From Rhodospirillaceae bacterium (lineage in GTDB: Bacteria > Pseudomonadota > Alphaproteobacteria > Rhodospirillales > Rhodospirillaceae): 64,000 bases of DNA. The notes under the pieces were generated by a model that ran no database searches, was not told the origin of the DNA, and saw only the letters and a program-made list of their open reading frames with translations. Of this stretch, positions 1 through 64,000 are shown piece after piece. The translations under genes were made by a program, and so were the position numbers. The stretch's first letter is position 1, and each line of letters opens with the position of its first letter. The stretch spans positions 1 to 64,000 of the forward strand of contig NSIP01000010.1 in NCBI GenBank assembly GCA_002737725.1. Reading direction: 5' to 3'.

Positions 1-2
1 AC

Positions 3-209
3 GAGCGCGACATTCGTCGTGCGACCTGCAAGAAGTGTTAGGCGGAGTAGAAGATCAGAATTGTGCTGGCCGGGCTGCGCGGCGAGCATTCGATCTCTGA
101 GCTTTGTCGCCGTGAGGGTCTGGCCGAGAGTTTGTATTACAGCTGGTCGAAAGACTTTCTTGAGGCTGGCAAGCGGCGCTTGGCTGGCGACACGGCGTTC
201 AGCGGATGA
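3..209 (+). pseudogene. IS3-family transposase OrfA remnant
   Basis: Read in the frame beginning at base 3, this stretch matches the N-terminal helix-turn-helix part of IS3-type OrfA: RDIRR, then KIRIVLAGLRGE, SELCRREG, YYSWSKDFLEAGK and RRLAGDT are all recognisable. Two in-frame TAG codons (39-41 and 48-50) interrupt the conserved segment that normally reads like KKYSAEEK, and the frame ends at 207-209 just where OrfA should continue into its coiled coil. No OrfB follows. It is therefore a dead fragment. The left side is cut by the window edge, so the original element end cannot be placed. The next gene begins ten bases downstream. Confidence 0.75.
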
Positions 210-218
210 TTTGTACCC

Positions 219-1007
219 ATGTGGCTTGATGTTGTTGATTTACGCGACTTCTACGCGGGGCCTTTGGGGCGGCTCGCGCGTCGGCTTATCGGTCGGCAGT
301 TGCGCGAGATTTGGCCCGATGCGCAGGGCCAGTGCGTCTTAGGACTGGGCTTTGCGGTGCCCTATCTGCCGCTGTTTCGCGATGAGGCCGAACGCGTTTT
401 AGCCGTCATGCCGCCGGGCCAAGGCGTGACGCACTGGCCTGAAGATGTACCCAGCCTTGTGTGCCTTGCTGAAGAATTCACCTTGCCGTTGCCTGATCGC
501 TCGATTGATCGCTTGCTGATTGTGCATTGCCTCGAGGGCAGTGCCGAGTTGAGACTGCTGATGCGCGAGTGTTGGCGAGTGTTGGCTGATGGCGGGCGTG
601 TGGTGGTGGTTGTTGCCAACCGCAGCAGTTTATGGGCGCGCTTCGAGCCCTCGCCCTTCGCCCATGGTCGGCCCTATTCGCTTAGTCAAATCACCAAGCT
701 TTTGCGTCATAGCATGTTTGCACCACGTCAAACCGCCAAGGCGTTGTTTATGCCGCCGGTGCTGTGGCAGTTGTTTGGTGGTTGGGCGGCTGCGCTTGAT
801 CGCGTTGGCAGCCGCTGGTTCCCCACGCTGGCAGGTGTACATATTGTTGAAGCCGAGAAGCAAATCTACGCTATGCCGTGGGATGCAGCGCCTGCGGTTT
901 CAAGAAACCGCGCGATGACCACCAAGCCTGCAACAGACAGGCTCGGGCGTTCGCGGAACGAAGCCCTTAACTCTAACGCGTCAGAACAAACACCGATTGT
1001 TCGCTGA
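219..1007 (+). CDS. class I SAM-dependent methyltransferase-like protein
   Basis: A 262-residue soluble protein of the Methyltransf_11 type. The region around VLGLGFAVPYL (residues about 40-50) sits where the SAM-binding glycine loop belongs, FTLPLPDRSIDRLLIVHCLE (about 87-106) resembles motif II/III, and RECWRVLADGGRVVVVV (about 116-132) is the usual post-motif strand. The glycine loop is GLGFA rather than GxGxG. Similar proteins in alphaproteobacteria are annotated only as methyltransferases, and the substrate is unknown. It starts directly behind the IS remnant, so an upstream promoter may have been changed. Its 3' end overlaps the convergent metW by 35 bases. Confidence 0.75.
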   Translation: MWLDVVDLRDFYAGPLGRLARRLIGRQLREIWPDAQGQCVLGLGFAVPYLPLFRDEAERVLAVMPPGQGVTHWPEDVPSLVCLAEEFTLPLPDRSIDRLLIVHCLEGSAELRLLMRECWRVLADGGRVVVVVANRSSLWARFEPSPFAHGRPYSLSQITKLLRHSMFAPRQTAKALFMPPVLWQLFGGWAAALDRVGSRWFPTLAGVHIVEAEKQIYAMPWDAAPAVSRNRAMTTKPATDRLGRSRNEALNSNASEQTPIVR

Positions 1008-1620
1008 ACAGGTTGGCAAACCATCCCGTGGCACTGAAGTTCTGTTTCAGCCCATCAGCGCTGAGTGCGAAGCCTTTCTCGATATGGATGTTCATCGCTT
1101 TGCAGAGATCAACAAAATCTAAAATCGTGCACAGGTGAATGTTTGGTGTGTTGTACCATTGATCGGGTAAGTTTGACGTCATGGGCATACGCCCACCGAC
1201 CAATAACGCCCAGCGCACGCGCCAGTGTCCGAAATTGGGCAACGACACGATGGCGCGTTTAGCAATGCGCAGCAGATCGCCCAGAACCTCTTGCGGATGC
1301 ACGGTAGCTTGTAGCGTTTGGCTGAGGATCGCGTAATCAAACGCACCATCTGGATAATCTTTCAAGTCGGTTTCCAAGTTACCTTGGATCACCGATAAGC
1401 CTTGGCTGACAGCCGAGCGCACCCGCGACATGGAAATTTCCAGCCCACGCGCGTCGACCTTTTTGAACCCCATCAGGTAAGACAACAGCGTGCCATCACC
1501 GCAGCCCACATCGAGCACGCGTGTGTTCGGGCTCACCAAATCGGCGACCAATTGCAAATCGATACGCATACGTTTACTTGGTTTGTTGATCATTTTCGGC
1601 GGTGTTGCGATTTGGTTCAT
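973..1620 (-). CDS. metW: methionine biosynthesis protein MetW
   Basis: MetW is a 215-residue protein with a methyltransferase fold that partners MetX in alphaproteobacterial and other proteobacterial methionine synthesis. The SAM-type motif VLDVGCGDGTLLSYL lies at about residues 36-50, followed by the acidic strand ending ARGLEIS. Its start lies ten bases after the metX stop on the same strand, so the two are co-transcribed and probably translationally coupled. Its exact biochemical role is not settled; the established view is that it supports MetX activity. Length and order (metX then metW) are normal. Confidence 0.92.
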   Translation of the reverse strand: MNQIATPPKMINKPSKRMRIDLQLVADLVSPNTRVLDVGCGDGTLLSYLMGFKKVDARGLEISMSRVRSAVSQGLSVIQGNLETDLKDYPDGAFDYAILSQTLQATVHPQEVLGDLLRIAKRAIVSLPNFGHWRVRWALLVGGRMPMTSNLPDQWYNTPNIHLCTILDFVDLCKAMNIHIEKGFALSADGLKQNFSATGWFANLFSEQSVFVLTR

Positions 1621-1629
1621 GATGTGTGT

Positions 1630-2799
1630 CTAGGCCTTGGCCACGCCGTGGGCATCGGCGCAGCCATTAATAAATCCGCTTAGCGTTTGATGAAAATCGG
1701 GTTCATCGAGCAAAAATGCGTCGTGACCCTTGTCGGATTCGATCTCGACGAAACTCACGTTGGCCGCCACGGCATTCAGCGCATGCACGATGGCGCGGCT
1801 TTCGGCGGTGGGAAAAAGCCAGTCGGACGTAAATGAAACCAAGCAAAACCGGACCGACGAGCCTTTAAAGGCATTGGCCAGCACGCCGCCGTTCTCGCTG
1901 GCCAGGTCGAAATAATCCATGGCGCGTGTGATGTAGAGGTATGAATTCGCATCAAAGCGATCAACAAATGTATACCCCTGATGGCGCAAATAACTTTCAA
2001 CTTGAAAGTCAGCGTCGAAGCCATAGGTCAGCGCGCTGCGGTCTTGCAGCTTACGCCCGAATTTCCGATGCAGCGCCGTTTCGGAAAGGTATGTGATGTG
2101 CGCGGCCATGCGGGCCACAGCTAATCCACGTTTAGGTACGCGACCCTCTTCCAAATAATTGCCGTGCGACCACTCGGGGTCAGCCATGATGGCTTGCCGC
2201 CCCACTTCGTGGAACGCGATGTTCTGAGCCGAATGACGATAAGACCCTGCAATAGGCACGGCGGCAAACACGCGGCTCGGATACCGGTGCGCCCACTCCA
2301 ATGCTTGCATCGCGCCCATGGATCCACCAACCACGCATAAAATTTTATCAATGCCCAACTGATCGAGCAGTTTGGCTTGCGCGGCCACTATGTCGCGGAT
2401 GGTGATCACCGGAAACTGCAGGCCCCATGCGCGCCCCGTGGCCGGGTTAATTTCCTTGGGGCCGGTGGAGCCCAAGCACCCGCCCAGCACATTGGCGCAA
2501 ATCACAAAGTAGCGGTTGGTATCGATCACTTTGCCGAGTCCAACACTATCATCCCACCAGCCGCGTTTGCCTGTGATCGGATGTTGGCCGCAGACAAACT
2601 GATCACCCGTCAGTGCGTGGCAGAGAACAATCACATTGGACTTGTCGGCGTTGAGCGCCCCGTACGTTTGGTACGCCATGGTCACGTCCGCCAGCGTCTC
2701 GCCTGACTGCAGCACCAAGGGCTCGGCCAAAACGACCATCGGCCCTAGGATCGGATCGGTGGCAGTGGTCTGTGGAATGGGGGCGCTGGTCGGGGTCAT
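1630..2799 (-). CDS. metX: homoserine O-acyltransferase MetX
   Basis: MetX transfers an acyl group (acetyl, or succinyl in many MetW-associated enzymes) from its CoA ester to homoserine, the committed step towards methionine. The 389-residue protein has the alpha/beta-hydrolase signature: LCHALTGD near residue 60, the nucleophile elbow [12 protein letters not shown] with Ser160, TSDWLFP carrying the catalytic Asp, and KGHDAFLL carrying the catalytic His. Acyl-donor preference cannot be read safely from the sequence. It is divergent from hisC-tyrC with a 174-base gap that holds a structured leader on its own strand. A TTGACA hexamer lies upstream on the minus strand, but the -10 partner is weak. 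Confidence 0.95.
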
Positions 2800-2805
2800 C
2801 GCAAC

Positions 2806-2854
2806 GGTTCGCTTTCGGGCGCGTCTAAACAGGCTTGAAATGAAGCCCGGAACC
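2806..2854 (-). promoter_or_regulatory. structured 5' leader of metX
   Basis: On the minus strand just upstream of the metX start, CGGGCTT and AAGCCTG (2843-2849 and 2830-2836) can form a seven-pair stem with one G-U pair around the loop CATTTC. GGTTC and GAACC (2850-2854 and 2806-2810) can close an outer stem. The structure would end only a few bases before the start codon, placing the ribosome site within or next to it. This position suits translational control. I could not match it to the SAM-II consensus, so no riboswitch class is claimed. Confidence 0.35.
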
Positions 2855-2973
2855 CCACGAAAACAGCCCCTTAAGCCCTCGCTGTCAACGATTTCTTTCG
2901 ATTTTGGCTTTGCTTTCTGACGCTTGAGAAACTAAGACTTCCGCGCCAAGCACCGCAGTGAAAGCCTTACGCC

Positions 2974-4074
2974 ATGACGTTGCCCCAACCGCGACCCGGG
3001 GTGATGGATATTCCCCTGTATGAGGGCGGAAAGTCCCGCATTCAGGGGGTCAGCCGGGTCATTAAGCTCTCGTCCAATGAAGCAGCTTTAGGGCCAAGCC
3101 CCAAGGCGGTTGCGGCCTATGCCGAGCGTCAGGCGAGCTTGCATCGTTATCCGCCGGGCGATTCGGGCGAACTGCGCGCAGCCATCGCAGAAGTTCATGG
3201 CCTCGACCCGGCGCAGGTGATTTGTGGGGCGGGATCGGACGAGGTTCTCTCGTTGCTATGCCGGGCTTATGCCGGACCGGGCGATGAGGTGATTCGCACC
3301 GCTCATGGTTTTTTGATGTATGCCATCTATGCACTCAGCGTGGGGGCCACGCCTGTCTCGGTGCCCGAGCGCAATCTCACGGCCGATGTGTCGGCGATTT
3401 TGTCAGCGGTCACGCCGCGCACCAAAATTGTGTTTTTGGCCAACCCCAATAACCCCACGGGCACATACCTGCCCAAGGCTGCGATTGAAGCGCTGCGAGC
3501 CGGACTGCGCGAAGACATCGTGCTGGTGCTCGATGCGGCCTATGCCGAATTTATGGATGCGCCCGACTACGACGACGGCACATCCTTGGCGGCCTCCACG
3601 CCCAACACCGTGATCACCCGCACGTTCTCGAAAATCTATGGTTTGGGCGGGTTGCGCCTGGGCTGGGGTTTTGGGCCCAAAGCGATCATTGACACGATGG
3701 AGCGTCTCCGTAGCCCCTTCAATGTGTCGAGCGCTGCTCAGGTCGCCGGTGCCGCGGCAGTGCGCGACAGCACTCATATCGCCAAAGCCAAAGCGCACAA
3801 TAGCAAGTGGATGAAAATCCTTCAGCAACGTTTGCGCGGCATGGGTTTTGGCATTGTTGGTGAGGCCGGCAATTTCGTATTGCTGCCTTTTGATGGCAAG
3901 AATGGAAAAACCGCCACGGCGGCTGATCAATTCCTGCAGTCGCGTGGCATTATCGCGCGGTTGGTGGAAAATTACGATTTGCCCCATCACTTGCGCATTA
4001 CGATTGGGGCCAATGACGAAATGGAATTGGTTTTAACCGCGCTCGACGAATTTATGGGGGCTCGTCATGGCTGA
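2974..4074 (+). CDS. hisC: histidinol-phosphate aminotransferase
   Basis: A fold-type I PLP aminotransferase of 366 residues converting imidazole-acetol phosphate and glutamate to histidinol phosphate; members of this family next to tyrC often also serve aromatic amino-acid transamination. Visible motifs are SSNEAALGPSP (about 33-43), ANPNNPTG (156-163), the Asp-Ala-Ala-Tyr strand at about 187-190, and TFSKIYGLGGLRLGWG with the PLP-binding Lys220. The C-terminal LRITIG is typical. It overlaps the following tyrC by eight bases, indicating a coupled operon. The role in histidine versus tyrosine/phenylalanine synthesis cannot be separated from sequence alone. Confidence 0.93.
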   Translation: MTLPQPRPGVMDIPLYEGGKSRIQGVSRVIKLSSNEAALGPSPKAVAAYAERQASLHRYPPGDSGELRAAIAEVHGLDPAQVICGAGSDEVLSLLCRAYAGPGDEVIRTAHGFLMYAIYALSVGATPVSVPERNLTADVSAILSAVTPRTKIVFLANPNNPTGTYLPKAAIEALRAGLREDIVLVLDAAYAEFMDAPDYDDGTSLAASTPNTVITRTFSKIYGLGGLRLGWGFGPKAIIDTMERLRSPFNVSSAAQVAGAAAVRDSTHIAKAKAHNSKWMKILQQRLRGMGFGIVGEAGNFVLLPFDGKNGKTATAADQFLQSRGIIARLVENYDLPHHLRITIGANDEMELVLTALDEFMGARHG

Positions 4075-4954
4075 GCAGCCCTTATTCAATCGCGTCGCTT
4101 TTATTGGCATTGGGCTCATTGGTTCGTCCATGGCGCGCGTCATGCGGCGTGACAAATTGGCGGGCTCCATTGTCGCCTGTGCCCGGCGTCAAGAAACGCT
4201 CGATGCGTGCCTCAAACTCGGCATCGCCGACGAGGTGACGTCTGATTACGCTCTGGCTGTGAAAAACGCCGACTTGGTGGTGATTGCCTCGCCCATCAGC
4301 ACCAACAAAGCCATTGCCAAAGCCATTGCGCCACACCTCAAGGCCGGTGCGATTATTACAGACGTCGGCTCGGTGAAGCAGGCGGTCATCGCCGCCATTG
4401 CCCCTCATCTGCCGGCCAACGTGCATTTCGTGCCGGCCCATCCGCTGGCGGGCACTGAGTACTCAGGGCCTGAAGCGGGCTTTGCCGAATTGTTTGAAGG
4501 CCGCTGGTGCATTCTCACGCCGGTGCCGGGTGGTGATGCGGCTGCCGTGGCCAAGGTGACGGAATTTTGGCGCAAGGCGGGCTCGAAGATCGAGACCATG
4601 CAGGCCGATCACCATGACAAGGTGCTGGCCATTACCTCGCATCTGCCGCACCTGATTGCCTTTACCATTGTCGGCACGGCGGATGACCTGGCCGAAGACC
4701 TGAAGCAAGAGGTGATTCAGTACTCTGCCACGGGCTTTCGCGATTTCACGCGCATCGCTGCGTCCGACCCCGTCATGTGGCGCGATATTTTCATGAACAA
4801 TCGTGATGCAACGCTCGAGGTTCTCCAGCGCTTCACCGAAGACCTGACTGCTTTGCAGCGCGCCATCCGTCGCGGTGACGGAGAATCTTTAGAGAAACTG
4901 TTTGCGCGTACCCGCGCCATCCGCCGCAGTGTGATCGACGCAAAGCAAGCGTAA
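4067..4954 (+). CDS. tyrC: prephenate/arogenate (cyclohexadienyl) dehydrogenase
   Basis: A 295-residue NAD(P)-dependent dehydrogenase of tyrosine synthesis. The N-terminal Rossmann motif is FIGIGLIGSSMAR (about 10-22), followed by VVIASPIS and ITDVGSVKQ; HPLAGTEYSG (about 125-134) and the C-terminal helical dimerisation domain containing SHLPHL are characteristic of the TyrA family. There is no fused chorismate mutase or ACT domain, so it is the stand-alone cyclohexadienyl form. It overlaps hisC by eight bases. The pairing with a HisC-type aminotransferase fits a route prephenate to arogenate to tyrosine, though substrate preference is inferred. Confidence 0.92.
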   Translation: MAEQPLFNRVAFIGIGLIGSSMARVMRRDKLAGSIVACARRQETLDACLKLGIADEVTSDYALAVKNADLVVIASPISTNKAIAKAIAPHLKAGAIITDVGSVKQAVIAAIAPHLPANVHFVPAHPLAGTEYSGPEAGFAELFEGRWCILTPVPGGDAAAVAKVTEFWRKAGSKIETMQADHHDKVLAITSHLPHLIAFTIVGTADDLAEDLKQEVIQYSATGFRDFTRIAASDPVMWRDIFMNNRDATLEVLQRFTEDLTALQRAIRRGDGESLEKLFARTRAIRRSVIDAKQA

Positions 4955-4957
4955 ACG

Positions 4958-5006
4958 GGTGTATTTTCCCGAGAAGTGGTCTTCCACTTGGCGTAGAAAA
5001 TACACC
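4958..5006. repeat. 49-base nested inverted repeat after tyrC
   Basis: GGTGTATTTTC at 4958-4968 is perfectly complementary to GAAAATACACC at 4996-5006. Inside, AAGTGG (4974-4979) pairs with CCACTT (4984-4989) around TCTT. Together they make an 11-pair outer stem and a 6-pair inner hairpin. It begins four bases after the tyrC stop. There is no T-tract after either arm, so a standard rho-independent terminator is not supported. It may be a palindromic intergenic repeat, an RNA-stabilising structure at the hisC-tyrC 3' end, or a protein-binding site. Confidence 0.75.
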
Positions 5007-5104
5007 ATATAAAAACGCTATGGCAGAAAATGACGGTTGATTGTCATTTTCACCGGCCCCGACTTTGATAGAAACACGCCTCACACACCTTCTCAGAGGT
5101 TTCC

Positions 5105-5767
5105 ATGTCCACCGAACTCCATCTGATTATCGGCAACAAAGCTTATTCATCTTGGTCCATGCGCCCCTGGGTTGCCATGACAGCGCAGGACTTAAAGTTC
5201 CGTGAAACAGTGCTTCCATTGTTCGCGCCCGAGACGTCGCCGACCATCAAAAAATTCTCAGATGCAGCCAAGGTGCCTATCTTGGTCCATGGCGGAATCA
5301 CGGTGTGGGAATCGTTGGCCATTCTCGAATACTTAGCCGATGCCTTTTACGACAAACCCTTCTGGCCCACCGATCCGCATGCTCGTGCTGTGGCGCGAGC
5401 CATTTCGTCCGAGATGCACGCAGGCTTTCAGCCCCTGCGCCAGGCGATGTCGATGAATTTGCGCAAAACATTTCCGGCCAGACCCATTGCCCCCGATGTG
5501 CAAGAAAACATCACGCGTATCCAAGCCATGTGGAACGACTGCCGGGTAAAGTTCGGTGCGGGCGGGCCATTTTTGTTCGGCGCGTTTAGCAATGCTGACG
5601 CCATGTATGCACCCATCGTGACACGCTTTAAAACCTATAGCGTGGACCTCGATCCCGTCAGCCGTGCTTATAGCGATGCGATTTTAACTCACGCTTCCAT
5701 CAAGCAATGGTATGCCGATGCTGCCCAGGAGAAATGGGTCATCGAGAAGTATGAAGCGCCGCTTTAA
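5105..5767 (+). CDS. glutathione S-transferase family protein
   Basis: A 220-residue protein with an N-terminal thioredoxin-like GST domain and an all-helical C-terminal domain. The start reads ELHLIIGNKAYSSWSMRPW, where the YSSWSMR segment occupies the usual glutathione-activating site, and KVPILVHGGITVWESLAILEYLA (about 57-79) carries the ES pair that binds the gamma-glutamyl group. A purine-rich AGAGG lies just before the start. The substrate is unknown; families like this serve detoxification or isomerisations. The last four bases overlap the convergent DUF2125 gene. A glutathione-degrading ChaC homologue lies 1.1 kb away. Confidence 0.88.
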   Translation: MSTELHLIIGNKAYSSWSMRPWVAMTAQDLKFRETVLPLFAPETSPTIKKFSDAAKVPILVHGGITVWESLAILEYLADAFYDKPFWPTDPHARAVARAISSEMHAGFQPLRQAMSMNLRKTFPARPIAPDVQENITRIQAMWNDCRVKFGAGGPFLFGAFSNADAMYAPIVTRFKTYSVDLDPVSRAYSDAILTHASIKQWYADAAQEKWVIEKYEAPL

Positions 5768-6843
5768 GGTAAGACGATATCTTCCGGCCAGACCACCTCG
5801 GGCATGGTCATCAGCGAAATCGGCCCGGTATAGAGTTTGCGGTTTTGCACTGTGACAGCAAGATTGAGTTCTGGTGTGCCGCCGCCCACTGGTTCGCGCG
5901 CCATGAGGCCCAGAACAATGCGCGCCATGCTGGCATCTGACGCGCGCACAACGCCGTGCGTTGTCATGGCATCAACGGTCTCGAAGAAGCCTTGGAATTT
6001 TGCGCTTAGCGCACCGATGGGCTGAAGGTTTTCATCGAGTGCCAGGGTTCCCGATGCCGCCACCGACAGCGGCGGCCAATCGAGCGCCAGTTCGCGCAGT
6101 TCCACCGTGCCCCCGCCTTCGCGCCAAGCGGCCAAGGCCGTTAGCAATGGGTTTGCATTTAATGCGCCCACCAGATCGAGTGTGAAGCGTATCGTTTCAA
6201 TGGCAGGCGCAAGTACACCGAAGTGCTCCATGCCGATGACCGAGGCTTTGGCGGCGTTGAAACTCAGTCGCCAGATCGGCGCGTCGTTGCTTTTCGCAGG
6301 GTCGACCTGATGAATTGAGAGCGCGCCAGACTCGATTGCAGCCAGCGACGGCGCATCGTTTGCGCCGCCGACACTCAGTTTGTTGATGTTCACGTCAAAT
6401 GTGTCGATCTGCCCATCCAAGCTCAGCGCGGGTTGCAGATCAGCGCGATCAGCGGTGATGGTGAAGGGCAAATCGGACCACGCCCCAGAGAGCGTATGCG
6501 ACCCGGCCAGATCAACGGTGAAACGACCGAGAGTCCAAGGTTGCGTCCACAGCCGCAACGATGATGTGCGCCACGTCCAGCCACCATCCGTGATGGGGGT
6601 GCTCATGGACCAATCAGACAAAGCAATTTGAACGCTACCCGGAAATCCGCTGATCTTTAGTTCACCATGCGTAACGTTACGGCCCGCTTGCTGCTGTGCG
6701 GCAATCCACCGCTCGGCTTGAGATTGCAGCACGTATGCGCCGCCACCCCAGGCCGCCCCATAGAAACCAACCCCGACCACCAGAGCTGCGAAAGGGGAGG
6801 TCAGCAGTTTGTGGCGTGATGGTGGTTTAGGTTTTGTGATCAT
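5764..6843 (-). CDS. DUF2125 domain-containing protein
   Basis: A 359-residue protein with a short basic N-terminus, a single hydrophobic membrane segment (about residues 14-37) and a large periplasmic, beta-rich remainder. The pattern around FPGSVQIALSDW and the repeated strand-like blocks fits the DUF2125 family, which is common in alphaproteobacteria and has no established function. It resembles lipid-transfer-like or AsmA-like beta proteins only in general shape. It is divergent from the ChaC-like gene with a 66-base gap. Function should be left open. Confidence 0.8.
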   Translation of the reverse strand: MITKPKPPSRHKLLTSPFAALVVGVGFYGAAWGGGAYVLQSQAERWIAAQQQAGRNVTHGELKISGFPGSVQIALSDWSMSTPITDGGWTWRTSSLRLWTQPWTLGRFTVDLAGSHTLSGAWSDLPFTITADRADLQPALSLDGQIDTFDVNINKLSVGGANDAPSLAAIESGALSIHQVDPAKSNDAPIWRLSFNAAKASVIGMEHFGVLAPAIETIRFTLDLVGALNANPLLTALAAWREGGGTVELRELALDWPPLSVAASGTLALDENLQPIGALSAKFQGFFETVDAMTTHGVVRASDASMARIVLGLMAREPVGGGTPELNLAVTVQNRKLYTGPISLMTMPEVVWPEDIVLP

Positions 6844-6909
6844 GCTTGAATCTTAACACGGATTGAACTGATCGCGACGGTGATTGACGCCACCCTCGAC
6901 CCATGAGAC

Positions 6910-7491
6910 ATGCGAATGATGGACAAAGCTTTCCCATCTGTACCGCCGAGCGACCCTGCCATGGACCCCGAGAATGTCTGGGTATTCGGCTATGGCTCGC
7001 TGATGTGGCGTCCGGTGTTTGAGTACACTGATCGCAAACCTGTGCGTCTGGAAGGTTTCAGCCGCGACATGTGCCTGACCTCAATCCACTATCGCGGCAC
7101 GCGCGATCAGCCAGGCATGGTGTGCGGACTTAGCCCCGGCGGCTCGTGTCTTGGTCGGGCGTTTCGCATCGCACCTGAGAACGTCAAGGGCGTCATTGCC
7201 TATCTCGATGAGCGCGAATTAATTTCCTATATTTATATCCCGCGCCATCTCCCCATCACATTTCATGATGGAACGACAGCCATTGCACGGGCCTATGTGC
7301 CCGATACGTCTCACGTACAGTTCGCCGGACATTGGTCGGTGGATGATAAGGCGCGTCATATTGCGCAAGGTGTTGGCAGCGAGGGCACAAGCCTCAATTA
7401 CCTCGCCAATATCGTCACTTATTTGCAAGAGCTGGGCATCAGCGATGCCAAAATGGAATCGTTGTTGGAGAAAGCGCGGATACTTTCTTAA
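6910..7491 (+). CDS. ChaC-like gamma-glutamylcyclotransferase
   Basis: ChaC-type enzymes cleave glutathione to 5-oxoproline and Cys-Gly in the cytoplasm. The 193-residue product has the substrate-loop motif VFGYGSLMWRP (about 24-34), then PVRLEGFSRDMCL and the strand SIHYRGTRDQPG; an acidic residue in YLDERELISY (about 97-106) is the expected catalytic glutamate. Three in-frame ATG codons cluster at the start; the first is chosen but the third is equally possible because no strong ribosome site is visible. It ends by overlapping the next, convergent gene by four bases. Confidence 0.85.
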   Translation: MRMMDKAFPSVPPSDPAMDPENVWVFGYGSLMWRPVFEYTDRKPVRLEGFSRDMCLTSIHYRGTRDQPGMVCGLSPGGSCLGRAFRIAPENVKGVIAYLDERELISYIYIPRHLPITFHDGTTAIARAYVPDTSHVQFAGHWSVDDKARHIAQGVGSEGTSLNYLANIVTYLQELGISDAKMESLLEKARILS

Positions 7492-8726
7492 TGAGTCACG
7501 GCCTTAGCGGCTGCCACTTGGCGTTTTAACAGCTCTGCGTCGGGCGAAGAAATCGCGCCGAATAATATTTTCCCATAGGCCACGCCGTTTACGTCCCAAT
7601 TCAACGCGCGGTGTGATGCTCCCGCCATCGTGTCTGCAAATGCGATGGCGACGGGGTTGGAATCCGACACGCCATTGGCGCCCATGGCTTCGATCAATCG
7701 CGAAGCCGCACGTTTGGCCAGGGTCACCACATAGGCGCAGTTGCGTTTAATGCGCCCGATCTCGGCTGACGTCAGGTCGCCATTAGCTTGGGCTGTGGCG
7801 CGTAAGAAGGCCATGTCGGTATCATATAGTGTCTGTGCGGCATCGATCTCGGCAGAGGATTCGGCCACTCGCGCTTGCAGTGTTGGGTGGTCAGTGACTT
7901 TAGAGCCGTCCAACCCTGAGCGGCCCGTCATGCTCGCGATAAATCCCTCAAGCGCGCCGCGTGCGCAGCCCAATGTGGGGCCAGCGACCGAATAACCAAA
8001 CACATCAAGCATCGGTAATTTATAGATCCAGCTTTCGTTCAGCTTCTGGCCGGGCGAGGCCTTGTTGTTCAGCTCGGCCACGCGCGTGGCGCGATACTTG
8101 GGCACAAAGAGGTCATCGACGATCACGTTGTTGCTGCCGGTGGCTTTCATGCCCGGCACATTCCAGACATCGTGTACCGTGTAGTCGCCACGCTTGAGCA
8201 GCACCATCACCAAGTCCGGCGGGCCGCTAGCTTGCGGGACTGGCGTCATTAACGAGCACCAGTCGCAATGATCAATGCCGCTGCACCACATCCATTCGCC
8301 GCTGACGCGGTATCCGCCGTCGACCGCCACGGCTTTGGTGCCGGGTTTGGAGGCAAAGGCGGCAGCCACCAGCGCATCGGCGTTGTTGTCCCACACCTCG
8401 TGCTGAGATTCGATTTGGTATTTGCCCAGCCACCAATTATGGCTGCCGATGATGCCCGCCACCCAGCCCGTGGAGCCGCAGGTTTTGGCCAGCTCCATAG
8501 CAACATCTGTATGTGTGCCGAAAGGCAACTCGTGGCCACCAAAGCGCGCGGGCATGCACGCCCTGAGGGCTGTGGTTGCGACTAGATCGGCCATGGTTTC
8601 ATCGGGCAAGCGGCGCAAGCTTGCACCCTTGGCGCGGCGCTCAATCAGTTTGGGGGCCAATGTGCCAACGCGTTTGATTAAGTCGGCAGCAGTGACGGTA
8701 TGAAGTTTCTCGGGGGTGGCTGCCAT
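7488..8726 (-). CDS. acyl-CoA dehydrogenase-fold flavin-dependent monooxygenase
   Basis: A 412-residue protein of the HsaA/HpaH-type group (two-component flavin monooxygenases built on the acyl-CoA dehydrogenase fold). The N-terminal helical domain holds LPDETMADLVATTALRACMPARFGG-type text, the middle beta domain has SGEWMWCSGIDHCDWC (about 147-162), and the C-terminal helices carry AESSAEIDAAQTLYD. Such enzymes usually need a separate flavin reductase, which is not seen nearby. The substrate is unknown, probably an aromatic or cyclic ring. GGAGAG precedes the start. A broken paralogue lies directly upstream, showing a local tandem duplication. Confidence 0.82.
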   Translation of the reverse strand: MAATPEKLHTVTAADLIKRVGTLAPKLIERRAKGASLRRLPDETMADLVATTALRACMPARFGGHELPFGTHTDVAMELAKTCGSTGWVAGIIGSHNWWLGKYQIESQHEVWDNNADALVAAAFASKPGTKAVAVDGGYRVSGEWMWCSGIDHCDWCSLMTPVPQASGPPDLVMVLLKRGDYTVHDVWNVPGMKATGSNNVIVDDLFVPKYRATRVAELNNKASPGQKLNESWIYKLPMLDVFGYSVAGPTLGCARGALEGFIASMTGRSGLDGSKVTDHPTLQARVAESSAEIDAAQTLYDTDMAFLRATAQANGDLTSAEIGRIKRNCAYVVTLAKRAASRLIEAMGANGVSDSNPVAIAFADTMAGASHRALNWDVNGVAYGKILFGAISSPDAELLKRQVAAAKAVTH

Positions 8727-8742
8727 ATCATCTCTCCAAAAC

Positions 8743-9254
8743 CTAGATCAAACCTTGATGCTCGATGCCGAGCAAAAATTTTCCGTACGGGACGCAGTTG
8801 GCGTCCCAGCCCATCGTCAGGTGCGCGCTCGCACCCTTCATATATGCTTGATTTAAATTTACTGCGCTATCCTTATTCAAGCCACCGGCGCCTGAGGCAT
8901 CTACCAGGCGAGCAACAGCAGATTGGCAGATCTGACTGATATAGGCGTAGTCGCGTTGCAGTTTCAACAAGCTGGCCCGGTCTGAGCTCAGACCCGAGAT
9001 CGCAGCGCCCTGCAACCCGGCGATATGATAATCGGCCACTAGTTGGGCGGCATCGATCTCGGCTGAAGATTCCGAAGCGCGCATCTGGATGTTTTGCAAC
9101 TCGGGGATCTTCGATCCGAAGACGTTTCGTTGGTGCTTCATGCCATCGGTGAATGACGCTAACGCAGCGCCCTCAACGTTGGGACCAAAGCACCCGCGCG
9201 CCTGATCATCTCGGCCAGGTCAGGTGTTGTCTGTGGCGTGCCGCCCTCGGGCAT
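8743..9254 (-). pseudogene. internally deleted paralogue of the adjacent flavin monooxygenase
   Basis: A start at 9252-9254 behind GGAGA reads MPEGGTPQTTPDLAEMIRR and continues like the N-terminus of the neighbouring monooxygenase, then stops at a TAG after about 31 codons. Shifting frame near 9180 resumes with NVEGAALASFTDGM and runs to 8743, matching the C-terminal third of the same family (ASESSAEIDAAQ, SAVARLVDASGAGG, GWDANCVPYGKFL). The central part, roughly 200 residues, is missing. The gene has thus lost its flavin domain by an internal deletion that also shifted the frame. Its exact junction is approximate. Confidence 0.8.
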
Positions 9255-9363
9255 GGGTTTCTCCGTTTCGGAGTATATCGTGCATCACCCTGTGGCTGGA
9301 CGGAAAGCAAAAGCGATTTCACCGAGCGATGCGTAGGTTTGTTTTTAAGGGTTTCAGGTCGAC

Positions 9364-9768
9364 TCAGGGCTTGCTGAGGCCTGCCAAAGTGCCGCCGTGA
9401 GCGTCCCAGTTCTGGCCATCGAAGGGCTCGATAGTGACGGTTTCGAATTGGCTGCGATCTAGAACCCGCAGATTGACGCTGTAACCGTCGGGGTTCGAGC
9501 GCGGCACATAAAACGATTTTACGCCGCAGACCTTACAGAATAGATGACGCGCAGCACCTGTATTGAATCGATACTCCGTCAGGCTGTCCGCGCCCGATAA
9601 GAGGCGAAAACGCGCAGCCGGAACAATCAGGTGAAGAAACCCGGTGGTCGCACACATCGAGCAGTTACAGTCTTGCACGGTGACGCGCGCCGGGGCCACG
9701 ACCTCAAACCGCACCGCTCCACAATGGCAGCCACCACGATAGGTGCGTAAATCCGCCTCGGCCATCAT
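9364..9768 (-). CDS. GFA/CENP-V family zinc protein
   Basis: A 134-residue protein with the zinc-binding fold of glutathione-dependent formaldehyde-activating enzyme (GFA). Cysteine clusters are GGCHCGAVRFEV near the N-terminus, CNCSMC at about residues 34-39, and CKVCGVKSFY near 80. These supply the structural and catalytic zinc ligands of the family. Most members have unknown substrates, so formaldehyde activation should not be assumed. The start ATG overlaps the TAA of the upstream lyase gene, so the two are translationally coupled. A second ATG directly follows the first. Confidence 0.88.
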   Translation of the reverse strand: MMAEADLRTYRGGCHCGAVRFEVVAPARVTVQDCNCSMCATTGFLHLIVPAARFRLLSGADSLTEYRFNTGAARHLFCKVCGVKSFYVPRSNPDGYSVNLRVLDRSQFETVTIEPFDGQNWDAHGGTLAGLSKP

Positions 9769-10634
9769 TAGCCGGTGATGTTTTTTTCAAAAGCTTTGAC
9801 GTCGTCGAGACCCAGCTTCGTGTTGGTTTCGGACAGCGAGGCCATGCGGTCGAGCCAGGGCCGTGAGTCACCCGTGGTTTTCAGGTGTTTCAGAAAGTCT
9901 GACACCTGCCGCACGGCAATGCGCGACGTGGTCGAGGGCCAGATCGTCAATTTAAAACCGATCTCTTCCAGTTCCTTCGCCGACAAAATCGGGGTCAGGC
10001 CGGTTTCGGACATGTTGGCCATTTGCGGGCCGATGTTGGCTTTACAGATTTGCTGCAATTCATCGAGCGATTTAGGCCCGTCGAAGAAAATCATGTCTGC
10101 GCCCTCATCCATGAACATCTTGGCCCGTACCATGGCTTCGTCCATGCCGTGGGGCCCGCGCGCATCGGTGCGCGCGATAATCAGCATGTCTTTATCGGTG
10201 CGCGCCGCCACCGCCGCTTTAATTTTGCGCACCGCGACGTCACGCGGCTCAACAAACTTGCCTTCCATGTGGCCGCATTTTTTAGGCCACACCTGGTCCT
10301 CAAGCTGAATGCCCGCAACACCCAATGACTCCATGCCTTGAACGACGCGTTTCACATTGGCGATGTCGCCATAGCCGGTGTCGCAATCAACAATCAGGGG
10401 AATGTCGCTCACCTGGCGCATGGCGCGTACGGTGTCTTCCAGCTCGCCGTTGCCCAGAAGGCCGATGTCGGGCACACCGTAGCGCACACACGCCGCGCCG
10501 TAGCCCGTCATATAGGCCACATCAAAGCCCGCCTGTTCGATCAGGCGAATATCAAGCGGTGTGCCGCCGCCGGGGGCCACGATCATGCCGGGCTTGGCCA
10601 TCAGTTCGCGAAGTTTCTTGCGGTGTTTGTTCAT
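9768..10634 (-). CDS. isocitrate lyase/PEP mutase family enzyme
   Basis: A 288-residue TIM-barrel enzyme of the isocitrate lyase/PEP mutase superfamily, which makes or breaks C-C or P-C bonds next to a carboxylate with magnesium. Seen are PLIVDCDTGYGD (metal-binding aspartates, about 79-90), GIQLEDQVWPKKCGHM (the KKCGH active-site loop, about 108-123), and IARTDARGPHG. The KKCGH loop fits lyases such as 2-methylisocitrate lyase or related oxaloacetate decarboxylases more than PEP mutase. No prp genes are nearby, so the substrate is open. CTTAGGAGAG precedes the start; it lies between a thioesterase and a GFA gene in one strand run. Confidence 0.87.
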   Translation of the reverse strand: MNKHRKKLRELMAKPGMIVAPGGGTPLDIRLIEQAGFDVAYMTGYGAACVRYGVPDIGLLGNGELEDTVRAMRQVSDIPLIVDCDTGYGDIANVKRVVQGMESLGVAGIQLEDQVWPKKCGHMEGKFVEPRDVAVRKIKAAVAARTDKDMLIIARTDARGPHGMDEAMVRAKMFMDEGADMIFFDGPKSLDELQQICKANIGPQMANMSETGLTPILSAKELEEIGFKLTIWPSTTSRIAVRQVSDFLKHLKTTGDSRPWLDRMASLSETNTKLGLDDVKAFEKNITG

Positions 10635-10643
10635 GGCACTCTC

Positions 10644-11084
10644 CTAAGCGCTGATAACCAGCAGTTTTTCCATGGCGGCACGCAGGCGCGCTGGAATCGG
10701 TGTGGGGCGATTCTCGGGACGCTGCACAAACACATGCACAAAATGCCCGTGCGCGGCGCATATCGGATCGCCCGAAATAAAAATACCAACCTCGTAGCGG
10801 ACCGAGGAGTTGCCCAGCTTGCCGATCCGCAAGCCGGCATCGACCACTTGTGGGAATTTGATCGGCTTATGGAACTTACATTGTGTCTCGATCGCTAAGC
10901 CTATAATGGCCCCGTTTTCGTAATCTAAGCCGCCTTCGCGGATCAGGTACTCATTAATCACGGTGTCGAAGTACGAGTAATATGCGGTGTTGTTAACGTG
11001 GCTGTAGACATCGTTGTCTTTCCAGCGCGTGGGAATGGCTAGGAAGTGTTTGTACGCAGCGCGGGCTTCGGTCGGGTCAGCCAT
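10644..11084 (-). CDS. hotdog-fold acyl-CoA thioesterase
   Basis: A 146-residue 4HBT-family thioesterase. RWKDNDVYSHVNNTAYYSYFD-type text near residues 20-40 contains the catalytic Asp of the DxxxHVNN pattern found in 4-hydroxybenzoyl-CoA and YbgC-like enzymes. The remainder supplies the beta sheet of the hotdog fold. It probably acts on a cytoplasmic acyl-CoA; the chain type cannot be read. It ends ten bases before the isocitrate-lyase-family gene, suggesting an operon thioesterase-lyase-GFA. Confidence 0.87.
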   Translation of the reverse strand: MADPTEARAAYKHFLAIPTRWKDNDVYSHVNNTAYYSYFDTVINEYLIREGGLDYENGAIIGLAIETQCKFHKPIKFPQVVDAGLRIGKLGNSSVRYEVGIFISGDPICAAHGHFVHVFVQRPENRPTPIPARLRAAMEKLLVISA

Positions 11085-11244
11085 GATTCTCTCAATTTAA
11101 GGGCGTGTGACCGTATAGCCAGCGTGGTCGTGTCCTGCAAGCCGATCTACTGATGCGCCCGAATATCGGTGCAGCCGTCACAGCCCCATGATAAGATAAG
11201 CACGTTCCGGACCCGTTTATTGTTCATCATTCAGCTCGCCCCGC

Positions 11245-12693
11245 ATGCCTGACCCCAGGCCCATCCTTCATATCAACGGACTGTTCCTCACGGCCTTGGC
11301 CGTGTTGATGTTGATCCCGGCCGCCGTTGACCTCAGCATCGGCAATGATGATTGGCTGGTGTTCTGGGCTTCGGCGGTTGTCACGGGCTTTTCTGGTATT
11401 GCCTTAGTGCTGGCCAATCGCCGCCCGAACATGGCGCTCGACGTCAAACAGGCTTTTTTGTTGACCACGGTTGCGTGGGTGTTGCTCAGCGTCTTCGCCG
11501 CGCTGCCATTCAAATTTGCCAAAGTCAGCCTCAGTTACGCGGGCAGCTTTTTTGAAGCTGCCTCGGGTTTAACCACGACGGGCTCAACGGTGCTGGTCGG
11601 GCTTGATACCATGGCGCCGGGCATTTTGCTGTGGCGCGGGCTGCTGCAATACGTCGGGGGTATCGGTATCGTCGTTGTGGCCATCGCGATCTTGCCGTTT
11701 CTGCGTGTTGGCGGCATGCAATTGCTGCGCACCGAATCCTCGGATCGAACTGACAAATTGTTGCCGCGCGCCCGTGAAATTTCAGTGGCCACAGGTTTGA
11801 TTTATTTTGCCCTCAGCGTTTTGTGTGCCTTCGGCTATTGGTTCGGGGGGATGTCGGGGTTTGATGCCATCATCCACTCGATGGCCACGATCTCCACAGG
11901 CGGATTCTCGAATTCTGATGCCTCGATCTCGAAGTGGCCGAGCGAGATTGTGCTATGGAATGGCATTATTTTCATGAGCCTCGGCGGGTTGCCGTTCACG
12001 CTCTATCTGCGCGGGCTGAAGGGGAGTTGGGGCGAGCTGTGGCACGATGATCAGGTTCGGCTCTTCTGCGGCATCGTCATGGCGTTATCACTCGCCAGCG
12101 CCGTCTGGCTGGCGGCGCAACAGGGCTTTGCGTTCTGGGACGGGTTTCAACATTCCATGTTCAATATCGTCTCGGTGATCACGACGACCGGGTTCATGAG
12201 TAAGGACTACGCGTTGTGGGGTTCGTTTCCGGTGGTGATGTTTGCCGTGATACTTTCTTTTGGCGGCTGCACGGGTTCGACGGCAGGCGGCATTAAAATG
12301 CTGCGCTTCGTTGTGCTGTGGGAAATGCTCAAAAGTTATATTCGCCAACTGGTCACACCCCACGGCGTCTTTCAGCAACGATTCAATGGCAGACCCGTTC
12401 CGGCTGATGTGCCGCTCTCGGTTGTTGCGTTTGTCGCAGCCTATCTGCTGGCGTTATTCGGCATGACCCTGATCTTGTCGGCCTATGGCCTTGACCCCAT
12501 GACCAGTTATTCGGCCGTTGCTGCGTGCTTGGGTAACGTGGGGCCGGGGTTAGGCGCAATCGTGGGCCCCGCCGGTAATTTTCGGTCCCTGCCCGATGGG
12601 GCTATCTGGGTTTTATCGTTTGCAATGATCCTCGGTCGTTTAGAACTATTCACCGTGTTGGTGCTGTTTACACGCCATTTCTGGCGCGCATAA
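11245..12693 (+). CDS. trkH: Trk potassium uptake protein TrkH
   Basis: The 482-residue membrane subunit of the Trk potassium uptake system. Four pore loops with the selectivity-filter glycines are visible: GLTTTGSTVLVG (about 108-119), ISTGGFS, VITTTGFMS and CLGNVGPGLG. GGCTGSTAGGIKMLRF is the loop typical of TrkH, with the basic cluster that faces the TrkA ring. About ten membrane-spanning helices are expected. No trkA is present in the window. It stands alone, with roughly 160 bases of non-coding sequence before it in which no clear promoter was recognised. Confidence 0.93.
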   Translation: MPDPRPILHINGLFLTALAVLMLIPAAVDLSIGNDDWLVFWASAVVTGFSGIALVLANRRPNMALDVKQAFLLTTVAWVLLSVFAALPFKFAKVSLSYAGSFFEAASGLTTTGSTVLVGLDTMAPGILLWRGLLQYVGGIGIVVVAIAILPFLRVGGMQLLRTESSDRTDKLLPRAREISVATGLIYFALSVLCAFGYWFGGMSGFDAIIHSMATISTGGFSNSDASISKWPSEIVLWNGIIFMSLGGLPFTLYLRGLKGSWGELWHDDQVRLFCGIVMALSLASAVWLAAQQGFAFWDGFQHSMFNIVSVITTTGFMSKDYALWGSFPVVMFAVILSFGGCTGSTAGGIKMLRFVVLWEMLKSYIRQLVTPHGVFQQRFNGRPVPADVPLSVVAFVAAYLLALFGMTLILSAYGLDPMTSYSAVAACLGNVGPGLGAIVGPAGNFRSLPDGAIWVLSFAMILGRLELFTVLVLFTRHFWRA

Positions 12694-12715
12694 TTAAGTC
12701 GGGGGCACATCAATC

Positions 12716-13485
12716 ACGTGCCGTTGGATTACGTATCTGGGCCAGCCCATCTATCTCGAGAAGCTCATTTATGAGCCCACCAACTCCCTCGTGCTCCAAA
12801 GCTTGTCAGCGCAATGCGCCCGCGTGCCCACCAACGGCGATGGCTCGGGCGTGGGGTGGTATGGTGCGCGGAACTTGCCGGGTCTGTACCGGGAAACGCC
12901 CCCCCCTGGAGCGACCCCAACTTGCTCAGCCTGGCGCACCAAATCCAGTCGCGGCTGTTCTTCGCCCATGTGCGCGCCTCCACCGGCACGGCCACATCGG
13001 TTGCCAATTGCCATCCCTTTACGTTCAAAAAATGGATGTTCATGCATAACGGCCAGATTGGCGGCTATGAGAAAGTGCGCCGTCGCTTAGACGCCATGAT
13101 TGGTGACGATGTCTATGGCGTGTGTGTTGGCACAACCGACAGCGAAGCGTTCTTCTATTTGCTGTTCGGCCATGGCCTTGAGACCGATCCGGTTGGCGCA
13201 TTAGCAAGAACCATTGGCACCGTGCTGAAGACGATGTCCGAGGCCAAGGTCGACGAGCCGTTCCGTATGACTGCCGCATTGACCGATGGCGAGACGCTTT
13301 ATGCGTTGCGCTATGCCACCGACCCTGAACCCCCCTCACTCTATTTCTCGAGAAGTGATGTGCAGATGATGGTGGTGTCCGAGCCGCTTGACGCCGAGGA
13401 AGGTTGGAACGCGGTCGAGAATGCTCACATTCTCGTCTCCAAGCCCGGCGTGAACCCTGTCGTGACGTCGTTTAATCCGAACTGA
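12716..13485 (+). pseudogene. class II glutamine amidotransferase, start lost and frameshifted
   Basis: The family begins Met-Cys-Arg-Trp, with Cys2 as the N-terminal nucleophile. Here TGC CGT TGG (from 12719) is preceded by ACG instead of ATG, and an in-frame TAA lies just upstream with no alternative start between. The frame runs through TYLGQPIYLEKLIYEPTNS and PTNGDGSGVGWYG until a run of eight C at 12899-12906, where a one-base loss is needed to continue into WSDPNLLSLAHQIQSRLFF, HVRASTG, CHPF and MHNGQIGG. The last 190 residues are intact. Two independent lesions suggest a real pseudogene, although the C-run shift alone could be a sequencing error. Confidence 0.78.
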
Positions 13486-13492
13486 ACTTGGA

Positions 13493-13846
13493 TTAGGGCG
13501 CCAGGTCGACGTTCATGCCGTCGCCTTGTTGTTGAAGCGCGTCTAGCTCGTCTTGCACGCTTTTCAGAACACGCGCGATGTAGGCGGCGCGCCGTTCGGT
13601 GCGGATTTTATTGACCTCTTCGCTGAGCTCATAATTCTCAACGTCACCGATTTTGAACACGCCCTTTTTCTCGGCGAGGCGCTCGACGGTATCCAGACGG
13701 TCACGCATCACCGACAACTCACCCATCAACGTTAGCACCATCGACAGAAGTTTGTCTGTCGTGCTGTCAAAATAGATCGGCTTTTTGCCCTTAGCCGTGC
13801 GGGGCAGCTTTACGGGTTTCTTGTCGTCTTTTTTTTCTGCGGCCAT
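13493..13846 (-). CDS. small paralogous protein, copy 1 (unknown family)
   Basis: I do not recognise the function. The 117-residue product has a lysine-rich N-terminus (about 1-22), the segment KGKKPIYFDS (about 19-28), a helical stretch MGELSVMRDRLDTVERL (about 41-57), and a C-terminal amphipathic helix RRAAYIARVLKSVQDELDAL. It has no signal peptide or membrane segment. The same order of elements (KGxxPxFFDD, then EVxVxxDRLDTVERL, then AYxxRVxR) occurs in the products at 15178-15570 and 41887-42249. It follows the methyltransferase by 38 bases on the same strand. A helical oligomer or coiled-coil adaptor is the best structural guess. Confidence 0.8.
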   Translation of the reverse strand: MAAEKKDDKKPVKLPRTAKGKKPIYFDSTTDKLLSMVLTLMGELSVMRDRLDTVERLAEKKGVFKIGDVENYELSEEVNKIRTERRAAYIARVLKSVQDELDALQQQGDGMNVDLAP

Positions 13847-13884
13847 GTGCGTCGGTCCTTATATCTTGGTGGCTACTTTTAGCG

Positions 13885-15015
13885 CTATTTCACAGCCACA
13901 TAAACCGGGAAGGTGAAGTTTTCATTGGAATAGGGGGTCTGACCATCTTCCCACGAACTTGCGACCTGGTGAATTTTGAACTTCGCCGGATCAAAGCCCG
14001 CTTTCTTCGCGACTTCGGCAAGGTCAAGCTCGCGAAGCTGGCCATAGAAGTGTTCGTTATTATTGTAAATTTCCCATTCCCACAAAAAACCTTCGAGCGG
14101 GTTTTGCCCAAACACTTGCGGCAAGTCGAGGTGCATCATCACCCCACCTGGTTTCAACAGGCGATAGCATTCGTTGAAAATGCTTTGAATCGCTTGCACC
14201 GATGTTTCGTGAAGTAGGATGTGCGATGTCACGATGTCGAAACTGGCGTCTGGGAAATTGGTTTTCTCGGCGTTCTGCTGGCTGAAGTTCACATTGCCGC
14301 CCACTGCTTTGGCGCGTGCATGGCCGTAGCGCAGGCAGGGCGCACCCACGTCAATAGCGTGAAACTCTGTGCCGGTTTCTTTTGTCGACCAATATGTGAC
14401 CGAGCCCCCGATGGTGCAGCCCATATCGAGCGCGCGCTCGACTTTTTTGTCGGGAAACTGCTTGCGGAAGAACTCGCGCAAGATTCGGCCCAAACCATCG
14501 TTGGCCGGCCCTAAGCCGCCCATGGAATAGATGTACGTGCCGCGATCATAAACCGCGCCCGCCGCCAAATCGTCGGTGATTGAGTCCGTATGATAAGCGC
14601 CGGGTTGCAAGTGAATGTCAGCGGCGTCGTGATATTTCGGAACTATGACGTTGGGGTTCAACGTCAACGACCCCTTGCCATTGAGGTCTTTTGCTTTTTC
14701 CAACAGGTCAGGAAGTTGCCGCTCAACGCTGTCGATGACCGAATCCCAAATCATCTCTTGGCTGTTGCGCTGCATGGCGCTCCACAGCTGATAATAGGAA
14801 TCCTTGGTCATAACCTTGCGCACCTCGTGCCGGTCTTTGGGCTCGCGGCCTTGGGCTTTGATGAACGAGGGCAGCACGCGGTTGAAGTACGCTGGAAAAG
14901 CCCCTGGAAAAACCTTCGCAGCTAAGTGCACCCGGAAATCGTTGACGAAATCTTGGCGCGAGGCCTCGTCGTGATTGGGCTTGGCGAACATCGTGTGCAT
15001 GTTTTGCGGTATCAT
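13885..15015 (-). CDS. class I SAM-dependent methyltransferase with N-terminal helical extension
   Basis: A 376-residue protein. Residues 1 to about 185 form an uncharacterised, probably helical region; the C-terminal half is a Rossmann methyltransferase: ALDMGCTIGGSVTYW (about 195-209) as motif I, FHAIDVGAPCLRYG as motif II, FDIVTSHILLHE and CYRLLKPGGVMMHLDLP after it. Motif I is MGCTIGG, not the common GCGTG. TAGGAG precedes the start. It lies between two copies of an unknown small-protein family on the same strand, and a flavoprotein monooxygenase follows upstream, so a joint role in modifying a ring or lipid-like substrate is possible but unproven. Confidence 0.8.
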   Translation of the reverse strand: MIPQNMHTMFAKPNHDEASRQDFVNDFRVHLAAKVFPGAFPAYFNRVLPSFIKAQGREPKDRHEVRKVMTKDSYYQLWSAMQRNSQEMIWDSVIDSVERQLPDLLEKAKDLNGKGSLTLNPNVIVPKYHDAADIHLQPGAYHTDSITDDLAAGAVYDRGTYIYSMGGLGPANDGLGRILREFFRKQFPDKKVERALDMGCTIGGSVTYWSTKETGTEFHAIDVGAPCLRYGHARAKAVGGNVNFSQQNAEKTNFPDASFDIVTSHILLHETSVQAIQSIFNECYRLLKPGGVMMHLDLPQVFGQNPLEGFLWEWEIYNNNEHFYGQLRELDLAEVAKKAGFDPAKFKIHQVASSWEDGQTPYSNENFTFPVYVAVK

Positions 15016-15177
15016 GGCGATCTCCTAGAATTAGGCTCAAGGACTCCAGCGCTCGGATACATAGAGAGTTCAGTTCATTCATTCTACTTGGTCATCGGCC
15101 CCAACCCCTGTGTGGTCTGTTGGGGTTGCGCGCTGTGGTAACCGATCCTCTGTTGGTCAGATATGATCGAGGTCAGA

Positions 15178-15570
15178 TTATCTACGACGCTTTTTAGCTT
15201 TTGGTTTGGTCTTTGGTTTTGCTTTCGCTTTGCCAGCCGCTTTTGGTGCTTTGCTGACCACTGTTTTAGCGGGCTTTGTCGGCGCGGTGTTCTGATGCAT
15301 GCGAAACACCCGTTTCAGGTAGGCATCCCGGCGCGCCATGCGCTCGGCTTCCACCGCATCGGGCGCGCGATAAGCCTCGATATCGGCCCGCGAGATGGTG
15401 CCTTTGGTATCGAGTAAGCGTTCAACCGTGTCGAGGCGGTCATAAACTACCGAGACCTCAGCCGATAACTCGATGATAAAGGTCATCATCTGGTCGATGG
15501 CGGGGTCGTCAAAGAATTGCGGGCGCTTGCCCTTGGATACGCGGGGCAGGCGAACTTGGGTCTCGGGCAT
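15178..15570 (-). CDS. small paralogous protein, copy 2, with basic tail
   Basis: A 130-residue protein of unknown function. KGKRPQFFDDPAIDQMM (about 13-29), ELSAEVSVVYDRLDTVERLL (about 34-53) and RRDAYLKRVFRMH (about 80-92) match copies 1 and 3. From about residue 95 the chain changes into a lysine/alanine/proline tail (KAPKAAGKAKAKPK, ending KAKKRRR) that resembles histone H1-like tails and could bind nucleic acid or anionic polymers. AAAAGGA lies upstream of the start. It is 162 bases before the methyltransferase start. The tail is absent from the other two copies. Confidence 0.8.
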   Translation of the reverse strand: MPETQVRLPRVSKGKRPQFFDDPAIDQMMTFIIELSAEVSVVYDRLDTVERLLDTKGTISRADIEAYRAPDAVEAERMARRDAYLKRVFRMHQNTAPTKPAKTVVSKAPKAAGKAKAKPKTKPKAKKRRR

Positions 15571-15649
15571 GGCATATCCTTTTCTCTTACTTTGTGACTG
15601 TAGAGCTAAGGCTCTGCTATGCTCAAGAAAAGTTTAAACTGCGCCCGCT

Positions 15650-16822
15650 TCAAACGGCAACCGTGGCCGGGTTATAATTGAATAGCCCCAAGAATTCTTC
15701 GTTCTTATGCTCTGTCTTGGTGTATGTGTCGGCTTTGCCGCCTTGCAGGCGTGCTTGGGCCTCGCGGGACGCCAGTTGTATAAAGGTCGCTCGCTCACGC
15801 CGCGCGCCCTCGTAGCGCTTGAGGGCCTCGTCAATCGATTGCGCGGCCTGAAATGCGCGCGCCAGCACGACGGCGTCCTCAATCCCACTGGCCGCCCCCA
15901 TGCCCAAGAAGGGCAGCATCGGGTGCGCGGCGTCGCCGAGTAGCGTCACGCGGCCTTTGGTCCACTGTGGCAAGGGGTCGCGGTCATGGATCGCCCATTT
16001 GAAACACAACTCTGGTGGCGTCGCGGCAAGGAAGGCGTGAAACGACTCATGCCAGTCGGCGAATTCGGCCAACAGTTCCGAGACTTCCGAGCGTACCGCC
16101 CAGCTTTCCACCTCCCAGCCTGTTTTCTCGGCGAAGGCCACGTAATTGAGCATCGTGCCGTTGCGAACCAGGTAACGCGCCATGCTGTGTTTCACTCCCA
16201 CGGCGGCGGCCGACGGAGGGTTAAGCTTGAACCCTTTGGGCAATCGCTCGACGGGCACAAGCCCGCGCCATGCGATGTTGCCCGTAAAGCGCGGCGCTAC
16301 CTTGCCCCACAATATATCGCGCACCGCCGATTTAATGCCGTCGCAACCAATCACCACATCGGCTGTAATGGCGACGCCATTGGCAAACGTCACATCGACG
16401 GCGTTCGCGTTTTGGCTCAATCCCACGAAAGCATGATGGAGTTTGATGGCGTCGGGATCATTCGCGCGCACCGCATCCGCCAGCATGGTGTGCAAATCAG
16501 CGCGGTGAATTTGATAATAATCCGCCCCGTATTTTTTCTTGGGTAAATCACCCCGCTCGAGGTCAACGAGGACTTGGCCCGTGCGATAGTGCAACACGGC
16601 TTGGCGCTCGGGGCGCGAGGCGACGCGGGCCAAGGTTGGGCCAAGACCGACCGATTCCAGCGCATGGGTGGCGTTGGGGCTCAGCGTTAAACCTGCGCCG
16701 ACTTCGGCCAATTGCGGCGCCTGTTCGTAGACAGCAACTTTAAACCCGCGGGCCTGCAACGCCAACGCAGCTGTCAAGCCGCCGATCCCAGCGCCGATTA
16801 AAACAATTTTGACATCACGCAT
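15650..16822 (-). CDS. FAD-dependent aromatic monooxygenase (salicylate hydroxylase-like)
   Basis: A class A flavoprotein hydroxylase. VLIGAGIGGLTAALALQARG (from residue 6) is the FAD-binding GxGxxG fold, ADVVIGCDGIKSAVR (about 155-169) is the DG motif for FAD/NAD(P)H, and VTLLGDAAHPMLPFLGMGA (about 285-303) is the GD motif. From the ATG at 16822 it has 390 residues, the usual length. A GTG 45 bases upstream in frame is possible but adds an atypical extension. Substrates of relatives include salicylate and 3-hydroxybenzoate; the actual ring here is unknown. It is transcribed with the small-protein/methyltransferase genes downstream. Confidence 0.85.
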   Translation of the reverse strand: MRDVKIVLIGAGIGGLTAALALQARGFKVAVYEQAPQLAEVGAGLTLSPNATHALESVGLGPTLARVASRPERQAVLHYRTGQVLVDLERGDLPKKKYGADYYQIHRADLHTMLADAVRANDPDAIKLHHAFVGLSQNANAVDVTFANGVAITADVVIGCDGIKSAVRDILWGKVAPRFTGNIAWRGLVPVERLPKGFKLNPPSAAAVGVKHSMARYLVRNGTMLNYVAFAEKTGWEVESWAVRSEVSELLAEFADWHESFHAFLAATPPELCFKWAIHDRDPLPQWTKGRVTLLGDAAHPMLPFLGMGAASGIEDAVVLARAFQAAQSIDEALKRYEGARRERATFIQLASREAQARLQGGKADTYTKTEHKNEEFLGLFNYNPATVAV

Positions 16823-16981
16823 CAGTTTGCGAAACCCCAGTTTCAATTCTTCAGGCAGTGCCCCCACACCGCATCCGAAGATGATTTAAACCAGCACATA
16901 GTGACGCTTGACGACAACGCCAAGGGCGGGCGCAAACCAATGGGTGAACAGCCGTGTTTGGCCGCGGTAAAGGTGGCGAAC

Positions 16982-17623
16982 CTAGTTCACGCGCCGCAAA
17001 TTGCGCAGATAAGCTATGACTTCGTCCTTGCTTTTGACCTCGGCATACTTCGCCTGCAGGTCAAAAAGGTTGGCATCGTGCGGGGCTTGATGTCGATCTC
17101 CGACCGCTTCGCGGATAACAATGGGTATAAATCCGCTTTGGCAGCTATCAAGGGCCGAGGCTCGAACGCAGCCCGAGGTACTCCAACCGGCGTGCAAAAC
17201 TGTATCGATGCCTGCCGCTGTCAGCGTCGAGGCCAGATTGGTACCGAAATAGGCGCTGGCATATTGCTTGGTGATCACAACTTCATTCGGTAAAGGCTCA
17301 AGGCCTGCAACAAACTCACCGAAGGGGCTGCCGCGCTCGAAGTTTTTAAGCGCAGGCACTTTGCGAAAAAAGATGCCACCGTCTGCCCCACCCGGCGTGA
17401 ACTCGACGCGCGTATGCACAATCATGATGCCGGCCTTGCGCGCTTCGGCCAGAACCTCTTTGGCCGCTTCAGCCGACGCCTCCACACCCGCATACAGCCC
17501 GCACGATTTGTCGATGTAGGCGCGCGCAAAATCGATGTGTAACAGACAGGGAGTTTTACCGAAATCCAAGCGCCCGCCAAACCCGGCCTTGCCGTAATCT
17601 TGATTCAAGGCTTTATCGCTCAT
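16982..17623 (-). CDS. isochorismatase-like cysteine hydrolase (N-carbamoylsarcosine amidase type)
   Basis: A 213-residue cysteine hydrolase. The triad is visible as Asp in LHIDFARAY (about 29-37), Lys in ITKQYASAYFGT (about 119-130) and Cys in AGWSTSGCVRAS (about 145-156). The TSGCVRA text is typical of the N-carbamoylsarcosine amidohydrolase branch rather than true isochorismatases. The start at 17623 follows GGGAGA; the open frame extends upstream but that part has no family similarity. It is in the same strand run as the FAD monooxygenase and a PAS protein. A second enzyme of this type occurs at 28867-29517. Confidence 0.86.
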   Translation of the reverse strand: MSDKALNQDYGKAGFGGRLDFGKTPCLLHIDFARAYIDKSCGLYAGVEASAEAAKEVLAEARKAGIMIVHTRVEFTPGGADGGIFFRKVPALKNFERGSPFGEFVAGLEPLPNEVVITKQYASAYFGTNLASTLTAAGIDTVLHAGWSTSGCVRASALDSCQSGFIPIVIREAVGDRHQAPHDANLFDLQAKYAEVKSKDEVIAYLRNLRRVN

Positions 17624-17688
17624 GGCTGATCTCCCGATGATCTCACCTCGGTTTTCGGCTAGCCACAGGCCAGAGTCAAGAAACGGTC

Positions 17689-18219
17689 TTAGGCGGTGCT
17701 CGGAAAGCCCGCACCAATATCGATCCATTCGGATGAGATAATTTCGCGCACAACAGACATGGAATTTCCTGCGGCAATCGATTCGCGAGACTGCGTGAAA
17801 GCCGCCAAGCAGCCCTGTCCGCTTTTGCAAAGCACGGGCAGGGTGACGGTACTGGCGGGGACGACCAGACCCGAGGTGGTCTTGACCAACCGCTCGGTCA
17901 TTTGGCCGCAGGGCCTTTTCACCATCGTCACGCAGGCTTGGCCCACTTTTTTCCGAGATTCAGGCGCGTAGATGTCTAGCGCATTCGTTTTGGTTAATTC
18001 ACGCCCCGTGAGTTGCACCAATCCTGTTCCCATGAGACGGATGCGCACATCGTCGATGGATATGACATCGAGCAGGACAACAAGTGGCTGAGTCTCAAGG
18101 GTGGGGGGATCGAGGAATTCTGAAAGGTTGGGAACCAACCCTTTTTTAATGAGAGCCAATGAGAGATAGAATTCTGGATTGCGACGGAAGGACTCATTGC
18201 GCTGCTCGACCTTAAACAT
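17689..18219 (-). CDS. PAS-domain (PAS_5-like) protein
   Basis: A 176-residue protein consisting mainly of a PAS-like fold: PLVVLLDVISIDDVRIRLMGTGLVQLTGRELT (about 45-76, described here by its ends) followed by TNALDIYAPE matches the PAS_5 pattern common in alphaproteobacteria. There is no kinase, GGDEF or DNA-binding domain attached. It may sense a small ligand or act as a regulatory partner; function is unknown. It heads the minus-strand run leading to the isochorismatase-like, FAD monooxygenase and small-protein genes. A degenerate relative is present at 30262-30672. Confidence 0.7.
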   Translation of the reverse strand: MFKVEQRNESFRRNPEFYLSLALIKKGLVPNLSEFLDPPTLETQPLVVLLDVISIDDVRIRLMGTGLVQLTGRELTKTNALDIYAPESRKKVGQACVTMVKRPCGQMTERLVKTTSGLVVPASTVTLPVLCKSGQGCLAAFTQSRESIAAGNSMSVVREIISSEWIDIGAGFPSTA

Positions 18220-18292
18220 TCTGAAGGGCCGTGCGCTGAACCTGCGGCGGCGGAACCTTAAGGAACCGATAGAGACTGCTTCGAGATAAAAG

Positions 18293-18323
18293 AAAAGGCC
18301 TGGTTAATAAAACCAGGCCTTTT
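18293..18323 (-). terminator. rho-independent terminator, probably bidirectional
   Basis: AAAAGGCCTGGTT (18293-18305) and AACCAGGCCTTTT (18311-18323) form a perfect 13-pair stem around a five-base loop. On the minus strand the stem is followed by a T-rich stretch. It lies 24 bases after the stop of the CoA-transferase gene and separates it from the PAS gene downstream on the same strand. Confidence 0.9.
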
Positions 18324-18346
18324 CACGATCACATGTAGAAACGCGA

Positions 18347-19546
18347 TTAGATAATCCCGCGCTCCTGGTACTCTTTCATGGTTTTTGAATCCATGCCGAG
18401 GATGCCGCCAAAAATCTCTTCGTTGTGCTCGCCAAGGTCAGGCCCAGTCCAACGCACCTTGCCCGGGGTTGCCGACAACTTGGGGAAGGTGTTTTGCATC
18501 TTCAGTTTACCAAGTGTTTTATCAGCCACTTCAACGATTGCCTCTCGCGCCTTGAAGTGCGCATCAGCCAACATTTCGGGTGCGCGGTAGATCAAGCCCG
18601 AAGGCACGCTGGCCTTGTCCATCAGACCTTCAAGTTCTTTGACGGTTTTGGTTTTGGTCCAAGCCGCAATCACATCATCGAGTTCTTTTTGGCGTTGGCC
18701 GCGTGCGGCGTGGGTTGCATACCTCGCATCGGTCCCTAACTCAGGCTGGCCCATGGCCTCAGCGAGGCGACGAAACACGGTGTCTTGATTTGCAGCGATC
18801 AGGAAGTTGCCATCTTTAGCTGGATACACGTTCGAGGGTGCGACGTTGGGCAAGATCGAGCCCGTGCGTTCGCGGATGAAACCTACTTTGTCGTACTCGC
18901 TGATCAGCGATTCCATCAGTTGCAAAACGGATTCATAAATTGCCGAATCTACAACCTGCCCGCGGCCCGTCAGATGCCGGTGATGCAGCGCCATCAAAGC
19001 ACCCATACACGCATATGTAGCAGCCGTTGTGTCGCCCAGCGAAATGCCAACACGGCTGGGTGGTGTCGAAGGATCACCCACGACGTAGCGCAATCCGCCC
19101 ATCGCCTCTCCCACGGCCGCGTAACCGGCCTTATGCGAGTAAGGGCCTGTCTGTCCGTAACCCGAGACGCGTATCATAATGATGCCCGGATTAATTTTGG
19201 CCAGTTCCTCGTAGCCGAGGTTCCATTTCTCCATGGTCGTCGGCTTGAAGTTCTCCAGCAGGAAGTCGGACTTCTTCACCAATTGCTTGATGATCTCTTG
19301 GCCCTCAGGCACGCGGGCATTGAGTGTGATGGACTTCTTGTTGCGCGCCACGATGGGCCACCACAACGATTTCCCCTCTGATTTCTCGCGACCCCATTCG
19401 CGCAAAGGGTCGCCGACCTTGGGCTGTTCAATTTTGATGACCTCGGCACCGAAGTCCGCCATCAACTGACCGCAGAACGGTCCGGCCAATAACTGGCCCA
19501 TTTCGATCAAGCGCAAGCCCGTCAACGGGCCGTTTTCTCCAGCCAT
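18347..19546 (-). CDS. CaiB/BaiF family III CoA-transferase
   Basis: A 399-residue family III CoA-transferase, moving CoA between carboxylic acids in the cytoplasm. LAGPFCGQLMADFGAEVIKIE (from about 20, given by its ends) is the conserved N-terminal block; SLGDTTAATYACMGAL (about 169-184) includes Asp172, the residue that forms the acyl-aspartyl intermediate in family members; LTGRGQVVDSAIYE follows. GGGAGAG precedes the start. It is divergent from an HMG-CoA lyase gene 241 bases away, so it may activate a branched dicarboxylate that the lyase then splits. The substrate is not determinable from sequence. Confidence 0.9.
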   Translation of the reverse strand: MAGENGPLTGLRLIEMGQLLAGPFCGQLMADFGAEVIKIEQPKVGDPLREWGREKSEGKSLWWPIVARNKKSITLNARVPEGQEIIKQLVKKSDFLLENFKPTTMEKWNLGYEELAKINPGIIMIRVSGYGQTGPYSHKAGYAAVGEAMGGLRYVVGDPSTPPSRVGISLGDTTAATYACMGALMALHHRHLTGRGQVVDSAIYESVLQLMESLISEYDKVGFIRERTGSILPNVAPSNVYPAKDGNFLIAANQDTVFRRLAEAMGQPELGTDARYATHAARGQRQKELDDVIAAWTKTKTVKELEGLMDKASVPSGLIYRAPEMLADAHFKAREAIVEVADKTLGKLKMQNTFPKLSATPGKVRWTGPDLGEHNEEIFGGILGMDSKTMKEYQERGII

Positions 19547-19787
19547 ATCACTCTCCCTGTCTGCCCGAGTCCTCTTGCCGGGGCGCTTTGCCCCGCAACA
19601 AGTCCACCCTATATAAGCCCCTGATAAAGGCCAGCTTCGCCTCGGCCTATAGCGGGGCCGAAGTGCCCTGGCAAGCCGATGAAGATGATTTGATGTCTAG
19701 ATGGGCAGGTCTACAATTCCACTCTACAGTCTGGTCTGCGACGATCACATCCACAGGCCAGTTTTGAGCAAGAATGGGAACGCGATC

Positions 19788-20699
19788 ATGATCAAGAAAG
19801 TAACACTCGTTGAAGTGGGGCCCCGCGATGGTCTGCAAAGCGAACCCAAGATTATGCCCACCGAGGAAAAGGTCGAGTTTATTAAGCGCGCCATAGATGC
19901 TGGGATCACGCGCATTGAGGTCGCTAGTTTCGTCAATCCCAAGCGCGTGCCCCAGATGGCCGATGCCGAAGCTGTGTTGGCTCAAGTGCCGCGCGATGGT
20001 CGTGCCAGCTACATTGGCTTGATCCTCAACATGAAGGGCTTTGAACGCGCGCGCGATGCCAAGGTCGATGAGATGGGCTACGCAGTGGTCGCCACCGATA
20101 CCTTCGCTATGAAAAACCAGGGCATGACTTCAGCCGAGACCGTGACCGCCTGGCAAGAGGTCGGTCGCGTGGCCAAAAGTGAAGGCTTTAAAACATCGGT
20201 GACAATTGGCGCTTCGTTTGGCTGCCCCTTCGAAGGTGAAGTGCCCATCCAGCGTGTGGTTGATATCGCCAAACGTTGCGCCGAGGTAAACCCCAATGAA
20301 GTCGCATTGGCCGATACCATTGGCTGCGCTGATCCCGTACGCGTGACCGAACTGATCACCCGTGTGAAAGCAGCTATTCCCGGTGTTCCAATCCGTGTTC
20401 ACTTGCACAATACCCGCAACACGGGCCTCGCCAATGCCTATGCTGCTGTGATGGCAGGCGTAGATTTCCTGGATGCCTCGACGGGTGGCATCGGCGGTTG
20501 TCCCTTTGCACCACGTGCAACCGGCAATATCCCCTTGGAAGATTTGATTTACATGCTGAACCGGATGGGCGTGGAGACGGGTGTGGATATCAACAAAGTC
20601 ATCGCCACCGCACAATGGGTCGAAGAGCGACTCGGCAAGCCGATCCCGGCCATGTTAGGCCGGGCGGGGGTATTCCCATCTGTGGCGAAGGCGGCATAA
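19788..20699 (+). CDS. hydroxymethylglutaryl-CoA lyase
   Basis: A 303-residue DRE-TIM lyase that splits 3-hydroxy-3-methylglutaryl-CoA to acetoacetate and acetyl-CoA. VEVGPRDGLQ (residues 7-16) supplies the catalytic Arg and metal-binding Asp, HLHNTRNTGLAN (about 206-217) the metal His and Asn ligands, and GGIGGCPFAPRATGN (about 233-247) the active-site Cys loop. The ATG at 19788 is chosen because the family begins there and GGGAA precedes it; the longer frame upstream has no similarity. It could serve leucine or a related branched-acid breakdown; related enzymes also use citramalyl-type substrates. Confidence 0.92.
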   Translation: MIKKVTLVEVGPRDGLQSEPKIMPTEEKVEFIKRAIDAGITRIEVASFVNPKRVPQMADAEAVLAQVPRDGRASYIGLILNMKGFERARDAKVDEMGYAVVATDTFAMKNQGMTSAETVTAWQEVGRVAKSEGFKTSVTIGASFGCPFEGEVPIQRVVDIAKRCAEVNPNEVALADTIGCADPVRVTELITRVKAAIPGVPIRVHLHNTRNTGLANAYAAVMAGVDFLDASTGGIGGCPFAPRATGNIPLEDLIYMLNRMGVETGVDINKVIATAQWVEERLGKPIPAMLGRAGVFPSVAKAA

Positions 20700-20928
20700 G
20701 AAAAGCCATTAGCGACCAGAAGTGCTGGCAAGGCCATAATAATTAAGCTACCTGGACGGCGCTTAGGGATGGGGCGGTCGATCACTGCATTTCTGATTCG
20801 CCTTTACCGAACTGTTTGACTAGGTTTGCGGCGACTGGTGCGGCGAGGGCGGGCCACCCGCTTAAACGCTTCACCGCAATGCGGCGTAAGCCCATTTCAT
20901 AAAATGCATAGCGAGGACGCGCGAAGCC

Positions 20929-23145
20929 ATGACGTATCGTTTGGGATGTGACGTTGGAGGAACTTTTACGGACCTCCTTTTGATTAACGAAGCCACGGGA
21001 GAAACCTATCGCGCCAAAACCCCCTCAACGCCGCAAGATCAATCGATCGGTGTCATGACCGGGATCGAGCGCATTTGCAAAGATGCGGGCATTACGCCAG
21101 CGGAAATTAGCGAATTCATGCACGGCACGACGGTCGCCACCAACGCCGTGCTGGAAGGCAAAGGCGCTGTCGTCGGCTTGATTGTGACGGATGGCTATAA
21201 ACAAGTGCTGCAAATTGCGCGCTCGTTTGTGCCCGGCGGTCTGGCGGGCTGGATCATCTGGAACAAACCACTTCCGCTGGCCTTGCTGGAAAACACCTGC
21301 GAAGTCAAAGAACGCATTGGCGCGCGCGGCGACGTGGTTCGACCCGTCAATGAAGAGTCGGTGCGCGAGGCCGTTCGCAAGCTGAAGGCAAACAAGGTCC
21401 AAGCCATCACCGTGTCGTTGATGAACTCTTTTGCCAACGGCGATCACGAAAAGAAAATTCGCGACATCATCAAGCAAGAGTTCCCCGAAGTGCCGGTGAG
21501 CTTGAGCCACGAAGTGCTGCCCGAAATGTATGAGTACGAGCGCACCCTCACGGCGGTTGCGAACTCTTACGTTCGCCCGACGGTTAGCCGCTATCTCAAA
21601 AATCTTGAAACTACATTTGCCAGCCGCAACATGAAGGCGAAGTGCAAAGTGTTGCGCTCTGACGGCGGCCTGATGGCCTTCGGAAATGCTGCCGACAAGC
21701 CTGTCGCCCTGATGATGTCTGGCCCTGCCGGTGGCGTGGCCGGTGCGTTATGGGTGTCGCGTCAATCGGGTTTCAAAAATCTGCTGACCTTCGACATGGG
21801 CGGAACGTCAACCGACGTCGCGCTGATCGAAAACGGCGAACCGCAGTTGCGTCGTGAAACCAAAGTCGGTGATGTGACGGTGCGTGCGTCCTCGTTAGAC
21901 GTTCGTACAGTTGGTGCGGGCGGTGGGTCCATCGCGCGCGTTCCTGAGCTGACGGGCGCCTTGCGTGTCGGCCCCGAAAGCGCTGGTGCCGTGCCAGGCC
22001 CCGCTTGTTATGGCAAAGGCGGAACTGAACCCGCCGTGACCGATGCCAACGTCGTGCTGGGTCACTTGCCACCGTCATTGATCGGCGGCGAAATGAAACT
22101 TGATGTGGCGGCCTCGAAGGCCGCGTGCAAAAAAGTCGGCGATGCGCTGAAGATCTCGGTCGAAACTGCGGCCGAAGGTATTGTGAAGATCGTCAACGAA
22201 AATATGTTCGGCGCGCTGCGCCTGGTGTCGATTGAACAAGGCTATGATCCGCGCGATTTCGCCCTGGTGGCCTTCGGGGGCGCAGGCCCCTTGCATGCCA
22301 ACGCGCTCGGCAAATTGTCGGGTTCATGGCCGGTCATCATTCCGCCCGGCCCCGGCGTGTTGTGCGCTTATGGTGATGCCACCACGCGCGCACGTAACGA
22401 AGCCTCACAAACCTTCGTGCGCCGTTACTCAGAAACGTCCAACAAAGACGTGACGGCCATCCTCAAGTCTCTGAGCAAACAAGCACAAGACAGTTTGATC
22501 AAAGAAGGCATCCCGGTCAAAGAACAGACCGTCATCTGGGAAGTTGACTTGCGTTACACCGGCCAAGGCTTCTCGGTGCCTATCGCTTGCAAGCCCGAAG
22601 GGTTTGAGAAAAACGGCCTGGCGCAAGCCGGTAAGGATTTCGACACCTTCCACACCCGTCAGTTCACCTTCGCGCTCGACGCCGAACATGAAATTGTCAA
22701 CTTGCGTGCGGTCGTTGTCGGCGAATACCCGAACGTCAAAGCCATTCGCGTTGGCAAAGGCGGCACCGATCCATCCAAGGCCGTGGTCAATGCCAACCAC
22801 GAGTTCTGGGACGAAGGCAAAAAGTACAAAGCCAAAATCTATGATCGTGCAAAATTAAAGGCTGGAAACATCGTGCAAGGCCCAGCGATTGTCACCGAGT
22901 TTGACTCGACCACCGTCATCTTGGCCGACTGCATGGGCACGATTGATCACGTCGGCTGCATCTTAATTACGCCCAAGGGCATGAAGCCCAAGGCGGGGAT
23001 GTCGGCGCCACCTGCTGGCGGTAAAGCGAAGGCCAAAGCGAAGCCAGCAGCCAAAGCTAAGGCGAAAGCCAAGCCGGCTGCTAAAGCCAAGGCGAAAGCG
23101 AAGCCAGTAGCCAAAGCCAAAGCTAAATCAAAGAAAAAGCGTTAA
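20929..23145 (+). CDS. hyuA: hydantoinase/oxoprolinase subunit A with Lys/Ala-rich tail
   Basis: The 738-residue ATP-dependent subunit of the hydantoinase/5-oxoprolinase/acetone carboxylase superfamily. GCDVGGTFTDLLLI near the start and TFDMGGTSTDVALI (about 285-298) are the phosphate-binding loops of the ASKHA fold; HGTTVATNAVLE and GAGGGSIARV are family blocks. After about residue 692 the sequence becomes an irregular repeat built from AKAKAKP and PAAKAKA units, ending KSKKKR. This tail is not part of the family. HyuB starts 23 bases downstream. Substrate may be a hydantoin, N-methylhydantoin or 5-oxoproline; sequence alone does not decide. Confidence 0.9.
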   Translation: MTYRLGCDVGGTFTDLLLINEATGETYRAKTPSTPQDQSIGVMTGIERICKDAGITPAEISEFMHGTTVATNAVLEGKGAVVGLIVTDGYKQVLQIARSFVPGGLAGWIIWNKPLPLALLENTCEVKERIGARGDVVRPVNEESVREAVRKLKANKVQAITVSLMNSFANGDHEKKIRDIIKQEFPEVPVSLSHEVLPEMYEYERTLTAVANSYVRPTVSRYLKNLETTFASRNMKAKCKVLRSDGGLMAFGNAADKPVALMMSGPAGGVAGALWVSRQSGFKNLLTFDMGGTSTDVALIENGEPQLRRETKVGDVTVRASSLDVRTVGAGGGSIARVPELTGALRVGPESAGAVPGPACYGKGGTEPAVTDANVVLGHLPPSLIGGEMKLDVAASKAACKKVGDALKISVETAAEGIVKIVNENMFGALRLVSIEQGYDPRDFALVAFGGAGPLHANALGKLSGSWPVIIPPGPGVLCAYGDATTRARNEASQTFVRRYSETSNKDVTAILKSLSKQAQDSLIKEGIPVKEQTVIWEVDLRYTGQGFSVPIACKPEGFEKNGLAQAGKDFDTFHTRQFTFALDAEHEIVNLRAVVVGEYPNVKAIRVGKGGTDPSKAVVNANHEFWDEGKKYKAKIYDRAKLKAGNIVQGPAIVTEFDSTTVILADCMGTIDHVGCILITPKGMKPKAGMSAPPAGGKAKAKAKPAAKAKAKAKPAAKAKAKAKPVAKAKAKSKKKR

Positions 23146-23168
23146 CGGTTGAGCAGGAGGGTTGAATC

Positions 23169-25064
23169 ATGACGAGCAAAGCGCAAATCATCGAAACCAA
23201 TAAGAAGCCTTTTAAAAAGGTCACTATTGATCCCATTACGCTCGACATCATCGAAAGCGCGTTGCGTAACGCGCGCTTCGAGATGGACGCCACGGTGTTC
23301 CGCACCGCAATGTCCTCGGGCATTCGCGAACAGCACGACGCCTTCCCGCTGATTGCCAACAAAGACGGCAAAATGGTGGTGGGTCAGTTCGGCTCATTCA
23401 TCGGCGGGTTCCTGAATAACTACGACGGCACCATCGAAGAAGGCGATGTCTTCTTCACCAACGATCCGTACAAAACCGAAGGCGCCATCAGCCACGCCAA
23501 CGATTGGCTGATCTTGCTGCCGATTTTCTTCAGCGGCCGTTTGGTCGGCTGGTCATGCCACTTCGGTCATATGACCGACAACGGCGGCAAAGTGCCAGGC
23601 TCGATGCCTACCGATGCCACCACGATTTTCGAAGAAGGTCTCGTGACGCCGCCCACCAAGCTTTACAAAAAAGGCGTGCTGCAATCGACATTGCTGGAAG
23701 TCATGCTGAACCAGGTCCGCTTGCCGACCTGGAACCGCTCGGACCTCAATGCCGTGTTGGCTGCCTGCCGCGTTGCTGAAAAGCGCGTGAAGGAAATGTG
23801 CGTTCGTTTCGGCGATGACGTGTTTGTGTCGGCCTGCCAAGCCGCCCTTGATCGGAACAAGCGCGCCATGTCGATCTTGATCGACAAGAACGTCAGCGAA
23901 GCTCCGGTGTCATTCGAAGATTACGTCGATGACGACGGCCGCGGTTACGGCCCCTACAAAATCAAGTGCACCATGTGGCGCGAAGGCAGCAAGGTGATCC
24001 TCGATTGGAAAGGCACCGATCCACAGGCCATCGGCTCCATCAACTTTTACCTCAACGAAAACATGCTCAAGATGTTCTGGGGCATCTACATGATCATGGT
24101 GTTCGACCCCGCCATTCTGTTCAACGACGGGTTCTATGACCTGGTGGATGTGCGCATCCCGCAAGGCACGTTGTTGAAGCCAAACTTCCCCGCCGCCTTG
24201 TCGTGCCGCACGCACGCTTTGGGCCGCATCTTCGACACGTTTGCTGCGCTGCTCGGTCAAAAAACACCTGACTTCCTGTGCGCCGCGGGATTCTCGTCCT
24301 CGCCGCACTTTATGTATTCGGGCACCAACTCGAAGGGTGAATGGTACCAGCTGTATCAAATCGGCTTCGGTGGCATCCCGGCCAAACCGTTTGGCGACGG
24401 CCCCGATGGTCACTCGATGTGGCCCAGCTTCACCAACGTGCCGCAAGAATACTTGGAAGCCTACTTCCCGCTGCGCATTGATCGTCATGAAACGACGCCC
24501 GATTCCGGTGGCGCAGGACGCTTCCGTGGTGGTAACGCGCTGCGCGTTGACTACTGCTTCTTGGAAGACGGCGAAATCTCCATCCATGACGACCGTTGGC
24601 TCACCTATCCGTGGGGTGTGAACGGTGGCACGCCGGGCAAGCGCTCGGAGAAGATTTTGTACCGCACCAATGGTTCGATTGAGTACCACCATTCCAAGTG
24701 CGACAACGTCAAAGTGAAGAAGGGCGATGTCTTGGCCTTCATCACCTGGGGTGGCGGCGGTTGGGGCAACCCGATCGAACGCGAAGCGACCTTGGTTGCC
24801 ACCGACGTCCGTCGTGGCTTGGTGACACCGGAAGGAGCTAAGCGCTACGGTGTTGTTGTCAATGCTGACGGCGTGATCAATGAGGAAGAGACTAGGAAAC
24901 TCCGCGCCGACATCAAATCCAAACAGCCTGCTAAAATGCCTGTGTTCGATTTGGGCCCACCGCTGGCGCAAACGTTGGCCAATTGCGAAAAAGAAACGCA
25001 TTTGCCAGCGCCACGTCCGCCAGTCTTCCGTCCAGATTTCCACGCGGCCAAAGCGGCAGAGTAA
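23169..25064 (+). CDS. hyuB: hydantoinase/oxoprolinase subunit B
   Basis: The 631-residue HyuB subunit, partner of HyuA in hydrolysing a cyclic amide with ATP. Recognisable blocks are ITLDIIESALRNARFEMD (about 19-36), GIREQHDAFPLI, FFTNDPYKTEGAISHANDW (about 97-115), HFGHMTDNGGKVPGS and the C-terminal glycine-rich SGGAGRFRGGNAL (about 444-456). GAGCAGGAGG precedes the start, the strongest ribosome site in this region. A terminator follows 23 bases after the stop, so hyuAB form a two-gene operon. No transporter is adjacent. Confidence 0.92.
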   Translation: MTSKAQIIETNKKPFKKVTIDPITLDIIESALRNARFEMDATVFRTAMSSGIREQHDAFPLIANKDGKMVVGQFGSFIGGFLNNYDGTIEEGDVFFTNDPYKTEGAISHANDWLILLPIFFSGRLVGWSCHFGHMTDNGGKVPGSMPTDATTIFEEGLVTPPTKLYKKGVLQSTLLEVMLNQVRLPTWNRSDLNAVLAACRVAEKRVKEMCVRFGDDVFVSACQAALDRNKRAMSILIDKNVSEAPVSFEDYVDDDGRGYGPYKIKCTMWREGSKVILDWKGTDPQAIGSINFYLNENMLKMFWGIYMIMVFDPAILFNDGFYDLVDVRIPQGTLLKPNFPAALSCRTHALGRIFDTFAALLGQKTPDFLCAAGFSSSPHFMYSGTNSKGEWYQLYQIGFGGIPAKPFGDGPDGHSMWPSFTNVPQEYLEAYFPLRIDRHETTPDSGGAGRFRGGNALRVDYCFLEDGEISIHDDRWLTYPWGVNGGTPGKRSEKILYRTNGSIEYHHSKCDNVKVKKGDVLAFITWGGGGWGNPIEREATLVATDVRRGLVTPEGAKRYGVVVNADGVINEEETRKLRADIKSKQPAKMPVFDLGPPLAQTLANCEKETHLPAPRPPVFRPDFHAAKAAE

Positions 25065-25086
25065 GTTTTTCTCTCCTCAGTGCAAG

Positions 25087-25120
25087 AAAGGCGACCCGCA
25101 AAGGTCGCCTTTTTTATTTT
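25087..25120 (+). terminator. rho-independent terminator after hyuB
   Basis: AAAGGCGACC (25087-25096) pairs with GGTCGCCTTT (25103-25112) around a six-base loop and runs into a T-rich tract (TTTTTTATTTT). It sits 23 bases after the hyuB stop and closes the hyuAB operon. Confidence 0.93.
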
Positions 25121-25123
25121 TCC

Positions 25124-25251
25124 TCCCCCTCGCCCTCCGGGAGAGGGGCGGGGTGAGGCCGTGTTGTTTGCAGATTTTCAAGAGCACGATATGCTGTTAA
25201 ACAACTCACGCTCACACGCCGCTTTGCGACGACCTCTCCCAGGGGGAGAGG
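25124..25251. repeat. intergenic CCTCTCCC/GGGAGAGG palindromes
   Basis: Two GC-rich imperfect palindromes lie in this non-coding stretch: one around 25124-25160 (CCCCTCGCCCTCCGGGAGAG and a following GGGGCGGGGTGAGG) and a perfect one at 25233-25251 (CCTCTCCC, spacer AGG, GGGAGAGG). A related hairpin acts as a terminator at 33076-33100. They look like members of the small intergenic palindrome class common in proteobacteria. From 25252 to 25427 I see no further gene or site. Confidence 0.5.
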
Positions 25252-25427
25252 TTAAGTTACAGCTTGCTGTTTCTTCTCTCACGCCTTCCAGTGATCTTGC
25301 CCGGGTTGGCGTTTCAAGGTGCCCACCGTTTTGGGACGAAACCCCTTTTTGCCAAGTGCTCCAAAACGCTGCTTGCGGGTTCGGCGCACGCGGGGCGTCG
25401 TCCATGGGTGCATAGGGTGGGTGGGGC

Positions 25428-25668
25428 ATGGCCGATGCGTTTGAGTCTGAGGATACGGGTTATATCGCCCATGCTCTGGGTATCGTTGCGCGCGCGAAGG
25501 GCATGTCGCACATCGCTAGCCAGACAGGCCTTTCGCGCGAACAGCTTTACCGCTCTTTTAGTCAGAACGGTAATCCGACGCTCAAAACCATGTGGCTGTC
25601 ATGAAGGCGCTTGGCATCGAGTTGACGATTGGCGTCTTAAGCCACGCTCGCCATCCAGTCGGCGACTA
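25428..25668 (+). pseudogene. remnant of an addiction-module antidote (HTH antitoxin)
   Basis: From ATG 25428 the frame reads MADAFESEDTGYIAHALG, then VARAKGMSHIASQTGLS and REQLYRSFSQNGNPTLKTM, which is the helix-turn-helix core of the chromosomal antidote family (COG3636-like). After LKTM the frame ends at TGA; a one-base shift at about 25596 restores AVMKALGIELTIG, the normal C-terminus. The usual N-terminal 30 or so residues are missing because an in-frame TAG lies just upstream, and no toxin gene is adjacent. It is both truncated and frameshifted. The restored frame overlaps the end of the convergent hydrolase gene. Confidence 0.7.
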
Positions 25669-26452
25669 ATTTCGCGAACTGAATTTTCTGCTCTTTGCCC
25701 GCCACCACGTGCGCGAAGTCGAGTAGGTCGATACCCTTGGCCCCCGGAATCGCGTGCTCGATGGGTTTGGTCAGGCGCGGGCCGGTCACAATATCCAAGT
25801 GGCTATGTACGACTAAGGTCTTGCATGTCACGTTCTTCAACTGCGCGGTGACATTATGGGCCAAACACGCATTGAGGAAGCGGTCGTGCGCGCCAAAGCG
25901 GCCATTGAGTTCGCGCCATGGGCCGTTAGGCCCCAGCAACTTTTGCTGGTTGGCGTTGTAGAAATCCTCACGGAAGCTCATGACACACACCAAGCGCTGA
26001 AACGTCGCCCAGCCCGCGTCGCGATGAATCACGCGGAATAATTCCATCTGCTCGTGAAAGAACGCGTCGGTAGTTTCACACCAGGCCCCCATGTTCATCA
26101 TCGACTTTACCATGTCGGGCCGCTTAAGGGCGATGACTTGGCTAATGCACGCGCCCATGCCGACCAAGCCAATCAGGTGCGCGTTGCTTTTGAAGCCCAA
26201 ATGTTCCAGGAGCTGTATGCCGTCATCGGCGTACATATCAATCGAGGAAGGTTTCGACAGGTCATCATCTGAATCGCCAATGCCGCGATAATCAATAATC
26301 ACAACGCGGTGGTTTTCGCTTAAGCCGCGCGGCAAATGTCCCTCGCCGCCATGGCAGAAGGTGCCCCACCCGCCCATCAGTAAAACCGGCTCGCCCGTCG
26401 TGCCGTGAACTTCGTAATACATGTTGTGGTCGTTAATGCGCGCGATGGGCAT
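25637..26452 (-). CDS. alpha/beta-hydrolase fold protein lacking the nucleophile serine
   Basis: A 271-residue alpha/beta-hydrolase. MYYEVHGTTGEPVLLMGGWG (about 11-30) covers the first strand and oxyanion loop, IIDYRGIGDSDD (about 52-63) follows, and DFAHVVAGKEQ near the C-terminus offers the catalytic His. Where the nucleophile elbow GxSxGG is expected, the sequence is GLVGMGA (95-101), so the serine position is valine. Either it is not a classical hydrolase or the elbow is rebuilt. The start at 26452 is chosen because family similarity begins there; the frame is open upstream. Its substrate is unknown. Confidence 0.8.
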   Translation of the reverse strand: MPIARINDHNMYYEVHGTTGEPVLLMGGWGTFCHGGEGHLPRGLSENHRVVIIDYRGIGDSDDDLSKPSSIDMYADDGIQLLEHLGFKSNAHLIGLVGMGACISQVIALKRPDMVKSMMNMGAWCETTDAFFHEQMELFRVIHRDAGWATFQRLVCVMSFREDFYNANQQKLLGPNGPWRELNGRFGAHDRFLNACLAHNVTAQLKNVTCKTLVVHSHLDIVTGPRLTKPIEHAIPGAKGIDLLDFAHVVAGKEQKIQFAKLVADWMASVA

Positions 26453-26632
26453 GGATGGGCTCTTTACGATGAATGATGAAAGTACGCGTATTTTTTGCCC
26501 GGATTTTATGGGTGGGGCAAGGGGCGATGGTGTGGCTTCGTCCATTCAATCGTTTGAAATATTACCAATAATTCTCCGGAAATTGAAATTCTCTGTGGCA
26601 CACGTATCTCTAGTTCAACACCCGCTCCGGGC

Positions 26633-26695
26633 CTCTCTGGCGAGAGAATGCTGGCACTCTCGCGATGTCGGATTGCTTCAGACATCGCGTGCCAG
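26633..26695 (+). promoter_or_regulatory. structured 5' leader of the TerC-family gene
   Basis: Two stems precede the gene. CTCTC (26633-26637) and GAGAG (26642-26646) form a short hairpin with loop TGGC. CGCGATGTC (26661-26669) pairs with GACATCGCG (26681-26689), and CTGGCA (26651-26656) pairs with TGCCAG (26690-26695) at the base, giving a long hairpin ending 22 bases before the GTG start. TerC-family genes are often under yybP-ykoY manganese riboswitches, but I cannot find the conserved loops of that class here. The element is reported as an unclassified structured leader. Confidence 0.5.
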
Positions 26696-26717
26696 TGCGA
26701 CCAAAGGGGTTCTTTCT

Positions 26718-27686
26718 GTGGAATTTGCATTTCTCTATGCCGACTTACTCGGCAAACCGACCTGGATGTGGTTGGCATTTCTCGGCATCGTCATCGCGCT
26801 GCTGACTTTCGATCTCGGCGTTCTGCACAAGAAAACCCGCGAGATCGAGGTAAAAGAAAGCCTCATCCTCTCTGTCGTCTACATCACCCTGGGCTTGGCC
26901 TTCGGGGTGTGGGTGTGGTGGTACTTAGGCGCTGAGCTGGGGATGGCCCACATGACCACGTTCGTGGTCGAGAAGATGCTAGGCATAGACAACGTCTTTG
27001 TCATCGCCATTATTTTCTCATTCATCGCTGTGCCGCGCCCGTACCAGCACCGCGTATTGTTCTGGGGCATCTTGGGCGTCATCGTATTGCGCGCCATCAT
27101 GATCGGCCTTGGCGCAACGCTGGTCGCGCAGTTCGGCTGGGTGCTTTACATTTTAGCTGCGTTCCTGATCGCCACAGGCGTGAAAATGTTGGTGCTCGCC
27201 GATAAGGAATATTCGATCGCGAACAACCCTATCGTTGCGTTCATGCGCAAGCACTTCAACGTGACGAACAAACCGCACGGCGAAAAATTCTTCGTCCAAA
27301 AGCCACATCCGGCCAGTGGCAAGGCAGTGTGGTTTATGACGCCGCCGTTCATGGCCTTGGTTTTGATCGAGGTGGCCGACGTAATCTTTGCGGTCGATAG
27401 TGTACCTGCTATCTTCGCGCTGACCACAGATCCTTTCATTGTGTATACCTCCAACATCTTCGCCATCTTGGGCTTGCGGGCGCTGTACTTTGTACTGGCG
27501 GCGATGATCACCCGCTTCACCTACCTCAAGACGGCGCTTGCCGTGGTGCTGATCTCCATCGGCTCGAAAATCTTTATCGCCGATCTGTTGGGGATCGTGA
27601 AGTTCCCGCCAGCGGTATCACTCTCCATCACCTTCGCCATTCTGGCTTTTGGCGTGGTCTACAGCTTGTGGAAGATGCGCGGATAG
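26718..27686 (+). CDS. TerC-family integral membrane protein
   Basis: A 322-residue membrane protein of the TerC/Alx family, linked in other bacteria to manganese or metal-ion export and tellurite resistance. The three conserved acidic motifs are FDLGVLH (about 34-40), MLGIDNVFVI (about 89-98) and FAVDSVPAIFAL (about 222-233), lying in predicted membrane helices; eight to nine helices are expected. The start is taken as GTG 26718, preceded at suitable distance by AAAGGGG; the open frame continues 300 bases upstream but passes through a hairpin-rich, non-protein-like stretch. The metal transported here is not known. Confidence 0.9.
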   Translation: MEFAFLYADLLGKPTWMWLAFLGIVIALLTFDLGVLHKKTREIEVKESLILSVVYITLGLAFGVWVWWYLGAELGMAHMTTFVVEKMLGIDNVFVIAIIFSFIAVPRPYQHRVLFWGILGVIVLRAIMIGLGATLVAQFGWVLYILAAFLIATGVKMLVLADKEYSIANNPIVAFMRKHFNVTNKPHGEKFFVQKPHPASGKAVWFMTPPFMALVLIEVADVIFAVDSVPAIFALTTDPFIVYTSNIFAILGLRALYFVLAAMITRFTYLKTALAVVLISIGSKIFIADLLGIVKFPPAVSLSITFAILAFGVVYSLWKMRG

Positions 27687-27721
27687 CCGGTCGTTTCATC
27701 CATCCCAACCGGAGGCGCGTC

Positions 27722-27928
27722 ATGATCCAAGATTCTCTCATATCGTTGTTCACCGATCTGATTGTTCCCCCAATGCAGGCTGATATCATTGCGAAATTTG
27801 CGACCGCGCGCGCCATGGCCGACCCCATGTGGGGCGCATCTATGGCGTTTCGGGTGTGGTCGGAAGCCGTCACACCCGAGGGCATGTTACATGAGGTCGT
27901 GCCGGGTTACGAACCGGCGCGGAGTTAG
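27722..27928 (+). CDS. small hypothetical protein (68 aa)
   Basis: A 68-residue open frame starting at ATG 27722 with a strong GGAGG nine bases before it, 35 bases after the TerC gene on the same strand. The product begins MIQDSLISLFTDLIVPPM and includes ADPMWGASMAFRVWSEAV; it has no signal peptide and no known motif. The ribosome site and the spacing suggest it is translated with terC. No function is assigned. Confidence 0.55.
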   Translation: MIQDSLISLFTDLIVPPMQADIIAKFATARAMADPMWGASMAFRVWSEAVTPEGMLHEVVPGYEPARS

Positions 27929-28001
27929 CCAAACCCTATCTGTCGCAGCTCGGGGTTTAGCTTACTCCGCTGTTTTTCAAGCAGTTCCGCCGCATGTTTG
28001 T

Positions 28002-28640
28002 TTAAGCGGCTCCGCTGCGATGCGCATCGTCCGCCAGCAGCATGCCTTCCATGGTTTTGCTGTAAAGCCTCTTGAAGTCGGGATCGGTGCGGTACACGCG
28101 CACCACGTCGATGGCACAACGCGCCATCAAGCGCTGGGTATAGGGCGATGATCCGTTGCGCAGAATACCAGCCGCTTCGACGCCACTGAACAGTTGGTCG
28201 ATCATCATCACGTATTGATTGTGCGTTTTCTCGATCAGCTTGAATTCGTCGTGGCCAATACGCAGGAACAGCGCCTCGCCAAAGCGTTCCCATAACATCG
28301 GGTACATATCGATCACGCCGTACACCATTTCGGTGGGCGACTTGCCCTTCAGTCTCTCCATGTGCGTGACGCCGGTTTGAAAAATCGGGTCGAGAATATG
28401 GAACAACAAATCGCGCTTACTAGTGAAGATGCTATAGAAGGTGCTGCGCGCCAAGTTGGCATCGGCCAGAATTTCTTCCACGCTCACATTCTCAATGCCA
28501 CGCCCCAGAAACATTTTGGCCCCCATGCGCAGCACGTTTTGGCGCATGCGCTCGCGGCGCTGCGCCACGCGGGGGCTGCGGGGTGTGTGGTTGCGCGCCG
28601 AGGCGGTGTCGGCGGTGTTGCTGTTTGCGCTTGTCATCAT
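28002..28640 (-). CDS. TetR/AcrR family transcriptional regulator
   Basis: A 212-residue regulator with a TetR-type helix-turn-helix: RQNVLRMGAKMFLGRGIENV then SVEEILADANLARSTFYSIF (about 50-69) and TSKRDLLFHIL. The C-terminal ligand domain is not assignable. A near-perfect 18-base palindrome at 28678-28695 lies 38 bases before the start, suggesting autoregulation. Neighbours are an isochorismatase-like amidohydrolase upstream on the same strand and the TerC region downstream; which it controls is unclear. Confidence 0.9.
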   Translation of the reverse strand: MMTSANSNTADTASARNHTPRSPRVAQRRERMRQNVLRMGAKMFLGRGIENVSVEEILADANLARSTFYSIFTSKRDLLFHILDPIFQTGVTHMERLKGKSPTEMVYGVIDMYPMLWERFGEALFLRIGHDEFKLIEKTHNQYVMMIDQLFSGVEAAGILRNGSSPYTQRLMARCAIDVVRVYRTDPDFKRLYSKTMEGMLLADDAHRSGAA

Positions 28641-28677
28641 TGCCGGTGCTGCATGGGAAAAGCTCTTAAATACACAG

Positions 28678-28695
28678 ATGTCTGAAATCAGACGT
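28678..28695. promoter_or_regulatory. palindromic operator candidate upstream of tetR-type gene
   Basis: ATGTCTGAAATCAGACGT reads as ATGTCTG, four central bases, CAGACGT; only one pair is mismatched. A further AGACGTTTATGTATGTCT overlaps it. Position 38 bases before the TetR-family start fits an autoregulatory operator. Confidence 0.45.
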
Positions 28696-28866
28696 TTATG
28701 TATGTCTCCATGCCCAGAGCGTCAAGCTTTGCTAAGGTGCGTACTGCACTGCAGCAAAATTATACCTGCCAGGGGGCAAAACATCCACCAAGTGTCTGGT
28801 ATATCCAGTAAATAGCTTTCAATAACCGCTGGAACCGGTCCCCGCACTGCAACACAAACTGCCGCT

Positions 28867-29517
28867 TTAATCTGCTGCCGCAGCCAGCCCTTTTTGCGCC
28901 GCGAGCCGCTTGAAGTAGGCCAGCACCTCGGTCGAGGTCATCACGTCGCAATAGCGTCGTCCGCAATCGGTCAGGTTTGATTGGTGGGGTCCGATGTCCA
29001 CATCGCCGCAGCAGTCCTCGGGCACAATCACCCGGTAGCCATACGAGAAGCCATCAACGATCGAGGCACGCACGCAGCCCGACGTATTGCAGCCGGTGAT
29101 GATCACGGTGTCCACGCACTGCTTGATCAGAAAGCTCATCAAGGGCGTGCCGAAGAAGATGCTAGGGGCGTTCTTCCAGAAGTTGAAGTCGTAGGTGGGG
29201 TCGTAGACGCGCTCGTCCATCTCGGTGGTCGGGTCGCCGTAAAGCCAGCCCGTGTGCAGGCAGGCGATCTTCCAATAGCCGATGTCTTTCTCACTGCCCC
29301 AGCCCACGCGGCAACTGGCCACAGGTACGTTGATGGCGCGGGCCGCTTTCAGAAGTTTGGAGGTTTGTTCGACGGCTTTGTGAACATAGGGGCTGCGGCC
29401 CAATTCATATTGCGGCTCGGTGAAGCCTTTTTGGAAGTCCACCACCACTACGGCGGGGCGTTCGCCAAAGCCGACGGTACGCGCACCGAAGGTCGCCTCG
29501 GAATATTTATCAGCCAT
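28867..29517 (-). CDS. isochorismatase-like cysteine hydrolase (N-carbamoylsarcosine amidase type)
   Basis: A 216-residue amidohydrolase. AVVVVDFQKGFTEP (about 22-35) contains the catalytic Asp, FWKNAPSIFFGTPL (about 112-125) the Lys, and ITGCNTSGCVRASIVDG (about 139-155) the Cys nucleophile. The TSGCVRA block places it with N-carbamoylsarcosine amidase-like enzymes, which release ammonia and carbon dioxide from N-carbamoyl amino acids. It shares overall plan with the enzyme at 16982-17623 but is clearly a separate lineage. Together with hyuAB it could process the linear product of hydantoin opening. Confidence 0.9.
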   Translation of the reverse strand: MADKYSEATFGARTVGFGERPAVVVVDFQKGFTEPQYELGRSPYVHKAVEQTSKLLKAARAINVPVASCRVGWGSEKDIGYWKIACLHTGWLYGDPTTEMDERVYDPTYDFNFWKNAPSIFFGTPLMSFLIKQCVDTVIITGCNTSGCVRASIVDGFSYGYRVIVPEDCCGDVDIGPHQSNLTDCGRRYCDVMTSTEVLAYFKRLAAQKGLAAAAD

Positions 29518-29575
29518 CTGGCCTGCTCCCTGATTGGAGCGAGCAGTTTAGCCAAGCTGAAAGGCCGCCGCTACC

Positions 29576-29752
29576 CTAGGCTTGGTTAAGTTCAGAGGAC
29601 TTGATGGGGAATAGCTGCGAGAGCTGACGCGAGGCGCGCTGCTCGATTCGCCTACACACCGCAATGGGGTCAGGCCCGCTGTGGCTCGCGCGCGGCACAC
29701 GCTTGATGTCAGGAAAACTCGGTTGGCTATTCTCGTTTTTGTCATGGTGCAT
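29576..29752 (-). CDS. possible small hypothetical protein (58 aa)
   Basis: An open frame from ATG 29752, preceded by GTGGGG, encoding 58 residues that begin MHHDKNENSQPSFPDIKR and end FPIKSSELNQA. It is 58 bases upstream of the isochorismatase-like gene on the same strand. No motif, signal peptide or membrane helix is visible and no relative is known to me. It could be chance. The rest of 29518-29819 shows nothing else I can support. Confidence 0.25.
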   Translation of the reverse strand: MHHDKNENSQPSFPDIKRVPRASHSGPDPIAVCRRIEQRASRQLSQLFPIKSSELNQA

Positions 29753-29819
29753 CCCCACTCGCGGCTCTTAAAATGGCTGTAGAGGGTTAGTATTCGCTTG
29801 AGGGGTAAACATTCAGCTA

Positions 29820-30284
29820 ATGCGCCACTGGCTTGCCCGCATTTATCGCGTGATTCCACGCCCACTGATGCGTTTGGCGCTCTGGGCCTTCAACCCTAAG
29901 TTCAATGTGGGTGCGGTTGGGCTGTTCCTCACGCCCGATCAGCGCGTGCTCGTCCTCAAGCATGTGTATCGGCACGCCTATCCGTGGGGCTTGCCCGGCG
30001 GTTACTTGCAACGTGGCGAAAGCGCAGAGGTGGGAATCCTTCGTGAGTTGTTCGAAGAAACCGGCCTCAAGGCTGTGATTGATCGCGTTCTCTGTGTTGA
30101 GGACGTTGATCGATGGCAACGCGAAGTCGTGTTTGTCGGACACATCGATCCGGCGCAAATGCAGCACCTCAATCATGAAACTTTCGAGGCGACGTTTATT
30201 GCGCTGAACCAACTTCCAGCCGATATGCTGCCGCGCCATGCCCGCTTGGTTGCGCGCGTTGCTAGTTCAGCTTCGGCACAGTAA
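29820..30284 (+). CDS. NUDIX hydrolase
   Basis: A 154-residue NUDIX protein cleaving nucleoside diphosphates linked to another group. The NUDIX box GGYLQRGESAEVGILRELFE (about 60-79, continuing ETGL) keeps the pattern Gx5Ex7REuxEExGu that binds magnesium. The N-terminal 25 residues are basic and helical. The substrate is not predictable. Its 3' end overlaps a degenerate gene on the other strand. Confidence 0.9.
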   Translation: MRHWLARIYRVIPRPLMRLALWAFNPKFNVGAVGLFLTPDQRVLVLKHVYRHAYPWGLPGGYLQRGESAEVGILRELFEETGLKAVIDRVLCVEDVDRWQREVVFVGHIDPAQMQHLNHETFEATFIALNQLPADMLPRHARLVARVASSASAQ

Positions 30285-30672
30285 CACAGGCGGTGTAGTC
30301 AACCGCGCTGTCAGTCTCGCCGAAGAATGGAAAATCTGCAGCGACGACATCAATGGCTGATGTGTTAGATGGGCGCACGGTAGTAGTTGTTACTTGTATA
30401 TTGTTGAGGTCCGCGGCCGTGCGGGAGCGACTGACCCAATCCATGTCGCCGAGAATCGAGTTGGCAATAATCACCTATCGCGCGTGAAGTTCGCCATCGG
30501 TCAAAGCGGTGACGGCCGAGCCAACAAACACCACATCGTAAGCGCGCTCGCTGCGGCATTTGAATACCGCGAGGTAGGCCAGCGCATCGGCCACTTCGAT
30601 CATGTCGAACTACGGCCAGCGCGGTGTTGCGCCGTCGGCCAGACTCAGCCAATGCTGGGTGAAGGCAATCAT
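30262..30672 (-). pseudogene. decayed PAS_5-like gene
   Basis: From 30672 the minus-strand frame reads MIAFTQHWLSLADGATPRWP, stops at TAG (30610-30612), continues FDMIEVADALAYLAVF and YDVVFVGSAVTALTDGEL, stops again at TAG (30475-30477), and then runs to 30262 through IIANSILGDMDW and ending CVTVPKLN. The pattern of a tryptophan-containing first helix, FD, a strand, VGS and a C-terminal polar domain resembles PAS_5 proteins such as the one at 17689-18219. Two in-frame stops with similar coding quality on both sides indicate a recent pseudogene. Family assignment is tentative. Confidence 0.5.
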
Positions 30673-30752
30673 CGGCGGCGGCAGCAATGGATAGCGTGGC
30701 TGGCCTAGGTTCCGCTCACGGGCCAAGCACCTAATTTCATCCGTACCACAAA

Positions 30753-30923
30753 ATGGTCAAAGACCAACCCTGCGCCGGGCTTCCCCGCATCAGATTCCCA
30801 CTCAAGCGTGAAGACTACGCCTGGACAAGACCTGTATTCGCTTACCCTGATGTGGCAACTTACAAAGGCAAAGGCGACTGGCAAGACCCTGCCGCCTGGG
30901 TCAAATCAAGACCGAAGAAATAA
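30753..30923 (+). pseudogene. C-terminal fragment of a tannase/feruloyl esterase-like protein
   Basis: A 56-residue open frame preceded by an in-frame TAA. It ends with TRPVFAYPDVATYKGKGDW, a pattern typical of the extreme C-terminus of tannase/feruloyl esterase family proteins (RPL-x-PYP-x-VA-x-YKGxGD). The several hundred upstream residues, including the catalytic core, are absent. It is therefore a residue of a lost gene. It ends 11 bases before the serine-hydrolase gene, so that gene's original operon may have contained the esterase. The remaining bases between 30673 and 30752 hold nothing recognisable. Confidence 0.5.
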
Positions 30924-30934
30924 AGGATACGATT

Positions 30935-32197
30935 TTGAAACAATTGATTTATGCGCTCGTGATGTTGCCAACAATAGCCTGGGCGCAAGGCTCCAAGCCC
31001 ATGACGCTCGAGGACATCAAAAAGAAACTCGAATGGGTGAGGGAGGTGGAAGCGCAAGACTTCGCCTTCTGGCAACGCTACGCCAACATGCCCGACCAGT
31101 CAGCCTTCCGTCAGGGTCAAGAGTGGTACAACCCCATGGCGTTGGTGGACGGCGGTTTGAGTCCTTATTTACCTGTCGCCAAGACTTCAGAGTCGGCGAC
31201 CATTGACCCAGCCGCTCTCGAGAAGGCCGCGGCCTATGCCACCGCGCGCGAGACGCAGGCCTTTATCGTCTACCACAAAGGCAAAATTCGCTATCAGCGT
31301 TACATGGACGGCTACACCGACACATCGGCCATCAGCTCGCATTCATGGGTCAAAACGCTGCATGGAATTTTATTCGGCTTCGCATTGTCTGATGGCAAAA
31401 TCAAAAGCCTCGACGAACCCGTCGACACCCACATCACCGAGTGGAAGGGCGATCCGCGTGGCAAAATCACCATTCGTCAGATGCTGCACAACACGTCGGG
31501 TATCGAAGACGCCGATTTGCGCAATATCGATCCCCTTACCAACCTCGGCTTACAGATGGTGGAAGGCAGCAATGTCACCGCCGCCGTGCTGGGGCACAAA
31601 TTGAAAGATCAGCCCGGCACGGCGTTTAGCCATAACAACGTCACGACGCAAATCCTCGGGTTGATCCTGACGCGCGCGACAGGTGTGCGCTTTGATAAAT
31701 ATTTGTCCGATAAACTTTGGCGTCCTGTCGGTGCCCAGCGCGGCGCTTTGCGCATGGACAAAACTTACAACGGCAACGTCATTTCGTATTGCTGCTTTCT
31801 GTCTGCCCCGTCCGATTGGATGCGGGTGGCGCACCTGCTGTTGAAAGACGGAAAGCTCGCTGACGGCACGCAACTTCTGCCGGTTGGCTGGGTTGCGGAG
31901 ATGAAGAAGGGGTCAGTCCCAAACCCCAACTATGGGCTTCACATTTGGGTTGATGCCAAATTCGAGAAACTGCGGCCCTATATTCCCACAATGCCTGCTG
32001 CATTTCACAATACACACTCGGAACCGTTTGCGGTGGATGACATGTTTTACTTCGATGGTGGGGGCAAGGTACGCATTTGGATGAGCCCCAAGCTTGATCT
32101 CATAGTGTTGCGCATGGGCTTCCCGCCCCCCAAGGGCATGGACTTTGATGAAGCCTTCATGCCCAACACCATCATTCGCGGCATCAAAAAGCGCTAA
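30935..32197 (+). CDS. exported serine hydrolase (beta-lactamase/6-aminohexanoate hydrolase-like)
   Basis: A 420-residue protein with a Sec signal (first 18 residues, cleavage after AWA). SSHSWVKTLHG carries the SxxK pair Ser137 and Lys140 of class C beta-lactamase-like hydrolases; ITIRQMLHNTSGIED is the helix-loop usually reading LLxHTSGL. In place of the YxN motif the sequence is AFSHNN, so the tyrosine is not obvious. Relatives include esterases, amidases and nylon-oligomer hydrolases; the substrate is unknown. It is followed 16 bases later by a DUF1838 gene. Confidence 0.85.
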   Translation: MKQLIYALVMLPTIAWAQGSKPMTLEDIKKKLEWVREVEAQDFAFWQRYANMPDQSAFRQGQEWYNPMALVDGGLSPYLPVAKTSESATIDPAALEKAAAYATARETQAFIVYHKGKIRYQRYMDGYTDTSAISSHSWVKTLHGILFGFALSDGKIKSLDEPVDTHITEWKGDPRGKITIRQMLHNTSGIEDADLRNIDPLTNLGLQMVEGSNVTAAVLGHKLKDQPGTAFSHNNVTTQILGLILTRATGVRFDKYLSDKLWRPVGAQRGALRMDKTYNGNVISYCCFLSAPSDWMRVAHLLLKDGKLADGTQLLPVGWVAEMKKGSVPNPNYGLHIWVDAKFEKLRPYIPTMPAAFHNTHSEPFAVDDMFYFDGGGKVRIWMSPKLDLIVLRMGFPPPKGMDFDEAFMPNTIIRGIKKR

Positions 32198-32213
32198 CAC
32201 AAGGAGCACGACG

Positions 32214-33065
32214 ATGAACATCGGTCGACGGGAAACGCTTGCAGCGGCAGCCGGGTTGGCGCTTGTTGTTGGCAGCAAGGCGCAGGCGACAAAATCGCTC
32301 AATCTCGACCTGACAAAAACCGTCGATAGCTACCGCGCCTATACAAAAATGCGCGGCGCGGGTGAAGGGAAGCTGGCTTTATGGTGGTACACGGGTACGG
32401 TCTGGCTCAAGGTCGAAGACAAAATCCCAGAACAAGTGCTCACGATCGACGGGTTCAGTTTCCAGCGCTTGTCGATCAAGCCCGATGGCTCTCTGGTCCA
32501 GTTGATGGCCGAAGCGGGGTACTTCAAGGATGCCGAGGGCAGGGCGATTGCCGATACGTGGGTCAATCCGTTTAACAACGAAACATGCAAGCCTCGCCAC
32601 TATAAATCGAACCAAACGATTATCGCCAAGCCCGATACCTCGTTGACGGGCGAGGAGGGCGGACGCATGGACGGGCGCAACATGAAGGGACGTATTGGCC
32701 CTGTGTCGGTCAATGGTGATCAGGTGTGGATCCCCGAAAACTTCGGGGCGCGCTTTGTGCTGCCAACGCGCGATAACATTGACCCTAAAGAAGATGTTGG
32801 CGGTGTTTTAGCTAATGCGTCGTTGGCATCGTTCACGGCGAAGCTATCTGATATCCAAAACGCAGAACCTGAATCCGCGCCCAGCAGCATGCATTTCCAA
32901 AGTCTGGGTGGTTTCCTGCCGTGGATGCGGATGGGCAAAACACTCGGTGCTATGAACTGGCAATTGTTTGGCCACAAAGTTGCAAGCGTTGATGCAATTG
33001 CAGCCCCGCTTCGTGCACGCCTCGAGAAAGACTATCCGGGCTGGCTGAAAGATCCGGGGATTTAA
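32214..33065 (+). CDS. DUF1838 family exported protein
   Basis: A 283-residue protein with a twin-arginine-like N-terminus (GRRETLAAAAGLALVVG) and the DUF1838 pattern: LWWYTGTVWLKV (about 57-68), ADTWVNPFNNE (about 112-122), and a C-terminal GYPGW-like end. DUF1838 proteins are widespread in proteobacteria near hydrolases and oxygenases and have no demonstrated activity. AAGGAG precedes the ATG at 32214. A terminator follows immediately. Co-occurrence with a periplasmic serine hydrolase hints at a shared exported substrate. Confidence 0.85.
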   Translation: MNIGRRETLAAAAGLALVVGSKAQATKSLNLDLTKTVDSYRAYTKMRGAGEGKLALWWYTGTVWLKVEDKIPEQVLTIDGFSFQRLSIKPDGSLVQLMAEAGYFKDAEGRAIADTWVNPFNNETCKPRHYKSNQTIIAKPDTSLTGEEGGRMDGRNMKGRIGPVSVNGDQVWIPENFGARFVLPTRDNIDPKEDVGGVLANASLASFTAKLSDIQNAEPESAPSSMHFQSLGGFLPWMRMGKTLGAMNWQLFGHKVASVDAIAAPLRARLEKDYPGWLKDPGI

Positions 33066-33075
33066 CGGGACCTCA

Positions 33076-33100
33076 CCTCTCCCAAAGGAGAGGGCTTTTT
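33076..33100. terminator. hairpin terminator between convergent genes
   Basis: CCTCTCC (33076-33082) and GGAGAGG (33087-33093) form a stem with loop CAAA, followed by GCTTTTT. It lies between the DUF1838 stop and the end of the convergent ABC ATPase gene. Confidence 0.8.
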
Positions 33101-34079
33101 ATTTAAGCCAATGATGGCAGGCGATCTGGTGGCCGTTCTCTAATACTTCCACTGTAGGCACTTCTTTAATGCACTTTGGAGTTGCCTTTAGGCAGCGGGT
33201 GCGGAACACACAGCCCGAGGGCGGATTCAGCGGCGAGGGTAAGTCGCCCGATAGAATCAGTGTGCCTTTGGCGCGTTCTTTCGCGGGGTCGGGGATCGGC
33301 ACTGCCGAAATCAAGGCTTGCGTATAAGGGTGTAGCGGCTTGGCAAACAAGCTGTCGCGGTCTGCCAACTCCATCATGCGGCCCAAGTACAGCACCATCA
33401 CGCGATGACACAAATGACGCACCACACTGAGATCGTGGCTGATGAAGATCAGCGAGAGCCCATATTCTTTTTGCAGACGCCGCAGCAGGTTGATGATCTG
33501 CGCTTGGATTGACACATCCAACGAACTGACCGGCTCGTCGCAGATAATCAGCTTGGGTTTCAGCACCATCGCACGTGCAATGGCAATGCGTTGGCATTGA
33601 CCGCCCGAGAATTCATGCGGATAGCGGTTGCGCATTTCTGGCAACAGACCCACAGCCTTCATGATTTCGTCAATGCGCTGGTCTGCGTCCTCGCGGCCTA
33701 TCGTCGGGTCTGTGGCATACAGCGGCTCGCGGATGATCTCGGCAACGGTCAAGCGCGGATTGAGGCTCGAGAGCGGATCTTGAAACACCAACTGCAAGTT
33801 GCTGCGCTTCTGGCGCATTTGCTCGCGAGGCAAATCGCATAAATTTTCGCCCAGCCACAAAACTTTTCCATCGGTAGGTTTGATGAGCTGCAAAACGGCG
33901 CGGCCTAGCGTGGACTTACCGCAGCCTGATTCGCCCACAACTCCTAAGCATTCGCCCGCACCGACCTCGAAGCTCACACCATCGACGGCCCTGAGTGGGA
34001 TGATTTTTGAATTCAAAAAGCCGCCGGCTTTGATGGGAAAATGGACCTTGAGGTTCTCGACTTTCAGAACAGTCTTCAT
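33099..34079 (-). CDS. peptide-type ABC transporter ATPase, DppF/OppF-like
   Basis: A 326-residue ATPase of the Opp/Dpp importer class. GESGCGKST (Walker A, about 51-59), [15 protein letters not shown] (signature), [12 protein letters not shown] (Walker B) and the C-terminal cysteine-containing block CVFRTRC with oligopeptide-transporter extension are visible. The start at 34079 overlaps the stop of the preceding ATPase gene as ATGA. It is the last gene of the seven-gene minus-strand operon. Cargo is probably a peptide or other small polar molecule. Confidence 0.92.
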
Positions 34080-35044
34080 GCCGCATCCAACAGATGACAT
34101 GCCGCACGGCGTGTGGGCGAGAGTTGACGCAAAATCGGACGCTCGGTGTGGCAGCGTTCGATGGCCTGGGTACACCGCTCAGCAAACGCGCAGCCTTTGG
34201 GCAGCTTCTGCAAATTGGGGGGTTGGCCGGGGATGGCTTCTAAATCCGTATCCAGTAGTTGGTCCAGGCGTGGCATACAGCGCAAGAGACCTTGCGTGTA
34301 GGGGTGCTTCGGCGAGGCAAAGATATCGGCCACCGGGGCTTCTTCCACCATACGCCCGCCGTACATCACCACCACACGATCACACAAACCGGCCACAACG
34401 CCCAGATCGTGCGTAATCAAAACAATCGAGCTTTTTGTATGAGCCTTTAGGGCGCGAAACAAATTGAGAATTTGCGCTTGCACCGTGACATCGAGCGCCG
34501 TGGTTGGTTCGTCGGCGATGAGCAGGTCGGGCTGGCAGACCAAGGCCATCGCGATCATGACGCGTTGGCGCATGCCGCCTGAGAATTCATGCGGATACTG
34601 CGTCAGTCGCTTTTCGATATCGGGGATGCGCATGGACTCCATCACCTCGAGTACCCGTTTGCGGGCGACATCAGGCGCATGGCCTTTGTGAGCGACAAGC
34701 ACTTCCATCAACTGCTCGCCAATGCGCATGTGTGGAGTCAGGGACGTGCCAGAGTCTTGGAAGATCATGGTCACGCGGTCACCGCGCAGCTTGTCTAGTT
34801 CATCGCGATTCATTTTCAGCAGGTCTTGCCCGCGAAACAAGGCGCGCCCCATCGTTTTTCCATTACCGGCCAAAAGACCCAGCGATGCCAGAAAGGTTTG
34901 GCTTTTGCCAGACCCAGACTCGCCGACAATCCCAATGCATTCGCCGCGCTGAATGGTCAGGTTCAGGTCCGTGACAGCCGAAACGTTGCCAGCCTTGGTG
35001 TCAAAACGCACCGTCAGGTGCTCAAGCTCGAGGACCGTGTCCAT
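34076..35044 (-). CDS. peptide-type ABC transporter ATPase, DppD/OppD-like
   Basis: A 322-residue ATPase pairing with the next gene product. [13 protein letters not shown] is Walker A (about 39-51), [15 protein letters not shown] the signature, [14 protein letters not shown] Walker B, and [14 protein letters not shown] the H-loop. The C-terminal [14 protein letters not shown] carries the cysteines that in related transporters bind an iron-sulfur cluster. Three bases separate it from the permease gene before it. Position in operon: permeases, then DppD, then DppF. Confidence 0.93.
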
Positions 35045-35047
35045 CTC

Positions 35048-35959
35048 TCAACGGTCCTTGGGGTCGAGCGCGTCGCGTAACCCATCGCCAATAAAATTAA
35101 AACAGAACATGGTGATCGCGAGACAAATCGCCGGGATGATCAGCAACCAAGGCGCTGTTTCCAGCGAATTTGCTCCGCGCGAGATCAGCACGCCCCAGCT
35201 TGTGAGCGGCTCTTGCACGCCCAACCCTAAAAAGCTGAGATAGCTTTCTACCAGAATGTTAGTGGGCACGAGCAAGGTCACATAAACAATCACTGGGCCG
35301 ATGACGTTGGGAATAACGTGACGGCGAATGACGGTACCTGTTTTTACACCCGAGGCCAGGGCGGCCTCGATGTATTCTTTGCGCTTAATAGACAATGTTT
35401 GCCCGCGAACAATGCGGGCCATGGTCAGCCATTCCACGCAGCCAATCGCAACGAACACGAGGTAAATATTGCGGCCAAAGACCGTGACCAGAATGATGAT
35501 GAAAAATAACAACGGCAGGGCGTACAGCACATCAACGAAGCGCATCATGAAATTGTCGGTGCGCCCGCCGACATAGCCTGCGGTTGCGCCGTAAGCCACG
35601 CCGATCAACAGCGCGATAATCGTCGTCATAATGCCGATGGTTAGCGAGACGCGTGCGCCCATCCAGGTCAGCACCCACATATCACGCCCTGTATCGTCGG
35701 TGCCAAGCCAGTGGCTATTGTCCATGGTCGGCGCAATGCTGATGGCTTCCCACGACAGATCTTCCAGCCTGTAGGGGCTCATCATCGGGCCGACCACAGA
35801 CATGAACCCAATCAAGCACAGCACGATGACACCGCCCATGGCGGCCTTGTTGCTTTTGAAGCGCTCTAGTGCATCTTGCCACAGCGAGCGCCCTTGAAGA
35901 CGTGCTGCTGCATCCATCAACGCAAGTTGTGCGTCACTCTGGGCTTGGAAAAGGGCCAT
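35048..35959 (-). CDS. peptide-type ABC transporter permease, DppC/OppC-like
   Basis: A 303-residue inner-membrane permease. The N-terminal helix VIVLCLIGFMSVVGPMM is followed by the short periplasmic domain with HWLGTDDTGRDM, the standard entry motif of this family, and by five further helices; the cytoplasmic EAA loop reads EYIEAALASGVKTGTVIRRH. The start codon overlaps the stop of the DppB-like gene (TGATG). Acts with the DppB-like permease to form the channel. Confidence 0.93.
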   Translation of the reverse strand: MALFQAQSDAQLALMDAAARLQGRSLWQDALERFKSNKAAMGGVIVLCLIGFMSVVGPMMSPYRLEDLSWEAISIAPTMDNSHWLGTDDTGRDMWVLTWMGARVSLTIGIMTTIIALLIGVAYGATAGYVGGRTDNFMMRFVDVLYALPLLFFIIILVTVFGRNIYLVFVAIGCVEWLTMARIVRGQTLSIKRKEYIEAALASGVKTGTVIRRHVIPNVIGPVIVYVTLLVPTNILVESYLSFLGLGVQEPLTSWGVLISRGANSLETAPWLLIIPAICLAITMFCFNFIGDGLRDALDPKDR

Positions 35960-36918
35960 CAGTTATCGACCTTCACGCGCGGATCAAGCAAACCATAAAG
36001 CATATCCACGATCAAATTCATCACGATGACGGCTGCTGCAAAGATGATGACGATACCCAGCACCAGTGGGTAATCGCGATTGATCGCACCTTGAATGAAA
36101 AAGCGCCCCATGCCCGGCAGTTGGAAGATGCTCTCAACGACGACAGCCCCGGTCACGATTCCCGCAATCGCTGGGCCGAGGTAGCTCACCACCGGCAACA
36201 TTCCGGCTTGCAGAGCGTGACGCCAGACCACGCGCTTTTCGGGCAAGCCTTTGGCGCGTGCGGTGCGAATGTAGTTTTGGCGCAGCACCTCAATCATCGC
36301 CCCGCGCGTCAGCCGCGCGATAATGGCGACCTGCGGAATTGCTAACGCAATGACAGGAAGAATGTAGGGGACGTAAGGGCCCAGTGCCGGAACCGCGCGT
36401 GCCAACCCACCGCTGGGTTCTAGCGTTGCAATCGGCAATAATTTCAGAACCACACCAAATAGCAGCGTCATCAGCGGGGCTAACACAAAACTGGGCACGG
36501 CAATGCCCGTCATGGCTACGCCCATCACCACGTAGTCCGAGCGTGAGTTCTGATGAAGAGCTGAATAAATTCCCATGCTGATGCCGATCATGGCTGCCAT
36601 GAGGATCGCGCTCAGGCCGATCCGCAGGCTGACAGGCAATCCCGTCGCAATGAGTTGGGCGACCGAGCGATCTTGATAGATAATCGAGGGCCCGAAATCA
36701 CCTTGCAGTGCTTTGCCCAGATAGCGCACGTATTGTTCGATCAGGGGTTTATCCAGATCGTAGGCGGCCTTGAGGTTTTTAATGACTTGGGGTTCTAAGT
36801 TCGCTTCTGCGTCAAAGGGCCCGCCCGGTGCAAGGTGCATTAGGAAAAAGGAAAGCGAGACGACGAAAAATAACGTCGGCACGGCGATGGCTAAGCGTTT
36901 GAGCGCAAAGCTTAGCAT
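35959..36918 (-). CDS. peptide-type ABC transporter permease, DppB/OppB-like
   Basis: A 319-residue permease with six predicted membrane helices. The first helix LAIAVPTLFFVVSLSFFLMH precedes the APGGPFD motif, and the EAA loop reads YIRTARAKGLPEKRVVWRHAL (about 215-235, given by its ends). It follows the Rieske oxygenase gene by only 12 bases, which shows that the oxygenase belongs to the same transcript as the transporter. Confidence 0.93.
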   Translation of the reverse strand: MLSFALKRLAIAVPTLFFVVSLSFFLMHLAPGGPFDAEANLEPQVIKNLKAAYDLDKPLIEQYVRYLGKALQGDFGPSIIYQDRSVAQLIATGLPVSLRIGLSAILMAAMIGISMGIYSALHQNSRSDYVVMGVAMTGIAVPSFVLAPLMTLLFGVVLKLLPIATLEPSGGLARAVPALGPYVPYILPVIALAIPQVAIIARLTRGAMIEVLRQNYIRTARAKGLPEKRVVWRHALQAGMLPVVSYLGPAIAGIVTGAVVVESIFQLPGMGRFFIQGAINRDYPLVLGIVIIFAAAVIVMNLIVDMLYGLLDPRVKVDN

Positions 36919-36930
36919 TCCATATCGTCC

Positions 36931-38070
36931 TTATTCCGCTGCCGCTGACAAGGATCGCGCAGGTTTCAGTATGATGGGATTGAGCACCCAGTTTTTAGGG
37001 TCCGCTCCGCGTGTGGGTGAGGGGATGGCGCGAGCGACCTCGTCCTCAGCGGCCATGGCCTTGGTGTCGATGCGCCAGCCGCGGGCTTCGTACTCTTTAA
37101 TCATCTTGCGGAAGGCAAAGCTCATGGCGTCGGGGTGAATGGTCAGCTCGGTGCTCAGTGATGGCGGCACATGCACCGGCTTGATGTGATTGACGATGTT
37201 GCCGTCTTCTTGGAACACGGTCAGAACGCGTTTGCGTGAATCGGCGTCGTACTTTTCTTCGGTGAAGAAGTTGTGCCCCTGAATCCACCAACTCAGTGTT
37301 TGCTTGTCGTTGATTGGGGTGTAGGCCGAGATGATAATCTGGCTCATGGGCGGGCGGAGGTGCATTTGAATACGCACAGATGGGCCTGAGGCGTGGAATT
37401 GCAATTCGGTCTTCACATCGGGGCGGTCATTGGTGATTTTCTCGGCCCACAAACCGTTTTTATCGACGGGCTTTTGCGTGCGCGTCATGTAAGACCCGAA
37501 ATCGCGCGGCTCAATGTCGACGGTGTCGACGCGCGGGTGATCGGGATTGCCGAAATCTTTGTGCACAAAAAACGGATGGGCGTTGTCCAGGCCGTTTTCG
37601 ACCACGCGCGTCCACGCAGCATCGAACATGTAGGTTCCGCGCACAAACCGCCAATCGGTCGCACCGGCCTCGAAGGCTGCGTACTCGGGGAAGAAGCTGA
37701 GAAGGGGCGGGAGTTGGGCTTCAGGAAGATCACCCAGAAACACCCACACCCAGCCCCATTGTTCCTGCACAGGGTACGAATCAACACGGGCGCGCTTGGG
37801 TATGGCTGCTTCGGGGCCAAGCGATGGAATGGCGACACACGCCCCCGCCGCATCAAACCGCCAGCGGTGATAAGGGGACTGCACCGTTCCTTCAGCCACC
37901 TTGCCCCGGCACAACGATCCGCCGCGATGAATGCAGGTGTCAGACAGGCAGTGGGCTTTGCCGTCTTTGTCGCGGAACACAACAAAGTCTTGGCCCAGCA
38001 TGGTGACGCCCACGGGCGCATCCGTGACGCTGGCCGATTGGGCGGCGACGTACCAAGTGTTGATCAGCAT
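36931..38070 (-). CDS. Rieske non-haem iron oxygenase, alpha-subunit type, with altered Rieske motif
   Basis: A 379-residue Rieske oxygenase. The Rieske domain should read CxH-x16-CxxH; here C46-I-H48 is intact but the second half is SPYH (65-68), so serine replaces a cluster cysteine, and the following HGW is HRW. The codon is TCC at 37876-37878 where TGC is usual. The catalytic domain keeps VENGLDNAHPFFVH (about 157-170), the Dx2Hx4H mononuclear iron site. The ATG at 38070 is chosen since similarity begins at MLINTWYVAA. Cluster binding may be weakened or lost, unless the base is an error. It lies inside the ABC importer operon. Confidence 0.85.
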   Translation of the reverse strand: MLINTWYVAAQSASVTDAPVGVTMLGQDFVVFRDKDGKAHCLSDTCIHRGGSLCRGKVAEGTVQSPYHRWRFDAAGACVAIPSLGPEAAIPKRARVDSYPVQEQWGWVWVFLGDLPEAQLPPLLSFFPEYAAFEAGATDWRFVRGTYMFDAAWTRVVENGLDNAHPFFVHKDFGNPDHPRVDTVDIEPRDFGSYMTRTQKPVDKNGLWAEKITNDRPDVKTELQFHASGPSVRIQMHLRPPMSQIIISAYTPINDKQTLSWWIQGHNFFTEEKYDADSRKRVLTVFQEDGNIVNHIKPVHVPPSLSTELTIHPDAMSFAFRKMIKEYEARGWRIDTKAMAAEDEVARAIPSPTRGADPKNWVLNPIILKPARSLSAAAE

Positions 38071-38098
38071 ACGAAAGCTCCCGTCCGAATCCCGTCGT

Positions 38099-39679
38099 CT
38101 ACTTCGGCTTCTCAATCCGCAAGTAGCGCGCCAGGTTGGCGTTGCGCGGATTGTCGGTCCAATTTTTCACATACGTGTGGACCAATCGGCGGCCTGCGTA
38201 GTGATAGATCGGCATAATGGCTTGCGTATCGAGCAAGATCTTTTCTGCCTGCTGCATCACCTCGGCGCGGCGTTTCATATCGGCGATGCTATTGGCCTCG
38301 GCCATGAGTTTGTCGAACTCGGGGCTCGCAAAACCAGAATAGTTGCTGGCGTCATCCGAACGCATCAAGTTCAGGTACGATGACGCATCGGCAAAGGGCG
38401 AGAAGTAGGCCCAGCGCATAATATCGTAATCGCCGGTACGCGCCCGGCGCGTCAGATCGCGGAACTCACTGTTGGCAAGCTCCACCTCAACGCCGAGCGG
38501 TTTCCACATCGAGGTCATAGCCACCGCCATTTTGCGGTTCTCTTCCAACGTGTCGAACTGCAACACAACCTTCAGGGGTTTGCCTGGTCCGAACCCTGCT
38601 TCGGTCAGCAGCTTCTTGGCCTCAGTCATGCGATCTTTCATCGGCTTGCCCGCGTAGGCCGCTTGGTAGACCTTATAGTTCGGCACGACCGGTGAGACGA
38701 GGCTGCTGGCCGGTGTAACGCCGGTGTTGAACAACTTCGATACCATTCCATCGCGATCAATCGCCATGGACAACGCCTGTCGCACACGGGGGTCGCTGAA
38801 GGGCGGTTTTTTATTATTCACCAGGAAGTAATAGACCCCCAAGTTGGGCGAGATGTGCAATTCCTTGGGCATGTTCTCGCGCAACCAATCAATTTGGTCT
38901 GGCGGAAAATTCAGCGTGGTGTCGAGTTCGCCTGCCCGAAAACGGTTCATCGCTGTGCCAAGGTTTTCTGTTGGGAAATAACTGACTTCTTCAATCTGCA
39001 CATTCGCGACGTCGTAGAAATGCGTATTTTTAGTCGCCGTGATGCGTGTTTGCGGCACACGCTCGGTCACGTAATAAGCGCCATTGGACACAAAATTCCC
39101 AGGCGCGGTCCATTCGCGACCAAATTTCTCAACCACATGGCGCGGGACGGGCGCTGACGTAAATGTCGACATGACTTCCAGAAAAATCGGCGACGGCGCT
39201 TCGAGCGTGTACTGCAAGGTACGCGCATCTAAGGCCTTTACGCCCATATCTTCGGGCTTGGCTTCTTTCTTGTTCACTTTCTGGGCGTTTTTGATGGCCC
39301 AGAACCACTGTGCGTAGCGGCTGCCAGTCTCGGGGTTCTGCACCCGGCGTGCGGAATAGACGAAATCTTCCGCAGCTAAAGCCACGCCGTCTGACCACTT
39401 CATGTTCGGGCGCAGCTTAAAGGTGAAGGTCAGGCCATCTGCGCTCATGGTGTAGCTTTCCGCCGCTCCAATGGTGATCTCACCTTTGGCGTCCAGCGTC
39501 ATCAGGGGTAGGAAAAAGTCATAAATGAGTATGGCTGAGGAGTTGCCGCTGGACACATGCGGATCAAGCGTGTCGGGGTCGCTGCCGGTGCCGCGCGTAA
39601 ACGTCACTTTTGCCCATGCAGACATGGGTGCGCCGACAACAAGCAGCACCAAAAGCAGGCGAGACAAGACTTTGAACAT
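38099..39679 (-). CDS. peptide-type ABC transporter substrate-binding protein
   Basis: A 526-residue periplasmic binding protein of the SBP_bac_5 family with a Sec signal (LLLVLLVVGAPMSAWA, cleavage near residue 23). Typical elements are TFTRGTGSDPDTLDPH (about 26-41), the pair FKLRPNMKWSDGVALAAEDF and FSDPRVRQALSMAIDRDGM. It binds the cargo that the neighbouring permeases import. It stands between the amidase gene (26 bases upstream) and the Rieske gene (28 bases downstream), consistent with one operon. Confidence 0.93.
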   Translation of the reverse strand: MFKVLSRLLLVLLVVGAPMSAWAKVTFTRGTGSDPDTLDPHVSSGNSSAILIYDFFLPLMTLDAKGEITIGAAESYTMSADGLTFTFKLRPNMKWSDGVALAAEDFVYSARRVQNPETGSRYAQWFWAIKNAQKVNKKEAKPEDMGVKALDARTLQYTLEAPSPIFLEVMSTFTSAPVPRHVVEKFGREWTAPGNFVSNGAYYVTERVPQTRITATKNTHFYDVANVQIEEVSYFPTENLGTAMNRFRAGELDTTLNFPPDQIDWLRENMPKELHISPNLGVYYFLVNNKKPPFSDPRVRQALSMAIDRDGMVSKLFNTGVTPASSLVSPVVPNYKVYQAAYAGKPMKDRMTEAKKLLTEAGFGPGKPLKVVLQFDTLEENRKMAVAMTSMWKPLGVEVELANSEFRDLTRRARTGDYDIMRWAYFSPFADASSYLNLMRSDDASNYSGFASPEFDKLMAEANSIADMKRRAEVMQQAEKILLDTQAIMPIYHYAGRRLVHTYVKNWTDNPRNANLARYLRIEKPK

Positions 39680-39705
39680 TTTGCAATCCCTCTATGACGC
39701 TCGGT

Positions 39706-40767
39706 CTACCAATAGTGAGTCCAGCGCGCATTTTCTTTGAACACGCGGAAAGCATCAGCCCCATCCTTCGGGATGTATTTTTCGTACAGCGCTCGGTCAT
39801 AGCGCTCGCGGTATTGATCGAACACGGGCTTGTACAGCGCCATGTGGACATCAGGAATACGATGCTTGGCGCGGAAGTCTTTTATGTTGAGCGCAACCAT
39901 GCGCTTGGTTTCAAACTCACCGGCTTTGGCCAGCTCGATGCCGCGCGGCCCGTAAATGGCTGAACGCCCTGGCCCACCGTAGTTGGTATCTTCCAAAAAT
40001 CCTGTGCCGCGATGACCAACACCAATCGAGTTGTTGCAGATTAGCGTGTACAGGCTGTTGTGATACGACGTCAGCTTCATATCGTCGGTCTCGAAACCGC
40101 CGGTGGCAACGCGTGCGATAATCTCCGCACCCTTCATGGCCATGCAGCGAAACAGCTCGGGCTCAAATTGCACGGCGGACATGGCGATGTTGCCGATGTC
40201 GGTTTGCTCGACCGGGATGACGGCATCTTGGCCATACATTTCCACGAACCGATCATACACATCATAGATCGCACTGGTGTATTGCTCGGAGCCGGGGAAC
40301 ATGCCGCGTACGTTGCGTTGCTTCCAATGCGTGGCGCGCACTTTGCCATCGGGGCCCATCAACACCATCAGGTGTAAAATGTGGCCTGGCCAGTTGACCG
40401 GGTCCTTGGCGTAGGTTCCAAAGACGATGTAGCAGTTATATTGTTTGGCGCGTTGACCAACCCGCTCGATCTCGGGGCCATTGACCTCCAAAGCTAAGTT
40501 GTAGTGCTGCTCGCGCGTCCAGCGGCGAAAGCCGGTGATCGGGAATTCGTGAAAGCACAACAGATCGGCCCTGCCGCCATAACCTTGCGCGGCGTCGATG
40601 CACTCGATGAAGTAATCGAGATTGTCCTTGATGCCCGGTGCCGGGTTGGTGCCGTCGACGCCATGGACGCGCGTTTGCACGACGGCGACGTTGATATTGT
40701 CAGAGCGCAGCGCCGCTGTAGGATAAGTCCCATCGTGGCGTACCATTGCAGCGGGGGTCTCAGACAT
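39706..40767 (-). CDS. nitrilase-superfamily amidase-like protein with Ser at the nucleophile site
   Basis: A 353-residue carbon-nitrogen hydrolase related to aliphatic amidase/formamidase. Glu74 in CFHEFPITGF and Lys149 in THWKQRN are the expected catalytic residues. The third residue should be a Cys at the start of a block ending PE; here the block is SAVQFEPELFR, followed by CMAMKGAEII as in aliphatic amidases, so Ser197 takes the place of the Cys. The codon is TCC at 40177-40179. Activity on amides is therefore uncertain; a Ser version might be inactive, regulatory, or have altered chemistry. First gene of the operon with the ABC importer. Confidence 0.82.
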   Translation of the reverse strand: MSETPAAMVRHDGTYPTAALRSDNINVAVVQTRVHGVDGTNPAPGIKDNLDYFIECIDAAQGYGGRADLLCFHEFPITGFRRWTREQHYNLALEVNGPEIERVGQRAKQYNCYIVFGTYAKDPVNWPGHILHLMVLMGPDGKVRATHWKQRNVRGMFPGSEQYTSAIYDVYDRFVEMYGQDAVIPVEQTDIGNIAMSAVQFEPELFRCMAMKGAEIIARVATGGFETDDMKLTSYHNSLYTLICNNSIGVGHRGTGFLEDTNYGGPGRSAIYGPRGIELAKAGEFETKRMVALNIKDFRAKHRIPDVHMALYKPVFDQYRERYDRALYEKYIPKDGADAFRVFKENARWTHYW

Positions 40768-40888
40768 CGGCGTCTCTCCATCGGCAGAAACTGTTCTTGC
40801 ACGCAGCCAAGGTGGAGCCGGTTCTCTGGTCGGTCAAGGTAAAAGGTTATATAAATATGATGACAACAATCAGCGGAGGGATTAGGGC

Positions 40889-41668
40889 ATGAAACGGCGC
40901 GATGTCATGATAACGGCTGGGGTAATGGCGATGGCGGCAGGCTCACAAACCACACGTGCTCAGACAAAAGCCAAGACGTATGTTCTCGTCCATGGCGCTT
41001 GGCACGGGGGTTGGTGTTGGCGCGATATCGCCACGGGTTTGCGCGCGGCAGGGCACGCGGTGTTTGTGCCAACGCTCACGGGTCTAGGTGAGCGTGTGAA
41101 CCTGATGTCCAAATCCGTCAATCTCACCACGCATGTCACGGATGTCGTGAACCTCATTGAATTTGAAGAGCTGAGCGATGTGATCCTGGTGGGCCACAGT
41201 TATGCAGGGCATGTGATTCCGCAGGTCGCCGACCGCATGAAAGGCTGGTTGAAGCATTTGGTGTTTCTCGACGCGGTGGTGGCGCAAGACGGCAAACCGT
41301 TTCTGCCGCAAGCCGTTGGCGAAGAACGCGCGAAGACCGCGATTGATGGCTATTTGCAACCACCCCCGGATGTGGATTGGTTCGGTGTGCCAACCGATCA
41401 TCCCTTGGCGCCATGGGTGAGGCGACGGCTGACCAACCATCCGCTGACGACGTTGATGGAAACTGTGCATTACAAGAATGGCGGCCCCAACGGCGTACCC
41501 AAAACCTACATTCGCTGCTTGAAGCGCCGCGATATGAGCCAGCCGGACCCCGTCGAAGCGATGCTGAAGGGAAAGCCCGAATGGACGTGGCTCACGCTCG
41601 ATACGGGTCATGACGCCATGATCACCGCACCCGCCGAGTTAACATCGATGTTGTCAAAAATAGTGTAG
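40889..41668 (+). CDS. exported alpha/beta-hydrolase esterase
   Basis: A 259-residue esterase with an RR-containing signal (KRRDVMITAGVMAMAAGS). YVLVHGAWHGGWCWRD (about 31-46) is the oxyanion strand of the hydroxynitrile lyase/EstC-like group, VGHSYAGHV (about 103-111) the nucleophile elbow with its serine, and DTGHDAM the catalytic His region. It is divergent from the amidase-ABC operon. GGAGGG precedes the start at a suitable distance. The substrate is unknown, probably a small ester. Confidence 0.88.
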   Translation: MKRRDVMITAGVMAMAAGSQTTRAQTKAKTYVLVHGAWHGGWCWRDIATGLRAAGHAVFVPTLTGLGERVNLMSKSVNLTTHVTDVVNLIEFEELSDVILVGHSYAGHVIPQVADRMKGWLKHLVFLDAVVAQDGKPFLPQAVGEERAKTAIDGYLQPPPDVDWFGVPTDHPLAPWVRRRLTNHPLTTLMETVHYKNGGPNGVPKTYIRCLKRRDMSQPDPVEAMLKGKPEWTWLTLDTGHDAMITAPAELTSMLSKIV

Positions 41669-41886
41669 CTTTAACAGTGTCCACGATTCCCGATTCATTG
41701 CGTGCCATTGATCTGGGCCCGCAAGCATTCGCGCCGGGCGTTATTTTTCTCGGGGCAACCGATGTTTGCCAGCAAGCTTTAAACGCAAATCGCCATCACG
41801 TCACCGTTCATTGCAGGGATCGGTGGGCTCGCGATCTGCTTTATACTTGCTTTGATGCTGGGTCGAGAATTGTCGGGTAGAGATAG

Positions 41887-42249
41887 CTAACCGGCGAGAT
41901 TGCGATCTGCTAAATCTTTCGAACTGACATTCAAGCTCTCGTCTTCCAGGGCCTGTAATTCCTGACGAACGATGCGCAATATGCGCGCCACATAGGCCGC
42001 ATGCCACTCTTGACGTTGGCGTGCTGCATCGTCATCGGGCTTAAATGCGTCAATGCTGGCTTTCGTCATGGGCTGACCCGCTTCCATCAGCCGTTCGATG
42101 GTATCCATCCGCTCGCGCAACACTGCAACTTCACTGGCGACCGCCATGGTAATCGACAGGACCCGCTCGACGGCGGGATCGTCAAAGAAATAAGGGCGCT
42201 CACCTTTGGCTTTGCTATTGGCCAGCGCGTTCACATCGATCTTGCTCAT
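41887..42249 (-). CDS. small paralogous protein, copy 3 (unknown family)
   Basis: A 120-residue protein from ATG 42249 (GAAGAAG upstream; an in-frame TTG 15 bases earlier is less likely). KGERPYFFDDPAVERVL (about 15-31), ASEVAVLRERMDTIERLM (about 37-54), SIDAFKPDDDAARQRQE and AYVARILRIVRQELQAL (about 86-102) follow the same plan as the products at 13493-13846 and 15178-15570. It is uncharged at the C-terminus and has no basic tail. It stands alone between an esterase and a ferredoxin gene, 26 kb from the other copies. Function unknown. Confidence 0.8.
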   Translation of the reverse strand: MSKIDVNALANSKAKGERPYFFDDPAVERVLSITMAVASEVAVLRERMDTIERLMEAGQPMTKASIDAFKPDDDAARQRQEWHAAYVARILRIVRQELQALEDESLNVSSKDLADRNLAG

Positions 42250-42466
42250 GTCCGACTTCTTCAATAACGGGGCTCTAAACTCATATCATTGCGATGGCGG
42301 CCTGTCGTGACTTGGTGCCGTAGCATGATGGGCGTCCGCCTTGCGGACGAGCGCGGGCTCTGCTGCCGCTGCCTTTTGCCCAAAAAGGCCAAAGCCGCAA
42401 AATCCCTTGCTCGCTCGGACCGCCTGCGATACGAGCGGCGTAGGCTTCGTCAAACCCGGATTCCCC

Positions 42467-42784
42467 ATGCCCAAAATTAACGTCGTCAACCGCGCCGGAA
42501 AGCAGCACGTCATCGAGGCCAAAGCTGGTCAAACCTTGATGGAAATCCTGCGCGATCAAAATATGGACGTGGAGGCCATCTGTGGCGGCTGCTGCAGTTG
42601 TGCCACCTGCCATGTGTTCATCGACGACGCCTGGGCCTCCAAGCTGCCCGCGCGCTCTGCCGACGAACAAGAGTTGGTCGAAGAAACCGAATCCTACAAA
42701 CCGGCCAATTCCCGGCTGTCGTGCCAGATAAAGATGACCGACGCGCTCGACGGCATTTCTGTGACGGTTGCGCCTGAAGAATAA
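42467..42784 (+). CDS. [2Fe-2S] ferredoxin, adrenodoxin type
   Basis: A 105-residue ferredoxin. The cluster cysteines are C39, C45, C48 and C86, with the spacing Cx5CxxCx37C of vertebrate-type/adrenodoxin ferredoxins; GQTLMEILRDQNM and ICGGCCSCATCHVF are the usual blocks. Two extra cysteines (42 and 43) stand in the loop. The ATG at 42467 is chosen because the fold begins there. It could pass electrons to the Rieske oxygenase 4.4 kb away, although no reductase is present in the window. Confidence 0.93.
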   Translation: MPKINVVNRAGKQHVIEAKAGQTLMEILRDQNMDVEAICGGCCSCATCHVFIDDAWASKLPARSADEQELVEETESYKPANSRLSCQIKMTDALDGISVTVAPEE

Positions 42785-42837
42785 GCGGCTCGTTCAAGGC
42801 CGCTCATGTAATCCCTTGCTGGTTAAGTGAGCCTTCG

Positions 42838-44370
42838 ATGATGACAAAAAAACCAGCACTCTACCAATTGATCTGCAGTTCCTTATTGGTATGCGTGTGC
42901 ATATCCGCGGCCTCTGCGTCTGAATTGCGCTATGGCTCAAAGGGTGTGCCCGTCCATTTCGGCAACCCCTACATGGCCAATGGCTCACCCTCGAATTATG
43001 TCTGGGCGGCGATGTTCGATGCGCTGACGCAAATCGACGCCCAAGGACAATTGAAACCCGCGCTGGCGCTGTCGTGGGAAAATATCGAACCCAAGGCCTG
43101 GCGATTCAGGTTAAGGCCGAACGTGATCTTCAGCAATGGCGAGCCGTTGACGGCCGATGCCGTGATCACAGCGATTGCCTGGTTGAAAACGCCCGAAGGT
43201 CAACGGTCTGTGATCGGCAATGAAATTCGCGACGTCTTATCCGCAGAACGCGTTGACGATTTGACTGTCATCATTCGCAGTGAACGGCCCGATGCGATCT
43301 TGCCGCAGCGCTTATCGGCGGTGCTGTTGGTTGCCCCTCAGGCGTGGACGGCGCTGGGGCCGGATGGTTTTGCCAAAACCCCAGCCACCACGGGCTCGTA
43401 TGAATTGAAAGACTGGGGCGAAAGCACTGGGCGTGTTGTGTTAAATGCCTTCAAGCAATCGTGGCGCCCGCCTGTGATCGAAAAACTCACGGTGATGAAT
43501 TTGCCCGACAACGCATCGCGCCTTCAGGCGTTGCAATCCAAACAAATCGACATCGCCGGTAATATTAATATCGATGATCTCGAAGCCGTAGAACTGTTTG
43601 GAGCACGCGTCGTCACGGGTGCTGCGGCGTCGGTAATGTCCATTGCGTTTCGCGTCACAGACGGACCATCAACGGCACTGAAAGATGTGCGCGTTCGCCA
43701 AGCCATTAACTACGCCGTCGACAAAACTCTGCTCAATGAATCTTTGCTGCGTGGACTTACATCTCCGTCAGGCCAGCCGGCGGCGCGCGGTGTGATGGGG
43801 TATGATCCGACAATTCTGCCGTATCCCTATGACGTGGCCAAAGCAAAAGCCCTGATGAAAGCGGCCGGTTATGAACAGGGCTTTCGGTTAAAAATCGACG
43901 TTATCGTGGACCGCACGCCTGGCGATGCAGCGATCTATCAGGCCGTCGCCGAGATGCTTTCGAAAATCGGGATCAAGGTTGAGTTGCGCACACTCCCGTT
44001 TCCCACTTGGCTCAGCAAATATTTGACCGGGACGTGGGACAAAGACACGGACGCGTTTTCCCAAGCTTGGAATGCAGGTTCTTACAATGATGTGGCCCGG
44101 CCGATGGAAATTTTTTCCTGCCGCAAGCCATTTCCATATTTTTGCGATCAATCGCTGACGGACCGCTTGGTCGCCGCCAATGAGGAAATGAACCTTGAGA
44201 AGCGCGAAACGCTGTTGAAAGACCTGGGTCTCGGTTACCATGACGCGGCGGCGGCTTTGTATTTGCTCGATTTGAATGATTTTTTCGCGGTGCGCGCTGG
44301 GATTGAGAATGTGGAGGTCGTCAATCGCGTTCCCGCGTATCACAAAATAAATATCTCAAAGACGCGTTAG
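42838..44370 (+). CDS. peptide-type ABC transporter substrate-binding protein (second)
   Basis: A 510-residue SBP_bac_5 family protein with a signal peptide (LICSSLLVCVCISAASA, cut near residue 27). KAWRFRLRPNVIFSNGEPLTADA and LKDVRVRQAINYAVDKTLLN are family blocks. No permease or ATPase genes adjoin it, so it may share the importer at 33099-39679 or be an orphan. It lies 53 bases after the ferredoxin gene and is convergent with the GntR regulator, overlapping by four bases. Confidence 0.9.
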   Translation: MMTKKPALYQLICSSLLVCVCISAASASELRYGSKGVPVHFGNPYMANGSPSNYVWAAMFDALTQIDAQGQLKPALALSWENIEPKAWRFRLRPNVIFSNGEPLTADAVITAIAWLKTPEGQRSVIGNEIRDVLSAERVDDLTVIIRSERPDAILPQRLSAVLLVAPQAWTALGPDGFAKTPATTGSYELKDWGESTGRVVLNAFKQSWRPPVIEKLTVMNLPDNASRLQALQSKQIDIAGNINIDDLEAVELFGARVVTGAAASVMSIAFRVTDGPSTALKDVRVRQAINYAVDKTLLNESLLRGLTSPSGQPAARGVMGYDPTILPYPYDVAKAKALMKAAGYEQGFRLKIDVIVDRTPGDAAIYQAVAEMLSKIGIKVELRTLPFPTWLSKYLTGTWDKDTDAFSQAWNAGSYNDVARPMEIFSCRKPFPYFCDQSLTDRLVAANEEMNLEKRETLLKDLGLGYHDAAAALYLLDLNDFFAVRAGIENVEVVNRVPAYHKINISKTR

Positions 44371-45176
44371 CGGACGTCATCGGCCTCTTCTTGCGCCCAT
44401 CGAAATTTCCCGACGTCATCGGGGCGGCGCACCAAATGGATGCGATGCTGGTAGAAGTCGGCCAAGTAGGTTGCCATGTGTTTCTCGACCGGGCGGTATG
44501 ACGCATCGAACACCACCAGGCGATTGCGCACCAGCGGGGTTCCGACCGCGCACTCCAAAGCATGGGCATCTTGCAGGTCGGCCAAGGTCGCGCCGATTAA
44601 TTGGTCGGCACTCAGGATATCGATGCCCTTTTTCTCTAAGATCGAGAACATAGACAAGGACGCAAGCTCGTCGGGTTTAATTTCAATGTTGAGGTCAGCG
44701 GGAATGTAAGACACCGAGCACCCCACGCGCCGTCCGCGCAAAATTCGCACCATCGAGATACGCTGCACCATGGCCCCCATGGCGAGGTTCAGGTCTGCGC
44801 GCGTTTCGTCATCGGCAGCCACGGTTTCAAATTTCAGCTCCTTGATCTCAGAGCGCTTGGTCATAGCGTCCAGGCGCTTGAGCAACTGATCCATGTCGCC
44901 GGTCAGTGGCGGGGGGCTGGCGTTGGTCGCGCCCGTGACAAAAGTTCCACGCCCTTGTTCGCGCAAGATCAGCTTGTCATCGGACAACAAGTCCACGGCT
45001 TTGCGCACGGTAATGCGCGACACCCCAAAAGTGTCGCACAACTCGGTCTCGGTCGGCAGTTGCGCACCGCGGCTATAGTTTCCGTTGTAAATCCAGTCGC
45101 GGACCGTCAGGTAAACTTGGTAGTAGCGCGGAAGCTTTGTGCCATCTCCCAAAGCTTCTGTGGGCAGTTTATTCAT
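44367..45176 (-). CDS. GntR-family regulator with UTRA domain (HutC type)
   Basis: A 269-residue repressor-type protein. The winged helix occupies about residues 20-85 (QLPTETELCDTFGVSRITVR then KAVDLLSDDKLI and GRGTFV), and the C-terminal UTRA ligand domain ends with the strand pattern LVVFDASYRPVEKHM. HutC-type regulators usually control uptake and breakdown of the compound they sense, so the adjacent binding protein and amine oxidase are candidates. A GC-rich CCTCCGCC/GGGGGAGG pair lies just before the start. Confidence 0.9.
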   Translation of the reverse strand: MNKLPTEALGDGTKLPRYYQVYLTVRDWIYNGNYSRGAQLPTETELCDTFGVSRITVRKAVDLLSDDKLILREQGRGTFVTGATNASPPPLTGDMDQLLKRLDAMTKRSEIKELKFETVAADDETRADLNLAMGAMVQRISMVRILRGRRVGCSVSYIPADLNIEIKPDELASLSMFSILEKKGIDILSADQLIGATLADLQDAHALECAVGTPLVRNRLVVFDASYRPVEKHMATYLADFYQHRIHLVRRPDDVGKFRWAQEEADDVR

Positions 45177-45249
45177 TCATCCTCCGCCTCATTTGGGGGA
45201 GGCAATTTTCTAGTTCAAAATAGTGGAATGCGAGCCATCTGTATACTGA

Positions 45250-46653
45250 TCAAACTTTATCAAGCACTTCCATGGCTGCGCGTTCACCCGACTCCATCGC
45301 GCCTTCAAGACCGCTTTGAAGAACGGCGGTATGCTCGCCTGCAAAGTGTAGGCGAGCATGCGTAGCGGCGGCGATATTTCCATACTTGGCGATTTGACCG
45401 GGGCGGCGATAAGCAAAGGTCCCGCGCGACCAGGGATTGGTGGACCAATTGACCACTGCAATGGGCTCGATCCGCCCTTTGGTGCTGGGTCGCGCTTGAT
45501 GAAGGGCGTTGATTGCATATTGAAGGGCCTCGGAATCCGATGCCTTTCGCAGTTTTTGGTTCACGGTGCCCGTCAAATACATCCAGATGTAATTGCCGTT
45601 TGGCACCAACCAATTGTATGCGCGACCCGCCACGCCGTCGGTCCACAATGACGAGCCCAGGCCATCAATGTCCCAGAACTTTTCCTTGATGGCGAAGAAG
45701 ATGCTGGTCGATTGACCATAAGGAAGTGATGCCACGGCTTCGGACTGTAAGGTGGGAAGCCCTGGCGTCAGTTTGATTGTCCGCAACACCGATGCGGGCA
45801 ATGTGCAGACCACAAACCGCCCGCGGAATTTCTTGCCCCTAGCACAACTCACCGTCGCGCCTGTATCATCGACAGCGATACCTTCGACGGGCATGTTCAG
45901 CACAACATTGCCTTTGAGTGAGCCCGCCATGGCGAGCGGCACTTTGCTCATGCCTCCGACGACGTGACTGAAGGGGCCCGACCCGCGTCCCCACTCCAGC
46001 ATCTTCTGTCCGCGCAACGCCCAGAAGAGTGATTCGTCTTTGAGAGAGTCGGCTTGGTTGCTGAGGCTCAAGTATTTCATCGTGGCTTCGTCTGCGCCCT
46101 TGGATGTGTAGAAGTCGTACAAAGACGGGTCAGGTGTGTTACGCGCCTCTTCGAGCCAACTATCGAGTTCTTTCAGGCCGCTTTCTTTGGGCAGAAACGC
46201 CGTGTTCACGGCCATCGGTGGAAATTTTCGCATGGCTTCAGGCAGCGTGTTCTTGGGCGACGAGGGCCAATCTTTGGGGCTGATTAATTCGCCGCCGATA
46301 TTCAGCGCGAACTCAAGCCGCTCGACCTGCCAGGGCCGCAGTTCCAAATTAAAGCGCTGAGCCTGATCGCGCACGCGTGCATACAGCGCACCCACTTCCG
46401 AGCCGCCACTTTCGGGCTTTTCGGGTTTGTCGCTCAGCGTGCGCACCCGACCGCCGATCCGATTGTCGGCTTCGATGACGGTGACACTCAGGCCTGACGC
46501 TTCCAAGATCTGCGCCGCATGCAGGCCTGAAAGCCCTGCACCGATGACGATGACATCCGTATCATCGGCAGCTTTGACGCGCCCGATCGATGTTAGGGCA
46601 ATCGTCGCTGCGCCGACGGAAAGAAGAGTGCGTCGAGAAGATCGGATTGTCAT
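45250..46653 (-). CDS. flavin amine oxidase, exported by Tat
   Basis: A 467-residue flavin monoamine oxidase-family enzyme. SSRRTLLSVGAATIAL is a twin-arginine-like signal; VIVIGAGLSGLHAAQILEA (about 30-48) and DNRIGGRVRTL (about 57-67) form the FAD-binding domain, and FAGEHTAVLQSGLEGAMESG (about 435-454) is the C-terminal FAD block. It would oxidise an amine to an imine with oxygen. It follows the GntR gene on the same strand order but is transcribed before it. Substrate unknown. Confidence 0.9.
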   Translation of the reverse strand: MTIRSSRRTLLSVGAATIALTSIGRVKAADDTDVIVIGAGLSGLHAAQILEASGLSVTVIEADNRIGGRVRTLSDKPEKPESGGSEVGALYARVRDQAQRFNLELRPWQVERLEFALNIGGELISPKDWPSSPKNTLPEAMRKFPPMAVNTAFLPKESGLKELDSWLEEARNTPDPSLYDFYTSKGADEATMKYLSLSNQADSLKDESLFWALRGQKMLEWGRGSGPFSHVVGGMSKVPLAMAGSLKGNVVLNMPVEGIAVDDTGATVSCARGKKFRGRFVVCTLPASVLRTIKLTPGLPTLQSEAVASLPYGQSTSIFFAIKEKFWDIDGLGSSLWTDGVAGRAYNWLVPNGNYIWMYLTGTVNQKLRKASDSEALQYAINALHQARPSTKGRIEPIAVVNWSTNPWSRGTFAYRRPGQIAKYGNIAAATHARLHFAGEHTAVLQSGLEGAMESGERAAMEVLDKV

Positions 46654-46729
46654 GAGGTGACCTCGCACAGGAAAACCAAGAGGTCATGAACATATAACCA
46701 CTGAGCCCGCAGGCAAAGCCTGAGTTTGC

Positions 46730-47755
46730 TTATGCTGCCGTTGACTTTGCAGCAAACAGCCGGTCGAGAATATCACGAGCGACTGTAGGGTTACCCAAAG
46801 ACACCAGCATTTGCCGCTCGCGCCAAGGCCGCACCGCATTACCCCAGATGCGTTTAAAGGCCATGCCCGACACGACATGAGCAATCTCGGTATGGCGTTT
46901 GAAATGCGCCGCAACGTCGGACGTCGCATTGCGACAGCTCGGCGATTCCGTTGGCGATGTTTGCTCTCGTGCGACGATGTTCAGGTGCGCTGTGCCTGGT
47001 GTGATGTAAAGGCTCTCGACCTTGAACCCTGTGGCCGTGAAGATATCTTCCAAACCGGCGTGGTTGAAAGTGTGCAGATGTGCATCATGAAAGCGGCGGC
47101 GCGGCGCGTGGAACCACGACATCACATTAGGCACTTCAACCACCATCAACCCGCCCGGCTTCAGCCAGCAGGCCAATCTTTTCAGCGCGGCGGATGGGTC
47201 GGCGATGTGTTCCAAAACGTGATGCATGGTGATGGCGTCAAAAGTAGCTGCCGGAAAATCGATCAACTCCAAGGTCGTCGCGCGGATATCCAGGCCGTAG
47301 GACTGACTTGCGAAGCTTGCGTATCCCGCATTGGGCTCAACGCCGACAACATCGTATCCGGTGCACGACAGAAGGTAGGCAAATTCACCGCCGCCCGCGC
47401 CGACATCTAAAACTTTTGCCGGAGGTGTGAGAAAGCCGCGAAGACGGCTCAACCGTTCAAGCGCACGATACCCAGCGCGCAGCACGTGTTTGCGTTTCGG
47501 CGTCAGCACACCCTTGTATGTGCTGCGGTAATACTCGGTGTAGTAGGTTTTGAGGTCGTCTTCATTAGGGGCAGGGTTGGTAAACACATGACCGCAGGCC
47601 TGGCACATGACCGTGCGCAAATCACGACCATCGCGATCACGCGTTCCGACAACATCGTGCTCAGTCCTGCCGCATAAAGGGCAGGGCTTGAGGTGGCGCG
47701 CAAGTTGAACTGATCTGGCTTCTAATCGGGCCATCGTTTGTGCATCCACATCCAT
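46730..47755 (-). CDS. SAM-dependent methyltransferase with N-terminal zinc ribbon
   Basis: A protein of 341 residues from ATG 47755. CPLCG and CQACG, about 27 residues apart near the N-terminus, make a zinc ribbon of the kind seen in C-methyltransferases of sugar and lipid pathways. The methyltransferase core has VLDVGAGGGEFAYLL, VVGVEPNAGY and MHHVLEHIADP. The start is uncertain (47779, 47755 or 47734 are in frame); all overlap or adjoin the end of the acyltransferase gene. It may act in envelope polysaccharide or lipid modification, given its neighbour. Confidence 0.82.
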   Translation of the reverse strand: MDVDAQTMARLEARSVQLARHLKPCPLCGRTEHDVVGTRDRDGRDLRTVMCQACGHVFTNPAPNEDDLKTYYTEYYRSTYKGVLTPKRKHVLRAGYRALERLSRLRGFLTPPAKVLDVGAGGGEFAYLLSCTGYDVVGVEPNAGYASFASQSYGLDIRATTLELIDFPAATFDAITMHHVLEHIADPSAALKRLACWLKPGGLMVVEVPNVMSWFHAPRRRFHDAHLHTFNHAGLEDIFTATGFKVESLYITPGTAHLNIVAREQTSPTESPSCRNATSDVAAHFKRHTEIAHVVSGMAFKRIWGNAVRPWRERQMLVSLGNPTVARDILDRLFAAKSTAA

Positions 47756-48636
47756 TGGCCTGGCGTTGCGCGCACCCAATCTTCAATTTTGGTATTCAGG
47801 CGAACCAGTGTGTCATTCACGTCATCGTTACTTGATGCGTTACCTTCGACACTCCAGGGCGATTCAAATGTAATACGAAAGCGCGCGCCCTCTACGCGCT
47901 CGCAGCGTGCGGGGATCAGCTTACAGCCATACTTCATCGCCAATCGCGCGATTGCTTTGCCCGTGCGCGCGCCGTGTCCAAAAAAAGGAATCTCAGGTCC
48001 GGTGTTGGTTTTTTGATCGACCACCATGAACACAGTTCCGCCTGACTGGATGTGTTCGACGATTAAGCGCAAACCATCGGCTCCTTTGGGTGCCAGGGCC
48101 GCAGCGTACTCGTTGCGTACTTTCGCGATCATCGCATCGACCAACTTATTGTTCGGCGCACGGTAGACGATCATCGCTGGCTTGCCCTTAGCCGCTAGCA
48201 CCATAGGCAGCAATTCCCAATTGCCAATGTGCGCGGTAAAAACAATTGCCGCTTTGTTATCTTGCGTCGCCCACCCGAGGCCGTTGCCCTCCACATCAAT
48301 CACGCCATCCCACCGGCGATGCCAAAGCTTCGAGAGATGCGCATACTCGAACATCACACGGCCAAAGTTATCGAACGTGTTGCGCACAATTTTGCGCTGC
48401 TCGGCACGACTGAGGTCGGGCATGGTGCGGGCCACGTTGCGTTTGGCGATACGCCAGGGCTTAGAGATCGGCCCTAAAAAGCGTGCCAACCATCCCCCCA
48501 TGCCTGAAACGGCGCGCAAGGGCAGGCGCTTTAAGCCCGCAAGCACAATAAAGGCAAAGGCAGCCTCGATATAATGGCGGGCTTTGGTGCGCTGTGGTGG
48601 GCGCGATGTGTCGGCGGATTGATCTTTCTCAGCCAT
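47722..48636 (-). CDS. lpxL: lipid A biosynthesis acyltransferase (LpxL/HtrB family)
   Basis: A 304-residue inner-membrane acyltransferase adding a secondary acyl chain to Kdo2-lipid IVA or related intermediates. The catalytic HX4E motif is H136-IGNW-E141 in FTAHIGNWELL; VFMVVDQKTNTG and PFFGHGARTGKA follow the family pattern. The N-terminal region has a hydrophobic segment at about 25-35. The methyltransferase follows on the same strand with overlapping ends. Acyl-chain choice (LpxL versus LpxM type) is not decided here. Confidence 0.88.
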   Translation of the reverse strand: MAEKDQSADTSRPPQRTKARHYIEAAFAFIVLAGLKRLPLRAVSGMGGWLARFLGPISKPWRIAKRNVARTMPDLSRAEQRKIVRNTFDNFGRVMFEYAHLSKLWHRRWDGVIDVEGNGLGWATQDNKAAIVFTAHIGNWELLPMVLAAKGKPAMIVYRAPNNKLVDAMIAKVRNEYAAALAPKGADGLRLIVEHIQSGGTVFMVVDQKTNTGPEIPFFGHGARTGKAIARLAMKYGCKLIPARCERVEGARFRITFESPWSVEGNASSNDDVNDTLVRLNTKIEDWVRATPGQWMWMHKRWPD

Positions 48637-48744
48637 ATTTTCTGCCTAAGCTACCGTGGCGCCGCTGGCAAGGCGCAATCAAAGCCTAAAATCAAGCGCC
48701 GCTATGAATTTACGGCAGGCAGGGAAACTGGCATCGTCGATCTT

Positions 48745-49845
48745 ATGAATGCGGCCCCTTCCTCAGACGCTGCCCTGGCTTCGCCCACGCAGCCACTCTC
48801 GGCGGTCGAGGTGAAAGACCACTCAGCTTGATCGCTGAAATGACGCTGGTGTCTAGCGAATCGCGCAGCTTTGAGACGGTCGCTAAATCGGCACCCGAAC
48901 GCATCATAAGGCATGTTGGCGCGGAAGCCGCCTCGCTTTTTATGCTGGATGATCAAGCTCAGGCGTTAGTATGCACGGCGTGCTATGGGCCGGTTGACAT
49001 CATGGGGCTGCAAATTCCCAGTACGGCGGGGAACGTCGGGCGCGCGGTCCAACAGTAAGAGGCGCAGATCGTCCGCGATGTCCGCGCCGACGTCGATTTT
49101 GGTTCAATGGTGGATGCTAAAACCGGATTTATCACCAAGTCGATTCTTGTCGCCCCGCTGACGGTCGGCCGTCAACGCCTAGGCGCAATTGAGGTCATTA
49201 ACAAACTTGTGGGCGCAGCGATTCTCAGCCGACGACTTAGCTTTGCTTCATACGCTCTCTCGCGCTGCCGCGTTGGCGATTCATAATTTGCGTCTGGCCG
49301 AACGCTTAGTCGAGCAAGAGCGCGAGCGCCATGAGTTGGAATTAGCCTCGGAGATTCAGCACGATTTTCTGCCGCAGCCGTCAGCCAAAGATTTCCCAAT
49401 TCACGGCATCAACATTCTGGCGCGCGCTGTGTCTGGTGATTTCTACGACATCATGACGCTGCCCGACGGACGTATTTGGTTTAATATCGCCGATGTGTCG
49501 GGCAAGGGCATGAATGCGGCCCTGCTGATGGCGAAAACATCGAGCTTGTTTCGCTGTCTGGCCAAAAGCAGTGAACATCCCGGCCAACTCCTGAATGCTA
49601 TCAACAACGAACTATGCGAGACGATCTCTCACGGGATGTTTGTGACCATGGTCGGCGGGCTGTTTGATCCATCCACGGGTGTTGTTAACTTAACCAACGC
49701 GGGGCACGAGCCTCTGCTGCTCTTCGATATTAAGCGTGAATCATTTATGCCGATCCCAGCAGATGCGCCCCCGTTGGGCATCGCCGCGGGAATTGCCGGG
49801 CCAGGCGGGTTTCCTGTGTCCGATCTCGGTCAGATCCAGGGCTAA
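48745..49845 (+). pseudogene. decayed GAF/PP2C-type (RsbU/SpoIIE) signalling gene
   Basis: The parts of one protein lie in three frames. From ATG 48745 a short N-terminus ends at about 48831; a shifted frame then carries a GAF domain (SAPERIIRHVGAEAASLFML, CTACYGPVDIMGL, GNVGRAV) broken by TAA at 49056-49058; GAF text continues as EAQIVRDVRAD and LGAIEVINK until about 49207, where another shift enters FSADDLALLHTLSRAAALAI and a PP2C-like domain (SGDFYDI, ADVSGKGMNAALLMA, NAGHEPLLL). The end at 49845 is short of the usual PP2C C-terminus. The gene is clearly dead. Confidence 0.8.
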
Positions 49846-49940
49846 CAGCGGGCTTGCTCGGGCTTGGTAACAAACCTAGTATCAGCTGCTTCAGAACGTG
49901 GCTAAATTAGCCATAACTTATTGATATATAAGGAAAATAG

Positions 49941-51338
49941 GTGCGGTACATTAGCACCAGAGGTCGCGCGCCAGAGCTTGGGTTCGACGACGCTTTATTG
50001 GCCGGGCTGGCAACCGACGGCGGGCTTTATGTGCCGTCGTCTTGGCCGCGCTTTTCACAAACGGAGTGGGCGGCGTTCGCCGCTCTCGATTATGCCGGGC
50101 TCGCCACCAAGGTGATCGCGCCTTATGTGCGTGGCTCCGTCGCGGAATCATCCCTGCTTTCCATCGCAAAGCAGGCCTACGGCGGGTTTGCGCATCAAGC
50201 TGTCGCCCCGCTCGTGCAGCTCGACTCGCAGCTTTGGCTGATGGAACTTTTTCATGGGCCCACGTTAGCTTTCAAAGATTATGCGCTGCAAATGGTCGGG
50301 TTGTTGTTCGATCATGTGCTGAAAGCGCGCGGCAGCCGGATCACGATTGTTGGTGCCACGTCGGGCGATACCGGATCGGCAGCCATCGAAGCCTGCAAAG
50401 ATCGCGCAGCGGTCGATATTTTTATTCTGCATCCTGCTGGCCGGGTATCGGAAGTGCAACGCCGCCAAATGACGACCGTGCAGTCAAGCAACGTACATAA
50501 TGTCGCAGTGCAAGGCAGCTTCGATGATTGCCAGAATATCGTCAAAGCGATGTTTGCTGACGTGGAGTTGCGCGCGGATCTAAATCTTTCAGCGGTCAAC
50601 TCCATCAACTGGGCGCGGATCATGGCCCAGATCGTCTATTACGCCTGGGCGTCGCTGCGCTTAGGTTCAGAGTACAAGCCCGTTGCCTTTGCGGTGCCGA
50701 CCGGAAATTTCGGCAACGTCTTTGCTGGGTATGTTGCCAAGCAAATGGGCCTGCCCATCGCCAAGTTTGCGGTCGGGTCTAATCGCAACGATATTCTCAC
50801 GCGCTATTTTGAAACCGGGTTAATGACGGCCGCCGATGTCGTGCCCTCGCTCAGCCCTTCGATGGATATTCAAATTTCGTCGAATTTTGAACGGTTGTTG
50901 TTTTCGGCTTACAACAACGACGGTGTTGCTGTGGCCAATCTGATGGAGCGCTTTAAACAAAGCGGCGAGTACGCCGTCGATCCCGCCTCCCACGCTCGCA
51001 TCATGGCGCTGTTTGCGGGTGATCGTTCCAAGGACGACGTCACCAAAGCCACCATTAAATCTGTCTTTGCCGCAACGGGGCAGGTTGTCGATCCGCACAC
51101 CGCCATTGGCATTCATGCGGCCCGCGTGCTTAAAGGCTCGCCAGATATGCCCATCATTGCTTTGGGGACGGCGCATCCGGCGAAGTTCCCGGATGCGATA
51201 GAGGCCGCCATTGGCCAACGCCCCGCGTTGCCAGCTCACTTGGCCGACCTCCTGCAACGCCACGAGCGCTTCACGACACTCGCCAACGATCTCGATCAAA
51301 TCAAAGCCTATGTGCGCCAACACGCGCGGCAGATTTAG
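49941..51338 (+). CDS. thrC: threonine synthase
   Basis: A 465-residue PLP enzyme making threonine from O-phosphohomoserine. GRAPELGFDDALLAGLATDG (about 8-27) and the PLP lysine Lys112 in FHGPTLAFKDYALQ are typical of the long proteobacterial form; VGATSGDTGSAAIEA and VPTGNFGNVFAGY follow. The start is GTG 49941, with AAGGAAAATAG upstream. It is followed 13 bases later by an M16 peptidase gene, a standard alphaproteobacterial pair. ThrB for the preceding step is encoded at 57457-58419. Confidence 0.95.
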   Translation: MRYISTRGRAPELGFDDALLAGLATDGGLYVPSSWPRFSQTEWAAFAALDYAGLATKVIAPYVRGSVAESSLLSIAKQAYGGFAHQAVAPLVQLDSQLWLMELFHGPTLAFKDYALQMVGLLFDHVLKARGSRITIVGATSGDTGSAAIEACKDRAAVDIFILHPAGRVSEVQRRQMTTVQSSNVHNVAVQGSFDDCQNIVKAMFADVELRADLNLSAVNSINWARIMAQIVYYAWASLRLGSEYKPVAFAVPTGNFGNVFAGYVAKQMGLPIAKFAVGSNRNDILTRYFETGLMTAADVVPSLSPSMDIQISSNFERLLFSAYNNDGVAVANLMERFKQSGEYAVDPASHARIMALFAGDRSKDDVTKATIKSVFAATGQVVDPHTAIGIHAARVLKGSPDMPIIALGTAHPAKFPDAIEAAIGQRPALPAHLADLLQRHERFTTLANDLDQIKAYVRQHARQI

Positions 51339-51351
51339 TTTTTAGGAATTC

Positions 51352-52608
51352 ATGTCCGTTCAAGTCTCAACGCTCTCAAATGGTTTACGTGTGATCACCG
51401 ACCGCATGGATTCGGTTGAAACTGTGGCGTTGGGGGCGTGGGTGAATGTCGGCACCCGGCACGAAACCGCCGAGGTGAACGGTATCTCGCACCTCCTTGA
51501 GCACATGGCGTTCAAGGGTACGGCGCGCCGTACGGCCCTGCAAATCGCTGAGGAAATGGACAATGTCGGCGGGCATCTCAATGCCTACACCAGCCGCGAC
51601 CACACAGCGTATTTTGCCAAGGTGCTGAAGGATGATTCCGATTTGGCTGTTGATATCATCTCCGACATTCTTCTGAATTCGACGATGGATGCCGAAGAGC
51701 TGGAGCGCGAGAAGCACGTGATCGTCCAGGAAATCTCGCAAGTCAACGATACACCCGACGATATAATTTTCGATCGATTCCAAGCCAAGGCTTATCCCGA
51801 CCAACCCATGGGCTGGCCGGTCCTGGGTTCGGAGGCGCTGGTGCGCTCGGTCACGCCAGAGCGCTTAAAAGCGTATCTCGGCAATCATTACGCCGCCGAG
51901 CACACCATCGTTGCTGCGTCGGGCAATATTGATCATGACAAGTTTATAAAGACCGTGGAGCAGGCCTTTGGTGCACTGCGCCCAACCGCGACGGTGAATT
52001 CTGTCGCCAGTGCATACAGTGGCGGTGAATACCGCGAAACGCGCGACCTCGAACAAGTTCACTTTGTTCTGGGTTTCCCGGGGGTGGCCTATCACGACCC
52101 GGATTTCTATAATCTGGCAGCGCTGTCGGTATTGATGGGCGAGGGGATGTCATCGCGCCTGTTTCAAGAAATCCGCGAGAAGCGCGGCTTAGCATATTCA
52201 ATTTTTTCGTCGACCCAATCGTTCTCCGATACCGGATTGTTCCAAATCTATACGGGCACCTCGCCTGAAGATTTACCGACCCTGGTGCCGATTTTGTGTG
52301 AGGAGATTCGCAAAGCCGCCGGCACGATTACGCCCGACGAAACCAAGCGCGCCAAAGCGCAGATTAAGTCGGGCCTGCTGATGTCGCTGGAAAGCCCATC
52401 AAGCCGGTGCAGCGCTCGGGCGCGTCAATTGGTGGTTTATGGCCGCCCACTGACCACCCAAGAGGTCATCGAACGCCTTGATGCCGTCGATAGCACGAGT
52501 ATTGGCACGACGGCTGCCCGCATTTTTGCAGGCGCGCCAACCTTGGCCGCTATCGGCCCGCTTGAGACTCTGGCCCCGTTGGCTGAAATTCAGCAGAAAC
52601 TTCAATAA
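51352..52608 (+). CDS. M16 family zinc metallopeptidase (processing-peptidase type)
   Basis: A 418-residue M16B peptidase related to mitochondrial processing peptidase beta. The inverted zinc motif H47-LLE-H51 is in GISHLLEHMAFKGT, with the distal glutamate in the following EREKHVIVQEI region (about 116-126). The C-terminal inactive-like half has the RXXGLAYSIFS pattern. It probably degrades peptides in the cytoplasm or periplasm; no signal peptide is seen. Coupled to thrC by close spacing. Confidence 0.93.
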   Translation: MSVQVSTLSNGLRVITDRMDSVETVALGAWVNVGTRHETAEVNGISHLLEHMAFKGTARRTALQIAEEMDNVGGHLNAYTSRDHTAYFAKVLKDDSDLAVDIISDILLNSTMDAEELEREKHVIVQEISQVNDTPDDIIFDRFQAKAYPDQPMGWPVLGSEALVRSVTPERLKAYLGNHYAAEHTIVAASGNIDHDKFIKTVEQAFGALRPTATVNSVASAYSGGEYRETRDLEQVHFVLGFPGVAYHDPDFYNLAALSVLMGEGMSSRLFQEIREKRGLAYSIFSSTQSFSDTGLFQIYTGTSPEDLPTLVPILCEEIRKAAGTITPDETKRAKAQIKSGLLMSLESPSSRCSARARQLVVYGRPLTTQEVIERLDAVDSTSIGTTAARIFAGAPTLAAIGPLETLAPLAEIQQKLQ

Positions 52609-52772
52609 CTTAACCGAGTGGAGCGGGTTTGACATTCGCGACCTATGCGCGGCGAAACTGAGAATCGGACCACGAGCTTGCCACCCTGTGAGCAGGCCCC
52701 TGATAAAGTTAGCCTTCAGCGCGTCGTCGAAGTAAGTCTGCGCATCTTTCGTTCTGCATCAAAGGACAACTC

Positions 52773-54062
52773 ATGCTCCGTTATCTGAAAAAAGGTTCTG
52801 CCGCCGCAACCAAGGCTGCCGACGATGCCAAGGTGCGCGAAACCGTGACGGGCATTTTGGCCGATATAGTGGCGCGGGGTGATGTGGCCGTGCGGGAATT
52901 GGCCAAAAAATTCGACGGCTTTGAGGCCAAAACTTTTCGGATGACCGCGCAAGAGGTTGAGGAGTGCGTCAAAGCGTGCTCACCGCAAATCATCAGCGAC
53001 ATCAAATTTGCCCAAACCCAAATCCGCCGCTTTGCCGAAGCGCAAAAAGCGGCGCTGAAGGATATCGAGATTGAAACGCTTCCGGGCGTCAAGCTCGGCC
53101 ACAAGAACGTGCCGGTGAACAACGTCGGGTGTTACATCCCCGGCGGGCGCTATCCCATGGTGGCCTCGGCCCACATGAGCGTGCTGACGGCGCGCGTGGC
53201 AGGCTGCAAGCGCGTCATTGCTTGCACACCGCCCACCAAAGGCAAAGCACACCCTGCTACCATTGCCGCCATGCATTTGGCGGGCGCAGACGAGATTTAT
53301 TTGCTGGGTGGCATTCAGGCCGTTGCAGCCATGGCGCTGGGCACCGAGACCATCAAACCAGTGGATATGCTAGTGGGCCCAGGGAACGCATACGTGGCTG
53401 AAGCTAAGCGTCAGCTCTATGGCCGTGTCGGCATCGATCTGTTCGCAGGCCCCACCGAGATTTTGGTGATCGCTGATGACACCGCTGACGGTGAAATGTG
53501 CGCCACCGACTTGTTGGGCCAAGCCGAGCATGGCCCCACATCACCTGCCGTGCTGCTGACAACATCCGAGCGTGTGGCGCGTGAGACGATGAAGGAAATT
53601 GATCGCCAGCTTACGATTCTGCAAACTGCCGATATCGCAGGCCAGGCTTGGCGCGACTATGGCGAAATTATTTTGTGCGACACCGTTGATGAAATGGTAG
53701 CCGAGGCTGACCGGATCGCCTCGGAACACGTCGAGGTGCTGACTTCAAATCCGCGCTATTTCTTGGAAAAGATGACCAACTACGGCGCGTTATTCTTGGG
53801 CAAAGAAACCAACGTGGCATACGGCGACAAAGTGATTGGCACCAACCACACGCTACCCACCAACGGCGCGTCGCGCTACACGGGCGGACTGTGGGTTGGC
53901 AAGTTCATGAAAACCTGCACCTACCAGGAAGTAACCGAAGAAGCCTCAGCGCTGGTCGGCGAGTATTGCTCGCGCCTGTGCGCCATCGAGAACTTCTGGG
54001 GTCACAAAGAGCAGGCCGACTTGCGCGTGCGCCGCTATGGTAGCGCGAAGGCAGCTGAGTAG
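52773..54062 (+). CDS. histidinol dehydrogenase-family NAD-dependent alcohol dehydrogenase
   Basis: A 429-residue protein of the HisD family. [22 protein letters not shown] (about 122-143, by its ends), [29 protein letters not shown] and [14 protein letters not shown] are family blocks, with zinc ligands in the QAEHG and ASEHVEV regions. It resembles the sulfopropanediol 3-dehydrogenase (HpsN)-type branch more than biosynthetic HisD, and no other his genes flank it except distant hisC. It heads an operon with a 3-hydroxyacyl-CoA dehydrogenase-type enzyme and an SDR. The likely substrate is a small polyol or hydroxy acid. Confidence 0.85.
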
Positions 54063-54076
54063 GGTTTCATATTACC

Positions 54077-55033
54077 ATGGCTGACCCCGCGCCGCCCATC
54101 GCCGTCGTCGGTGCAGGCCTCGTCGGTGCAGGCTGGGCGATTGTGTTTGCTCGCGCGGGCTATGCGGTCCGCATTCACGACGACTCTGCGCGTGTGCGTG
54201 ATGGTGTGATGACGTTGATCGCGGGTAATGTTCGCGACCTTAAATCTTTTGCGCTGATTGACGAGGAGGTTGAGTCTGTTCTGGCGCGGATCAGCACTCA
54301 ATCTTCGCTTGAAACCGCCGTGAGCAATGTTGGCTATGTTCAGGAGTCGGCATTCGAGTCCATCGATGTCAAAACCAAACTGTATGCGGCACTCGATAAA
54401 TGCGTGCCAGCCAGCGCGCCGATTGGCAGCTCGTCATCGGGCATCCCGGCTTCGGCGTTCACGCAACATAGCGCCACGCGCCATCGCATGCTCATCGCGC
54501 ATCCCGTCAACCCACCTTACTTGGTTCCTCTCGTTGAGTTGGTTCCAGCGCCCTGGACTGATCCTGCCGCCATGGACAAGGTGTTTGAGTTGATGCGCAC
54601 TGTCGGCCAAGAGCCCATTCGCATTCGCCGCGAGGTCGAAGGTTTTGTGCTCAATCGCTTGCAAGGTGCGTTACTGAACGAGGCGTGGGCTTTGTTCGAT
54701 GAAGGCTACGCCAGCGCTGAAGATATCGATAAAACTGTGGCCGTGGGATTGGGCCTGCGCTGGTCATTCATGGGCCCATTTGAAACCATTGATTTGAATG
54801 CTCCGGCCGGTGTGGCTGACTATGCCAAGCGTCTCGGGCCGCTTTATCATTCTGTTGCTGCTTCGCGCACCGCGCCCAAAGCATGGGGTGTGGAGTTGAC
54901 CAGCAAGGTCGAAGCCGAGCGCCGCGAGCACCTCTCAGTCGACGATTTAGACAAGCGCCGGGCCTGGCGTGATCGTCGGCTGATGGCGTTGGCGGCGCAT
55001 AAAAAGAAGGCGGCCATGGATTTTGGATCATGA
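54077..55033 (+). CDS. 3-hydroxyacyl-CoA dehydrogenase family protein
   Basis: A 318-residue NAD-dependent dehydrogenase. VVGAGLVGAGWAIVFARAGY (about 10-29) is the Rossmann fold; VQESAFESIDVK, SSSSGIPAS, HPVNPPYLVPLVE (about 141-153) and NRLQGALLNEAW follow the lambda-crystallin/L-gulonate 3-dehydrogenase and carnitine dehydrogenase branch. It is therefore more likely a hydroxy-acid dehydrogenase than a beta-oxidation enzyme. It starts 14 bases after the HisD-family gene and its last codon overlaps the SDR start. Confidence 0.88.
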   Translation: MADPAPPIAVVGAGLVGAGWAIVFARAGYAVRIHDDSARVRDGVMTLIAGNVRDLKSFALIDEEVESVLARISTQSSLETAVSNVGYVQESAFESIDVKTKLYAALDKCVPASAPIGSSSSGIPASAFTQHSATRHRMLIAHPVNPPYLVPLVELVPAPWTDPAAMDKVFELMRTVGQEPIRIRREVEGFVLNRLQGALLNEAWALFDEGYASAEDIDKTVAVGLGLRWSFMGPFETIDLNAPAGVADYAKRLGPLYHSVAASRTAPKAWGVELTSKVEAERREHLSVDDLDKRRAWRDRRLMALAAHKKKAAMDFGS

Positions 55034-55797
55034 GTGAAAACACAGTCGCGGCTTTGTTCAACCTGAAGGGCCAGCGCGCACTGATTACCGGCGCATCAAA
55101 AGGTCTTGGTTTAAGTTGCGCGGAACTGCTGGCCGACGCAGGGGCTGAAGTTGTGCTGGTGGGGCGTGGGGCGCAGGATTTAGACAAGGCTGTGACCTCG
55201 ATTGTTGCGCGGGGCGGCAAGGCCGGCGCGGTGATCTGCGATGTGACCAAGACCGATCAGGTTGCCGAGATGATCACGGGCTTGCCCGACATTCATATCC
55301 TGGTGAACAACGCTGGTACTAATATTCCTGAACCATTCGCCGCCGTGACCGAAGAGCACTACGACACCATCTTCAACATTAACGTGCGGGCTGCCTTCTT
55401 TGTCGCGCAAGGAATCGCTGCGCAGATGATCAAGCGTGGCCTCAAGGGCAGCATCATCAACATGTCTTCGCAAATGGGGCATGTGGGCTCGGTCAACCGC
55501 ACAGTTTACTGTGCCTCCAAGCACGCCCTTGAAGGCCTGACCAAAGCCATGGCGCTTGATCTGGCGGCCCATGGTATTCGGGTCAATACCGTTGCGCCCA
55601 CATTCATTGAAACGCCGATGACCGCGTCCATGCTGGACAAGCCCGAATTTAAATCATTCGTTCTTGATCGTATTCCGCTGGGCCATATGGGCGCGATGAA
55701 AGACGTTGCTGCTGCGGTATTGTATCTCTCAGCGCCCGCATCAGCCTTGGTGACCGGCACAAGCTTGAAGGTCGACGGCGGCTGGACGGCGCAATAG
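55030..55797 (+). CDS. short-chain dehydrogenase/reductase
   Basis: A 255-residue classical SDR. TGASKGLGLSCAELLADAGA (about 18-37) is the TGxxxGxG motif, ILVNNAGTNIPEP (about 95-107) the NNAG motif, and the catalytic Ser-Tyr-Lys is Ser in NMSSQMG plus Tyr and Lys in YCASKHALEG (about 162-171). It oxidises or reduces a small alcohol or keto group. ATGA overlap couples it to the dehydrogenase before it; the three-gene operon ends here. Confidence 0.92.
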   Translation: MSENTVAALFNLKGQRALITGASKGLGLSCAELLADAGAEVVLVGRGAQDLDKAVTSIVARGGKAGAVICDVTKTDQVAEMITGLPDIHILVNNAGTNIPEPFAAVTEEHYDTIFNINVRAAFFVAQGIAAQMIKRGLKGSIINMSSQMGHVGSVNRTVYCASKHALEGLTKAMALDLAAHGIRVNTVAPTFIETPMTASMLDKPEFKSFVLDRIPLGHMGAMKDVAAAVLYLSAPASALVTGTSLKVDGGWTAQ

Positions 55798-55864
55798 GCC
55801 CGGAGCGTTCTCAGGCGAAGTGGGCTTCCGGTTCGCCGCCCGGAGAACGCGCAAATCAAAAAGA

Positions 55865-56446
55865 CTACGCGTGACCAGCAATGCCCGAGAGCAGCGCGGG
55901 GCTGACGCCGATTTTGGCCAACACCCGTTCCCATTTTTTCTCGAAGTCTTCCGAGAACAATAACTCATCATCCCCCGGAATATTCAGCCAGGCGTTTTGT
56001 TTGATCTCATCATCCAATTGACCACTACCCCAACCTGAATATCCCAGGGCCATGAGGCTACGTTGTGGGCCTTCGCCCGAGGCAATGGCATACAGAATAT
56101 CAGTGGTGGCGCTGAGGCAAATCTCGGAATTCACTTTGAGGGTGCCATCGCGCTCGTAATCGGCAGAATGCAGCACAAAGCCGCGCGCGGTTTCCACTGG
56201 GCCGCCGCGATGAATATGAATTTTCTCGCACCCCGTTTTGGTCTCAATGCCCAGCTGGCTAAAAATTTCTGGCAATTTCACGTCTTTGAGCGGCTTGTTG
56301 ACGATGAGACCCATGGCGCCTTCGGCCGAATGCGCGCAAATGTAGATCACGCTGCGCTCGAAGCGCGGATCGGACATTGCGGGCATGGCCGCCAGGAATT
56401 GGCCGACCATATATCCAGAGCTGATTGATTTTTTTGAAGCTGCCAT
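55865..56446 (-). CDS. YqgE/AlgH family protein
   Basis: A 193-residue member of the UPF0301 family. GYMVGQFLAAMPAMSDPRF (about 12-30), CAHSAEGAMGLIVNKPL (about 36-52) and GPVETARGFVLHS (about 83-95) are its standard blocks. Function is not established; related proteins influence gene expression or alginate in other bacteria. It is divergent from the peroxiredoxin gene with a 66-base gap, an arrangement frequent in alphaproteobacteria. Confidence 0.93.
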   Translation of the reverse strand: MAASKKSISSGYMVGQFLAAMPAMSDPRFERSVIYICAHSAEGAMGLIVNKPLKDVKLPEIFSQLGIETKTGCEKIHIHRGGPVETARGFVLHSADYERDGTLKVNSEICLSATTDILYAIASGEGPQRSLMALGYSGWGSGQLDDEIKQNAWLNIPGDDELLFSEDFEKKWERVLAKIGVSPALLSGIAGHA

Positions 56447-56512
56447 GATTAAAAAATGATCTTATCTTGGCAGCAACGCAAGACTTGACTTCACGGAAGG
56501 CGGGCGAAAGCC

Positions 56513-56995
56513 ATGGTTATTAAAGTCGGGGATTCCCTCCCCAATGCTTCGCTCAAAGCGCTTGGTCGCGATGGCCTTTTCGATGTCGCGATCACAGAGA
56601 TTTGCGCAACGGGAACGACTGTCATATTCGCTCTGCCCGGGGCTTACACGCCACAATGCTCAGCGCGCCATCTGCCGGGGTTCCTTGAGCTGGCTGAAGA
56701 CTTCAAAGCCAGGGGCGTTGCCCGAATCATTTGCATGTCAGTGAATGATGCTTTCGTCATGGAAGCCTGGGCTCGGCATAATCATGTGCATGATAAGATC
56801 ATCATGTTGGCCGATGGCAATGGCGTGTTCGCCCGCGCGACGGGGCAGGATCTCAATGCGCGCGCTTATGGAATGGGGGTGCGTTCGCAACGCTATGCCA
56901 TGGTGGTTAAGTCCGGCATCATCACCCATTTTTTTGTAGAAGAGCCCGGTGCGTTCGAAGTGTCTGCCGCCGCTCACGTTCTCAGCAAGCTTTAG
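56513..56995 (+). CDS. peroxiredoxin, Prx5 type
   Basis: A 160-residue thiol peroxidase. [16 protein letters not shown] (about 42-57) contains the peroxidatic Cys49; the following Arg and helix pattern match the Prx5 group (PGAFTPTCSxxHLPG). A possible second Cys is in RIICMSVND (about 71-79). It reduces peroxides with a thiol donor. The 3' end overlaps the rnhA gene on the other strand by a few bases. A purine-rich site precedes the start. Confidence 0.94.
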
Positions 56996-57470
56996 GAAAA
57001 CCCCGATCCGGGTATTTGATGTTCTCAGCTGCAGTGCGCGCCAGTAAATCGACGCGCTCGTTTTCCACATGGCCGTCGTGGCCGCGCACCCAGGTCCATT
57101 TTACGGTGTGGGGTTCGCACAACGCTTCAAGTTCCTGCCACAGGTCGACATTCTTCACGGGTTTCTTGTCGGCGGTGCGCCAGTTCTTGCGCTTCCAACC
57201 CGCAATCCATTCGGTCATGCCTTTGAGAACATATTGGCTATCGGTTGCGATGATGACTGAGCAAGGCCGACTGAGCGCCCGCAGGCCCTCCATCACGGCT
57301 TTCATTTCCATGCGGTTGTTTGTCGTATCAGCTTCGCCGCCCGAAAGTTCTCGCTCGCTGCTGTTAAAGCGCAGAAGCGCTGCCCAGCCGCCGGGCCCAG
57401 GATTGCCAAGACATGCGCCATCAGTGAACAACTCAACAGCTTTCGACGTTTCTGCCTCAGGCAAGGCCAT
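56982..57470 (-). CDS. rnhA: ribonuclease HI
   Basis: A 162-residue RNase H cleaving RNA in RNA-DNA hybrids. The four acidic catalytic residues are seen in [15 protein letters not shown] (Asp), [13 protein letters not shown] (Glu), [12 protein letters not shown] (Asp) and [15 protein letters not shown] (Asp). The start ATG 57470 overlaps the end of thrB; two codons further upstream are possible. The order ispH-thrB-rnhA is standard in this class. Length is normal for the single-domain enzyme. Confidence 0.95.
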
Positions 57471-58419
57471 AAGCAAAGCTTCCAGTTACGCCGCGGTGAA
57501 ATTTCAATTTGCGCAAATACTCGCGCGGGTCCTTGGGCTTTACAAGCGCGCCTGCGGGCGTGTTCACCCAATCATACAGGCGCGTGAGTAAGAAGCGCAT
57601 AGCTCCACCACGCGCAAGCACGGGCAGCGCTTGCTTCTCGATCGCTTCAAGGGGACGCACACTTTCATATCCAGCGAACAGACGACTTGCTTTGGTGATG
57701 TTCAGTGCGCCGTCCACTTCAAAGCACCACGCGTTCATGCAGATTGCTAAGTCGTAAGCCAAAAAATCGGTGCAAGCGAAAGTAAAGTCGATGAGCCCAG
57801 AACATTTTTGGGACATGAAGAAGATATTGTCAGGAAATAGATCGGCATGAATCACCCCGCTCGGCAATTTTTGCGGCCAACTCTTGGCAAGGTCATCCAA
57901 CTCGTGTTTGATCAAGCCGTGCAGCCCTTGTTCAACCTGCTCGGTCGTGTTGCCCACTTTTTCAAATAGTTCGTGCCACCCTGCCAATGAGAGATTGTTT
58001 TTACGCGTATGTGGGAATGACCGCCCAGCCACGTGCAGTTCGGCCAAGGCGACGCCAAGCTCGTAGCAGTGCCAAGCTTCGGCGCGGCGCGGCCACATGC
58101 CGTTCAAGAAGGTAATAATCGCCGCAGGCCGCCCACACAGTGTGCGTAAAGTTTTGCCGTCTTTGGCGTGAATCGGTACCGGGCACTTTATGCCAGAGCG
58201 CGCTAAGTGCTCCATCAGGTCCATGAAAAACGGCAGGTCGGCAGGGTTTACGCGCCGCTCGTAGAGCGTGAGGATGTAAGGGCCCGTCGCGGTCTGCAGC
58301 AGGTAGTTGGAATTCTCCACGCCTTCAGCAATGCCCTTGCAACCCACGACCTCGCCGAGGTCGTAGCCTGCCATGAAGGCTTTTAGGTCGTCGTCGGAAA
58401 CCTCGGTATAGACCGCCAT
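57457..58419 (-). CDS. thrB: homoserine kinase (type II)
   Basis: A 320-residue kinase of the choline/aminoglycoside kinase fold phosphorylating homoserine for threonine synthesis. [22 protein letters not shown] (about 33-54, by its ends), [11 protein letters not shown] (about 195-205, the Brenner motif with catalytic Asp) and [18 protein letters not shown] (about 212-229, metal-binding Asp) are visible. It is co-transcribed with ispH before it (nine-base gap) and rnhA after it. It complements thrC at 49941. Confidence 0.95.
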
Positions 58420-58428
58420 CTGTAATCC

Positions 58429-59412
58429 TCAGGCGTTCAAGACGCGGGGCAAACTAAACTTCACGGTTTCTTCCGTCACGGTAATTTGCTCGACCGTCAC
58501 ATTGAATTTTTTCCGGGCCATCGCAATCACCTCGTCGACTAGAACTTCGGGAGCCGAAGCGCCCGCCGTCACACCCAGAACCGAGTTGGGCTTGATCCGC
58601 TCCCATGGAATAGACGCGGCCTGTTCGACTAAAAGTGCATCGGGGCACCCTGACCGCCGCGCCACCTCCACCAGACGATTGGAGTTCGATGATGTGGGTG
58701 CGCCAATGACGATGAATGAATCGCATTGGGCGGCCATCGCCTTGACCGCATTTTGGCGGTTGGTTGTGGCGTAGCAGATGTCTTCTTTGCGCGGCGGGGT
58801 GATACTTGGAAAGCGTTTCTGCAAGTCGGCAATGATCTCGGCGGTGTCGTCTACGGACAAGGTGGTTTGCGTCACATAAGCGAGGGCCTTGCCAGGCGGT
58901 GGCGTCACGCGCTGTACATCGGCCACCGTTTCGATCAACGTCATCGTGCCCGGTGCGACTTGCCCCATGGTACCGATGACTTCGGGGTGATTGGTGTGCC
59001 CGATCAGCAAAATATGTCGACCTTCGCGGGAGTGGCGCTCTGCCTCCACATGCACCTTGCTGACCAGCGGGCAGGTGGCGTCGACATAGGTGAGTTTGCG
59101 CGATTGGGCCTCGGCGGGGACGGATTTGGGTACGCCGTGCGCTGAAAAAATCACCGGCACGCCGTCAGGCACATCACTCAACTCATCGACGAAAATAGCC
59201 CCCTTGGCTTTGAGGGCGTCGACGACATGGCGGTTGTGGACAATCTCGTGGCGCACGTAGACCGGCGCGCCGTATTTTTCCAGTGCGCGCTCAACCACCA
59301 AAATGGCCCGATCCACGCCCGCGCAAAATCCGCGGGGTGCAGCCATGAGGATTTTTAAGGTCGGGCGGGGTTGGATGTTCACGGGGTCCGATTTCAGCCT
59401 TAATTTCTGCAC
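58429..59412 (-). CDS. ispH: 4-hydroxy-3-methylbut-2-enyl diphosphate reductase
   Basis: A 327-residue iron-sulfur enzyme forming IPP and DMAPP, last step of the MEP isoprenoid pathway. The three cluster cysteines occur in [11 protein letters not shown] (about 26-36), [12 protein letters not shown] and [20 protein letters not shown] and the Thr-Ser-Ser-Asn-Ser motif at about 241-245 bind substrate. It starts the ispH-thrB-rnhA group. The 158 bases upstream show no clear promoter I can support. Confidence 0.96.
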
Positions 59413-59570
59413 GCCGAGGTGTTGCGAGATCGGCTGAAAACATACTAGTGACTTGGCGCATCAGTAGATAAGCTGAGGCATACCATAGCCTTAAACGAGG
59501 CAGACATAGCAAATCTAACCTGGCCCCGAAAGCCACGCTCGCACGCTTATCTCAGACCTAGGATTCTCAC

Positions 59571-59825
59571 ATGTCAGATCAAACGCCGGCCACACCCATT
59601 GTTGCCCAAAAAGCCCCCTATGGGGTCGAAGTCGAGGCCGGAAAAACCTATTATTGGTGCACCTGTGGCCGCAGCGCCAAACAGCCCTTTTGCGACGGCA
59701 CGCATAAAGGCACGGGGCTGGCCCCGATGGCTTACACCCCCGAGCAGACAGCGAAGGTCTGGTTTTGTGGCTGCAAGGCCACTACAAAATCCCCATTGTG
59801 TGACGGTACGCACAAAAACCTATAA
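59571..59825 (+). CDS. dual CDGSH iron-sulfur protein
   Basis: An 84-residue protein with two CDGSH-type [2Fe-2S] sites: CTCGRSAKQPFCDGTH (about 30-45) and CGCKATTKSPLCDGTH (about 66-81), each with three Cys and one His. The two motifs make up most of the chain, as in prokaryotic MitoNEET-like tandem proteins. It may carry electrons or store clusters. The lipoprotein gene follows 36 bases later on the same strand. Confidence 0.93.
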   Translation: MSDQTPATPIVAQKAPYGVEVEAGKTYYWCTCGRSAKQPFCDGTHKGTGLAPMAYTPEQTAKVWFCGCKATTKSPLCDGTHKNL

Positions 59826-59861
59826 ACGATCCCACGATCCAGCCGACGGTTATTGACGCCC

Positions 59862-60392
59862 ATGACACTTGTTTCGTTCGCTCGCTTATCAGCATTGATC
59901 GTTCTTGGTGCGGCGCTTTCAGGATGCGTCAATAACCAACTACCCCCTTGTCCGTCGGTGCGCATCGACAACACCACGGCGCGATTGGTCCAGTTCAAAG
60001 AGGGTGCAGGTCGCGATATCACCGATGTCGATTACCAGGCTGAAATCGTTGCCTATCATGGCGACTGTAAGTTTTCCGACGAGGGCGTTGAAGTACAGAT
60101 GGACTTTGACTTTGCGATTGCGTCGGGCGCGGCTGTGAAAAAAGGCCCGGCGTCAATTTACTACTTCGTGGCCGTGCCCCAGCTGTTTCCTAACCCCATT
60201 GGCAAGCGGGTTTTTCAACTGCGTCACGATCTTCCCGCCAGCCCGGGCGTGAAAGAAAAGGTGCGCGAAAACGATATTCGGGTCTTTATTCCTCTCAAGA
60301 AGGACGAACCCGCAGCCGCCTACGACGTTTATGTGGGCCTGCAACTCACCAACGAGCAGTTGGACTACAATCGCGCACAGCGCCAGAAATAG
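59862..60392 (+). CDS. hypothetical lipoprotein
   Basis: A 176-residue secreted protein with a hydrophobic signal and lipobox ALSGC, so the mature N-terminal Cys should be lipid-modified. The remainder is beta-rich (TTARLVQFKEGAGRDI, VEVQMDFDFAIASGA, DIRVFIPLKKDE) and has no known domain. The ATG 59862 is chosen; an in-frame TTG lies nine bases before. It follows the CDGSH gene closely. Two palindromes lie directly after its stop. Confidence 0.75.
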   Translation: MTLVSFARLSALIVLGAALSGCVNNQLPPCPSVRIDNTTARLVQFKEGAGRDITDVDYQAEIVAYHGDCKFSDEGVEVQMDFDFAIASGAAVKKGPASIYYFVAVPQLFPNPIGKRVFQLRHDLPASPGVKEKVRENDIRVFIPLKKDEPAAAYDVYVGLQLTNEQLDYNRAQRQK

Positions 60393-60400
60393 AGGCATTT

Positions 60401-60431
60401 TATACCGCTGCGGTATATACCGCGCCGGTAT
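60401..60431. promoter_or_regulatory. two tandem ATACCG...CGGTAT palindromes
   Basis: TATACCGCTGCGGTATA (60401-60417) is a perfect palindrome around one central T. It is followed at once by ATACCGCGCCGGTAT (60417-60431), ATACCG and CGGTAT around CGC. Two copies of the same half-site at helical spacing suggest a dimeric regulator's operator, or a bidirectional terminator-like structure after the lipoprotein gene. From 60432 to 60588 I see no gene; one TTATCCACA box occurs at 60504. Confidence 0.55.
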
Positions 60432-60588
60432 GCCTGTTAATTATCGACATTGACCGGCGGAACAGGCCCCGCAGTGCAGATCCGCTCCGTGAGGGCGTCT
60501 GACTTATCCACATATTTTCTTAGATTCCATGCTGTTCGGGCGTTGACCCGCTAGGCCAACTTCGCCAAAGTACGCTTCTACCGTGTAA

Positions 60589-60810
60589 CCCCACGGAAGA
60601 GACCGCTCGTCGATTAAATTCGATATTGAGCGGCGCCGAAGGAGAAACCGCCCTCGGAAACTCTCAGGCCAAAGGACCGTGGGGTAAGTGGTGCTCTGGA
60701 AAGTAGCCGTTTGAGTTAGGCCTCAATCGTCTCACCGAAGATGTAAGCCGGGCTGTCTCAACGCCATGAGTGCCCGGTGAATCTTTCAGGTTCTCCGACA
60801 GAGGGGGGCG
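60589..60810 (+). ncRNA. tandem glycine riboswitch upstream of gcv operon
   Basis: Two glycine aptamers in tandem. Aptamer 1 is closed by CCCCACGG (60589-60596) and CCGTGGGG (60677-60684) and has the conserved GGCGCCGAAGGAGAAACC and CTCTCAGGCCAAAGGACC. Aptamer 2 is closed by CTCTG (60694-60698) and CAGAG (60799-60803), with CACCGAAGATGTAAGCC and CTTTCAGGTTCTCCGACAG. The gcvT start lies 30 bases after it. Glycine binding should raise expression of glycine cleavage, as in other bacteria; no terminator was identified between aptamer and start, so control may be translational. Confidence 0.95.
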
Positions 60811-60840
60811 CTCGATAGCCGGACTCTGTGTCCTTATCGG

Positions 60841-62019
60841 GTGAACTCAAGATTACCGGAGAGCCCCTTGGCCGATCCCGCCGGCGCTGATCTCAAAACT
60901 ACGCCATTGAATGCCCTGCACATCTCATTGGGCGGCAAGATGGTGCCATTCGCTGGCTACAGCATGCCGGTGCAATATCCTTTGGGCGTGCTGAAGGAGC
61001 ATTTGCACACCCGCGCCCACGCGGGCTTGTTCGATGTGTCGCATATGGGGCAAGCCGAACTGACCGGCGATGATGTGATTGGGGCGTTGGAAAGCCTCAT
61101 CCCCGGCGACCTCAAAGGATTGGCGGCGGGGCGGATTCGGTACTCAACGCTGCTGACTGAAACGGGCGGCATCATTGACGATTTGATGATCACCAAACCG
61201 GCCGAGCCTGGCTCTGAGAAAAAATTATTCTTGATCGTCAACGCAGGCTGCAAAGAAGGCGACTTCGATCATATCTTGCGCCGCCTTGGCAGCCGCATAA
61301 AACTCACGCGCTTTGAAGATCGAGCCCTTCTGGCCCTGCAAGGCCCAAGCGCTGCAAAGGTGCTGGTGCGCTTTGCTGCGGGCTGCGATGCGATGGCCTT
61401 TATGTCGAGCCGCGTTGCAAAGTTCGCGCTCGCCAGCGGGCATGACGTGGACGTGCGTTTGTTCCGCTCGGGCTATACGGGCGAAGATGGATACGAAATC
61501 TCAATTCCAGGCGATCGCGCCGAGGCGGTTGCTAACGCCCTGTTAGCTCAACCCGAAATTCAACCCATTGGGCTTGGAGCCCGCGATTCACTGCGCCTTG
61601 AGGCGGGCTTGTGCCTCTATGGCAGCGACATCGATACGACGACGACGCCTGTGGAAGCCAATCTGTCATGGATCATTGGCAAGCGCCGCAAACTCGAAGG
61701 CGGATTTCCGGGCGCGAACAAGATTATCGAACAGATCAATATGGGCGCACAAAAAATGCGCGTGGGTATCCAGCCGATAGGAAAAGCGCCCGCCCGCGCG
61801 CATACCGAAATACTTGATGAAATCGGCAAGACGATTGGCGAAATCACCAGTGGTGGCTTTGGTCCCAGCGTCAACAAGCCCGTCGCCATGGGCTACATAC
61901 AAACGGCATTCGCGACACCAGGAACTAAAGTTCAACTCATGGTGCGCGGACAGACCTTGCCTGCTGAGGTCGTGGCGCTTCCATTCGCGCCGCATCGCTA
62001 CTTCAAATCAAAATCTTAA
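60841..62019 (+). CDS. gcvT: glycine cleavage system T protein (aminomethyltransferase)
   Basis: A 392-residue tetrahydrofolate-dependent protein that takes the methylene group from aminomethyl-lipoyl H protein and releases ammonia. [13 protein letters not shown] (about 61-73), [13 protein letters not shown] (about 208-220) and [18 protein letters not shown] (about 243-260) are standard. The start is a GTG at 60841; a TTG at 60868 is also in frame. It is the first gene of the gcv operon and lies 30 bases behind the riboswitch. Confidence 0.95.
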
Positions 62020-62036
62020 GACAGAGGATACAGACC

Positions 62037-62414
62037 ATGAGCCAGCTACGTTTTACCAAAGATCACGAATGGGTCCGCGTCGAAGGAACCACAGCTACTG
62101 TAGGCATTACCGAATTTGCCCAAGGCCAGTTAGGCGACGTCGTGTTCGTCGAAGTGCCGACGAAGGGCAAAGCGCTGAACGCAGGAGGTGAAGCTGCGGT
62201 GGTGGAATCGGTGAAGGCTGCCAGCGAAGTTTACGCGCCTGTTTCCGGCAGCGTGACGGAAGGGAATGCGGCGTTGCCTGACGCGCCCGACACCGTGAAC
62301 AAAGATCCACAAGGTGCGGGCTGGTTTTTCAAGATGACGATCAGCAATCCGTCCGAGCTTGATGCCCTGATGGATCAGGCGGCGTACGACAAATTTGTTG
62401 CTGACGCTTCGTAA
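62037..62414 (+). CDS. gcvH: glycine cleavage system H protein
   Basis: A 125-residue lipoyl-carrier shuttling the aminomethyl group between P and T proteins. The lipoylated lysine is Lys60 in [34 protein letters not shown] precedes it and the C-terminal GAGWFFKM is typical. ACAGAGGA lies before the start, 17 bases after gcvT. Length and all expected blocks are normal. Confidence 0.97.
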
Positions 62415-62426
62415 TCGGAGAGACTC

Positions 62427-63773
62427 ATGCGTTATCTGCCCCTCAGCGATCAAAACCGCGCCGAAATGTTGGGCTCGGTTGGTGTGGCCAGCGTTGATGA
62501 TTTATTCGCTGATATCCCTGCTGCGGCTAAAGCCAAAGCGAAATTCGATCTGTCGAACACCATGAGTGAAATGGAGGTCGAGCGCGTCTTGTCGGCCGTT
62601 GCCGCCAAGAACCTGAACGCATCGCAGGCGCCTAGCTTTTTAGGCGCGGGTAACTATCGTCACCACACACCGGCGTCGCTGGATTACATCATTCAGCGCG
62701 GCGAGTTTTTGACCGCCTATACGCCCTATCAGCCGGAAATCAGTCAGGGCACGTTGCAGGCGATTTACGAATTTCAAACGCAGGTCGCGCTGATCACCGG
62801 CATGGAAGTGGCCAATGCGTCGATGTACGACGGTGCGACGGCCTGTGCTGAAGCGGCCACCATGGCCTGTCGCGTGACCAAGCGCGCGAAGGTGTTGGTG
62901 TCGGGCAGCGTGCATCCGCATTACCGCGATGTCACCGCGACTGCATTGCGGTTTATGGATATGAACATCGAGTGCTTGGCACCAGACCCCGTCGGAATCG
63001 AAGACTTGATTGGTCGTGTTGGGCCAGACCTTGCGTGCGTGATTGTGCAAACGCCAGGTTTCTTTGGCCACCTGAATGATTACACCGCGCTGGCCGAGGC
63101 CTGCCACGCCGCTGGCGCGTTGTTGGTGATCTGTGTCGCCGAGCCCGTCTCGTTGGGTTTATTGAAGTCGCCCGGTGCCATGGGCGCTGATATCGTGGTG
63201 GGCGATGGACAATCCATCGCTACGCCCACGTGTTTCGGCGGGCCGGGCGTGGGCTTGTTCACCACGCGCGAGAAATTCATTCGTCAAATGCCCGGGCGTT
63301 TGGCGGGCGAAACGGTAGACGAGAACGGCCGCCGCGGCTGGGTGCTCACCTTGTCAACCCGCGAGCAACACATTCGCCGTGAAAAAGCGACATCGAACAT
63401 CTGCACCAACTCTGGCCTCATTGCGTTGGCGTTCTCGGTGCATATGACGCTGCTGGGCGAGGCAGGCTTCCGTCGTTTAGCTGAACTGAACCATGCCCAT
63501 GCTGCGCTGTTGGCCGACAAACTTGAAGCACTTAAGGGCGTGAAAATCTTACCAACCGCATTTTTCAATGAATTCGCGGTGCAACTTTCAAAGCCTGCCG
63601 CGCCGGTTGTCGAGGCTTTGGCAAAGCGCAACATTCTCGGTGGCATTCCGGTGTCGCGCTTTTACCCAACCTACCCCGAGCTTGAAAATATTCTGCTGTT
63701 GACCGCGACCGAAATGAATACCGAGGCCGACATCGATATACTTGTTAATGCATTGAAGGAGGTGCTGTCATGA
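62427..63773 (+). CDS. gcvPA: glycine dehydrogenase (decarboxylating) subunit 1
   Basis: The 448-residue N-terminal half of the split P protein. [15 protein letters not shown] (1-15), [19 protein letters not shown] (about 70-88) and [22 protein letters not shown] (about 95-116, by its ends) are family blocks. With subunit 2 it decarboxylates glycine using PLP bound on the other subunit. It overlaps gcvPB by ATGA. GGAGAG precedes the start. Confidence 0.97.
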
Positions 63774-64000
63774 TCAACACCATTACCACCAGCGGCCATC
63801 GTGCCCTGCAAATTGAACAACCGCTGATTTTTGAATTAGATACCGGCGGTTCAACGGCGGTTGATTTGCCCGCAGCGCCCAAGGTACGCACGCGGCTGGG
63901 CGACTTGCGCAGCGACAAGCCGATTGGCTTGCCGGGCTTGTCCGAGCCCGAAGTGGTGCGCCATTACACGCGCCTGTCGCAGAAGAACTATTCTATCGAC
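63770..64000 (+). CDS. gcvPB: glycine dehydrogenase (decarboxylating) subunit 2, partial
   Basis: The first 77 codons of the PLP-carrying half of the P protein, cut by the window end. [20 protein letters not shown] begins the chain; [20 protein letters not shown] (about 56-75) is the typical block of GcvPB. The ATG lies in the ATGA overlap with gcvPA, so translation is coupled. The PLP lysine lies beyond the window. Confidence 0.95.

Follow-up and report, generated by a model that had tools for sequence, protein, structure and literature searches.

The 64,000-nucleotide stretch of DNA analysed here (positions 1 to 64,000 of contig NSIP01000010.1 from a Rhodospirillaceae bacterium, hereafter the window) carries a gene for a methyltransferase (MT) flanked by two genes for small proteins that resemble each other, A and B, and a third such gene, C, lies at a distance (Table 1). 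The locus raises the question of what these small proteins do and which enzyme they serve. The original prediction proposed a helical adaptor or oligomeric scaffold for the enzymes of the cluster. The idea of an adaptor fits our results, but the partner that recurs is one lineage of methyltransferases rather than cluster enzymes in general. We consider it probable (about 0.7) that A and its relatives serve a lineage of class I SAM methyltransferases, one with a helical N-terminal extension, as dedicated subunits that are not themselves catalytic.

Table 1. Features of the window and Tat-like MT paralogues at other loci (coordinates with the prefix L).
Feature	Position	Strand	Description
Small protein A	13493-13846	-	117 aa, 38 bp after MT; proposed MT subunit; homologous to B
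Methyltransferase (MT)	13885-15015	-	class I SAM, 376 aa, helical N-terminal part without assignment; Methyltransf_25 E 5.5e-17, residues 196-291
Small protein B	15178-15570	-	130 aa with a tail rich in lysine; 162 bp before MT; partner uncertain
FAD-dependent monooxygenase	15650-16867	-	upstream of B, same direction; FAD_binding_3 E 2.8e-27; context, outside the pair
Small protein C	41887-42264	-	TTG start, 125 aa; ATG alternative at 42249, 120 aa; copy without nearby MT
Tat-like MT paralogues	L047:8657-9853, L052:7118-8317, L054:5563-6756, L056:7228-9605, L058:5723-6937, L059:7190-8407		small gene mostly upstream

At the main site, transcription runs from the FAD monooxygenase (16867-15650) through B and MT (15015-13885) to A, and the successive genes are 79, 162 and 38 bp apart. 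The three homologous small ORFs that had been predicted were confirmed, all on the minus strand (C starting at 42249 or 42264), and the plus-strand readings of the same coordinates are interrupted by stops. The monooxygenase predicted upstream on the same strand was also found there; its nearest model was that of 3-hydroxybenzoate 6-monooxygenase, yet the score was under the cut-off of this model. The window MT matched Methyltransf_25 and Methyltransf_11 with 62.7 bits (cut-off 27) and 60.7 bits (cut-off 21.2), scores that assign it a class I SAM domain. The matches covered residues 196-293, and the Pfam search reported nothing for the first 170 residues, in line with the unassigned N-terminal half noted before for the methyltransferase between A and B. 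Judged by eye, isochorismatase-like, CaiB-like and hydantoinase A/B-like genes are found with the MT pair in the window (16982-25064) and again in Sphingobium chungbukense (L129:6673-11027), and annotated hydantoinase A/B genes are located near the MT-small pair of plasmid pJE1. Since genes of the hydantoinase A/B type occur near the pair in all three, a common catabolic pathway is possible.

The likeness of the small proteins is due to homology and not to chance, as seen from a search of the whole genome with B, which returned A with an E-value of 2.1e-18 (43% identity) and C with 5.8e-16 (34%). The blocks originally described as KGxxPxFFDD, EVxV, DRLDTVERL and AYxxRVxR are present in that order, but are looser than written: KGKKPIYFDS, ELSV, DRLDTVERL and AYIARVLK in A, KGKRPQFFDDP, EVSV, DRLDTVERL and AYLKRVFR in B, and KGERPYFFDDP, EVAV, ERMDTIERL and AYVARILR in C. 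Four residues (D26, E38, R45 and E50 in B numbering) are nearly invariant in the family. A search of 19 small proteins against Pfam, NCBIfam and PHROGs gave isolated weak matches only, each to a single member (best E 0.0016), and no family passed its curated cut-off or recurred among the members. The nitrile hydratase alpha subunit was matched by one of the 19 in NCBIfam (E 0.0053) and was also the sole PDB profile match (E 0.23 over 23 residues). No family in Pfam or NCBIfam was thus matched convincingly, and by sequence A, B and C appear to belong to a family of small helical proteins that has not been described. In plasmid pJE1 the pair is annotated as a 'class I SAM-dependent methyltransferase' and a 'hypothetical protein'. 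No description of the MT-small pair was found in the open-licence literature on the surroundings of the family, pJE1, small subunits of methyltransferases or periplasmic methyltransferases, for the word combinations tried.

The three copies of the original prediction are real and belong to a larger family. In the genome of the window (G000), 18 copies were found with B as the query and 20 with a profile built from 19 copies, together with 30 MT paralogues (E <= 1e-20). Three relatives contained 32 MT and 20 small copies (G004), 44 and 28 (G005), and 71 and 38 (G008). In the last genome, of 3.5 Mb, several MTs stand in tandem runs, for example at C10:150836-157054. Within the taxonomic family of the window, the small family was detected in 19 of 73 genomes, G000 included, which represent 6 of 23 genera and hold 12 to 36 copies each; the other 54 genomes had none at the threshold used. 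Over this lineage as a whole, the number ranges from 12 to 38 per genome. In the class, at least 25 of the 385 genomes carry the family, and in the phylum at least 4 of 398 (G000 being counted in both), in searches that scored at most 11 candidates per genome and can therefore miss copies. Judged from these searches, the MT-small system has a sparse distribution and has expanded strongly in a single lineage. A contig binned as Klebsiella pneumoniae (L084) has an MT-small pair with 52% identity to the window MT; this assignment is probably a binning error.

The association of the two genes was then counted. In G000, at least 15 of the 20 small genes have a same-strand MT no more than 400 bp away, compared with a mean of 0.08 and a maximum of 3 in 20,000 trials of random placement; the corresponding numbers are at least 16 of 20 in G004, 19 of 28 in G005 and 23 of 38 in G008. 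The G000 figures rest on the best 25 of 30 MTs, and those of all four genomes are lower bounds. Among the matches listed, 5 of the 20 small copies in G000 have no intact MT near them, one being beside a remnant, and 11 of 25 MTs have no small gene nearby. At L051:7275-7535 of this genome, an MT remnant of 86 aa adjoins an intact small gene, a decaying pair.

Named genome contigs were scanned with an alignment of five MTs, and the best 78 loci were taken. They include Rhodospirillaceae bins, sphingomonads, Niveispirillum, Nitrospirillum, Caulobacter, Binatia, Gammaproteobacteria, Methylonatrum, a Laspinema cyanobacterium and an Acidimicrobiia bin, among others. A profile built from the G000 copies alone detected a small gene on the same strand, at most 78 bp away, at 61 of these loci from several phyla, and detected none at the remaining 17. 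In this group, contig ends truncate at least L082, L101 and L134, and in several further cases the MT is clearly solitary. Hence the small partner of the MT is not universal: MTs without a small gene exist. The reverse search, starting from the small family, found an MT beside it at 18 of 28 loci at class level (flanks of 1.5 kb; the other 10 had no MT within that distance) and at all four loci outside G000, from three genomes, at phylum level. Two sphingomonad plasmid loci retrieved with an MT query carry the small gene as well. Both gene orders are frequent in the four genomes (at least 35 small-first and 38 MT-first), so the linkage outlives rearrangement. Intergenic gaps in 71 pairs range from -191 to 180 bp, some of the negative values resulting from start codons set too far upstream, and 60 of the 71 are within 60 bp either way. 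In Antarctobacter, a protein of 76 aa that by eye retains only the central motif (ALAAEVSVLRDR) is encoded directly before the MT. On its plasmid pSMS3-3 (L250:3044-7996), a tight operon with overlapping starts and stops comprises two genes of the PLP-dependent decarboxylase family, the gene for this reduced form of the small protein, that for the MT and one for an alpha/beta hydrolase.

A part of the MT lineage carries a putative export signal. According to a simple home-made rule, 26 of 68 paired MTs in the four genomes begin with a twin-arginine signal followed by a hydrophobic stretch; the N-terminus of the window MT has no such signal. Gene order differs between the groups, 22 of the 26 Tat-like pairs being arranged small-MT and 35 of the 42 without a signal MT-small. 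In G000, the signal was present in 10 of the 25 distinct MT ORFs examined, and an eleventh (L151) shows it by eye at a later start. In the neighbourhood of the copies, 202 genes of at least 150 aa were predicted, and 19 of them agree with the rule: 7 of the 19 are MTs of this kind, and among the rest are, by eye, an amine oxidase as well as nitrilases and hydrolases. Should the signals be genuine, these MTs would act outside the cytoplasm, in surroundings for which no SAM supply is known to us. It is conceivable, though doubtful, that this branch is exported folded via Tat, with the signal-less small subunit riding along, and performs periplasmic SAM-type or other SAM-fold chemistry among Tat-exported catabolic enzymes.

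To compare the histories of the two proteins, distances among the small proteins were correlated with those among their MTs inside single genomes, where species history cannot confound the result. Mantel correlations were 0.776 in G000 (n = 14), 0.805 in G004 (n = 15), 0.842 in G005 (n = 17) and 0.889 in G008 (n = 22), with p = 0.0001 in each. They remained significant after the Tat-signal group was removed (p = 0.0036 in G000 and 0.0001 in the other three genomes). Inside this group alone, the correlation was 0.63 in G008 (n = 6, p = 0.02) and 0.34 in G000 (n = 5, p = 0.22, not significant), and G004 and G005 contained too few Tat-signal pairs for it to be calculated. As joint duplication alone could give such co-divergence, these values show a shared history, not contact.

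Contact was approached through a structural model of the pair from a close relative (L083), in which the MT is 89% identical to that of the window, the small protein is the 88% identical counterpart of A, and both genes are in one frame, 42 bp apart. The stop was read through, giving one chain of 504 residues, and the alignment consisted of 18 other read-through pairs, 42 MTs and 25 small proteins. AlphaFold2 returned a pLDDT of 89 and a pTM of 0.88; the linker region 380-396 was below 50 and disordered, and residues 411-490 of the small part were at 88-97. The helices of the small part span residues 415-448, 453-457, 463-480 and 482-493; the predicted fold is a long helix, a short helix and a long helix. 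By a hand estimate from the pTM formula, a randomly placed small part would give about 0.72; the value of 0.88 suggests, for the one pair modelled, a confident position of the small part on the MT. The same approach with B and the window MT, with a shallower alignment (16 MT-bearing rows) and 55 residues between the parts, gave a model that was not confident, with a pLDDT of 61 and a pTM of 0.58, parts of the MT itself being poor. The order of helices in the L083 model prompted the idea that the small protein is a duplicate of the N-terminal domain of the MT, which was rejected, as hhalign gave a probability below 1% in four comparisons. Foldseek and VIA-align, with rows spanning mainly model residues 44-378, matched the MT part to Rv2258c (5f8e_B; Z 16.5, rmsd 3.4, 218 residues) and DnrK (5eeh_C; Z 16.1, rmsd 3.4, 216 residues), with many others tied. 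Residues invariant in 15 MT paralogues of G000 include H135, P138 and G139 (HxxPG), which precede the SAM-binding fold, and H269-E270 within it.

Other explanations have to be weighed against this evidence. An oligomeric scaffold that gathers several enzymes of the cluster, the MT being one client among several, would agree with a helical protein and with copies that have no MT nearby, such as C, which is accompanied by what look like nitrilase-like, Rieske-type and transporter genes. However, the MT alone recurs. Among the 97 nearest other neighbours at 51 of the 78 loci, no Pfam family exceeds eight occurrences, a number reached by MFS_1 and Abhydrolase_6, and we regard the scaffold as quite unlikely. 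FAD_binding_4 (four) and Bac_luciferase (three) are rarer still, and of the two links by which the original prediction was to be judged, that to methyltransferases holds across phyla and that to oxygenases is unsupported. By eye, the surroundings of the pairs differ and comprise nitrilase-like, Rieske-type, hydantoinase-like, TonB-receptor and deacetylase-like genes. At L057:8464-11547, a tandem array of four paralogous genes, whose products have about 250 aa each and N-termini that look like signals, directly adjoins an MT-small pair on its upstream side, as read on the minus strand. It is also unlikely that the genes merely travel and duplicate as a cassette, their products making no contact and the small protein having a role of its own, for example in regulation. 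Joint duplication predicts co-divergence within a genome just as a complex does, and some copies of either gene are solitary, but the linkage persists through changes of order and over great evolutionary distance, and the predicted pair structure, with its pTM of 0.88, also argues against such independence.

A further alternative accepts the pair as real and assumes that its SAM-type fold now catalyses another reaction, or binds another ligand, in catabolic pathways. The surroundings do look catabolic, with hydantoinase, CoA-transferase and oxygenase genes; many paralogues with Tat-like signals would work where SAM supply is not known, and in some of them the first SAM motif is changed. The Foldseek matches include RdmB, a protein of this fold that is not a methyltransferase. 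On the other side, the motif glycine G199 and the acidic D222 are invariant in the 15 G000 paralogues, and all 61 MT-bearing rows of the alignment match both Methyltransf_25 and Methyltransf_11. A changed function is, in our opinion, rather unlikely.

The copies B and C fit the subunit reading less directly. Relatives have a B-type gene either behind a different MT-small pair (L074, where a gene that looks MmgE/PrpD-like lies in between) or at a distance of about 1.5 kb from the MT (L083), and B may serve an MT other than that of the window. The MT nearest to C, among the matches listed, is 26.9 kb away. Both copies may be orphans, may have partners in trans or may be something else; we provisionally count B as a family member that may go with a different MT, and C as an orphan.

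To our knowledge, proteins dedicated to the activation of methyltransferases are known best from translation-related methylation, with Trm112 as the example. According to a published account, Trm112 of eukaryotes and archaea is small and not itself catalytic; it binds class I methyltransferases, activates them, and has a zinc-knuckle with CX3-4C and CX2C cysteine motifs, not kept in metazoans (PMC5372719). The family described here would resemble it in outline, as a small non-catalytic partner of a class I methyltransferase, but is all helical in the model, and its copies usually lie beside their own MT, whereas Trm112 serves several methyltransferases. Identity with Trm112 was ruled out, since the zinc-knuckle cysteines are absent: A, B and C contain no cysteine, and neither do 69 of the 78 matched small-protein regions, the other 9 having some. 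The MbtH-like proteins of peptide synthetases are likewise small helpers encoded beside the enzyme they support, often in paralogous pairs, but their client enzyme differs. Rv2258c, DnrK and RdmB belong to the class I methyltransferases for small molecules that have a helical domain at the N-terminus, and they share the fold of the catalytic domain with the MT. They are known as single-gene enzymes, whereas the MT has its partner in a separate gene, shows 12-16% identity to Rv2258c and DnrK in those rows, and has an N-terminal part without a Pfam name.

From these results, a hypothesis regarding the function of the pair may be put forward. Taken together, the model, the linkage and the co-divergence point to a small protein that binds its own MT in a defined complex. 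By analogy with Trm112, its helices would pack on the MT, probably stabilise the enzyme, and complete or cover the substrate pocket. Whole pairs seem to have been duplicated together, and each catabolic cluster would have one of them, beside catabolic genes that differ from case to case; because the surroundings vary and no neighbour family is dominant, each pair probably handles its own small molecule, a different one of its pathway in each case. If this is true, the pairs constitute a two-subunit enzyme class, with one small partner per methyltransferase, in bacteria of several phyla. Many 'hypothetical proteins' would thereby acquire a role, and such MTs would be predicted to behave poorly when expressed alone. 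The Tat-like branch, in turn, poses the question of whether SAM-type chemistry takes place outside the cytoplasm.
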